From Amniculibacterium aquaticum (GTDB lineage: Bacteria; Bacteroidota; Bacteroidia; Flavobacteriales; Weeksellaceae): 39,530 nucleotides of DNA. This document shows, piece by piece, positions 1 to 39,530 of the stretch; position 1 is the stretch's first letter, and every line of letters starts with the position of its first letter. A program made the translations under genes and the position numbers. A model generated the notes under the pieces. That model searched no databases, was not told where the DNA came from, and was given only the letters and a program-made list of their open reading frames with translations. The stretch covers positions 1-39,530 of the forward strand of contig NZ_REFA01000021.1 in the NCBI RefSeq assembly GCF_003852705.1. Direction: 5' to 3'.

Positions 1-223
1 TGAACGCTTGGATAGATAGCTTTAAAGCGCTATTAATACGATATGAAACTAAAGAAAAACATTGGAGGGATTTTCATCTGCTCGCATTCTGTTGTATTTT
101 GATTAGGAAACATTAAACAAGTTCATATTTAAAAATCGAGAATTGATCATTTTTTATACCTCGAAAAAAGAGAAAAAGTTATCGTTATCGAAAAAAAAAG
201 AAATAAAAATTTAACCTAGAAAT

Positions 224-3112
224 ATGAAAAAAATTACAAATTCAGTCTTGGTTGTGGTTTTATCCTCCACCTTTGCATTTGCATCGGCACAATCGGGTAA
301 AACGGATAGTTTAAAGACTAAAGACATCCAAGGCGTAGTTGTTACCGCATTGGGAATCAAAAAAGAAAAGAGAGCATTGACTTATTCTGCACAAGAAATT
401 GGTGGCGATGCTTTGGTAAAGGTGAAAGATGCCAATCCCATCAACAGTCTGTCCGGTCGTGTTGCCGGGATGAACATTTCCAGAAGCTCCTCCGGTGTGG
501 CGGGTTCTGTTAAGGTGACTTTAAGAGGCGAGTCTTCTGCCAGAAACAACCAACCACTTTATGTTATCGATGGTGTACCGATTGCCAATACTTCGCCGGC
601 ACAACCGTATAAAATTTTTGGTGACGAAGGGGGTAGTAGAGACGGTGGCGATGTGCTGTCCATGATCAACCCGGACGATATCGAGAACATAACAGTTCTT
701 AGAGGTGCTGCTTCAGCTGCTTTGTACGGAAGTCAAGGTGCCAACGGAGTTATCCTTATTACCACTAAAAAAGGAAAGGCTGGAAAAGTTTCTGTTAACA
801 TCAACTCCAATACCACGGTAGAATCGGCGGCTTATATGCCAAAGTTGCAATACGAATATTTAGCATCTACACCAGGAAAAGGTGGACAAAGTTGGGGAGC
901 TAAAGGAAGCTCTGAAAATTATGCTAAGAAATTTTTCGATACAGGAGTTACCACCATCAACTCGGTATCTTTAAGTGCAGGAAACCAAGTGTCGTCCAGT
1001 TACCTATCGTACTCCAATTCCCTTTCTCATGGGACATTACCAACGAGTAAGATGAATCAGAACAACATCAGTTTTAGAGAAAATATTAATTTGTTTGATG
1101 ATAAATTGAAAATCGATGCTTCGGCAAATATTTCAGAACAAATTTATCACAACAGACCGGGAAGTGGTTTGTATTTTAACCCATTGGTAAGCGTATATGC
1201 TTTCCCAAGAGGTGAAAATTTTGGAGACTACATCAATAATTTCGAAAAGTTGGATCCCATCGATTACATCAATAAGCAAGTGAGATTCCCGAACTCGGCG
1301 TACTCAAGCGATATCGAACAAAACCCGTATTGGATTCTAAATCGTGCTGCAACCGACGAAAACAACAAAAGAGCTTACCTAAAAGGATCCATTTCTTATG
1401 CAGCTACAGACTGGTTAACCTTACAAGGGCGTGCTTCTTATGACTATGTCAACAGAAAATACCAAAGAAGAATGTACGCATCTACCGATGCAACTTTGGC
1501 TACCGCGAACGGAAGATACATACAAGAGAACAGCGTAGATACCCAATGGTACATGGACTTTTTAGCAACTGTGAATAAGTCTTTTGATAAATTTGACCTT
1601 ACCACAGTATTGGGTGTGAGCAGAAACGATTATAAATTGGGAGACCTAACCTTTGCCGATTCTGGATACACCCAAGGTAACGGTCTGAAAATTCCGAATT
1701 ATTTCGTTTTAGGCAATTTTACTTCCACACAAGGTATTGGAAATTCTATTGGAACAGACAAAGAAGTTCGTTCGGTTTTTGGAACGGTACAGTTGGGTTA
1801 TGATAAAGCCGTATATTTGGATATCTCCGCCAGAAAAGACTGGTCCAGTACACTTAATCAAGGATTTTTCTACCCATCCATCGGTGCATCTACCATTCTT
1901 AATAAATACATAGATTTTGGCGAAAATGTTAATTTCCTTAAAGTAAGAGGTGCTTTTGCACAAGTAGGAAACGATATTCCATCCTACATCCAAGACAACC
2001 GTTCCAGTTCTTATGGAAAACTAAAAGGCGGTGTGTTGTTAGAACCTGAAGTTTCCAGTTTCCCGGGTATCAATCTGAAACCCGAACTAAAAAAATCTTT
2101 AGAATTTGGTCTTGAAGGCCGTTTCTTCAAAAACAGAGTTAACCTCGATTTAACTTACTATAAGTCCAATACCACCAATCAATATTTCGAAATTCAGGCA
2201 GCAGCCAATTCTTTGGGTGTTAAGCGATGGGCCATTAACGGTGGTGATATCGAATCCAAAGGTATTGAGGCCAGCCTTAATGTAATACCGGTTAGAAATG
2301 AAAACTTCGAATGGAGCTCTACCATCAATATCGGAACCAATAAAAGTTATGTAAAATCATTATCCGACCAACTAAGACAGCCTAACGGAAGTGTTGTCGC
2401 GGTATTGACCGAGTTGGATAACTCTTTCCAATATGTTCTGAAAGAAGGAGAACGATTCGGGACCATCATGGTAAAACAATTGGAGAGAGATGCCAATGGA
2501 CTTGCTATTTTTGACAAAGTCTTGGACAGCAACGGAAATGTGACCGGTTACACGGCTAGAGGAAATAAAATGGTCGATGCCGGAACTCCTTTCCCAGATT
2601 GGACCGGAGGTTGGGTGAATACTTTCAACTACAAAAATCTATCGCTGAATGTAGTGATTGATGGTAAAATGGGCGGAAAAGCCGTAAGTACTACCCAAGC
2701 CATGTTGGACCAAGCCGGAGTTTCTCAAGCTTCTGCCGATGCCAGAAATACCAATGGCGGAATGATCATGGTGAGCAATGGCGCAGGACAAAACTACAGC
2801 ATCTCTGCAAAAGACTATTATTCTGCAGTGGGTGGAAGACAAGGCTACACCAGCGAATATGTGTACGATCTGAGCAACTTTAGATTGGCTGAACTTTCCT
2901 TGGGCTACTCTTTTAACCCTAAAAATTCTTTCATTAAGAAAGCCAACATCTCCTTGGTCGGAAGAAACCTGTTCTTCATCTACAAAAAAGCAAAAGACAT
3001 CCCATTTGATCCCAATATGGTTTCCAGTACGGGCGAAGCTTTCCAAGGTGTAGAAGTGTTTTCTCAACCTTCAACAAGAAGTATTGGTCTTAATCTAAAT
3101 GTAACTTTCTAA
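224..3112 (+). CDS. SusC/RagA-family TonB-dependent outer-membrane transporter
   Basis: This 962-residue protein is an outer-membrane beta-barrel that would import oligosaccharides using TonB energy, with the SusD-type lipoprotein encoded next to it as its lid. A signal peptide covers about residues 1-22 (ending FASAQ). A TonB-box-like stretch, DIQGVVVTA, sits at 34-42, and the plug domain follows, with the typical PLYVIDGVPI and ENITVLRGAASAALYGSQGANG motifs. The rest is barrel, ending in a beta-strand with terminal Phe (NLNVTF). The roughly 80-90 residue carboxypeptidase-D-like domain found at the N-terminus of many SusC proteins is absent. The susD start is only 10 nt downstream, so the two are almost certainly co-transcribed. 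The substrate is inferred from the downstream GlcNAc genes and is not proven by the receptor sequence. Confidence 0.93.
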   Translation: MKKITNSVLVVVLSSTFAFASAQSGKTDSLKTKDIQGVVVTALGIKKEKRALTYSAQEIGGDALVKVKDANPINSLSGRVAGMNISRSSSGVAGSVKVTLRGESSARNNQPLYVIDGVPIANTSPAQPYKIFGDEGGSRDGGDVLSMINPDDIENITVLRGAASAALYGSQGANGVILITTKKGKAGKVSVNINSNTTVESAAYMPKLQYEYLASTPGKGGQSWGAKGSSENYAKKFFDTGVTTINSVSLSAGNQVSSSYLSYSNSLSHGTLPTSKMNQNNISFRENINLFDDKLKIDASANISEQIYHNRPGSGLYFNPLVSVYAFPRGENFGDYINNFEKLDPIDYINKQVRFPNSAYSSDIEQNPYWILNRAATDENNKRAYLKGSISYAATDWLTLQGRASYDYVNRKYQRRMYASTDATLATANGRYIQENSVDTQWYMDFLATVNKSFDKFDLTTVLGVSRNDYKLGDLTFADSGYTQGNGLKIPNYFVLGNFTSTQGIGNSIGTDKEVRSVFGTVQLGYDKAVYLDISARKDWSSTLNQGFFYPSIGASTILNKYIDFGENVNFLKVRGAFAQVGNDIPSYIQDNRSSSYGKLKGGVLLEPEVSSFPGINLKPELKKSLEFGLEGRFFKNRVNLDLTYYKSNTTNQYFEIQAAANSLGVKRWAINGGDIESKGIEASLNVIPVRNENFEWSSTINIGTNKSYVKSLSDQLRQPNGSVVAVLTELDNSFQYVLKEGERFGTIMVKQLERDANGLAIFDKVLDSNGNVTGYTARGNKMVDAGTPFPDWTGGWVNTFNYKNLSLNVVIDGKMGGKAVSTTQAMLDQAGVSQASADARNTNGGMIMVSNGAGQNYSISAKDYYSAVGGRQGYTSEYVYDLSNFRLAELSLGYSFNPKNSFIKKANISLVGRNLFFIYKKAKDIPFDPNMVSSTGEAFQGVEVFSQPSTRSIGLNLNVTF

Positions 3113-3122
3113 ATCAAAGAAT

Positions 3123-4697
3123 ATGAAAACAATAAAATTCAAAAATAAATTTATAAAATACGGATTGGCTCTTACGGTTTTAGCATCTGTAACTTCATGT
3201 TCTGTAGATTCAGAACGAAACATCAACGATGAATACGGCCAAACTCAAGAACAACAAATGCAAGGTCTTACCATTGTAAAAGCTCCATTAGAAAATCTAA
3301 TGTCCAGCATTGTTATGGTAACTCCGGAGTGGCAATTCCAGTTGCAACAAAACCTTATGGGTGATGTTTTTTCCGGATATATGGCGCCACCAACTCCTTT
3401 TGCTGGAGACAGCAACAACACCCACTACAACCTAGTCGATGGTTGGAATCAGTATCCTTGGACCATTGCCTATACAGGAGTTTTGCCTAATGCTTTTAAA
3501 GTTGAAAATCGTGCAGCACAACTCAATCTTCCACAGTTTTTAGGCATCGCAAAAATCCTAAAAGTAGAAGGGATGCACAGGATTTCCGATATCTACGGAC
3601 CGATCATCTATTCTCATTTTGGCGAAAATGCTGCAGGTGATAAATTTGACACTCAAAAAGAAGCGTATTATGCATTTTTTGCCGATTTGGACGCCGGTAT
3701 TGCAGCTCTTAAAGATGCACAGAATAAAGGATTGGTTCTAGATCCAAGTGCAGACATCAGTGCTTTTGGTGGAAATTTGGCTAAATGGATCAAATTTGGT
3801 AATTCACTACGATTAAGATTGGCTCTTCGTATCTCTGGTGTAGATCCTGTGAAAGCCAAAACCGAAGGCGAAAAAGCATTGTCCGATTTAGGAGGTTTGA
3901 TGTCCAATAATACAGAAAATTTTATCGTGAACAAACCCAATCCTCTTGGAGTGATCAATTCATGGGGCGACACCAGAATGGGAGCTTCTATGGAATCCAT
4001 TCTCAACGGGTTGCAAGACCCAAGAGTGGGTAAATATTTTACGAAAAACACCTTCAGCAACTCATATACAGGTATTAGACAAGGGATAGACATTACCGCT
4101 CACGGTGGAAAGGACTCTTATGTGAAAAATTCAGGCATCAATTCGGATATGTTTTCTCAGATCCAATTGATGACCGCTTCTGAAGTACAATTTCTAATTG
4201 CTGAAGCCAAATTGAAAAATTGGAACACCAACGGTATTTCTTCAGAAACGGCGTACAATAACGGTATTCAGTTGTCTTTTGCACAGTACGGACTCACTGC
4301 GGGTTCTTACATCACCAATACCAGCAATACACCTGCAAATTATGTAGATGCATTCAACCCGGATAATAACATCAATGCAGCTTCTCAGGTAACCATCGCA
4401 TGGAATAACGCCGATACCGACGCTTTGAAATTAGAAAAAATCATTACTCAAAAATGGATTTCCGGTTTCCCAGATGGACAAGAAGCTTGGTCGGAATTCA
4501 GAAGAACAGGCTATCCTAAACTTTTCCCAGTAAAACTGAATAAAAGTGGTGGATTGATCAGTACTACCGAATTCATTAAGAGAATTAATTTCCCAGCTTC
4601 CGAAAAATCAACCAATCCAACAAATGTTTCTGCAGCTGTAGGAATGCTTGGCGGACCGGATAACGGAGGTACCAATCTTTGGTGGGATGTAAATTAA
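3123..4697 (+). CDS. SusD/RagB-family nutrient-binding outer-membrane lipoprotein
   Basis: This 524-residue surface lipoprotein is the glycan-binding partner of the upstream SusC. The signal peptide ends in the lipobox VTSC with the acylated Cys at residue 26. Acidic residues follow (CSVDSE), which fits a surface-export signal in Bacteroidota. The body is helix-rich and looks like the second SusD-like group (SusD/RagB nutrient-binding lipoproteins), with conserved-looking blocks such as MTASEVQFLIAEAKL and QKWISGFPDGQEAWSEFRRTGYP near the C-terminus. It lies 10 nt behind susC and is followed by a strong intrinsic terminator, so susCD forms a two-gene unit. Ligand specificity cannot be read from the sequence; the nagB-like and hexosaminidase neighbours suggest GlcNAc-containing oligosaccharides. 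Confidence 0.92.
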   Translation: MKTIKFKNKFIKYGLALTVLASVTSCSVDSERNINDEYGQTQEQQMQGLTIVKAPLENLMSSIVMVTPEWQFQLQQNLMGDVFSGYMAPPTPFAGDSNNTHYNLVDGWNQYPWTIAYTGVLPNAFKVENRAAQLNLPQFLGIAKILKVEGMHRISDIYGPIIYSHFGENAAGDKFDTQKEAYYAFFADLDAGIAALKDAQNKGLVLDPSADISAFGGNLAKWIKFGNSLRLRLALRISGVDPVKAKTEGEKALSDLGGLMSNNTENFIVNKPNPLGVINSWGDTRMGASMESILNGLQDPRVGKYFTKNTFSNSYTGIRQGIDITAHGGKDSYVKNSGINSDMFSQIQLMTASEVQFLIAEAKLKNWNTNGISSETAYNNGIQLSFAQYGLTAGSYITNTSNTPANYVDAFNPDNNINAASQVTIAWNNADTDALKLEKIITQKWISGFPDGQEAWSEFRRTGYPKLFPVKLNKSGGLISTTEFIKRINFPASEKSTNPTNVSAAVGMLGGPDNGGTNLWWDVN

Positions 4698-4722
4698 TAT
4701 TTTTATCATAATTATGCTTTTG

Positions 4723-4760
4723 ATGGTATAGGTACAACATTCAGCCTATACCATTTTTTT
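4723..4760 (+). terminator. Intrinsic terminator after susCD
   Basis: A perfect 10-bp stem, ATGGTATAGG (4723-4732) with CCTATACCAT (4745-4754), encloses a 12-nt loop and runs into seven T residues. It lies 25 nt after the susD stop and should end the susCD transcript. Confidence 0.85.
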
Positions 4761-4869
4761 AAAACCGAGTATAACCCTCTGATAAATTTGTTTATTTTCA
4801 ATTAAATGTCGTTGGTAGAAGTTTTTATTCCATTAGATTATTTTATTTTTTAAAAATCTAAAATAAAAA

Positions 4870-4877
4870 TACCTTTG
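4870..4877 (+). promoter_or_regulatory. Candidate -7 promoter element for the nagB-like gene
   Basis: TACCTTTG matches the Bacteroidota -7 consensus TAnnTTTG exactly and lies 37 nt before the ATG at 4915. No clear TTTG/TTG was found at the usual 19-20 nt upstream, where the sequence is T/A-rich. It lies downstream of the susCD terminator, which supports separate initiation of the nagB-like gene. Confidence 0.45.
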
Positions 4878-4914
4878 ATGTTAATGATAATTTAAGTACA
4901 AATCTACTTTTAAC

Positions 4915-6849
4915 ATGAAAACCAAATTTCAACATAGAGACATTAGTTTCAAAACAGCCGGACAATTTGAAGAAACTCGTTTTGAAAAAATTCACAATGA
5001 AATTTTCGAAAATTCTGTAGAAGCTTCCAAAATTGTAGCTCATGAAATTGCAGAACTGATACAATCCAAGCAAAAAGAAAATAAAACCTGCGTTTTGGGT
5101 TTGGCAACCGGGTCTTCTCCCATCAAGGTGTACGAAGAGTTGGTAAGGCTGCATAAAGAAGAAAATCTAAGCTTCTCCAATGTGGTATCGTTTAATTTGG
5201 ACGAGTACTATCCCATGTCCAAAGACAACAAACAAAGTTATCACTTCTTCATGCATCAACATCTTTTCAATCATGTCGATATTCATCCGGATAATGTGCA
5301 CATCCCTTGTGGTACTGTTCCTTTTGATGAAATTAACCAATGGTGCATCGATTATGAAATGAAAATAAAAGAAGCCGGCGGATTGGATTTTCAACTTCTA
5401 GGGATTGGTAGGACAGGTCATGTGGGATTTAATGAACCCGGATCGCACATCAATTCCGGTACCCGCATCATTACTTTGGATCACATCACAAGAGTCGATG
5501 CCTCTTCTGATTTTAACGGCATGGAAAATGTGCCTAAAAAGGCCATAACCATGGGGGTTTCAACGATTCTTAGATCCAAAAGGATTGTGCTTCTTGCATG
5601 GGGACAAAACAAGGCGGACATCATCAAAAGAACCATTCAGGGGGATATAAGCAGTGATGTTCCTGCAACATTTTTGCAAAATCATCCCAATGTTACTTTT
5701 GTTTTGGACAAAACGGCTTCTTCAGAGCTTACAAGATGCAAAACACCTTGGCTGGTAGGAGAGTGTATTTGGACCAAAGAACTTCGTAGTAAGGCCATCG
5801 TTTGGCTTTGTGAGAAAACCGGAAAACCCGTGCTGAAACTAACCGATAGGGATTATAACAACAATGGGATGTCGGATCTTTTGGTACAAGAGGGTTCTGC
5901 CTACGATCTTAACATCAAAATGTTCAATCAATTGCAGCATTCCATAACGGGTTGGCCCGGTGGAAAGCCCAATCATGACGATACCCACAGACCAGAAAGA
6001 GCCCAACCTGCAAAAAAAAGAGTTATCATTTTCAGTCCTCATCCGGATGATGATGTCATCTCAATGGGAGGCACATTTAACAAATTGATTCAACAAGGTC
6101 ATGAAGTCCATGTAGCTTACCAAACCTCTGGAAATATTGCAGTTACCGATGAAGAAGCCTTGAAATTTGCAGAGGTTTGCAATGATTTTGTAGATCAAGA
6201 CAGCAGCAATATTAATTTTCAAAAAGTTATTGATTTCCTGAACAATAAAACCGATAACCAAATCGATTCTTTAGAAGTCAGAAAACTAAAAGGACTGATC
6301 CGTAGGAGAGAGTCTTATGCTGCAGTTCGCTCTTTTAAATTAACAGACGATAAAGTTCATTTCTTGGATTTACCTTTTTACGAAACGGGCTATATCAAGA
6401 AAAATCCACCAACAGAAGTTGATGTAAAGAAGGTAGAAGACCTTATCGCAGCTGTAAAACCCCATCAGGTATTTGCTGCAGGCGATTTGGCCGATCCTCA
6501 CGGAACTCATGAAGTTTGTTTGAGTTTGATTTTCAAGGCATTAAAGAATTTGAAAGGAAAACCGTACATGCAGGACTGTTGGTTGTGGCTCTACAGAGGT
6601 GCTTGGCACGAATGGGATATCGACGAAATTGATATGGCAATTCCGATAAGTCCGGATGAGGTAATGGCCAAGAGAAATGCCATTTTCTACCATCAGTCAC
6701 AAAAAGATAGAGTCATGTTCCAAGGAAATGACCTTAGAGAATTTTGGATGAGGGCTGAAGATCGTAACAAAAAAACCGCCGAATTGTACAATAAATTGGG
6801 CTTAGCAGAATATGAAGCCATTGAGGCTTTTAAAAAATTTGATTTTTAG
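4915..6849 (+). CDS. nagB: NagB-like glucosamine-6-phosphate deaminase fused to PIG-L/LmbE-type deacetylase
   Basis: This is a 644-residue two-domain cytosolic protein. Residues 1 to about 290 resemble glucosamine-6-phosphate deaminase/isomerase (GlcN-6-P to fructose-6-P plus ammonia): GLATGSSPIKVYEEL, FNLDEYYPM (Asp96 aligns with the E. coli NagB proton-transfer Asp72) and GIGRTGHVGFNEPGS. In E. coli that last motif reads GNDGHIAFNEP; here Thr167 replaces catalytic Asp141, while the His (169) and Glu (174) are kept. Residues about 368-640 are a PIG-L/LmbE-type metal-dependent N-deacetylase domain with PHPDDD at 375-380 and a later DPHGTH (His529, His532) as probable zinc ligands. This architecture is known in Bacteroidota as a long NagB-like protein. 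Deamination activity is uncertain because of the missing Asp. It has its own promoter-like element and terminator. Confidence 0.88.
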   Translation: MKTKFQHRDISFKTAGQFEETRFEKIHNEIFENSVEASKIVAHEIAELIQSKQKENKTCVLGLATGSSPIKVYEELVRLHKEENLSFSNVVSFNLDEYYPMSKDNKQSYHFFMHQHLFNHVDIHPDNVHIPCGTVPFDEINQWCIDYEMKIKEAGGLDFQLLGIGRTGHVGFNEPGSHINSGTRIITLDHITRVDASSDFNGMENVPKKAITMGVSTILRSKRIVLLAWGQNKADIIKRTIQGDISSDVPATFLQNHPNVTFVLDKTASSELTRCKTPWLVGECIWTKELRSKAIVWLCEKTGKPVLKLTDRDYNNNGMSDLLVQEGSAYDLNIKMFNQLQHSITGWPGGKPNHDDTHRPERAQPAKKRVIIFSPHPDDDVISMGGTFNKLIQQGHEVHVAYQTSGNIAVTDEEALKFAEVCNDFVDQDSSNINFQKVIDFLNNKTDNQIDSLEVRKLKGLIRRRESYAAVRSFKLTDDKVHFLDLPFYETGYIKKNPPTEVDVKKVEDLIAAVKPHQVFAAGDLADPHGTHEVCLSLIFKALKNLKGKPYMQDCWLWLYRGAWHEWDIDEIDMAIPISPDEVMAKRNAIFYHQSQKDRVMFQGNDLREFWMRAEDRNKKTAELYNKLGLAEYEAIEAFKKFDF

Positions 6850-6885
6850 AAATCAATAATTTTACTTTTTCATTTTTACTTAGGA

Positions 6886-6928
6886 CTAATTGTGGCTCTC
6901 TTCGGAAGGTCACAATTAGATTTTTTAT
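6886..6928 (+). terminator. Intrinsic terminator after the nagB-like gene
   Basis: CTAATTGTG (6886-6894) pairs perfectly with CACAATTAG (6911-6919) around an inner loop containing a smaller CTTCGGAAG hairpin. The stem is followed by an A and six T residues. It lies between the nagB-like gene and the hexosaminidase gene, so the latter may need readthrough or its own start; CATTTTTG at 6930-6937 is a one-mismatch -7 candidate. Confidence 0.8.
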
Positions 6929-6983
6929 TCATTTTTGCATGAAAGAATAAAATTGAAAAAGATCAACCATTAATATAAATTAC

Positions 6984-9011
6984 ATGAAATACACTTTGCT
7001 TACAGCATTATTTTCTTCTTTGTGTTTGGGACAAGTACAAAAAGAACAGCTCAACCTAATGCCTTGGCCTAAAGAAGTGAACCTGAATACCGGGAAATTA
7101 GTTCTTAAAAAAGATTTTAACATCAACATAAACGGAGTCCAATCCGAAAGATTACGAAATGCCACTACCAAGTTTCTTAGACGATTGGATGGGAGATCCG
7201 GAGTGTTTTTTAATGAGGAATTTGCACATGAAAACAATTCAGCTCCAACTGCAACCTTGCAAATACAGGTGAAAAATACGGCATCACTGGATCTCCAACA
7301 AGACGAAAGCTATCAGCTATCGGTGGATCATTCAAAAATTAAAATAATAGCGAATACCGATACCGGTGCCATTTATGCCCTAGAAACTTTGCTTCAGACA
7401 CTTCAGAATTCCGCTTCAGAATATTTTTTTCCTTCCATAGAGATCAAGGACCATCCACGATTCAAATGGCGTGGTTTGATGATTGATGCGGCACGACATT
7501 TTCAACCCATAGAGGTCATCAAAAGAAACCTAGATGCTATGGCTGCTGTTAAACTAAATGTTTTCCATTGGCATTTGGTGGACGATCAAGGTTGGAGAAT
7601 AGAAATGAAAAATCTGAAACAACTCCATGAAAAATCTTCTGATGGTCAATATTACACCCAAGATCAGATAAAAGATGTGGTAAAATATGCTGCCAATTTG
7701 GGAATTATGATCGTTCCGGAAATTGATGTTCCCGGTCATGCCTCGGCAATATTAACCGCCATTCCTGAAATTGGAAGCACTCCAGGTATGACATATACCG
7801 TGGAGAGAAATGCCGGCGTGTTCAACCCAACTTTGGATCCTACCAATCCCAAGACTTATCAAATTCTTTCCCTAATTTTTGATGAGGTCTGTCCACTTTT
7901 TCCGGGAAAAATTTTCCACATCGGTGGCGACGAAAACGAAGGTAAAGAATGGGATGCCAATCCTAAAATTCAACAGTTTAAAAAAGAAAATAACCTAAAG
8001 ACCAACCACGATCTTCAGACTTATTTTACCATGAAACTGATCCCTCTACTCAAAAAACACAACAAAGTATTGATGGGTTGGGAAGAAATCATGACCAAAG
8101 ACATGTCGAAAGATGCTGTTATCCACTCTTGGAGAGGTGTAAATGAAGGTTTGAAGGCCGGTGAATCTTTGGCAAAAGCAGCTCAAAATGGGTACAAAAC
8201 GGTTTTGTCCAACGGGTATTACATCGATCTGGTTATGGATGTAGAAAGCCATTACAATACCGATCCTGTAAATAAAGATTTGAATTTGTCCGAGGCAACC
8301 CTCAATAATATTTGGGGGGGCGAAGCTACGATGTGGAGCGAATTGGCAACTCCATTAACCATAGACTCCAGGATTTGGCCGAGAACAGCAGCCATAGCCG
8401 AGAGACTTTGGTCGGATGCTTCGGTGAAAAATGTGGCGGATATGAGAAAACGACTCATTCCTGTAACAAACAGATTGGAAGAATTGGGCATTACCCACAT
8501 CCGAAACAAAGGAGTCATCCTTAGAAATATTGCCAATTATCAGGATACAAAAGCGGTTGAAGATTTTTCAAATGTTTGCGAACCTCTGAAATTGTACACA
8601 AGAAATAAAGGCGGTACGGAGTATCAAATGTACTCTCCGTTGACTTTGTTTGCCGATGCTTGCACTCCCGATGCTAAAGATGCTCTTGCATTCAATACTT
8701 TGGTGGATCAATTTGTGATTGATAAAAATGAAGATTCTAAATCCAAGATTGTTATTTTTCTTAATCAGTGGATTTCTAATTATTCGGAATTGAAAAAGTT
8801 AAACGAAAACGCTCCTTTGATTTCTCCATTTCTACCTCTGTCAGAAAAATTAAGCAATCTGTCCCAACATTTGATTTTCAAAATTCAGGGCAATGCGCAA
8901 TACAATTCGGCAGTTGCTGAGAAACTTTTGGCAGAATGCGATACAAAAGAATATGCCGATGTAGAACTGGCAGTTGTGAAAAGTTTTAAAAAATTAATAA
9001 GCTTAAAATAA
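6984..9011 (+). CDS. GH20 beta-N-acetylhexosaminidase, exported
   Basis: This 675-residue exported enzyme hydrolyses terminal beta-linked GlcNAc/GalNAc from oligosaccharides. A short signal peptide (MKYTLLTALFSSLCLGQ) lacks a lipobox, so a periplasmic or secreted location is expected. Residues about 22-155 form the GH20b-type N-terminal domain. The TIM barrel starts at HPRFKWRGLMIDAARHF (157-173) and contains NVFHWHLVDDQGWRIE (192-207) and PEIDVPGHASA. The catalytic pair is Asp316-Glu317 in HIGGDENEG (312-320), as expected for substrate-assisted catalysis via the 2-acetamido group. The barrel continues to WPRTAAIAERLWSD, and about 160 C-terminal residues are not assigned. The product GlcNAc fits the neighbouring SusCD and NagB-like genes. 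Confidence 0.93.
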   Translation: MKYTLLTALFSSLCLGQVQKEQLNLMPWPKEVNLNTGKLVLKKDFNININGVQSERLRNATTKFLRRLDGRSGVFFNEEFAHENNSAPTATLQIQVKNTASLDLQQDESYQLSVDHSKIKIIANTDTGAIYALETLLQTLQNSASEYFFPSIEIKDHPRFKWRGLMIDAARHFQPIEVIKRNLDAMAAVKLNVFHWHLVDDQGWRIEMKNLKQLHEKSSDGQYYTQDQIKDVVKYAANLGIMIVPEIDVPGHASAILTAIPEIGSTPGMTYTVERNAGVFNPTLDPTNPKTYQILSLIFDEVCPLFPGKIFHIGGDENEGKEWDANPKIQQFKKENNLKTNHDLQTYFTMKLIPLLKKHNKVLMGWEEIMTKDMSKDAVIHSWRGVNEGLKAGESLAKAAQNGYKTVLSNGYYIDLVMDVESHYNTDPVNKDLNLSEATLNNIWGGEATMWSELATPLTIDSRIWPRTAAIAERLWSDASVKNVADMRKRLIPVTNRLEELGITHIRNKGVILRNIANYQDTKAVEDFSNVCEPLKLYTRNKGGTEYQMYSPLTLFADACTPDAKDALAFNTLVDQFVIDKNEDSKSKIVIFLNQWISNYSELKKLNENAPLISPFLPLSEKLSNLSQHLIFKIQGNAQYNSAVAEKLLAECDTKEYADVELAVVKSFKKLISLK

Positions 9012-9045
9012 AATTTTCGAAAGATTAATATAGTTAAATAAGGTT

Positions 9046-9093
9046 GGAGTTTCAGGCATTCCAAAAGTGAAAAACCTTTTGGAATGCAACTCC
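9046..9093. repeat. Long stem-loop (12 bp plus 6 bp, 4-nt bulge) after the GH20 gene
   Basis: GCATTCCAAAAG (9056-9067) pairs perfectly with CTTTTGGAATGC (9076-9087). An outer helix, GGAGTT (9046-9051) with AACTCC (9088-9093), stacks on it after a four-base bulge. No T-run follows on the + strand, so it is not a standard terminator; it may protect the 3' end of the GH20 mRNA or stop transcription together with the next hairpin. Confidence 0.6.
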
Positions 9094-9126
9094 TAAAAAA
9101 AATGAAAATTGATTTTAAGCACTAAA

Positions 9127-9150
9127 AAAAGCCACTGAAAAGTGGCTTTT
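9127..9150. terminator. Bidirectional terminator between the GH20 gene and rpoD
   Basis: AAAAGCCACT and AGTGGCTTTT form a perfect 10-bp stem with a GAAA tetraloop (9137-9140). The flanking A and T runs give a U-tail in both directions, so it can end both the + GH20 transcript and the - sigma-factor transcript, whose gene stops at 9167. Confidence 0.85.
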
Positions 9151-9166
9151 ACTATTTTATTTGAAA

Positions 9167-10033
9167 TTATTTACCCAGATAAGATTTCAAAATTTTACTT
9201 CTGGTATTGTGTTTCAATCTCTTGATGGCTTTTTCTTTAATCTGTCTTACTCTTTCTCTTGTAAGATCAAAAGTTTCTCCGATTTCTTCCAAAGTCATAG
9301 GATGTTTTCCATTCAATCCGAAATAAAGTCTTACCAAATCGGCCTCCCTTGGAGTTAGAGTTTGTAGAGCTCTTTCAATTTCAATTTGAAGAGACTCCAA
9401 CATCAAATCTTTGTCTGGACTTGGCGACTCTCCGGAACGCAATACATCGTACAAGTTAGAGTCTTCACCTTCAACCAACGGTGCATCCATGGATAGGTGT
9501 CTCCCGGAGTTTTTCATGGATTCTTTGATGTCCTCCTCACTCATATCCAATACTTCTGCAAGTTCTTCGGGAGAAGGTGGTCTTTCGTTTTCTTGTTCAA
9601 GGTGAGCGTAAGCTTTGTTGATTTTGTTGATGGATCCAATTTTATTCAATGGCAATCTTACAATTCTGGACTGCTCTGCCAAAGCTTGAAGGATGGACTG
9701 ACGAATCCACCAAACGGCATAAGAAATGAATTTGAAACCTCTGGTTTCGTCGTATCTTTTTGCAGCTTTCATCAAGCCTAAATTTCCTTCATTGATCAAA
9801 TCGGGAAGAGAAAGTCCTTGGTTTTGGTACTGTTTAGAAACGGATACCACAAAACGGAGGTTGGCTTTGATGAGCTTTTCAAGGGCAACTCTGTCGCCGG
9901 CTCTAATTTTTTGTGCCAATTCTACCTCTTCATCAGCGGTAATCAAATCCACTTTACCAATTTCCTGCAGGTATTTGTCCAAAGAAGCGGTTTCTCTATT
10001 GGTAACCTGTTTTGTAATTTTTAACTGTCTCAT
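9167..10033 (-). CDS. rpoD: Primary (housekeeping) RNA polymerase sigma factor
   Basis: This 288-residue sigma-70 protein directs RNA polymerase to housekeeping promoters. Region 1.2 is at about 14-47 ([21 protein letters not shown]). Region 2 follows with [56 protein letters not shown], region 3 with [19 protein letters not shown], and region 4 with [17 protein letters not shown] and the helix-turn-helix [23 protein letters not shown]. Region 1.1 and the large non-conserved insertion of E. coli sigma-70 are absent, as is normal for the Bacteroidota primary sigma factor. This protein recognises the unusual -33 TTTG / -7 TAnnTTTG promoters seen repeatedly in this window. It is a monocistronic gene ending in the shared terminator at 9127-9150. 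Confidence 0.95.
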
Positions 10034-10095
10034 CTACAAAAAATAACCCGTTTTTTTTTGAGCTACATATTATTATACGGTGTTTTTATGAAAAA

Positions 10096-10126
10096 GGTTA
10101 CAAATATTTTCAAAATATTTGTAACC
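10096..10126. repeat. Perfect 15-bp inverted repeat upstream of rpoD; probable terminator of the T9SS gene
   Basis: GGTTACAAATATTTT (10096-10110) and AAAATATTTGTAACC (10112-10126) are exact reverse complements around a single C. Read on the minus strand the stem is followed by TTTTTC, so it probably terminates the transcript of the beta-propeller gene about 180 nt after its stop. It also sits 63 nt before the rpoD start, so an operator role cannot be excluded. Confidence 0.6.
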
Positions 10127-10304
10127 CAATTACTTCTTTCCGAAAATTTTGGATTTTGAAACCTTTTACAGTATAAAGTAACTACTTATTTTAGAGTTTC
10201 AACCACACAAAATAATAAATTTGTTCAAAACTTTTTGGTATAATGCTAATGTGATAGTCGTTTAGGCTTTTAAAATGAAGACCATCTTGAATATCCGATT
10301 GGCA

Positions 10305-12170
10305 TTACATTTTTACCACTTTATCTGCTGTAGCAAAACCATTGCCCTCAACCTTTACAAAATATACGCCTTTTGTGAGTCCTTGCATATTTACCCTGTA
10401 GTCTTTTCCGTCAAAAGTGCCGGATTTTACCAAACTACCGTTTGCAGTAATAACTTCATAAGATTGTAGTTTTTCTTTGGTTTTTATATGCAGTATATCC
10501 TCTACTGGGTTGGGGTAAAAAACCACATCTGTTTCTTTTACAGGAGTTTCTGCGGTTGCCATAAGAGTACAGTTAGAAGAAGTAGCCAGTTTGGCATAGA
10601 AAAAGTTTGTTTTATCACTGTTGGCAGCATTGCTTATGGTAGGTACTCCGTCATTAGGATCCACAAAAAGTTGCGAATTGATAAACCCACCCAGCATAAT
10701 ATTGCCGTCATTATCAACTGCAATAGCGGTAAACTGGTCATCATAGCCATAATTTCCCAACACTTCGTGTGTGCCGGTAACAACACCTGTATCTTTGTTC
10801 AGCTTTACCAGCAGTGGATCCGTACCATCATTGGTTGGTCTTACCATGGGGAAAGCTCCCCATACCTCCCTAATACTGCCTTTGGCAAATAATATTTCAT
10901 TGCCTTTTAGAGCGATGGGCATTCTGGCGATTTGGGCATAAACACCAAGGTCACCATTGGACAATGATTGTGGATTGGTACACCAAAGTACATTGCTACC
11001 ACTGTTGGAAGTACTGAGTTTCATTACGAATGGAATAGAACCAAAAAGAGGCGTTGTAAAGTTAAAATCGCTACCAAAGGTTACTTGCTCCACTCCTTTT
11101 CCAAATAACCCCGAAATATAAATATCGCTTGTTGCAGGGTCTTTTTTTAAGCCAAAAATATTTCCACCGGCTTCAAAACCTCCTACGCTACCGCCCGATC
11201 CCCTAATCCATAATTTCTGGAAGGTAGCACTATTAAATGCCATTACAAAAGCGTTTTCAGTAATGGGAACATTGTTCCATGAGATAGATTGCCCTCCAGA
11301 CGAACCAGAATAATTTTTCGAACCGGCTAAATAATATCGGCTATTAGCCTGATCATACATGAAGCTTAGGCATCCCCCCCGAAATGTTGTTGCACCAGTA
11401 AGTGGTAACAAAGTTGGTGTGCCAACAATGTTTCCACTTGTATCATATTTTACCAAATAATATTGAAAAGTAGTATTAAATGAGTTCGGAACAGTAATCA
11501 TACCATTCAGATGAGTACCGTACATAAAACCTAAAATAAGATGAATATTGTTTTGACTGTCAAAAACTGGTCCGCTCATATCCATTCCCATATTATATGC
11601 AGATACATCTCCTTGAAAGTCCCTACGCCAAACTAAATTGCCATCAGCGGTGTTGTATTTCAACAAATGTCCATACCGCATTCCGGCTTGGGCAACAAAA
11701 GGATCATTAACCACTGGCATAACATCATTGTCCCCAAATCTCGGTGGTAGATACATACTTCCATTGGAGGAAGAATTTCCCGCTGCAAATGTTAAATAAA
11801 TCCCTCCATTATTATCCAATACTATCTTTTGAGCATTATTGGTATTGTTTCCGCCACCTCCAATCGTGCGTTTCCATCGTAGTACACCCTGGCAATTTAC
11901 TGAAAAAAGTAAAATATTCTTAGTACCATAAGTGGTAACTGTTTGTCCATCTAATAGTGGTGTATCATTATAAATCCAAGTTAGATAATAGGTGTTATTT
12001 TGATTATCCACCACCATATCCAAAATATACTCATCGTCCAACTGGCTAAAACCAATATCACTTGAGCCATTAATTGCCCCTCCTGTTTTTGCCCATTGCC
12101 AAGTGTAGGTTTGAGCATTTGATAGGGAGTACGACAATAATATTACTAGTATGTAAATTCTACTTTTCAT
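10305..12170 (-). CDS. Secreted beta-propeller-like protein with T9SS type A sorting domain
   Basis: This 621-residue exported protein of unknown function starts at the ATG at 12170, which begins a clear signal peptide (MKSRIYILVILLSYSLSNAQ). An upstream in-frame extension of 30 residues precedes the signal and is not convincing. The body holds repeated blocks of the type ...LLKYNTADGNLVWRRDF, YYLVKYDTSGNIV, LVKLNKDTGVV and IAVDNDGNIMLGGF, resembling SBBP-like or other beta-propeller repeats. The last 75 or so residues are a type A T9SS C-terminal domain (FYPNPVEDILHIKTKEKL ... GLTKGVYFVKVEGNGF). It should be carried across the outer membrane by the type IX system and anchored or released. 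It lies 97 nt after the PKD gene with no clear promoter between, so partial co-transcription is likely. The ligand is unknown. Confidence 0.85.
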   Translation of the reverse strand: MKSRIYILVILLSYSLSNAQTYTWQWAKTGGAINGSSDIGFSQLDDEYILDMVVDNQNNTYYLTWIYNDTPLLDGQTVTTYGTKNILLFSVNCQGVLRWKRTIGGGGNNTNNAQKIVLDNNGGIYLTFAAGNSSSNGSMYLPPRFGDNDVMPVVNDPFVAQAGMRYGHLLKYNTADGNLVWRRDFQGDVSAYNMGMDMSGPVFDSQNNIHLILGFMYGTHLNGMITVPNSFNTTFQYYLVKYDTSGNIVGTPTLLPLTGATTFRGGCLSFMYDQANSRYYLAGSKNYSGSSGGQSISWNNVPITENAFVMAFNSATFQKLWIRGSGGSVGGFEAGGNIFGLKKDPATSDIYISGLFGKGVEQVTFGSDFNFTTPLFGSIPFVMKLSTSNSGSNVLWCTNPQSLSNGDLGVYAQIARMPIALKGNEILFAKGSIREVWGAFPMVRPTNDGTDPLLVKLNKDTGVVTGTHEVLGNYGYDDQFTAIAVDNDGNIMLGGFINSQLFVDPNDGVPTISNAANSDKTNFFYAKLATSSNCTLMATAETPVKETDVVFYPNPVEDILHIKTKEKLQSYEVITANGSLVKSGTFDGKDYRVNMQGLTKGVYFVKVEGNGFATADKVVKM

Positions 12171-12201
12171 AATTATTTTTTTATCAATTAATTTAATTTT
12201 T

Positions 12202-12229
12202 TTATTAAAGTTTTTCGTAAAAATCAGGT
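12202..12229. repeat. 28-nt direct repeat, copy A
   Basis: This copy begins TTATTAAAGTTTTTCG and ends in AATCAGGT. It differs at one position from copy B at 17401-17428, in the same orientation, and the flanking T/A-rich sequence (TATCAATT...ATTTT) is also similar. The two copies bracket the 1653-codon PKD gene and its promoter. Confidence 0.8.
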
Positions 12230-12252
12230 ATCCCAATTGGAGGTAGCCTGAT
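12216..12252 (-). terminator. Terminator-like hairpin after the PKD gene
   Basis: On the minus strand ATCAGG (plus 12247-12252) pairs with CCTGAT (plus 12223-12228), with further imperfect inner pairing (TA and CC/GG), and is followed by TTTTTACG. It starts 16 nt after the PKD gene stop. The 3' arm and T-tail lie inside direct repeat copy A. Confidence 0.5.
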
Positions 12253-12267
12253 ATTATCAAGAAAGTT

Positions 12268-15200
12268 TTATTCTTTCAAAAGCTTACCTTGCAATGCCTC
12301 TCCGGTAGTGGTAATGCTTACCAAATACAATCCTTGCAGCCAGTGCTGAATTTTGAGTTTTACTTCGCCCTTGCTTTTTTGCAGTTTTTGTTGGTGTTGT
12401 AGATTCCCGCTACGGTCGTAGATATACAAAGACAGTGCTTCCACTTTGTCATTCCCTGTATCGTAGGAAATGCTTACTTCCTCTTTAGCAGGATTTGGCA
12501 GTAATCCAAAAGTAGCAGTAGTTTCTGTTTTTATTGTGTCAACTTTAGCATAATTGACTGCCCCCATTACCGCATCTACTTTTATAGTACAGTCCGGATT
12601 GGCTCCTGTAATCTGCATTGTATCTGCACCTCCGGGAAAATTAGCTCCCGGATAGAAGATAACCGGGTTCATTTGGTAGCTTCCTCCTGCTGGTATGGTA
12701 ATACTAGATGGAGCGTACACGCCATAGTTGTTTGCACTGGTTAGGCTAACGGTAATCGCTTGTGTACCAAAATTCATAATCTGTCCGAAAAGAAGATAGG
12801 TATTGCCTTCACGCTTCACACTTCTTACGAAAGCATCCAATTTGCAGTCTTTAGGTGGACAGTCAGGATTATTTATAGATGGACTCATATTCATTGTTCC
12901 AGATGTTAACTGACAGCCGCCATGATTAATAAACAACTGATGGCTTCCTGTTTGGGATGACCAGTAAGGATTAATAAGACCGCCACCACCTTGTTGGTTA
13001 TTTCCAAAATATTGCCATTCATGATGATCAAAGCTTCCTCTGGGACCGATTATAAAACCATCTCTCGGACAAAGGTCGTAGCAACCGATAGGAAAAATCC
13101 ACATAAGGTCTTCCAAACTGTGTGGTACCATTAGCGAATATGAAGAACTGCAACCAGAAGGTGCCGTGTAAATTACATTGTAAATTCCGCCGGTGTTTAC
13201 TACAATAGAAGAGCCGGTTTGTCCGTTACTCCAGTTGTAGGTTCCGGGCTGTGGATTTTGTACATACAGCAATACACTGTACGGTTGACAGCTTTGCAAC
13301 TGAAACTGCGCTTGTGGAGGTGAAGGCGGAGGATTAACCGTTACCGTAAAGCTAGAAGTACCAAAACAGCTAGGATCGGTAGCTACCCAAACTTTCAGGG
13401 TATATACATAAGTACCCACTGCCAAAGGTCCGGAAGTATGCACCACTGGGGTAGCAGAAGTACCAGTTTGTACCATAGCTGATGCTCCTCCATTATAACT
13501 CATTGTCCATTCGTAATTCAAATTATTATCGGTAACAACCCCTTGTAAGGTTACCATATTGTTTTGGCAAACCTGAGAATTACCCACAATACTTACCTGT
13601 GGAGTGCTACGGATGACTACCGAAACAGGGCTGCCTGCGGAAGATTTATCCTTACAACCGTTCACTGCATCGGTTAAGATAACCCAATAACTGCCTGATT
13701 TTGTGGGCTGATACACTGGAGATGGACCACTTGCTACGGATTGATTACCGTTCATCCATTCGTAATTAGAGATTGGATTTCCAGCCACTAAATAAGGAAC
13801 AGTTAATTGTGGTTGGTTGGTGCTTGTTGCACATACATCTAGATTTGAACCTGAAATCATGCTATTGGAAATATTAGCCTGATTCACTTGTATATTTACA
13901 GGATTGCTCGTAAATACACAATTGTCAGGGGTAGTTACCTCTAAATAAAGAGAACTATTTGGATTAAATATATTAAAGGTTATCTCGGTTACAGGTCCTG
14001 AGGCAATAAATGCAGTACCTGCAAACTTCCATTTATAGATATGGTTGGGTAAGAAATTTGCTGGTGGGATGCTAAGAATAATCTTTTCCCCCTTACATAC
14101 TGTGGTTTGCGATACTGTAAATTGCATACTTGGTAATTTCGGCATGGTAATGTTTTGGGTAAAAGTACAATCGGGCATCGCACCTTGTCCGGTAAGCTTT
14201 ATAGCAAAAGCATATTGTTGTCCTGGTTGCAAATTATTGTAGGTAACTACTTGTCCGTTTTGCTGGTTACCACCATTTATGGTATAGCTGTAGCCAATTT
14301 GTCCGGAAGTAATATTGGTAAGCAATGAAGTATCCGTTAAAGTAACATTATAAGTACCGTTGGTATTACAACTAATGCTGGCTTTAAAGTCTGGTTCGTA
14401 ATGCTTGGTAACATCAACACTTTTTTGTGTTGAACAATTATTAAAATCCAGTGTAAGAAAAACGCTGTGTACCCCTGATTTGGTTACGATAAATGTTGCC
14501 GTGGTACTCGTACTGCCCGGTTGTAGTTGCAAGAATGGGCTACTCTTCCACTCAAAATTACTTGGTGTACCTACAAAAGATGCGGTAGCAGTAATGGTGT
14601 TACAACTTGTCCACTCTGCTTGCACATTCAAATTCGGATTTGGAGATATGGTACATGGTGGTGAATCAAGGCATAATGTTACTACCGTTATGTCTTGTGA
14701 GGTAGATGAGCAACCGTTGGCTGTTACTACCAAATAATAAATCCCGGCAGGTGATGGTTGTGTACTGTTACTAATGGTATAAGTAGAAGCTGTTGCACCT
14801 AAAATGGGTGCATTGTTTTTGTACCATTGGTAGGTAGCACCTGTTATTCCGGAAGGAATGTTTCCTGTGAGTACTTCACTATAAGGACTTGTAGGACATA
14901 TCGCATAATAATAACCCGGCGTAATTACAACATCTAGTTCGGGAACAACATTAAAATTGGCAGCTGTTGTCGCTATATAATTACAACCGTTTGGTGTAGA
15001 TAACGCAACCTGCAAGGATTGTGAAATTACCGTATTTTGATTATTTACAAAGTCATTATTAACATTGAATGTCTGTGTACCTCCTGTTGTTATTGCCATT
15101 TGTTGAGGGGTTGCACCTCCTGGAAATGTAAAGGTTAACATTCCGCTGGTTATATTGGTAGGTATATTTACCGTAATAGGTATTGTTGGGCTTCCTTCAC

Positions 15201-17229
15201 ACACAGTACCTCCATTGATACTGATAACAGGTAACTGTTGCAAGATGACTATTTTCTCTATTACTTTTGTAATTCCACACTTTTTCACGATCAACCTAAG
15301 TTTAGATTGGTATATACCGCTTGAAATTTCATTAAAGTTAACTATAATCGCGTGTGGATTGCTAGGATGGGGCAGTAAACTTCCAAAGTTTGAAGAGGCG
15401 AAGCTCCACGAAAAATCGTCAGGAATAATACCATTGAAGTTGGCTACAAATGTTGCACTGCTACTTGGGCAATATGTATTATTTGTATTAGGTGCGGTAA
15501 TGGTTATACTGTCGAGATTTACTTTTGGCAGTGTTCTTGTCTTTTTATTCGAGAGGCAACCCAATCCACCTGTGGTACGGTTTTGTACGCTTATAGCATA
15601 GCCGGGTGCTCCTGTACTGAAAACTACAGTTACACTGTTGCCTGTGTTGCTACCTTGTATTACACCTCCTGTAACACTCCATATAGGAAGATAACCTGCA
15701 TTGGTTGGGTTAATGGTGTAGGTATAAGGCACACCAACGCATACAGGCTCTGGTCCCAGAATTGTCCCACTCGGTATTGGAGGCAAAGGAATTGCTTGTA
15801 CAACAACCCCATCGCCAGTGCAACCACCATTTGGACTGCTTGCGGTAACAATATATGTTCCTGCATTTGGAAAGTGGTAACTCAGGCTAACATTTGTTTC
15901 GGTATGTACCACATTTCCATTAAACATGACTTTCCAAACAGCATTTCCACCAGCATTACTGTTGAATGTAAGATTGTTACCCACGCATACTTCAGGCTGT
16001 CCTCCCGTTATTATCAGGGGAGCAGTTACCAAAATGGTCTTTGGATTACTTCTACCACCACATTTTAACAGCGTATTTTCGTAATAGTTAAATAATGTGT
16101 AAGTACCCAGAGTACTAAATTTTAAGAAAATTTCGTTACGCTGGGCATTATAGCTAGCCTGAACCGCTCCTGGTCCTGTTACATCCCACTGTACTTGCGT
16201 GGTAGGCCATCGCGGCATACTGTATTGGTATTGCTTCTCTGTACATACATTGGTCGGACCCTGTATAATCCCTTCTTTTGTGATGACCGGAATTTTCAAA
16301 GTAGTCCAAGCTGGGCATCCACATTCGGATTGGTACATAACATAACCAAATCCGTCTGTTGGATCTATTTGATCCCATTGTACCGTTAATACATTTCCGT
16401 TTGTATTTATGATCGTTCCGCCAATGACTTTCCACTTTCCTTTGCAAGTGTTATTCGCAGTGTAAGTTTCTATACTCCCCTCGCAAACCACACTTGCACA
16501 GGCAATATCAATAGGATTGGCAATATTCACATGGATTTCCATCTCGTATTCCTGACTACAGTTACATTGATTGGTAACTTTTAGTTTTACAATTTTAACA
16601 CCCCCTGTCGTATAAGTATGCATGGGTTCGTAAACACTTGAAGTTGGGCTACCGTCTCCAAAATCCCATTCATAACTTACCAAGGCTGTTCCTCCTCCTG
16701 CTGTTGATAGATTATCAAAATAGACAGGCGTGTTCATGCAAACATCATGTCCACCAAGTCCTGCGATAGCAAACAATGCTTTGGGACTATCAATCTTTTC
16801 AACACAAATCGACTTTGTTTCTTGTGTACCATTTGCATACTGTATGGTAATATTTATAGCTCCATTTCCGGCATTTCCCCATTCTATAATGGCTTCATAA
16901 GGATTGCTCGTTGTAGATATAATCGTACCACCCGCTACTCCCCAATTTACCGAAGACATGGTCGTATTTCCTGGATTAACAGTGTATTTCACTCGCGAAA
17001 ATTCACAAAAACGAACACAATGACCCATATTAATTTCTTCCCAAACCTCAAAGTTATCTTGAGGTTTTTCTCCTTGTTCAGAAATAAATTCGGTGCATCC
17101 TACTTGTGCATTCCAACCAATAGTGATACCACTGCTTTGGGATAAACCCCAAATTGGCAAAATCAAAAGTAACCACAGCAGTAGCCACTTTTCTTTCATC
17201 TTAATTTGTAGATTGTAGTATTTTTTCAT
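12268..17229 (-). CDS. Giant secreted PKD/Ig-like repeat protein with T9SS type A sorting domain
   Basis: This 1653-residue probable cell-surface protein may be an adhesin. Two ATG starts are possible: 17229, or 17199, which gives MKEKWLLLWLLLILPIWGLSQ directly as the signal peptide. The first is kept because it is nearer the promoter box at 17286-17293. A canonical PKD domain lies at about 185-235 (YEWDFGDGSPTSS...YTTGGVKIVKLKVTNQC). It is followed by many PKD-like/Ig-like modules, recognisable by recurring openings such as GPTNVCTEKQYQY, GPEPVCVGVPYTYTI and SQVCQNNMVTLQG with paired Cys. An Ig-like unit contains YQWYKNNAPILGATASTYTI. The C-terminus is a type A T9SS domain (FGLLPNPAKEEVSISYD ... 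LQGLYLVSITTTGEALQGKLLKE). The gene sits between two direct repeats. Function is inferred only from architecture. Confidence 0.88.
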   Translation of the reverse strand: MKKYYNLQIKMKEKWLLLWLLLILPIWGLSQSSGITIGWNAQVGCTEFISEQGEKPQDNFEVWEEINMGHCVRFCEFSRVKYTVNPGNTTMSSVNWGVAGGTIISTTSNPYEAIIEWGNAGNGAINITIQYANGTQETKSICVEKIDSPKALFAIAGLGGHDVCMNTPVYFDNLSTAGGGTALVSYEWDFGDGSPTSSVYEPMHTYTTGGVKIVKLKVTNQCNCSQEYEMEIHVNIANPIDIACASVVCEGSIETYTANNTCKGKWKVIGGTIINTNGNVLTVQWDQIDPTDGFGYVMYQSECGCPAWTTLKIPVITKEGIIQGPTNVCTEKQYQYSMPRWPTTQVQWDVTGPGAVQASYNAQRNEIFLKFSTLGTYTLFNYYENTLLKCGGRSNPKTILVTAPLIITGGQPEVCVGNNLTFNSNAGGNAVWKVMFNGNVVHTETNVSLSYHFPNAGTYIVTASSPNGGCTGDGVVVQAIPLPPIPSGTILGPEPVCVGVPYTYTINPTNAGYLPIWSVTGGVIQGSNTGNSVTVVFSTGAPGYAISVQNRTTGGLGCLSNKKTRTLPKVNLDSITITAPNTNNTYCPSSSATFVANFNGIIPDDFSWSFASSNFGSLLPHPSNPHAIIVNFNEISSGIYQSKLRLIVKKCGITKVIEKIVILQQLPVISINGGTVCEGSPTIPITVNIPTNITSGMLTFTFPGGATPQQMAITTGGTQTFNVNNDFVNNQNTVISQSLQVALSTPNGCNYIATTAANFNVVPELDVVITPGYYYAICPTSPYSEVLTGNIPSGITGATYQWYKNNAPILGATASTYTISNSTQPSPAGIYYLVVTANGCSSTSQDITVVTLCLDSPPCTISPNPNLNVQAEWTSCNTITATASFVGTPSNFEWKSSPFLQLQPGSTSTTATFIVTKSGVHSVFLTLDFNNCSTQKSVDVTKHYEPDFKASISCNTNGTYNVTLTDTSLLTNITSGQIGYSYTINGGNQQNGQVVTYNNLQPGQQYAFAIKLTGQGAMPDCTFTQNITMPKLPSMQFTVSQTTVCKGEKIILSIPPANFLPNHIYKWKFAGTAFIASGPVTEITFNIFNPNSSLYLEVTTPDNCVFTSNPVNIQVNQANISNSMISGSNLDVCATSTNQPQLTVPYLVAGNPISNYEWMNGNQSVASGPSPVYQPTKSGSYWVILTDAVNGCKDKSSAGSPVSVVIRSTPQVSIVGNSQVCQNNMVTLQGVVTDNNLNYEWTMSYNGGASAMVQTGTSATPVVHTSGPLAVGTYVYTLKVWVATDPSCFGTSSFTVTVNPPPSPPQAQFQLQSCQPYSVLLYVQNPQPGTYNWSNGQTGSSIVVNTGGIYNVIYTAPSGCSSSYSLMVPHSLEDLMWIFPIGCYDLCPRDGFIIGPRGSFDHHEWQYFGNNQQGGGGLINPYWSSQTGSHQLFINHGGCQLTSGTMNMSPSINNPDCPPKDCKLDAFVRSVKREGNTYLLFGQIMNFGTQAITVSLTSANNYGVYAPSSITIPAGGSYQMNPVIFYPGANFPGGADTMQITGANPDCTIKVDAVMGAVNYAKVDTIKTETTATFGLLPNPAKEEVSISYDTGNDKVEALSLYIYDRSGNLQHQQKLQKSKGEVKLKIQHWLQGLYLVSITTTGEALQGKLLKE

Positions 17230-17285
17230 ATTTAATTGGTTTTGGTTACTGTGTTTTGTATAGTTTTATTTTTGTATTATCTTTC

Positions 17286-17293
17286 CAAAGATA
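17286..17293 (-). promoter_or_regulatory. Candidate -7 promoter element for the PKD gene
   Basis: Read on the minus strand, TATCTTTG matches TAnnTTTG exactly and is followed by GGAAAG. The predicted transcript start is about 50 nt before the ATG at 17229. A matching -33 TTG at about 20 nt is not evident. It suggests that the PKD gene has its own start rather than depending on hutU readthrough. Confidence 0.5.
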
Positions 17294-17362
17294 CTTTTTT
17301 TTTCAATATAGCATGATGCCCTAAATAATTATTTAAGTCAGATTCAACTAGTCCATACAAAA

Positions 17363-17387
17363 GATAGCGTTCCCTAGGAACGCTATC
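17363..17387 (-). terminator. Terminator-like hairpin after hutU
   Basis: GATAGCGTTCC (17363-17373) and GGAACGCTATC (17377-17387) form a perfect 11-bp stem with a 3-nt loop. The minus-strand tail TTTTG is short, while the + side is longer and T-rich (AATTTTATTTTT). It lies 51 nt after the hutU stop and 70 nt before the PKD promoter box. Confidence 0.65.
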
Positions 17388-17400
17388 AATTTTATTTTTA

Positions 17401-17428
17401 TTATTAAAGTTATTCGTAAAAATCAGGT
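17401..17428. repeat. 28-nt direct repeat, copy B
   Basis: This is the partner of copy A (12202-12229), with 27 of 28 positions identical (TTATTAAAGTTATTCG ... AATCAGGT). It lies 10 nt beyond the hutU stop codon. It contains the T-tail half (CCTGATTTTTACG on the minus strand) of the hairpin seen at copy A but no pairing partner, as if one copy were derived from the other. Confidence 0.8.
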
Positions 17429-17438
17429 CCGTTAAAGA

Positions 17439-19427
17439 TTATAAAAACAAATCTTCGGAAACCAAATTAGGGAGTGTAACTTTCAGGTTGGGTTCAGCTT
17501 GCATGGCTCTTTTTATGGCAAACATAGCTCCTTCATTTCTCGCCCAAGATCTTCTGGAAATACCATTGTTCACATCCCAAAAAAGCATGGATTTTAATCG
17601 TCTATCGGCATCATCACTACCATCTAACAACATTCCAAATCCACCGTTGATCACCTCGCCCCAACCAACGCCACCTCCGTTGTGTATGGAAACCCAAGTC
17701 GCACCGCGGAAGCTATCGCCAATCACATTATGTATGGCCATATCTGCGGTAAATCTGGATCCGTCGTAGATGTTGGAAGTCTCTCTGTATGGAGAATCTG
17801 TACCCGAAACATCGTGGTGATCTCTTCCCAAAACAACCGGTCCAATTTCTCCTTTTTCAATGGCTTTGTTGAAGGCTTCTGCAATTTTCATTCTCCCTTC
17901 GGCATCGGCATATAAAATTCTGGCTTGCGAGCCAACAACCAATTTGTTTTCTTGAGCTCCTTGTATCCATTGTATGTTATCGGCCATTTGTTGTTGGATT
18001 TCTTCTGGAGAATTTTTCATGATTTCTTCCAAAATCTGACAAGCAATTTCATCGGTTTTTTGCAAATCTTCAGGTTTTCCACTGGTACAAACCCAACGGA
18101 ACGGTCCAAAGCCGTAATCGAAACACATAGGACCCATAATGTCTTGTACATAAGAAGGATATCTAAATTCTCTACCTATGGTTGGTTTTTCGGACATCAC
18201 ATCGGCACCGGCACGGCTGGCTTCCAACAAGAAAGCATTTCCATAATCAAAGAAATAAGTTCCTTTTGTTGTATGTTTGTTGATGGCAGTGGCGTGCCTT
18301 CTAAGAGTTTCTTGTACTTTTTCTTTAAACAATTCAGGATTTTCTGCCATCATGATGTTGGCTTCGTCAAAAGAAATTCCCACGGGATAATAACCTCCTG
18401 CCCAAGGATTGTGCAAGGATGTCTGGTCTGATCCTATGTCTATTCTCAAGTTTTCTTGGTCAAATTTTTCCCAAACTTCTACCACATTTCCAAGATAGGT
18501 CAAAGAAATGGTTTCTTGGTTCTTTTGTGCTGTTTTCACACGAGCTACCAATTCATCAAGATTTTCAAAAATTTCATCGACCCATTTTTGATCGTGACGG
18601 ATTTTGGTGATTTTAGGATTTACTTCGGCGCAAACGGTTACGCAACCTGCGATATTTCCAGCTTTGGGTTGTGCCCCGGACATTCCGCCCAATCCAGAAG
18701 TGACAAATAAGCCTCCTTTTGGTGATTTTTTAATTTTTCTAAATGCATTCAGAACCGTAATGGTGGTTCCGTGTACGATACCTTGCGGGCCGATGTACAT
18801 GTAGCTTCCGGCCGTCATTTGTCCGTATTGAGAAACGCCCAATGCATTGAATTTTTCCCAATCGTCCGGTTTGGAATAATTGGGGATTACCATTCCGTTG
18901 GTTACCACAACTCTTGGAGCATCTTTGTGCGATGGAAAAAGTCCCATAGGATGTCCGGAGTACATCACCAAGGTTTGCTCATCGTTCATTTCAGAAAGAT
19001 ATTTCATGGTCAAAAGATATTGAGCCCAATTTTGAAATACAGCACCATTTCCCCCGTAGGTAATAAGTTCGTGAGGGTGTTGTGCAACGGCATAACTCAA
19101 GTTATTTTGAATCATCAGCATGATGGATTTCGCCTGAAGCGATTTTCCGGGATATTCTTCTATCGGTCTTGCGTAGATTTCGTAATCCGGACGGTAACGA
19201 TACATGTAGATTCTACCGTATTTTTCCAATTCTTCTTTGAATTCGTCAATTAATTCGGCATGAAATTGCGGTTCAAAATAACGAAGTGCATTTTTTAAAG
19301 CCAGTTTCTTTTCTTCCTCCGTAAGGATTTCTTTTCGCTTCGGAGCATGGTTGATGCTGGTGTCGTACGGTTTTGGTGTTGGCAAATGTTGGGGTATGCC
19401 TTGTTGTATCTGTTCTTGGAAAGTCAT
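17439..19427 (-). CDS. hutU: Urocanate hydratase
   Basis: This 662-residue cytosolic urocanase converts urocanate to 4-imidazolone-5-propionate, the second step of histidine degradation, using tightly bound NAD+ as electrophile. Urocanase hallmarks are clear: ITYGGNGAVFQNWAQY (122-137), MYSGHPMGLFPSH, the nucleotide-binding stretch SGLGGMSGAQPKAG (244-257), VLGRDHHDVSGTDSPYRET and the C-terminal HNGGGVGWGEVINGGFGM. At 662 residues it belongs to the longer form common in Bacteroidota (the proteobacterial form is about 555). The rest of the pathway (hutH, hutI, hutG) is not in the window. A promoter candidate at 19447-19477 and a hairpin at 17363-17387 suggest that it forms its own transcription unit. 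Confidence 0.95.
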   Translation of the reverse strand: MTFQEQIQQGIPQHLPTPKPYDTSINHAPKRKEILTEEEKKLALKNALRYFEPQFHAELIDEFKEELEKYGRIYMYRYRPDYEIYARPIEEYPGKSLQAKSIMLMIQNNLSYAVAQHPHELITYGGNGAVFQNWAQYLLTMKYLSEMNDEQTLVMYSGHPMGLFPSHKDAPRVVVTNGMVIPNYSKPDDWEKFNALGVSQYGQMTAGSYMYIGPQGIVHGTTITVLNAFRKIKKSPKGGLFVTSGLGGMSGAQPKAGNIAGCVTVCAEVNPKITKIRHDQKWVDEIFENLDELVARVKTAQKNQETISLTYLGNVVEVWEKFDQENLRIDIGSDQTSLHNPWAGGYYPVGISFDEANIMMAENPELFKEKVQETLRRHATAINKHTTKGTYFFDYGNAFLLEASRAGADVMSEKPTIGREFRYPSYVQDIMGPMCFDYGFGPFRWVCTSGKPEDLQKTDEIACQILEEIMKNSPEEIQQQMADNIQWIQGAQENKLVVGSQARILYADAEGRMKIAEAFNKAIEKGEIGPVVLGRDHHDVSGTDSPYRETSNIYDGSRFTADMAIHNVIGDSFRGATWVSIHNGGGVGWGEVINGGFGMLLDGSDDADRRLKSMLFWDVNNGISRRSWARNEGAMFAIKRAMQAEPNLKVTLPNLVSEDLFL

Positions 19428-19446
19428 TGTTTATTTTTTAAGCGCC

Positions 19447-19477
19447 TAAAATTAGTAAAAACGAAGATTGTGGACAA
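19447..19477 (-). promoter_or_regulatory. Candidate hutU promoter
   Basis: On the minus strand TTG (plus 19475-19477) is followed after exactly 20 nt by TAATTTTA (plus 19447-19454), one mismatch from TAnnTTTG. The predicted start is about 15 nt before the ATG at 19427. Confidence 0.5.
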
Positions 19478-19502
19478 TATTCCACCTGATTTGATACGGA
19501 TT

Positions 19503-20096
19503 TTAATCTTTGATTAAGTATCCCAAGTCTAAACTTTTTTGAATGAGGATGTCAAAAGCCTGTCCCATTTCGGTAGAAGCTCTTTTGATGGCCGTCTCTA
19601 ACATCCCTCTCACTTGGCTTTCTTTGACATTGGCTTCTGTCCAGCTTTTGGCTTCGGTATGGGTGTTCAGGATAAAAGGCATGATTCTGTCGATGGCACA
19701 TGCAAAAATTGCATCGGCACTTTGCTCTTCTTCAAATTCGATCCACAGATTGAAAAAATCCGTTCGAAGCGGCTCACTAAGGATTCCAAAGATTTTTTTG
19801 GCTGCGGCTTTTTCTCTTTCGAATTTGCCTTCCATTTTTGCTTCATCAAACAGGAAAGTGTCTCCAGCATGAATTTCGACCAAATCGTGAATGGATAGCA
19901 TTCTAATTACCCTTAACAGATCAATGTTTTCCTTGTTTTTGGCATAGGGGAAAAGAATTTGTGCTAAAATAATGATTTGCCAGCTGTGTTCTGCAGTGTT
20001 TTCTCTGCGACTATCGTCGGCGTTATAATTTCTGCGGTTTACATTTTTTAGAGCGTCCACCGCCAAGATGAATTGTATTTCTTTGTCAATAATCAT
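19503..20096 (-). CDS. HD-domain phosphohydrolase (YfbR/HDDC2-like)
   Basis: This 197-residue HD-superfamily metal-dependent phosphohydrolase is probably a 5'-deoxynucleotidase acting on nucleoside monophosphates. The metal-binding pattern is visible: ENTAEHSW (His37), MLSIHDLVEIHAGD (His70-Asp71) and CAIDRIMPF for the distal Asp. The start is set at the ATG at 20096 (MIIDKEIQFILAVDALK). An upstream in-frame TTG at 20117 lies inside the -7 promoter element TAACTTTG (20115-20122) and therefore cannot be the real start. The gene diverges from dnaX. Its substrate is assigned by family resemblance only. Confidence 0.85.
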   Translation of the reverse strand: MIIDKEIQFILAVDALKNVNRRNYNADDSRRENTAEHSWQIIILAQILFPYAKNKENIDLLRVIRMLSIHDLVEIHAGDTFLFDEAKMEGKFEREKAAAKKIFGILSEPLRTDFFNLWIEFEEEQSADAIFACAIDRIMPFILNTHTEAKSWTEANVKESQVRGMLETAIKRASTEMGQAFDILIQKSLDLGYLIKD

Positions 20097-20114
20097 AGGT
20101 TGAATTGTATTATG

Positions 20115-20122
20115 CAAAGTTA
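20115..20122 (-). promoter_or_regulatory. -7 promoter element for the HD-domain gene
   Basis: TAACTTTG on the minus strand is an exact match to TAnnTTTG, placing transcription about 12 nt before the ATG at 20096. A -33 element is not clear. The element settles the translation start, because the longer TTG-initiated frame begins within it. Confidence 0.6.
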
Positions 20123-20242
20123 GTGTTTTTGAATAATTTTAAACGAAGGCTTGCATTTATAACTTTGTAGAAACCTAGATTTTTTATCCAAAAAAAATAT
20201 AAATATATTTTGGCTTGTTAATAACTTTTTAAGGATGCAAAG

Positions 20243-20273
20243 TTGTGCTAAAAGAAAAAAAATAATACTTTTG
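20243..20273 (+). promoter_or_regulatory. dnaX promoter, apparently giving a leaderless mRNA
   Basis: TTG at 20243-20245 is followed after exactly 20 nt by TACTTTTG at 20266-20273, a full match to TAnnTTTG. The box ends 4 nt before the ATG at 20278, so the expected transcript start is at or next to the A of the start codon. Confidence 0.6.
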
Positions 20274-20277
20274 GACA

Positions 20278-21360
20278 ATGGAAAATTTCATCGTATCAGC
20301 AAGAAAGTATAGACCGCAAGAGTTTGAAACTGTTGTGGGACAATCGCACATTACCGATACTTTGGAACACGCCATCGACAACAACCAGTTGGCTCAAGCT
20401 TTATTGTTTTGTGGACCTAGAGGTGTAGGGAAAACCACTTGCGCAAGGATTTTAGCTAGAAAAATTAACGAAAAAGACGGATCGACTTCCGAAGATGGAT
20501 TTGCATACAACATTTATGAGTTGGATGCGGCATCCAACAACTCGGTGGACGATATCCGTGACCTGATCGACCAGGTTCGTTTTGCACCACAAGTAGGGCA
20601 GTACAAAGTGTACATCATCGACGAGGTGCACATGCTTTCTCAAGCGGCTTTCAATGCTTTTTTGAAAACTTTAGAAGAACCTCCTGCGCATGCCATTTTT
20701 ATCTTGGCAACCACAGAAAAACATAAAATTATCCCAACCATTCTTTCCCGATGTCAGATTTATGATTTCAAAAGAATTACCATTGAGGATATCGAAAATC
20801 ATCTTAAAAAAATTGCCGAAAGAGAGCACATTCAATATGAAGATGATGCGCTTTATTTGGTAGCACAAAAAGCAGATGGAGCACTTAGAGATGCACTTTC
20901 TATTTTTGACCGTCTTTCAACATTTACTCAGAAAAACATTACCCTAGCCAAAGCTGCAGAAGTTCTGAATATTTTAGATTACGATCAGTATCTTAATATG
21001 GTCGATTTGGCAAAAGAAAATAAAATTCCGGAGGTCTTATCCGCCTTTAATGAAATTGTAAAAAAAGGTTTTGATCCACATTTGTTCATTGCAGGATTGG
21101 GACACCATTTTCGCGATTTGATGATGGCTCAAAATCCATTGACTTTGGAACTGATCGAAGTGGGCGAAAAAACCAAACAGAAATTTGCCGAACAGTGTCA
21201 GAAATGGACACCTCAACAATTGATTGATGGTATTGAAATTTGTAACCATGCCGACATTAATTATAAAAATTCTAAAAATCCGAGATTGACTGTAGAAATT
21301 GCTTTGATGCAACTGAGCAGTCTAACCGCCGGTTTAGAACCTAAAAAAAAAAATTCTTAA
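20278..21360 (+). CDS. dnaX: DNA polymerase III clamp-loader subunit, gamma-form (zero-frame product of dnaX)
   Basis: This 360-residue AAA+ ATPase is the motor of the sliding-clamp loader. Walker A is GPRGVGKT (46-53). The Walker B/DExx-type motif is IIDEVHML (113-120), followed by SQAAFNAFLKTLEEPPAHAIFILATTEKHKIIPTILSRCQ with the SRC arginine-finger motif, then the lid and collar domains to about 350. The four-Cys zinc cluster of E. coli DnaX between Walker A and ELDAASNNSVDDIRD is missing; the segment is a short Cys-free loop. The frame stops at TAA 21358-21360, right after an A11 run (21343-21353). A -1 shift in that run opens a further 212 or so codons typical of the DnaX C-terminus, so this ORF probably encodes the short (gamma-like) form and the full product is 571 residues. 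Confidence 0.93.
   Translation: MENFIVSARKYRPQEFETVVGQSHITDTLEHAIDNNQLAQALLFCGPRGVGKTTCARILARKINEKDGSTSEDGFAYNIYELDAASNNSVDDIRDLIDQVRFAPQVGQYKVYIIDEVHMLSQAAFNAFLKTLEEPPAHAIFILATTEKHKIIPTILSRCQIYDFKRITIEDIENHLKKIAEREHIQYEDDALYLVAQKADGALRDALSIFDRLSTFTQKNITLAKAAEVLNILDYDQYLNMVDLAKENKIPEVLSAFNEIVKKGFDPHLFIAGLGHHFRDLMMAQNPLTLELIEVGEKTKQKFAEQCQKWTPQQLIDGIEICNHADINYKNSKNPRLTVEIALMQLSSLTAGLEPKKKNS
21343..21353 (+). promoter_or_regulatory. A11 slippery run in dnaX (candidate frameshift or slippage site)
   Basis: Eleven consecutive A residues follow GAACCT and precede TTCTTAA. In zero frame translation ends five codons after CCT (AAA AAA AAA AAT TCT TAA). One extra A, or a -1 ribosomal shift, gives four AAA codons followed by TTC TTA ATA and continuous reading to 21992. 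Confidence 0.75.
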
Positions 21361-21992
21361 TATTAGCTCCGATCTTTAGTGAGATCGATACAAAAACGGT
21401 AACCCAACCTAAAACAGCCAAAGAAAATACCGCTTCAACTTCTGTTGCTACCGAAAAAAAGGTGGTTAATGAACCTCTTCATGAAATAAAAAAAGTGGTT
21501 GAAAAAACCTCGCAACCCATTTCTTCCAGTTTGGGAAATTCTAAATTTTCCATCCAAGGCTTTCTGACAAAAAAAGAAGAAAAAGAAGAAAACAAATCTG
21601 CGGATGCTAACACCGAGAAGCTTCCTAGAAATCATTTTACCGAAACCGATTTGCAAAACGAATGGAATTATTTCTTGAAAACTTTGCAAAAAAATGATGC
21701 AGTTGCGTACAACGCCATCAACGGATTTTCTGTCGTAAAAATTGGTGAAGATGATATTGAAATTACCTATTCATCGGAATCTGCAAAAGAAGAGTTTGAT
21801 AAATGCAGGGATCAATTTGTCAATCATTTCAAGCAAAAAGTACATCATTACACCCTTAACCTAAACTATAAAAAAGTGGAAGGTGCTGTCAAGGTAGAAA
21901 TAATCACCAAAAGGAAAAAATTTGAAAAGTTGGTTGAGATCAATCCATTATTAAAGGATTTGAACGATTTGCTCAATTTTGATCTTTCATAA
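21345..21992 (+). CDS. dnaX: dnaX tau-specific C-terminal extension, reached by -1 frameshift
   Basis: This frame is open from the A11 run to TAA at 21990-21992 and lies in the -1 frame relative to the upstream dnaX ORF. Joining the two by one backward slip gives exactly 572 codons (571 residues plus stop). The first 80 or so residues form a Lys/Thr-rich, low-complexity linker. The last 120 (ETDLQNEWNYFLKTLQKN ... EEFDKCRDQFVNHFKQKVHHYTLNLNYKK) resemble the C-terminal domain of full-length flavobacterial DnaX, which would contact the polymerase. No good independent start exists: the first candidate is a GTG at 21462, well inside the open frame. A single-base assembly error in the homopolymer is the main alternative. 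Confidence 0.75.
   Translation, partial: KKKFLILAPIFSEIDTKTVTQPKTAKENTASTSVATEKKVVNEPLHEIKKVVEKTSQPISSSLGNSKFSIQGFLTKKEEKEENKSADANTEKLPRNHFTETDLQNEWNYFLKTLQKNDAVAYNAINGFSVVKIGEDDIEITYSSESAKEEFDKCRDQFVNHFKQKVHHYTLNLNYKKVEGAVKVEIITKRKKFEKLVEINPLLKDLNDLLNFDLS
21370..21387 (+). promoter_or_regulatory. Hairpin downstream of the dnaX A11 run
   Basis: CGATCT (21370-21375) and AGATCG (21382-21387) form a perfect 6-bp stem with a 6-nt loop, starting 16 nt after the A11 run and 9 nt after the zero-frame stop. It could stimulate frameshifting, although the spacer is longer than in classical ribosomal -1 sites. It lacks a U-tail, so it is not a terminator. Confidence 0.45.
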
Positions 21993-22005
21993 ATCTTTAT
22001 CTTTG
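21978..22005 (+). promoter_or_regulatory. Candidate promoter for the DAHP synthase-rsgA unit
   Basis: TATCTTTG at 21998-22005 matches TAnnTTTG exactly, with TTTG at 21978-21981 (16-nt spacer, slightly short). It overlaps the end of the dnaX frame and precedes the ATG at 22024 by 18 nt. Confidence 0.5.
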
Positions 22006-22023
22006 CAAGTCATTTATTAGCTT

Positions 22024-23100
22024 ATGAACCTAGATTCCATCCCCAACAATTGGTTAAAACAATTTCCTCAGCCTTTATTCATTGCCGGACCGTGTTCTGC
22101 AGAAAGTGAACAACAAATGTTGGAGACGGCCAGCAGAATAAAAAATTCTGCGGTGGAAATTCCCATTTTTAGAGCCGGAATTTGGAAACCGAGAACCAAA
22201 CCTAACGGTTTTGAAGGGGTAGGAACGATTGGTTTGGAATGGCTAAAGAAAGTGAAAGAAGAATTTGGTTTTCTAACGGCTACAGAAGTAGCAAATGCCC
22301 ATCATGTCGATGCTGTACTAAAAGCCGATGTCGATATTTTGTGGATTGGTGCCCGATCTACCGTCAATCCGTTTACCGTTCAAGAAATTGCCGAATCTTT
22401 GAAAGGAAGCAATAAAATTGTATTGGTAAAAAATCCTGTAAATCCAGATTTGGCTTTGTGGGCAGGAGCTTTGGAAAGATTGCTGGCTCAGGGGATAGAA
22501 AATTTAGGAGTGATCCATCGGGGTTTTTCTTCTTATCAAAAGACACAGTATCGTAACATTCCCAATTGGCAATTGGCTTTGGATTTTAAACAACAATATC
22601 CCAACATTCCGATTTTGGTAGATCCTTCTCATATTTGTGGCAACAGAAATACTTTAGCAAATGTAGCACAAACCGCTCTGAATGTCGATTATAACGGTGT
22701 GATGATCGAAAGCCATTGCAATCCGGATAAGGCGTGGAGCGATGCACAACAACAAATTACGCCCGAAGAATTGGACCTTCTTTTGCAAAATTTGAAACTT
22801 AGAAAAACCCAAATTTCCGGTTTTGATGAGGAAATGGAAAGACAAAGAACCCTGATTTCTGATTTGGATTTTCAATTGATTGAAATTTTGTCTCAAAGAA
22901 TGAAAATCTCCGAAAAAATTGGAGAACTGAAACATAAAAATAATGTGATGATCTTCCAACCAGAACGCTGGAAATTCATACAACAATACGCCAAAGAAAA
23001 AGCCAACGAAACCGGTATGACACAAGAATTTATCGAGAAAATATTTAAAACCATTCACGAAGAAAGTGTCGAGGTGCAAAACCATATTATGAAAGACTAA
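22024..23100 (+). CDS. Bifunctional 3-deoxy-7-phosphoheptulonate synthase / chorismate mutase
   Basis: This 358-residue cytosolic enzyme combines two steps of aromatic amino-acid synthesis. Residues about 15-255 are a KDO8P/DAHP-type aldolase barrel (condensation of PEP with erythrose-4-P): FIAGPCSAES (19-28), RAGIWKPRTKPNGFEGVG, WIGARSTVNPFTVQEIAE, LVKNPVNPDLALWAGALERL and ILVDPSHICGNR. Residues about 268-355 form an AroQ-type chorismate mutase (MERQRTLISDLDFQLIEILSQRMKISEKIGELKHKN ... QPERWKFI) making prephenate. The synthase-mutase order matches the fused enzyme common in Bacteroidota, and the mutase domain may give feedback control by prephenate. The stop codon is directly followed by the rsgA start, so the two genes are co-transcribed. 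Confidence 0.93.
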   Translation: MNLDSIPNNWLKQFPQPLFIAGPCSAESEQQMLETASRIKNSAVEIPIFRAGIWKPRTKPNGFEGVGTIGLEWLKKVKEEFGFLTATEVANAHHVDAVLKADVDILWIGARSTVNPFTVQEIAESLKGSNKIVLVKNPVNPDLALWAGALERLLAQGIENLGVIHRGFSSYQKTQYRNIPNWQLALDFKQQYPNIPILVDPSHICGNRNTLANVAQTALNVDYNGVMIESHCNPDKAWSDAQQQITPEELDLLLQNLKLRKTQISGFDEEMERQRTLISDLDFQLIEILSQRMKISEKIGELKHKNNVMIFQPERWKFIQQYAKEKANETGMTQEFIEKIFKTIHEESVEVQNHIMKD

Positions 23101-24027
23101 ATGAGAGGATTAATTACAAAATCGACCGGAAGTTGGTACCAAGTTTTGGAGTTGGAGACCCAAAAATCCTACGAAGCCAGAATTCGTGGCAAATTTAAGC
23201 TGATCAAAAGCCGATTGACCAATCCGCTTTCTGTGGGCGATTTTGTGGAGTTTCAGTTGGAAGCCGACGATATCGCATGGATTACCAAGATCGAATCCAG
23301 AAAAAATTACCTGATCCGAAAGTCGGTCAACCTGTCCAAAGAAGCGCATATTATTGCTTCCAATGTCGATGTGGCTTGTTTTATTTTTACCTTAAAACAT
23401 CCCGAAACTTCTCTCGGCTTTTTGGATCGCTTCTTGGCTTGTTGCGAGGCGTACAACATAGAACCACTGATTTTGATGAATAAAACCGACTTGCTTTCTG
23501 CAGAAGAATTGGAGTTGGTGGATATGATCATCGAAGATTATGAAAAAATTGGTTACAAAACTCTGAAAACTTCATCTGTTTCTGGAGAAAATTTAGATCT
23601 TTTAAAAGGAAAGATTTCCCATAAAGTTTCTGTATTTTTTGGACATTCAGGATGTGGGAAATCCACCTTGGTCAATGCCTTGCAACCTGGATTAAATCTA
23701 AGGACATCCGCCATTTCTGAAGTTCACCTCAAAGGAAAACACACCACAACATTCGCTCAAATGTTTTTTTGGGACTTTGGAGGTTCGGTAATTGATACTC
23801 CGGGAGTTCGGGAATTTGCCATGATAGATGTCGATAAATACGAAATTCAGCATTATTTTCCGGAAATTTTCGCAACCGGAAGATTGTGTAAATTTCACAA
23901 TTGTATGCACATGAACGAACCCAAATGCGCTGTGGTAAACGGTGTCGAAAATGGTGAAATCTTAGAAAGTCGATACGCTACATACCTCAAATTGGTGGAA
24001 GAAGCTGAAGATTTAGAAGATAAATAA
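23101..24027 (+). CDS. rsgA: Ribosome small-subunit-dependent GTPase A
   Basis: This 308-residue circularly permuted GTPase promotes late 30S maturation. An N-terminal OB-fold covers about 1-70. The G motifs appear in permuted order: G4 NKTD (127-130), G1 GHSGCGKS (181-188), G2 region KHTTT (213-217) and G3 DTPG (232-235). The C-terminal zinc finger has Cys263, Cys268, His270 and Cys276 (LCKFHNCMHMNEPKCAV). The ATG follows the upstream TAA without a gap, indicating translational linkage with the DAHP synthase gene. Confidence 0.95.
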   Translation: MRGLITKSTGSWYQVLELETQKSYEARIRGKFKLIKSRLTNPLSVGDFVEFQLEADDIAWITKIESRKNYLIRKSVNLSKEAHIIASNVDVACFIFTLKHPETSLGFLDRFLACCEAYNIEPLILMNKTDLLSAEELELVDMIIEDYEKIGYKTLKTSSVSGENLDLLKGKISHKVSVFFGHSGCGKSTLVNALQPGLNLRTSAISEVHLKGKHTTTFAQMFFWDFGGSVIDTPGVREFAMIDVDKYEIQHYFPEIFATGRLCKFHNCMHMNEPKCAVVNGVENGEILESRYATYLKLVEEAEDLEDK

Positions 24028-24130
24028 TTATTAAATTGATAAAATAGGTCTGATTTACAGGTTGTTTTTTGATGTTAATTCTGATAGAATAAATAAATAA
24101 TATAAAAAGTTTAAAATTTTGAGATTTGTT

Positions 24131-24138
24131 TATATTTG
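24131..24138 (+). promoter_or_regulatory. Candidate -7 promoter element for the riboswitch transcript
   Basis: TATATTTG matches TAnnTTTG exactly and would start RNA at about 24143-24145, just before the first conserved riboswitch bases. A TTTG at the usual distance was not found. Confidence 0.5.
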
Positions 24139-24141
24139 TAA

Positions 24142-24240
24142 TCTCAAATTAAAGGTGAATCGTGTGAGAATCACGAACTGTCGCGCAACCGTATTTTGTC
24201 TGGTACAACAAGTCGGATCCCTGAAAGCTTTCGCGAACTG
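24142..24240 (+). ncRNA. Cobalamin-type riboswitch (aptamer)
   Basis: The order of conserved blocks matches the cobalamin aptamer. AAAGGTGAATCG is followed by a hairpin, TCGTG/CACGA, around TGAGAAT (the GGTGaAAaTCC region). Then come ACTGTCGCGCAACCGTA (consensus ACTGtCCCGCAACtGTA) and, after a variable stem, AGTCGGATCCCTG (consensus AGtCaGgAnACCtGCC). Changes in GGGAA (here GGTGA) and in the CCC partner (here CGC) still allow GUGA/UCGC pairing. The element is compact, under 100 nt. TCGCG at 24181-24185 could also pair with CGCGA at 24232-24236. A terminator-like hairpin follows and the next gene is the thioesterase. No covariance search was possible. Confidence 0.72.
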
Positions 24241-24243
24241 AAG

Positions 24244-24270
24244 TAAAAGTCACAATTGGACTTTTATTCA
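24244..24270 (+). terminator. Terminator-like hairpin behind the riboswitch (possible expression platform)
   Basis: TAAAAGTC (24244-24251) and GACTTTTA (24259-24266) form a perfect 8-bp stem with a 7-nt loop, followed by TTCATTTCAT. The tail is only moderately T-rich. Its position right after the aptamer and 39 nt before the thioesterase ATG suits transcriptional attenuation. Confidence 0.5.
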
Positions 24271-24305
24271 TTTCATCATTAAATTGAAAATAAAATTATT
24301 AAGAA

Positions 24306-24692
24306 ATGAATTACGAAGAGAAGATTAAAAATTCCGAAACCCATGTTTTTAAAGTGGTTTTCCCCAATACCACCAACCATCACAACACCATGTTCGGAGG
24401 AAAAGTTATGGAAATGATGGACGAAGTTGCCTTCATAACAGCGACTCGTTTCGCAAGAAAATCTTTTGTAACGGTAAGCTGCGACCGCATCGATTTCAAA
24501 AAACCCATTCCGGCAGATACTTTGGTTGAACTGATTGGTAAAGTGAAATATGTTGGAAACTCAAGTGTGAAAGTGAATATCGAAATCTACATGGAAGAAA
24601 TGTATGCCGATACCAGAGAAAAAGCCGTTTCCGGAGATTTTACCTTGGTTGCTGTTGGCAAAGACAAAAAACCGGTTAAAATTTTTGATTAA
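24306..24692 (+). CDS. Acyl-CoA thioesterase, hotdog fold (YciA-like)
   Basis: This 128-residue single-hotdog enzyme hydrolyses acyl-CoA thioesters to free acid and CoA; the family forms hexamers in the cytosol. The active-site helix motif NHHNTMFGGKVMEMMDEVA (24-42) carries the conserved GG and the probable catalytic Asp39. It is followed by FVTVSCDRIDFKKPIPADTLVEL and the third strand VKVNIEIYMEE. Length is normal for the family (about 120-170). It is a single gene: pcm lies convergently 10 nt beyond its stop, so the upstream cobalamin-type riboswitch can only control this gene. Acyl chain preference cannot be inferred. Confidence 0.92.
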   Translation: MNYEEKIKNSETHVFKVVFPNTTNHHNTMFGGKVMEMMDEVAFITATRFARKSFVTVSCDRIDFKKPIPADTLVELIGKVKYVGNSSVKVNIEIYMEEMYADTREKAVSGDFTLVAVGKDKKPVKIFD

Positions 24693-24702
24693 TTAAAAGG
24701 CT

Positions 24703-25353
24703 CTAACGATTGGTATCTCCCAACATTGGAACAAACTTGTATGCCCCGAATTCTTCTTTTTCAAACTCAGTTTCAGAAATTTTAGTAAAACGGAATAAGG
24801 TTTGTTCCTCCTCGGGTCCCAACGGGATCACCATTATTCCTCCAATTTTCAATTGTTTCAGCAATTCAGAAGGCAAGATGGATGCTCCACAAGTAACCAC
24901 TATTTTGTCGAATGGAGCCAGATGGGGCAGTCCTGCAAAGCCATCACCAAAACTCTGAAAGTAGGGACTGAGCTTTATTTCGCTCAGTTTATTTTTAGAA
25001 AAATCATACAAATCTTTTTGCCTTTCTATGGTGTAGACCAAAGCACCCATTTGTACCAAAATAGCCGTTTGGTAGCCACAACCTGTGCCTATTTCTAAGA
25101 TTTTTTCTCCCGATTTTACTTTCATCAACTCCGATTGTTCGGCAACGGTGGAGGGATGCGAAATGGTTTGTCCGGCTGCAATAGGAAAGGCTCTGTCTTC
25201 GTAAGCAAAATCTTCAAAAATACTTTCCATAAACAAATGCCTAGGAACGAGGTTGATTGCAGAAAGTACATTTTCGTCAGAAATAAATAAACGATCTCGT
25301 AAATATTCAACAAGAATTTTTCTTTTTCCTTTGTGTACAAATGTATCTTTCAT
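24703..25353 (-). CDS. pcm: Protein-L-isoaspartate O-methyltransferase
   Basis: This 216-residue SAM-dependent methyltransferase starts repair of isoaspartyl residues in aged proteins. It shows the PCMT signatures AFPIAAGQTISHPSTVAEQSELM (55-77), SAM-binding motif I KILEIGTGCGYQTAIL (84-99), and VVTCGASILPSELLKQLKIGGIMVIPLG. Length is typical. It is transcribed from its own promoter (25385-25415), divergent from the Gfo/Idh/MocA gene and convergent with the thioesterase. Confidence 0.93.
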   Translation of the reverse strand: MKDTFVHKGKRKILVEYLRDRLFISDENVLSAINLVPRHLFMESIFEDFAYEDRAFPIAAGQTISHPSTVAEQSELMKVKSGEKILEIGTGCGYQTAILVQMGALVYTIERQKDLYDFSKNKLSEIKLSPYFQSFGDGFAGLPHLAPFDKIVVTCGASILPSELLKQLKIGGIMVIPLGPEEEQTLFRFTKISETEFEKEEFGAYKFVPMLGDTNR

Positions 25354-25384
25354 AAGGGCTAATCGGGTGTTCTATGGATTGCAA

Positions 25385-25415
25385 CAAAACTATTCTTTTT
25401 AAGCTAAAAAAACAA
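25385..25415 (-). promoter_or_regulatory. pcm promoter
   Basis: On the minus strand TTG (plus 25413-25415) is followed after exactly 20 nt by TAGTTTTG (plus 25385-25392), a full TAnnTTTG match. The predicted start is about 25 nt before the ATG at 25353. Confidence 0.65.
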
Positions 25416-25422
25416 GTGCCGA

Positions 25423-25453
25423 TTGGGTTGCTTTTTCAAAATGTTTATCTTTG
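25423..25453 (+). promoter_or_regulatory. Promoter of the Gfo/Idh/MocA gene
   Basis: TTG at 25423-25425 is followed after exactly 20 nt by TATCTTTG at 25446-25453, a full -7 match. Transcription should start about 10 nt before the ATG at 25469. An in-frame TTG at 25451 is part of the -7 box, so it is not the translation start. Confidence 0.65.
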
Positions 25454-25468
25454 GAAAAATTTATTTTT

Positions 25469-26440
25469 ATGTTAAAAGCAGGTCTTGTTGGAGCTGGACA
25501 TTTGGGTAAGATTCACCTAAGACTTCTTCAGCAATCAGAACAATATGAATTGGTTGGTTTCCATGACAAAGATGTGGAAAATGGAAAAAAGCTGGAAGCC
25601 GAATTGGGTTATGCATTTTATGAAAATTTCGAAGATCTTTTGTCGAAAATTGAAGTTTTGGACATTGTAACGCCCACACTTTACCATTACGATTACGCCA
25701 AAGCAGCCATCGAAAATAAAAAACATTTTTTTATAGAAAAGCCCATCACCAAAACCTTGGAAGAGGCAGAGGAAATTCTAAAACTTTGTCGTGAAAATGG
25801 AATTAAAGCTCAGGTAGGACATGTAGAACGATACAATCCTGCATTCATTGCAACCAAAAGCTACATCCAAGATCCCATGTTCATTGAGATCCACCGTTTG
25901 GCAGAATTCAACCCAAGAGGTACGGATGTTTCGGTGGTTTTGGATCTGATGATTCACGATTTGGATATTTTATTAAGTTTGGTAAAATCTAAAGTAAAAG
26001 CCATCCATGCGAGTGGAGTAGCGGTGGTATCCAAAACACCGGATATTTGCAACGCCAGAATCGAATTTGAAAACGGTTGCGTTGCTAACCTTACCACCTC
26101 CAGAATTTCGATGAAAGCCATGAGGAAATCAAGATTTTTCCAAAAAGATGCCTATATTTCTGTAGATTTCTTGGAGAAAAAAGCCGAGGTAATCCGCATG
26201 AAAGAAGCTCCAGAAAACCCTTCGGATTTTGATATGATTATTGAAAATGCTGAAGGCGAGAAAGCTCAAATCCTATTCGAATATCCAAATATAGAGAGCA
26301 ACAATGCCATTTTAGACGAGCTGAATTCATTTGCGTTGGCCATCAAGGAAAACCGCCCTGTTGAAGTTTCTGTTGAAGACGGTACCGAAGCTCTAAAAGT
26401 GGCTTTAGAAATTATGAGGCTCATCAGTAATGTGAATTAA
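25469..26440 (+). CDS. Gfo/Idh/MocA-family NAD(P)-dependent oxidoreductase
   Basis: This 323-residue Rossmann-fold dehydrogenase probably acts on a sugar or sugar-nucleotide. The dinucleotide-binding motif GLVGAGHLGKIHLRLL is at 5-20. The family motif EKPITKTLEEAEEIL follows, and the catalytic-domain segment includes VGHVERYNPAF and VVLDLMIHDLDILLSL with a HD.D-type active-site stretch. Start is set at the ATG at 25469 (MLKAGLVGAGHLG), because the TTG six codons upstream lies inside the promoter's -7 box. Substrate is not identifiable. It is a stand-alone gene with 263 nt of non-coding sequence before etfB. Confidence 0.88.
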   Translation: MLKAGLVGAGHLGKIHLRLLQQSEQYELVGFHDKDVENGKKLEAELGYAFYENFEDLLSKIEVLDIVTPTLYHYDYAKAAIENKKHFFIEKPITKTLEEAEEILKLCRENGIKAQVGHVERYNPAFIATKSYIQDPMFIEIHRLAEFNPRGTDVSVVLDLMIHDLDILLSLVKSKVKAIHASGVAVVSKTPDICNARIEFENGCVANLTTSRISMKAMRKSRFFQKDAYISVDFLEKKAEVIRMKEAPENPSDFDMIIENAEGEKAQILFEYPNIESNNAILDELNSFALAIKENRPVEVSVEDGTEALKVALEIMRLISNVN

Positions 26441-26668
26441 AATCTCAATTATTCATTATTCATTTCAAAGACAAAAGACTCTCTTTTTTGTATGCAGTTT
26501 TGGAATAATTATAAAAATGAAGTTTTTGCAATATTTAACAAAAAACAACAATTAAAAAAATATTTCGATTAAAAAGATATAAGTCTTGTGTAATGTACAA
26601 AGTATTACTTTAAATGCTAAGAATAACAAAACGCAATTTAGTATGCATGCATAATATCTTTTTTTATT

Positions 26669-26676
26669 TATCTTTA
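26669..26676 (+). promoter_or_regulatory. Weak -7 candidate ahead of etfBA
   Basis: TATCTTTA is one mismatch from TAnnTTTG and lies 27 nt before the etfB ATG. No convincing -33 partner was found. The rest of the 26441-26703 gap is A/T-rich and shows no gene; it holds a short inverted repeat, GTAAT/ATTAC, at 26590-26608. Confidence 0.3.
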
Positions 26677-26703
26677 CCAAAATTTTAAAATCAATCATTA
26701 AAA

Positions 26704-27450
26704 ATGAAAATATTAGTTTGTATCAGCAGTGTTCCGGACACTACTTCTAAAATTAATTTTACGGCAGATCAATCTGCTTTTGATAAAAACGGAATTCAAT
26801 GGGTAATCAATCCTTTGGATGAATTTGCTTTGACCAAAGCGGTTAAACTTCAAGAATCACAAGGTGCAACGGTAACCGTGGTTAATGTGGGTACTCCAGA
26901 TACCGAAGCGGTTATCAGAAAAGCGTTGGCCATTGGTGCAAATGATGCCATCAGAATTAACCAAGATCCAAAAGACAGCTATTCTGTAGCAAAAGAAATT
27001 GCACAAGTTGCACAAAATGGAGCGTACGATCTAATCCTTTGTGGTAAAGAGTCCATCGATTATAACGGAGGTTCTGTACCGGGAATGTTGGCTCAGTTAT
27101 TGGACCAATCTTTTGTAAATGCGTGTATCGGTCTTGAAGTGAATGGAAATGAAGCTAAGGCTGTTAGAGAAATAGAAGGCGGAAAAGAAACCGTTGGTGT
27201 AAAATTACCTGCTGTAATTGCCGGACAAAAAGGAATGGTTGAAGAAACAGAATTGATCATCCCAAACATGAGAGGGATTATGTCTGCAAGAACGAAACCT
27301 TTGCAAGTGGTAGAACCTACAATTACGGAAGTAAAAGTAGAAGCTGTAAAATTCGAAAGCGCACCAGCCAGAGCTGCAGTAAAATTGGTTTCTCCAGACA
27401 ATATCGATGAGTTGGTTCGTTTGCTTCACGAAGAAGCCAAAGTAATTTAA
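26704..27450 (+). CDS. etfB: Electron transfer flavoprotein subunit beta
   Basis: This 248-residue soluble protein pairs with EtfA, binds AMP, and takes electrons from acyl-CoA and other flavin dehydrogenases to pass on to ETF:quinone oxidoreductase. Typical ETF-beta blocks are KILVCISSVPDTTSKI at the N-terminus, WVINPLDEFALTKAVKL, LILCGKESIDYNGGSVPGMLAQLL and the C-terminal VSPDNIDELVRLLHEEAKVI. Length is normal (about 250). etfA starts 43 nt downstream, the conserved etfB-etfA order. Confidence 0.95.
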   Translation: MKILVCISSVPDTTSKINFTADQSAFDKNGIQWVINPLDEFALTKAVKLQESQGATVTVVNVGTPDTEAVIRKALAIGANDAIRINQDPKDSYSVAKEIAQVAQNGAYDLILCGKESIDYNGGSVPGMLAQLLDQSFVNACIGLEVNGNEAKAVREIEGGKETVGVKLPAVIAGQKGMVEETELIIPNMRGIMSARTKPLQVVEPTITEVKVEAVKFESAPARAAVKLVSPDNIDELVRLLHEEAKVI

Positions 27451-27493
27451 TCGATTGTTTTAATCATTCATTTTTAACTTTAAAATAAAAAAA

Positions 27494-28441
27494 ATGGCAA
27501 TATTTGTTTACGCTGAAAATATAAACGGAAAATATAAAAAATCTGCTCTAGAAGCAGTTTCTTATGCAAAATCGATCGCAGATTTGGCAGGAGATACGGT
27601 AACGGCAGTAACCATAAACCCAACGGATGCTTCAGATGCTTTGTACCAATACGGTGCTTCTAAAGTCATCAAAATAGAGAACGAAGCGTTGAAGTCTTTT
27701 AGCTCCAAATCCTATGCAGAGGCTCTAAGCCAAGCAACAAACGGAAATATAATAGTACTTCCACACAGCACAATGGCGTCGTCCATCGCTCCTATGTTGT
27801 CCATCCAGAAAAACTATTCGTTAATTACCAATGCGATTGCAACTCCAGAAAGTGTATCTCCATTCCAAGCGAAGAGAAAAGTTTTCTCCGGAAAAGGATT
27901 TATGATGGCAAAAGCCGATGCTTCTGGCGTTGTGGTTACTGTTGCTCAAAATGCTTTTGGAGTGAAAGCCAATGCAGTTAGCGGTTCCGAAGAAAGTCTA
28001 GCAGTTAATGTATCCGGAAACGACATCCAAGTGATCTCTCACGAAGAAGCTTCAGGAAAATTAGATCTTAAAGAAGCTGAAATCGTAGTTTCTGCCGGTA
28101 GAGGAATGAAAGGTCCTGAAAACTGGGGGATGATTGAAGATTTGGCCAATGTATTGGGAGCTGCAACAGCATGTTCAAAACCTGTTTCCGATATCGGATG
28201 GAGATCTCACTCAGAACATGTTGGACAAACCGGTAAGGCAATTTCGCCTAACTTATACATCGCTGTAGGAATTTCTGGTGCCATCCAACATTTGGCAGGT
28301 GTTAATGCCTCTAAAACCATTGTAGTCATCAACAACGATGCTGAAGCTCCATTCTTCAAGTCTGCAGATTACGGAATTGTTGGTGATGCCTTCCAAATTA
28401 TCCCAGCTCTTACTGAAAAAATTAAAGCGTTGAAAGGATAA
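27494..28441 (+). CDS. etfA: Electron transfer flavoprotein subunit alpha
   Basis: This 315-residue FAD-binding partner of EtfB has an N-terminal domain at about 1-180. The FAD domain shows [88 protein letters not shown] and [20 protein letters not shown]. It is co-transcribed with etfB and ends at a strong intrinsic terminator. Confidence 0.95.
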
Positions 28442-28462
28442 TATTCGTTTTAAATAAATATT

Positions 28463-28491
28463 AAAGTTCGGATTTTTTCCGAACTTTTTTT
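28463..28491 (+). terminator. Intrinsic terminator after etfBA
   Basis: AAAGTTCGGA (28463-28472) and TCCGAACTTT (28478-28487) form a perfect 10-bp stem with a T5 loop and a T-run to 28491. It separates etfBA from the DUF151 gene. Confidence 0.88.
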
Positions 28492-28546
28492 ATGGTTACT
28501 GTACTGAAAATTACAGGACAGAAGTACAATTTGTTAAAAAATAAAG

Positions 28547-28554
28547 TATATTTG
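28547..28554 (+). promoter_or_regulatory. -7 element for the DUF151 gene (near-leaderless)
   Basis: TATATTTG matches TAnnTTTG exactly and ends 4 nt before the ATG at 28559, so the mRNA would have little or no leader. A TTTG occurs at 28530-28533 but at only a 13-nt spacing. Confidence 0.45.
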
Positions 28555-28558
28555 TTTT

Positions 28559-29155
28559 ATGGATTATAAAAGATTGATAATAAGAGGGATTTCCTATAGC
28601 CAAACCCAATCTGGAGCGTATGCACTGCTGTTGGAACATGAAGAAACCAATGTGAAATTACCCGTAGTGATAGGTAATTTTGAAGCTCAATCAATTTCTT
28701 TAGGATTGGAAAAGGATCTACAACCGCCCAGACCGTTAACTCATGATCTGTTTACAAAATTTATGATCTCGACAGGCTTTGAAGTGGTATCGGTAGTAAT
28801 TTATCAAATAATTGACGGTGTCTTTTTTTCCAATATAAATTTAAGAAACTCAAGTTCTGGAAATGAAATGATTTTAGATGCCAGAACTTCTGATGCTGTA
28901 GCCATGGCAGTTCGTTTTGATGCGCCTATTTTCACCACCCAGCAAGTACTGAACGAAGCCGGAATTCTTTTGGAAATTGAAGAAAAATCTTTAGAAGATG
29001 AAGTTTTTATTTCTGAAAATACCACGAACAATTGGGAAAACATTTCAACATCCGACCTTCAGGTGCTTTTAGAAGATGCCGTAAAAGACGAAGATTACGA
29101 CTTGGCGATGGAACTGCAAGAAGAAATAAAAAGAAGAAACAAGAAAATAGATTAA
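28559..29155 (+). CDS. Bifunctional nuclease family protein (DUF151) with UVR motif
   Basis: This 198-residue protein has the DUF151/bifunctional-nuclease domain at about 1-135, with the characteristic LPVVIGNFEAQSISLGLEKDLQPPRPLTHDLF and LDARTSDAVAMAVRFDAPIF. A C-terminal UvrB/UvrC-like motif follows (DLQVLLEDAVKDEDYDLAMELQEEIKRRN). The DUF151 fold is linked to RNase/DNase activity in plants and archaea; the bacterial role is not settled. It follows the etfBA terminator and has its own -7 box. The nucleoside transporter starts 17 nt after its stop, so the two are probably co-transcribed. Confidence 0.9.
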   Translation: MDYKRLIIRGISYSQTQSGAYALLLEHEETNVKLPVVIGNFEAQSISLGLEKDLQPPRPLTHDLFTKFMISTGFEVVSVVIYQIIDGVFFSNINLRNSSSGNEMILDARTSDAVAMAVRFDAPIFTTQQVLNEAGILLEIEEKSLEDEVFISENTTNNWENISTSDLQVLLEDAVKDEDYDLAMELQEEIKRRNKKID

Positions 29156-29172
29156 GTAAACATATCAATTAG

Positions 29173-30552
29173 ATGAATTTTAAATTAAAACTTACCCTAC
29201 TCAATTTTTTTCAATTTTTTGTTTGGGGTGCTTGGTTAATTACCATAGCCAATTACTGGTTTGGAAATAAACATTGGGATGGGACCAAATTTGGACTGAT
29301 TTTTTCGACCATGGGGTTTGCTTCCATTTTTATGCCTACTCTAACAGGAATTATTGCCGATCGATGGATAAATGCCGAAAAACTTTACGGTGCACTACAA
29401 ATTGCGTATGCTGCCGTCCTCTTTAGTTTGCCACAAGCAGGAGATCCAAATGCTTTTTTTTGGATGATGTTCCTCGCCATGTGTTTCTACATGCCTACCA
29501 TTGCACTCAATAATTCCATATCCTACAACATTTTGAAAAACAGTGGCGGCGATGTTGTCAAAGATTTTCCACCCATCAGAGTTTGGGGAACAGTAGGTTT
29601 TATTGCAGCCATGTGGATCACCAATCTATCGGGCAGCAAATCCAATGAATATCAGTTTTACATTGCCGGGATCTCCGCTTTGTTGTTGGGTATATTCTCT
29701 TTTACATTACCCAAATGTCCACCTCAAAAATTAATTGACAAAAACGCAACCATCATCCAAATTTTAGGGTTGGATGCTTTTAAATTATTTAAAAGCTACA
29801 AGATGGCCTTGTTCTTCTTTTTCTCCATGTTTTTGGGTGCTGCTTTACAATTAACCAATGCGTATGGAGATGTTTTTTTGGATGAATTCAAAAACTTTCC
29901 CAAATATGCAGAATCGTTTGTGGTGAGATACTCTACCATCATCATGTCGATATCTCAAATTTCCGAGACTTTATTCATCTTGGCCATTCCTTTTTTCTTG
30001 AAAAAATACGGGATCAAAACGGTGATGCTCATTTCCATGTTGGCTTGGGTATTAAGATTTGGTTTGTTTGCCTATGGTGCTCCAACAGGTTTCGGATTGG
30101 TACACATCATCCTTTCCTGCATCGTTTACGGTATGGCATTTGACTTTTTCAATATTTCCGGATCTTTGTTTGTAGAGACCCAAACCGATTCCAAAATTCG
30201 TTCTTCAGCTCAAGGTTTATTCATGATGATGACCAACGGTTTTGGAGCTGTTTTAGGGAGTTTGACCTCAGGTTGGTTAATCGATAAATTCTTCACCCAT
30301 TCTTATACCAACGCAACAGAATTGGCAAATCATTTAGAAACCTCGGTGGACAATGCTGCTTTTCTTTCGTTCTTAGGAAATCAAAAAATCGATATTTCGG
30401 CAGATCACATTTTGTCTCAAGCCGTTATGCTTAGAGATTGGCACAGCATCTGGCTTTCTTTTGCACTCTATGCATTGATTATTGCCGTGTTGTTTGCCGT
30501 ATTTTTTAAACACAAACACAATCCTACAGAAGTAGAATCTGTTAGCCATTAA
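29173..30552 (+). CDS. Nucleoside:H+ symporter-family MFS transporter
   Basis: This 459-residue inner-membrane protein has about 12 hydrophobic segments and resembles the NupG/XapB-type nucleoside permeases. Recognisable stretches are LLNFFQFFVWGAWLITIANYWF near the N-terminus, GIIADRWINAEKL (loop 2-3), RVWGTVGFIAAMWITNL and FDFFNISGSLFVETQTDSKIRSSAQGLFMMMTNGFGAVLGSL. It would import nucleosides with protons. It sits 17 nt behind the DUF151 gene and ends at a bidirectional terminator. Substrate preference is inferred from the family. Confidence 0.88.
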   Translation: MNFKLKLTLLNFFQFFVWGAWLITIANYWFGNKHWDGTKFGLIFSTMGFASIFMPTLTGIIADRWINAEKLYGALQIAYAAVLFSLPQAGDPNAFFWMMFLAMCFYMPTIALNNSISYNILKNSGGDVVKDFPPIRVWGTVGFIAAMWITNLSGSKSNEYQFYIAGISALLLGIFSFTLPKCPPQKLIDKNATIIQILGLDAFKLFKSYKMALFFFFSMFLGAALQLTNAYGDVFLDEFKNFPKYAESFVVRYSTIIMSISQISETLFILAIPFFLKKYGIKTVMLISMLAWVLRFGLFAYGAPTGFGLVHIILSCIVYGMAFDFFNISGSLFVETQTDSKIRSSAQGLFMMMTNGFGAVLGSLTSGWLIDKFFTHSYTNATELANHLETSVDNAAFLSFLGNQKIDISADHILSQAVMLRDWHSIWLSFALYALIIAVLFAVFFKHKHNPTEVESVSH

Positions 30553-30556
30553 AAAT

Positions 30557-30585
30557 AAAAACCGCTGAAAAGCGGTTTTTTTATT
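30557..30585. terminator. Bidirectional intrinsic terminator
   Basis: AACCGCT and AGCGGTT with extended A/T pairing form a stem around a GAAA tetraloop (30567-30570), flanked by A-rich and T-rich runs. It serves the + transporter gene and the converging - glycosyltransferase gene, whose stop codon lies at 30581-30583 in the T-run. Confidence 0.88.
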
Positions 30586-31882
30586 GCAATAAATTCAGTT
30601 GTTCAACGAGTAATTTTGCAGTGTTTTTTCTTGAAAATTCATCAATGTGTTCAGGTGGATTTTGATTGAAATTCATCTTCCAATTTTCAAATTCTTTTAA
30701 AATAAAAGACTTTAAAATTTCAGATTCTACCTGGTATTCGAAATGTTTTCCAGATTGGGTCCTGCTTAATATTTTTTCTACATCGGCATTTTTGGGGCCA
30801 AAGGATAGTATGCTTTTTCCGGTAGCCAAATACTCAAATAATTTCCCTGGAATAATTCCTTTAGAATTGTCATTTGGGAAATTTGTGATGAGCAAAACAT
30901 CCGATCGACTCATTTCTTTTAAAGATTCTTGATGACTGAGGTAGCCACAATCGTTCAATACCGAGCTTAGATCTGTCTCTTGAATATTTCTGAAAATCTT
31001 ATCATCTAACCTGCCTACAAATTTTAGTTGAAAATGTTTTTTGAACTCGATATTTTCAGATAAAATTTCGTTCAAAACCTTCCAAAGGATTTCAGGATTT
31101 CTTAGTTGCTCCAAAACTCCGATGTAACTCAGGGTGAATTTTTCATTTTTTTCAGAAGATTGGCCGGTAGCAACTTCCACATCAAATCCGTTGGTGATGC
31201 AAACCGCATGAGCTCCTTTTTTCCTGAAATTTTCGGCATCGGTGTAGCTGGTAGCCAAGGTAAGATCGGCATTTTGGAAAACCAATTTTTCCAAATCGCG
31301 GTGTTTTCTATCCGAATTTTTAGTTAATTTTAAATGTTTGTAGTACGAAATCTCAGTCCAAGGATCACGAAAATCGGCGATCCATTTTAACTTGGGAAAA
31401 TATTTTTTCAGACCCAAACCAATCAAATGCACCGAATGGGGAGGACCTGTGGTTACCACGGCATCAAAATGATTTTCTGTAAGATATTTTTTAAGATACT
31501 TGGTAGAAGGTTTCACCCAAAAAACTCGAGCATCGGGAATAAAAAAATTTCCTCGAACCCAGATGGAAAGTTTGGACTTCCAACTTTGGTTTTTAGCAAC
31601 ATCAAATTGTCCGGCTTTAAATTTTTTATTGCTTTTGTTCAGTTTTTCAGCCCATTGATACGGTTCCCAAATTTTTTGTTTTATGAGGTTCAGACCCTTT
31701 GGTACTTCGGCATTCAGACTTTCGTCCAACAAAGGATAACTGGGATTTTCAGGGATGAAAACCGTAGGTTGCCATCCGTTTTCAGGCAGATATTTTACAA
31801 ACTTCAGCCATCGCTGTACGCCTGGACCTCCTGCTGGAGGCCAATAATAAGTGATAACGAGGATTTTTTTATTCTCAACCAT
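30581..31882 (-). CDS. Glycosyltransferase, GT4-like (GT-B fold)
   Basis: This 433-residue cytosolic or membrane-associated glycosyltransferase probably builds surface polysaccharide. The N-terminal Rossmann half begins KILVITYYWPPAGGPGVQRWLKFVKYLPENGW, the hallmark of this Bacteroidota group, and continues with DAVVTTGPPHSVHLIGLGLKK and WIADFRDPWTE. The C-terminal donor-binding half contains FTLSYIGVLEQLRNP, FVGRLDD, and IIPGKLFEYLATGKSILSFGPK with the nucleotide-sugar-contacting Glu. Its ATG overlaps the stop of the upstream YfhO-type gene by one base (TAATG), so translation is coupled and the two are likely to work in one pathway. Acceptor and donor sugars are unknown. Confidence 0.88.
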   Translation of the reverse strand: MVENKKILVITYYWPPAGGPGVQRWLKFVKYLPENGWQPTVFIPENPSYPLLDESLNAEVPKGLNLIKQKIWEPYQWAEKLNKSNKKFKAGQFDVAKNQSWKSKLSIWVRGNFFIPDARVFWVKPSTKYLKKYLTENHFDAVVTTGPPHSVHLIGLGLKKYFPKLKWIADFRDPWTEISYYKHLKLTKNSDRKHRDLEKLVFQNADLTLATSYTDAENFRKKGAHAVCITNGFDVEVATGQSSEKNEKFTLSYIGVLEQLRNPEILWKVLNEILSENIEFKKHFQLKFVGRLDDKIFRNIQETDLSSVLNDCGYLSHQESLKEMSRSDVLLITNFPNDNSKGIIPGKLFEYLATGKSILSFGPKNADVEKILSRTQSGKHFEYQVESEILKSFILKEFENWKMNFNQNPPEHIDEFSRKNTAKLLVEQLNLLQ

Positions 31883-34440
31883 TAGTACAATGGAATTTTA
31901 TTTTTTCTTGCCCAATAAACTCCACCGGCTGTAAGCAGAATGAAAATGCAGAATGCAATCATCGAAAATATTTTTCCTTTCTCGATGACTTCTGGTTCGA
32001 AGACCATATTAATAAGATGATTTCCTGCCGGAACATAGACTGCTCTTAGCAAATAATCCGCTTTTATGTACGGAACTTCTTTACCATCCACCTTCATTTT
32101 CCATCCTTTTGGATAGTAAATTTCCGAAATTACTGCCAATTGTGGTGTTTTTGAAGTCGTTTTCAGTTCAATTTCATTGGCTTGATATTTTGTAAGCTGA
32201 ATGTTTGCCGTACTGTCTGCAGCCATTTTTTTATCCTTAAAATAAGCCTTGTCGGTTTCAGAAACCACGGCTGTTTTTTTGGTGATGATTTTCCCTATCT
32301 CATCAATTTCTTCATTTGGAGTTTTTACAAACTTTACATCCGAAACAAACCACGCATTCCCGTTGGCCAATGGATTGATCTGAACTTCTGGTTTTTCTAC
32401 AGAACCTCCAACAATATATTTGGTGTTCAGCATGTTCAGTATTTCCGGGATTTGTTGCTGTTTGTTTTTATCTTCAGAATAAAAATAATGGTTGATAAGA
32501 TCGTCGTACCTTCTTAATTTCACAGCGTGATAACCGCCTACAGACGATTTGAAATAGGAAGTATTGTTCTCGTTGAAAGGGCTTATCAGTTGGTTGAAAA
32601 TTCGGTAATGCGTTTTGTCTTTATCCGCAATGGTTTCCAAAGTTTTGTTGATGGGTGCATACGCCAAAAGCGATTGCAGGTTGGGATTGTCACCGACTTT
32701 TTCCACCAATAATTCAGAACTTTCGGTTTGGAAAGGATTATCAGCAAAAACTTTATCGATGAAATTTTCCTCGTTCAAATATCGTTTATCCACCGTCCAC
32801 AAATCGAATAAGCTCACCAATCCAATGATGATAAGCGCGATGTTTTGTGAGATTTTTTTCTTCAAAACCAACCACATTGCAGCAGCGGTAATCAGAATAT
32901 AGATCATGGCTTTTATGGCATCGGCTCGGAACATTTTTTGTCTTTCATCCACCAAATAATCCAACAGCCAAGCCGGTAGATAGGTGTTTTCTGTATCGTT
33001 GTGGAAACCTAAAATGGCCTTACCAAAAACCAAAAGTAAGAGGATGAAACCGAGTACAGATCCAGAAATAATTAAGAATTTTTTAGTTTTCTTTTGTTCT
33101 GCAAGTTCATTTTCTTCAACCGATTCAAATTCATCTTTCGTATTGAAAAAATGATACAAACCAACAATAGCCAAGAGTGGGAACAACAATTCAACCACCA
33201 CCAAAATAGAGCTTGGTGCTCGGAATTTATTATAAAAAGGTACAAAGTCGATAAAGAAATCCGAAAGCGGCATGAAGTTGCTGCCCCAAGCCAATGCGAC
33301 GGTCAAGATGGATGCTCCCAATATCCAATCTCTGTATTTTCTTGGTGCAAAAAAGAATCCGATAATGGCCAAGAAAACCACTACTGCTCCTTGATAAGCC
33401 GGTCCGGAAGTTCCAGGTTGCTCGCCCCAATAAGTTGGGCTTTGCAGACCTTTTACAATATTGTCCACTTCGTTTTGTGAGGTGGCATTGTCTTGTACCA
33501 ATTGTTGTATTTGGCTCATCATTTCTTCGCTGCCTTCTTCTTGGCTGCTTCCGCCCATTAATCTTGGGATAAAGAGATTCAGCGTTTCCATTTTTCCGTA
33601 ACTCCAATTCAGAATGCTTTGTTTGTCCATTCCAGATTTATCAGAAGAATGTTTACCGTTATCCAAAATTTGTTTTCCACGGATGGTTTCTTTGATGTAT
33701 TCGGAATTGGCCATAATTCTTTGGGAATTCATGCCTACACCCAAAATACACGCCAATCCCACAACTGCTGTTGCTATTGAAAAATGTTTCCACGAAGTCT
33801 TTTTTTGAATGGCTCGAATCAATTCTGACAAGAACAAAAAGCCCAATCCCAAAAACAAATAATAAGTCATCTGCGGGTGGTTTGCGGCCAATTGCAATCC
33901 CATGAAAAGGGTAGTGATGAAAAAACCAAGGACATATTTTTTACGAATATAAACCAATAAAATCCCTGCCAAAACCGGTGCAAAATAGGCTATGGTGTGT
34001 ACTTTTCCGTTGTGCCCCGCAGCGATGATGATGTAAAAATATGTTGAAAAACCAAAAAATAAAGCGCCCAAAAGTGCATATTTCCAATTTTTTACGGCGA
34101 CCATTCCCAATAGGAAAAATCCAGCCATCAGAACAAATAAATAATTGACCGGTTTGGGGAAAGAAAATAAAACTTTATCTATTTTTTGGATGAAATCGCC
34201 ACGAAATTGGGCACCCATTTGGTAAGTGGGCATCCCACCAAACATGGAATCGCTCCAATAAGTTTCTTTGTCGTTTTGAGCTCTGTAATCCAAAAGTTCT
34301 TTTGCGTGGCCTTTGTATTGCACAATATCGTGTTGAAAGAGTTGCTTGCCGGAAAGTACAGGATTGGCATAGAAAAAGGCCAATAGAGCAAACAAAATAA
34401 GGCTTGCCAAGATGAAGATTATTTTTTTATTTTTTTCCAT
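31882..34440 (-). CDS. YfhO-family multipass membrane protein
   Basis: This 852-residue integral membrane protein has about a dozen hydrophobic segments between residues 5 and 560 and one near the C-terminus (FSMIAFCIFILLTAGGVYWARK). A soluble region of about 250 residues lies between them. Early motifs VLSGKQLFQHDIVQYKGHAKEL, YWSDSMFGGMPTYQMG and AAGHNGKVHTIAYFAPV are typical of flavobacterial YfhO-like proteins. In Firmicutes YfhO-type proteins belong to glycosyltransferase-like systems decorating cell-wall polymers; the C-GT/PMT-like fold suggests use of a lipid-linked sugar. The coupled downstream glycosyltransferase supports a glycan role. The actual reaction here is not established. Confidence 0.85.
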   Translation of the reverse strand: MEKNKKIIFILASLILFALLAFFYANPVLSGKQLFQHDIVQYKGHAKELLDYRAQNDKETYWSDSMFGGMPTYQMGAQFRGDFIQKIDKVLFSFPKPVNYLFVLMAGFFLLGMVAVKNWKYALLGALFFGFSTYFYIIIAAGHNGKVHTIAYFAPVLAGILLVYIRKKYVLGFFITTLFMGLQLAANHPQMTYYLFLGLGFLFLSELIRAIQKKTSWKHFSIATAVVGLACILGVGMNSQRIMANSEYIKETIRGKQILDNGKHSSDKSGMDKQSILNWSYGKMETLNLFIPRLMGGSSQEEGSEEMMSQIQQLVQDNATSQNEVDNIVKGLQSPTYWGEQPGTSGPAYQGAVVVFLAIIGFFFAPRKYRDWILGASILTVALAWGSNFMPLSDFFIDFVPFYNKFRAPSSILVVVELLFPLLAIVGLYHFFNTKDEFESVEENELAEQKKTKKFLIISGSVLGFILLLLVFGKAILGFHNDTENTYLPAWLLDYLVDERQKMFRADAIKAMIYILITAAAMWLVLKKKISQNIALIIIGLVSLFDLWTVDKRYLNEENFIDKVFADNPFQTESSELLVEKVGDNPNLQSLLAYAPINKTLETIADKDKTHYRIFNQLISPFNENNTSYFKSSVGGYHAVKLRRYDDLINHYFYSEDKNKQQQIPEILNMLNTKYIVGGSVEKPEVQINPLANGNAWFVSDVKFVKTPNEEIDEIGKIITKKTAVVSETDKAYFKDKKMAADSTANIQLTKYQANEIELKTTSKTPQLAVISEIYYPKGWKMKVDGKEVPYIKADYLLRAVYVPAGNHLINMVFEPEVIEKGKIFSMIAFCIFILLTAGGVYWARKNKIPLY

Positions 34441-34488
34441 AAAATTGAGGAATTGGTCTTAATTTTTAATGTTTATTTAAAAAATCAA

Positions 34489-34516
34489 TCCTCCGAAGTT
34501 GTAAAACCTCGAAGGA
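34489..34516 (-). terminator. Terminator of the DUF6263-DUF4834 unit
   Basis: In minus-strand RNA a 10-bp stem (UCCUUCGAGG with CUUCGGAGGA, two G-U pairs) closes an 8-nt loop and is followed by TTGATTTTTTAAA. It lies 76 nt after the DUF4834 stop and 49 nt before the YfhO start. Confidence 0.7.
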
Positions 34517-34591
34517 TAAATTCTATTTTAAGATATTCATTTTTATTTCGTTCATACAAAATAATGGGTTGAATGATCGTTGAAAATCGTT

Positions 34592-34816
34592 CTATTTTTT
34601 TTGTTCAACCTCTTCATAATCCACCGTTTCGGCATCCCATTTTATTTTTTCCTCTTTGGGTTTATTTTTATTTTGGGACTGGGTATATGGATTTTGTTGG
34701 GCTTGGAATTTCTTGCTTATTGATGTATAAAAATAGTTGGAGAATATTCTTTTCAGCATATTCCAAACAAAGAATATGATGATGGTGCTAAGAATTAATT
34801 CTAAAATATATTTCAT
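34592..34816 (-). CDS. Small membrane protein, DUF4834 family
   Basis: This 74-residue protein has one N-terminal transmembrane helix (about 4-20, LELILSTIIIFFVWNML), a basic stretch and a charged, disordered tail rich in Gln, Asn, Lys and Glu (EEKIKWDAETVDYEEVEQKK). The layout fits DUF4834, a Bacteroidota-specific family of unknown function. It follows the DUF6263 lipoprotein gene by 23 nt and shares its transcript and terminator. Confidence 0.8.
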   Translation of the reverse strand: MKYILELILSTIIIFFVWNMLKRIFSNYFYTSISKKFQAQQNPYTQSQNKNKPKEEKIKWDAETVDYEEVEQKK

Positions 34817-34839
34817 TTTACAAATAATTTTCCCTTTTA

Positions 34840-35877
34840 TTAAGGATTAACTTTTATGCTTGTGGTGGTGGTGCTGGTCATCGATTGACTTTGCTTTCCA
34901 TCGGTCATGCTTTCTTTCTGAGTGGTTTTTACAGAAATATTTTGGTTTTTAATCCACCCGGTATTCTGATCAAAAGTAATGGTTCCGTTTTGTGCCAATT
35001 CAGAACTCATGCTGTGGGTGATACCGCCTTGACTTTGTTTTTCGGTTTTATTTGGGATACCGCCTTTTATGGAAATTGTCGCAACTCCGTTTCCAACGCT
35101 GGTTAGGGTATAGGTGGTCTTGAGATTTACCTTTCCATCGGCGGACATTTTTTCATTCTCCACCCATTGTTCACCAATTTTTGCTCCTTTTGCGGGTAAA
35201 ATCAAAATGTTTTTAGAAAACTGCTCCTTCAATGTTTTTTCGTTGAAAGAATTTTTCATGTTTTCTTTCATCCCGTTGATGATTTTTTGATCTTTTGTCA
35301 GTCCAGAAAGGGTTTTGGTGATTTTTGCATACACCGGATCAAAGCCTGTAATGGATAAGATTTTGCCTTTGTCATCCATTTTCATTTGCAATTTGTTTTC
35401 GGTTAATGCTTTTTGCATGGCCCATTCTTGTTTTAAAGCTTCTTCTTTGGGGCTGGATTGTTTGGTATCGATCACCAATGATTTTCCATTTCCGGATTGT
35501 ACTGCTTTTTTAGAGATGAAATTGATGGTCATGTCATAGACATGGTCTTTATATCCGTTCACTGTAAAACTCACCTCGTCTGTTCCCTCGTTGGTACCGC
35601 TTTGGGATTTTCCGTCGGGAGCCGTAACGGTCATCACTTGTTTTTGGAATGTGGTGAAAGGATAGGTTTTGCCAATTTCTAATTTGAATGTTTGATGATA
35701 AACGCCCAAGCTATCTTTGATGGCAGGGTGCTCTTCCACCGTTTTCACCGAATCTTTTGGAACTTCTACGGTAACAATTTTTCCGGTTTTTTCGTCAACT
35801 TTTGTGATTTTTGTTGTTTCTTTTTTACAAGAAATTGCAAGTATGGATAAAAATGCAAGTGCAGTTACTTTTCTCAT
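34840..35877 (-). CDS. DUF6263-family lipoprotein
   Basis: This 345-residue protein has a lipoprotein signal peptide (MRKVTALAFLSILAISC) with the acylated Cys at 17, followed by Lys-Lys-Glu. The mature part repeats themes typical of the family: KITKVDEKTGKIVTVEVPKDS, YPFTTFQKQVMTVTAPDGKSQSGTNEGTDEVSFTVN, KMDDKGKILSITGFDPVY, a NSFNEKTLKEQFSKNILILPAKGAKIGEQW block and a beta-rich C-terminus. It matches DUF6263, known mostly from Flavobacteriia, with no known role. It is first gene of a two-gene unit with DUF4834. Confidence 0.82.
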   Translation of the reverse strand: MRKVTALAFLSILAISCKKETTKITKVDEKTGKIVTVEVPKDSVKTVEEHPAIKDSLGVYHQTFKLEIGKTYPFTTFQKQVMTVTAPDGKSQSGTNEGTDEVSFTVNGYKDHVYDMTINFISKKAVQSGNGKSLVIDTKQSSPKEEALKQEWAMQKALTENKLQMKMDDKGKILSITGFDPVYAKITKTLSGLTKDQKIINGMKENMKNSFNEKTLKEQFSKNILILPAKGAKIGEQWVENEKMSADGKVNLKTTYTLTSVGNGVATISIKGGIPNKTEKQSQGGITHSMSSELAQNGTITFDQNTGWIKNQNISVKTTQKESMTDGKQSQSMTSTTTTSIKVNP

Positions 35878-35952
35878 TTAATTATTTTGATGTTGATAAC
35901 AATTAGTCCTTTACAGATCTATTTTGTTTCAATTTAAAAGTTAAAATTTATG

Positions 35953-36756
35953 CTAAATTTTTGTTAATTTTTGTCTCACCGCTTCGTAAAGGATGGCACC
36001 ACAAGCTACAGAAACATTTAAACTCAAGGTTTTACCTTCGATGGGGAGTTTTATTTTTTCATCGGCATGGTGCAGGACTTCTTTAGAAATACCCGTTTCT
36101 TCGTTCCCCATTACCAAAACACAAGGTTCGGTAAAACTAACATCATAGATGTGTTTTTGGGCTTTTTCTGTTGCAGCAAATACCGTTACGCCACTTTGTT
36201 GAAGGAAATCTACCGTATGTGCCAGATTTTTTTCTTTGCAAATTTTGATGTTATAAATGGCTCCAGCAGAGGTTTTTATCGCATCAGAATTAATTGGTGA
36301 AGCTCCTTTTTCAGGAATAATAACGGCATCAACTCCCACGCATTCTGCCGTTCTGCAGATTGCTCCAAAGTTTCTAACATCGGTCAGTCTATCCAGCATC
36401 AATAGGAAAGGGGTTTTACCTTCTTCAAAAAGTTGAGGCAACAAGTCTTCAATTTTATAAAAAGGAACATCCGAGATAAAAGCCACAACACCTTGGTGGT
36501 TTTTTCTGGTAAAACGGTTCAGTTTTTCTATCGGAACATAATTTGCTCTCAGGTTGTGTTTGGCCAAAAGTTTTTTAAGATCAGCAACAATAGGACCTTG
36601 CAAACCGTTTTGTAGAAAGATTTTGTCTATGGTTTTTCCCGCTTCTATGGCTTCCATAACGGGTCTAAGTCCGAAAATAAAATCTTTTTCACTTTCTTTT
36701 TTTTCAGAAGAATTATTATGAAATTTAGGTCTTCTATCGTGATTATTTAGATTCAC
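35953..36756 (-). CDS. rlmB: 23S rRNA (guanosine-2'-O-)-methyltransferase RlmB
   Basis: This 267-residue SPOUT-class (SpoU) enzyme would methylate the ribose of G2251 in the peptidyl-transferase P-loop of 23S rRNA. After a charged N-terminal tail of about 25 residues comes the substrate-binding domain (FIFGLRPVMEAIEAGKTIDKIFLQ). The knotted catalytic domain has motif 1 LDRLTDVRNFGAICRTAECVGVDAVIIP, motif 2 CVLVMGNEETGISKEVL and motif 3 LPIEGKTLSLNVSVACGAILYEAVRQ. Assignment to RlmB rather than the related TrmH/mitochondrial paralogs rests on the N-terminal domain and overall match. The DinB-family gene lies 18 nt upstream and is probably co-transcribed. Confidence 0.9.
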   Translation of the reverse strand: MNLNNHDRRPKFHNNSSEKKESEKDFIFGLRPVMEAIEAGKTIDKIFLQNGLQGPIVADLKKLLAKHNLRANYVPIEKLNRFTRKNHQGVVAFISDVPFYKIEDLLPQLFEEGKTPFLLMLDRLTDVRNFGAICRTAECVGVDAVIIPEKGASPINSDAIKTSAGAIYNIKICKEKNLAHTVDFLQQSGVTVFAATEKAQKHIYDVSFTEPCVLVMGNEETGISKEVLHHADEKIKLPIEGKTLSLNVSVACGAILYEAVRQKLTKI

Positions 36757-36774
36757 TATTTTATAATTTTTTAA

Positions 36775-37245
36775 TTAATATTTCTCGCCAATAATGGCTC
36801 TTTTTTGTGCCATAACATATCCAAAATGCAAGCATTCGTGCATGTTGTTGAAGATGATGGCATCTTGGATGTTTTTTAGATCCATACCAAAACTGGTGGT
36901 GTAACTGGTATAATCTGTAAAGAAATCGGCATCGTAATCTTTCATCAAAATTTTGGATGTTTCAATCAACAAGAACGACAAATCTTCAATCTCATCGGCA
37001 GATACATTCAGGTTAGCAAGTGTTCCTTTTTTATAAGTTTCAACCCAATATTTATCAATTCTAAAAGGGTTATCGCTCAGGTAATAGTGCAAAAGTTGTT
37101 GGGTAGCTACGCAATGGGCAATGTTCCAATAAATGTTATTGTTGAAGCCGTCTGGGATAAGTAAAAGATCTTCCTTTGAAGTATTTTGTAAGATGTCTAA
37201 AAGATTTTTTCTAGTCTGTCTATGTGCTGTGAAATGGTAATTCAT
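36775..37245 (-). CDS. DinB-superfamily protein
   Basis: This 156-residue four-helix-bundle protein of the DinB/DUF664-like superfamily has putative metal-ligand histidines in WNIAHCVATQQLLHYY and NNMHECLHFGYVMAQKR near the C-terminus, the usual H...HxxxH arrangement. Family members include mycothiol- or bacillithiol-dependent S-transferases, but most flavobacterial homologues are uncharacterised. It lies directly upstream of rlmB with an 18-nt gap. No role is proposed. Confidence 0.82.
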   Translation of the reverse strand: MNYHFTAHRQTRKNLLDILQNTSKEDLLLIPDGFNNNIYWNIAHCVATQQLLHYYLSDNPFRIDKYWVETYKKGTLANLNVSADEIEDLSFLLIETSKILMKDYDADFFTDYTSYTTSFGMDLKNIQDAIIFNNMHECLHFGYVMAQKRAIIGEKY

Positions 37246-37446
37246 TGTATTTCAAAAAATATCGTCAAAATTACTGTATTATCATGAGATGTACAAAAAA
37301 TGAATGGCATTAGAAAGATTTGATGGATTAGCAATATTTGTGTGAAAATCAGAGGTTTTCATGATGGATTACAAAACTTTAGCTTTCAAAATTGAATTGT
37401 CAGAATTATATTTAACAAATTTTAACTTACAACTGGCATTAATTGT

Positions 37447-37477
37447 GTTGAGTATTCTTAAAAAAAATCGCAATTTT
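37447..37477 (+). promoter_or_regulatory. Candidate moxR promoter
   Basis: TTG at 37447-37449 is followed after 20 nt by CAATTTTA at 37470-37477, two mismatches from TAnnTTTG. The predicted start is near 37483, 18 nt before the ATG at 37502. It lies inside the longer upstream reading frame, arguing against that extension. Confidence 0.4.
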
Positions 37478-37501
37478 ACGGAATATTTCAATTATTGTAG
37501 C

Positions 37502-38506
37502 ATGTCTGAAACTCATCAAGCTGAAGAAATTAAACAACTCAACGAAAAAGTTCAACAACTGAATTTTTCATTCTCCTTACTAAAACAAGAAATCAATAAA
37601 GTCATCATCGGCCAACATTATATGTTGGATCGTTTACTCATCGGACTTTTGGGTAATGGACACATCCTTTTGGAAGGTGTACCAGGTTTGGCAAAAACTT
37701 TGGCGATAAAAACTTTGGCAGAAGCCGTGGACGGTCAATTTTCTAGGATACAATTTACCCCGGATTTGTTGCCGGCAGATGTGGTTGGTACTCAAATTTA
37801 TAATGTAAAAGACAACGATTTCAAAATTAAAAAAGGTCCTGTTTTTGCCAATTTTGTTTTGGCCGATGAAATTAACCGTGCACCATCCAAGGTACAATCG
37901 GCATTGTTAGAAGCCATGCAGGAAAAACAAGTTACTATCGGTGATGAAACCATGGCCTTGCCCAAACCTTTTTTGGTATTGGCTACTCAAAACCCGATCG
38001 ACCAAGAAGGAACCTATCTTTTGCCCGAGGCACAAAGCGACCGTTTTATGCTGAAATGCAAGATCGACTATCCTGAGTTTGAAGATGAAAGAAGCATCAT
38101 GAGAATGGTATCTACTTCGCATCAACCTCAAGTAAAACCGGTAATCAGCCTCCAACACATTGTGGAAGCCAAAGAAATCATCAACAAAATATATTTGGAT
38201 GAGAAAATTGAAAAATACATTTTGGACATGGTTTTTGCCACTCGTTATCCTGAAAAATACGGACTGAGCGAACTGAAAAATTATATCAGTTTTGGTGCCT
38301 CTCCAAGAGCCTCCATCAATTTGGCCATTGCTTCTCGTGTTATGGCTTTTCTCAATAATCGTGCTTTTGTAATTCCTGAAGATGTAAGATCCATTGCAAA
38401 AGATGTTTTGAGACATCGTATGGGACTAAGTTTTGAGGCCGAAGCGGAGGAGGTAACCACGGAGGAAATTGTGGATAGAATCCTAAATAAAATTCAAGCT
38501 CCATAG
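37502..38506 (+). CDS. MoxR-family AAA+ ATPase
   Basis: This 334-residue AAA+ chaperone-type ATPase is thought to assist assembly of vWA-domain protein complexes. The start is placed at the ATG at 37502 (MSETHQAEEIKQLNEKVQQ). A longer frame from 37361 adds 47 residues not resembling the family. Walker A is GVPGLAKT (59-66), followed by FSRIQFTPDLLPADVVGTQIYN, Walker B with FANFVLADEINRAPSKVQSALLEAMQE, sensor 1 ATQNPIDQEGTYLLPEAQSDRF and a C-terminal lid with FGASPRASINLAIASR. The DUF58 gene follows 18 nt later. The pair is the conserved head of Bat-type (Bacteroides aerotolerance) clusters. Confidence 0.92.
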   Translation: MSETHQAEEIKQLNEKVQQLNFSFSLLKQEINKVIIGQHYMLDRLLIGLLGNGHILLEGVPGLAKTLAIKTLAEAVDGQFSRIQFTPDLLPADVVGTQIYNVKDNDFKIKKGPVFANFVLADEINRAPSKVQSALLEAMQEKQVTIGDETMALPKPFLVLATQNPIDQEGTYLLPEAQSDRFMLKCKIDYPEFEDERSIMRMVSTSHQPQVKPVISLQHIVEAKEIINKIYLDEKIEKYILDMVFATRYPEKYGLSELKNYISFGASPRASINLAIASRVMAFLNNRAFVIPEDVRSIAKDVLRHRMGLSFEAEAEEVTTEEIVDRILNKIQAP

Positions 38507-38524
38507 AAAAGCGTAAGGTTGAAA

Positions 38525-39388
38525 ATGGAAATCAAAGATATCATCAAAAAAGTAAAGCAAATCGAAATCCGAACCAAAAGGAAGTCCGAAGCTGCACTTA
38601 TGGGACAATATCATTCGGCGCTGAAAGGGCAAGGGATGACTTTTTCCGAGGTGAGAACTTACCAGTTTGGCGATGAAATACGAAGAATAGACTGGAATAA
38701 AACGGCCCGTTTCCAAGAACCTTTTGTGAAAATTATGGAAGAAGAAAGGGAACTGACCGTAATGCTTGTGGTCGATGTTTCTGCTTCCATGGACTACGGA
38801 ACCCAAGTCTCATTAAAAAGAGAATTTGTCGCCGAAATATGTGCCAGCATTGGCTTTTCTGCCGTTTCCAATAACGACAAAGTAGGATTAATTCTTTTTT
38901 CGGATCAGATACAAAAAGTAATCCCACCAAGAAAAGGCAGACAGCATGTATTGTCCATCATATCACAAATCCTAACAGTCGAATACAAGCCTTGCACAAG
39001 CGATTTGGACGGTGCCATGCAGTACATGATGAATGTGTTTAAGAAGAAATCTTTTATTTTTATGTTTTCGGATTTCGAAGACGGTTTTTCCAACAAAACA
39101 CTAAAAGTTACGGCTAAAAAACATGCGCTGTTGGCCATGAGAATTTATGACGACAAAGATCAGCAAATTCCAGATATCGGTTATGCCCGATTTGTAGATG
39201 CCGAAACCGGGAAACAATTCTGGGTAAACACTTCCAACAGCCGTTGGCGTTATGAATTTGCTGAAAAACAAAAACAAAAATTGAGACAGACTCAAGAAGT
39301 TTTCGAAAATGCTTCGGCAGGATTTTTAAATTTAAAATCCGGTGAGGCTTATGCACAAAAGCTTCTAAGGTACTTTCAACAGAAATAA
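38525..39388 (+). CDS. DUF58 / vWA-like domain protein (Bat-cluster type)
   Basis: This 287-residue protein starts at the ATG at 38525 (MEIKDIIKKVKQIEIRTKRK); a TTG two codons upstream is the less likely start. It contains the DUF58 signature SALKGQGMTFSEVRTYQFGDEIRRIDWNKTAR (32-62) and a von Willebrand A-like fold with the MIDAS motif DVSAS (84-88), then DKVGLILFSD and a later FSDFED. No transmembrane segment is evident. With moxR directly upstream (18 nt) it forms the usual MoxR-DUF58 pair; in Bacteroidota more vWA and TPR genes (batA-E) normally follow. Confidence 0.9.
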   Translation: MEIKDIIKKVKQIEIRTKRKSEAALMGQYHSALKGQGMTFSEVRTYQFGDEIRRIDWNKTARFQEPFVKIMEEERELTVMLVVDVSASMDYGTQVSLKREFVAEICASIGFSAVSNNDKVGLILFSDQIQKVIPPRKGRQHVLSIISQILTVEYKPCTSDLDGAMQYMMNVFKKKSFIFMFSDFEDGFSNKTLKVTAKKHALLAMRIYDDKDQQIPDIGYARFVDAETGKQFWVNTSNSRWRYEFAEKQKQKLRQTQEVFENASAGFLNLKSGEAYAQKLLRYFQQK

Positions 39389-39432
39389 CTTATTTGTATT
39401 TATTGAACTTGTTTAAAGTAAAAAAATCGATA

Positions 39433-39458
39433 AACACCTTTAAAAAAAGGCGTTAATT
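39433..39458 (+). terminator. Possible weak terminator after the DUF58 gene
   Basis: AACACCTTT (39433-39441) and AAAGGCGTT (39446-39454) pair with one A/C mismatch around an A4 loop, followed by AATTATTTG. It is imperfect, so only a candidate. Confidence 0.35.
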
Positions 39459-39459
39459 A

Positions 39460-39491
39460 TTTGTTTAAAAGACTGGTATTCAGTATATTAG
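39460..39491 (+). promoter_or_regulatory. Candidate promoter for the gene beyond the window end
   Basis: TTTG at 39460-39463 is followed after 20 nt by TATATTAG at 39484-39491, one mismatch from TAnnTTTG. An ATG lies 25 nt further on at 39517. Confidence 0.4.
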
Positions 39492-39516
39492 AGGAAAAAT
39501 AACTACAAATTTCTCT

Positions 39517-39530
39517 ATGCAAAAGAATAC
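39517..39530 (+). CDS. Possible start of the next gene, cut by the window end
   Basis: ATGCAAAAGAATAC begins at a sensible distance from the candidate promoter at 39460-39491. Only four codons are visible, so the product cannot be named; a further Bat-cluster gene would be usual at this place. Confidence 0.25.

Follow-up and report, generated by a model that had tools for sequence, protein, structure and literature searches.

A dnaX gene of Amniculibacterium aquaticum divided at an A11 run: probable polymerase slippage and its counterparts across Bacteroidota

A single dnaX gene of Amniculibacterium aquaticum probably gives rise to both clamp-loader subunits, the short gamma and the long tau, through slipping of RNA polymerase on a run of 11 A's, a reading to which we assign a probability of about 0.73. 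The gene lies on a contig of 39,530 nt (NZ_REFA01000021.1, positions 1 to 39,530), here called the window, by which we mean the whole stretch of DNA analysed, from a genome of 2.55 Mb. RNA polymerase slipping on the A11 run would produce mRNAs with varying numbers of A's. Translation of the unslipped mRNA would end at a TAA just past the run and yield gamma, and an mRNA that had gained one A (or lost two) would join the −1 frame and yield a tau form of about 571 aa. From the sequence we infer the existence of both products, their ratio and the slipping of the polymerase rather than the ribosome; polymerase slippage is more likely than ribosomal slippage, and both may act. A gene that annotation could halve or label as a pseudogene would then be a conserved, two-product replisome gene.

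Layout of the dnaX locus

The zero-frame ORF of dnaX (20278..21360, + strand, 360 aa) reads as a gamma-like clamp-loader subunit with AAA+ domains and domain III, and matched the Pfam profiles PF13177, PF22608 and PF12169 and the NCBIfam profile TIGR02397 (E 3e-117). The encoded protein is 89% identical to DnaX of Chryseobacterium lathyri and 84% identical to that of Halpernia humi, both Weeksellaceae. It ends in LEP-KKK-N-S, immediately followed by the TAA that would close the gamma form (21358..21360, + strand). The slippery A11 run (21343..21353, + strand) sits at the junction of domains III and IV, because the domain III profile, PF12169, stops at residue 357, the point at which the run starts. 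The −1 frame (21345..21992, + strand) is open for 212 codons past the run, plus a stop, and constitutes a putative tau-specific C-terminal part; it matched NCBIfam PRK14971 gamma/tau over profile positions 420–613 of 614 (E 3e-17), and no Pfam profile above the cut-off. The initial annotation had described a dnaX split at A11, with the −1 frame open to 21992 and a product of 571 residues. Our recount agreed with this description: adding one A to the run gave 571 codons up to the first stop, removing two gave 570, and removing one or adding two gave 366 and 367, respectively.

Long homopolymers are found at few comparable places in this genome. The window contains four A/T runs of at least 9 nt, and only that in dnaX falls inside a gene of the ORF list. 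Across the genome we counted 40 distinct A/T runs of at least 10 nt after collapsing matches, including that of dnaX, and 36 of the 39 others were either outside open frames of 120 or more codons or no more than 15 codons from an end of one. Two other open frames contain a sense A10 deep inside and could be slippage genes, namely in L150 (around 1501–1510, codon 58 of 199) and in L399 (around 1084–1093, codon 182 of 214). A scan of the frame-switch site for terminator-like and promoter-like elements produced a single promoter-like match, on the other strand, and no terminator-like elements.

Conservation of the run, the stop and the tau part

A search at E 1e-60 of the family group containing the window (f1, hereafter the family) returned dnaX from 318 out of 320 genomes. 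The family set comprised 144 distinct genes taken from the 318 matching genomes, two of which come from the named collection; identical sequences were counted once and L282 (an upstream stretch) was dropped. Of these genes, 142 were split, all at the same place, at a run of A9–A12 (98 A10, 41 A11, two A12 and one A9), the floor of 9 being partly of our own making, as our definition of split requires a run of at least 9. The conservation of both run and split among relatives, to which the initial annotation had looked for support, was thus borne out. One of the two exceptions, L057, is the sole uninterrupted dnaX of the family and still has an A11 at the junction. The other, L310 (genome G065, single contig), is interrupted at an A6 around codon 260, off the junction, perhaps through an assembly error. 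An uninterrupted dnaX without the homopolymer, which had been named as the observation that would speak against slippage, was therefore absent from the family; such genes exist elsewhere in the phylum, for example in Bacteroides.

The tau part was in the −1 frame in 141 of the 142 split family genes, and in +1 in L303, the gene with A9. This register is held by paired changes, such that A10 is followed by G and A11 by T, or the run starts earlier within its codon. Homopolymer runs mutate fast and the register is nevertheless nearly constant, indicating that the frames are not interchangeable within the family. At 12 other conserved Lys columns of the family, AAA was used in only 49–88% of cases.

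The zero-frame stop was evaluated by synonymously shuffling the tau-frame codons past the junction, according to the codon usage of the gene concerned. A stop within five codons occurred in 99% of the 142 family genes (63% expected), in 100% of the 44 split genes from other Flavobacteriales (38% expected) and in 100% of the 22 named split genes (64% expected), although these synonymous tests count related species separately and their significance is thereby overstated. We picked the other-Flavobacteriales set (n = 49) by hand so that most of its genes would be split, which makes the proportion of split genes in it meaningless, and the named loci (n = 78) are the best matches to the window dnaX. 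On average, the stop in the family was no closer than in the shuffles (mean P 0.55); the signal resides in the missing late stops.

Codon choice was most conspicuous in the second tau codon of the family genes in −1 (n = 141), where Ile was encoded by ATA in 19 of 19 cases, versus 14% elsewhere in the same genes, and Leu by CTT or CTC in none of 100, versus 31% elsewhere. Keeping the stop is not the sole bias at this codon, because TTG, a Leu codon that would also give a stop, was equally absent (0 of 100, versus 19% elsewhere). The zero-frame stop, whose conservation had also been anticipated, is thus conserved and apparently under selection through codon choice.

The tau extension showed dN/dS values of 0.03–0.18 in 11 pairs of our choosing, and the N-terminal part was tighter (0.00–0.02); in a twelfth pair, the window against its congener, dS was saturated. 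By this measure, the −1 part evolves as protein.

Continuous relatives and tau registers across the phylum

We compared 270 distinct genes in a FastTree phylogeny with many weak forks, leaving out L310; 208 had a run and were split, 58 were continuous and four were neither. On this tree we counted 21 changes between split and continuous, eight of them forced by well-supported branches, and eight changes of direction among split genes. The junction carried a run of A9–A11 in 51 of the 58 continuous genes (44 A10, five A11 and two A9).

A sample of the phylum (n = 70, with the 30 best-scoring loci and 40 loci of our choosing) was inspected for runs from −60 to +240 nt. Of the 25 genes belonging to other families of the class, 22 had a run of at least 9 near the junction, as did 25 of the 45 belonging to other classes. 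Thirteen of the 70 genes were split, all of them with the run and with the tau part in −1; L379, a short gene of this sample (460 codons), keeps frame. Among the dnaX genes without the run are those of Bacteroides, several Bacteroidales and 20 of the 45 sampled from other classes.

The shifted frames of 84 run-bearing continuous genes were checked for early stops: within five codons, the frame reached by insertion of an A had one in 98% (53% expected), the frame reached by deletion of an A in 69% (33% expected), and both shifted frames in 67% (17% expected). Among 30 continuous genes without the run, both shifted-frame stops were present in 10%, evaluated at a fixed place. This enrichment is as if slips went both ways. 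Because both shifted frames are enriched in stops behind the run, the continuous genes with a run look built to yield a short product through slippage, like the gene of Thermus.

In the genes examined, the tau part was in frame 0, in −1 or, for nine genes, in +1. The latter are L303 in f1, L248 in f2, L250, L251 and L262 in f3, L275 in f7, and the named loci L068, L083 and L098, all of them resting on assemblies in which errors are possible. L068 and L262, both with A9, share 86.5% nucleotide identity, and L068 is closer (89.3%) to L069, a gene with A10, than to L262. L250 and L251 are 97.5% alike, and the extension of L098 is of only 124 codons.

We consider it fairly probable that dnaX of Bacteroidota contains an ancient polymerase-slippage cassette at the junction of domains III and IV, consisting of a run of A9–A12 and near stops in the non-tau frames, in which the tau part could have moved many times among frames 0, −1 and +1 with both subunits kept; split and continuous dnaX genes would then represent one mechanism. 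In such a cassette, tau could shift frames without losing a subunit because slipped transcripts would fill all three frames.

Several short genes, with runs of 2–6, fell outside our definition of split, namely L116 (cut near the contig end), L132, L143, L134 and L310. L132 and L143, from Bacteroidales MAGs with gamma parts 83% identical, lack an A run and have an in-frame TAG (2788–2790 and 3599–3601, respectively) between the gamma part and a tau part of 201 and 254 codons, with no change of frame; the tau part opens with the conserved motif IARSPQA[GE]HG and continues with diverged sequence. This TAG looks like a case of stop-codon readthrough, which would be another route to gamma and tau; when 395 genomes of the class were searched, allowing up to three mismatches, the single match lacked the TAG. 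In L134, the zero frame stops at codon 383 (around 3649) and a tau-like open frame of some 247 codons follows in +1, without a long A run, reflecting either another type of switch or an assembly error.

Alternative mechanisms and known dnaX systems

Programmed −1 ribosomal frameshifting on A_AAA_AAA, aided by a hairpin in some lineages, would make tau and leave gamma as the unshifted product, an account that we regard as unlikely. It agrees with the presence of the heptamer in 142 of 142 split family genes and with the −1 register of all but one of them, and tandem −1 slippage is possible because A_AAA_AAA is contained in every run. Additionally, a 2016 review, in the portion accessible to us, treats the reversed type of dnaX as a case of ribosomal frameshifting (PMC5009743). 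The same portion, however, states that, in E. coli, A_AAA_AAA shifts far less readily than A_AAA_AAG (PMC5009743), and none of the 142 split family genes contains A_AAA_AAG in the zero frame. Likewise, Shine-Dalgarno motifs upstream of the run are rare in the family (3 of 142 for 5 nt and 15 of 142 for 4 nt), and none was seen by eye upstream of the run in the window.

The split genes of other Flavobacteriales speak against the polymerase, since 35 of the 44 contain A_AAA_AAG and 39 show, in the 18 nt upstream of the run, a Shine-Dalgarno-like motif of 4 nt, which adjoins the run in the sequences inspected. On the side of the polymerase, Shine-Dalgarno sequences are rarely used for initiation and prfB frameshifting is low in Flavobacterium johnsoniae, which belongs to the phylum, according to the available part of the report (PMC12421855).

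The length of the run and the direction of the shift weigh in favour of the polymerase. Seven A's would be enough for the ribosome, yet we found no split gene with a run of 7 or 8, bearing in mind that the definition required at least 9; no gene of any kind had a junction run of 8, and L139 of the first set, with a run of 7, is continuous. Moreover, −1 ribosomal slippage cannot serve the nine split genes that need a +1 shift. We thus favour slippage by the polymerase over −1 slippage by the ribosome, because the run is kept in continuous relatives together with shifted-frame stops and because the tau part occurs in frames 0, −1 and +1.

The initial annotation had also reported a hairpin behind the run, and its presence in the window held up, with six perfect pairs and one G-U pair located 16 nt past the run (21370..21387, + strand). 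Its MFE of −10.5 (z −2.56) was equalled by four of 200 dinucleotide shuffles, and it was better than synonymous shuffles (P 0.03). Its generality did not hold up, and we rejected the hairpin as a general core signal, with mean P values in synonymous shuffles of 0.31 for the family, 0.62 for other Flavobacteriales and 0.53 for the named set. The family value is driven by genus g5: among 101 of the 142 split family genes, the 55 from g5 had a mean z of −2.16 and 80% of them had P<0.1, versus a mean z of −0.29 and 20% for the 46 from other genera. In the congener L005, the hairpin was no better than expected (P 0.40). The 36 nt upstream of the run gave no signal of structure (mean P 0.46). Loci L011–L017 and others of g5 retain a stem of about seven pairs, some 17–36 nt past the run, beyond what codon choice explains.

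The hairpins of the window and of g5 are arguments for the ribosome, and that of g5 is not explained by polymerase slippage; the distance of 16 nt and the lack of excess structure in most other genera, in the congener and in other Flavobacteriales are arguments against it. The hairpin is probably not needed for the frame switch. The stimulator hairpin of E. coli dnaX is closer to its slip site than the 16 nt of the window.

It is very improbable that the locus comprises two separate genes, for gamma and for an independently started C-terminal protein: the mechanical ORF list does give two ORFs at dnaX, of which the second starts with GTG at 21462, but the −1 frame of the window contains no ATG, 107 of the 142 family extensions lack an ATG in their first 60 codons, and the two frames meet inside the run in the 208 split genes and are fused in continuous relatives. 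A sequencing error or a pseudogene is scarcely credible, even though homopolymers are error-prone and L310 of the family looks broken elsewhere in dnaX, because the same split at an A9–A12 run in 142 of 144 family genes indicates that it is not an error, the dN/dS of the extension is well under 1 and the stop is kept through codon choice. The slippage proposed in the initial annotation is thus supported overall, as a reading of sequence data.

A two-ORF dnaX with ten A's was already described in 2013, and the window adds one case. In the consulted part of that GeneTack study, Antonov et al. listed 17 two-ORF dnaX genes from 12 genera, all in −1 and nine of them with ten A's, and proposed transcriptional realignment, of which they consider opposite directions within one function to be a sign (PMC3711429). 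As in those genes, the window has gamma and tau in adjacent ORFs, with tau in −1 and about ten A's (A11) at the transition. Unlike the set presented in that part (PMC3711429), Bacteroidota also retain the run where dnaX is continuous and include +1 registers. The terms Flavobacteri-, Chryseobacterium, Riemerella and Pedobacter are absent from the main text of PMC3711429, whose supplement shows the nine sequences. In a search that covered mainly openly accessible main texts, we found no published account of the run throughout the phylum, of its retention in continuous genes or of split genes in +1, and the phylum-wide extension appears to be unreported in the searchable literature.

Many dnaX genes of the phylum, including continuous ones, look built for a short gamma via slippage, and phylum-wide production of gamma in this way would bear on its importance beyond E. 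coli. The three registers are also natural constructs for separating polymerase from ribosome slippage.

According to the accessible portions of two sources, E. coli dnaX produces its two subunits by −1 ribosomal frameshifting at A_AAA_AAG (PMC3711429, PMC5009743). The window resembles it in having a hairpin behind the site, and differs in lacking a zero-frame A_AAA_AAG and a Shine-Dalgarno stimulator, in its longer run, in having gamma in the zero frame, and in a hairpin that is farther off and not general among relatives. The review, as far as consulted, also mentions bacteria in which tau is the frameshifted product (PMC5009743).

In Thermus thermophilus, as described in the accessible portions of two sources, transcriptional slippage on an A9 run of dnaX generates mRNA in all three frames and both short and long products (PMC1088944, PMC5009743). 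The window shares with Thermus a sense run of at least nine A's in dnaX. The roles of the frames are exchanged, however: Thermus reads tau in the zero frame and obtains gamma from slipped mRNA, whereas the window has gamma in the zero frame and tau in −1. The Thermus arrangement itself, with tau in the zero frame behind the run, is that of the 84 continuous relatives, 67% of which have stops in both shifted frames.
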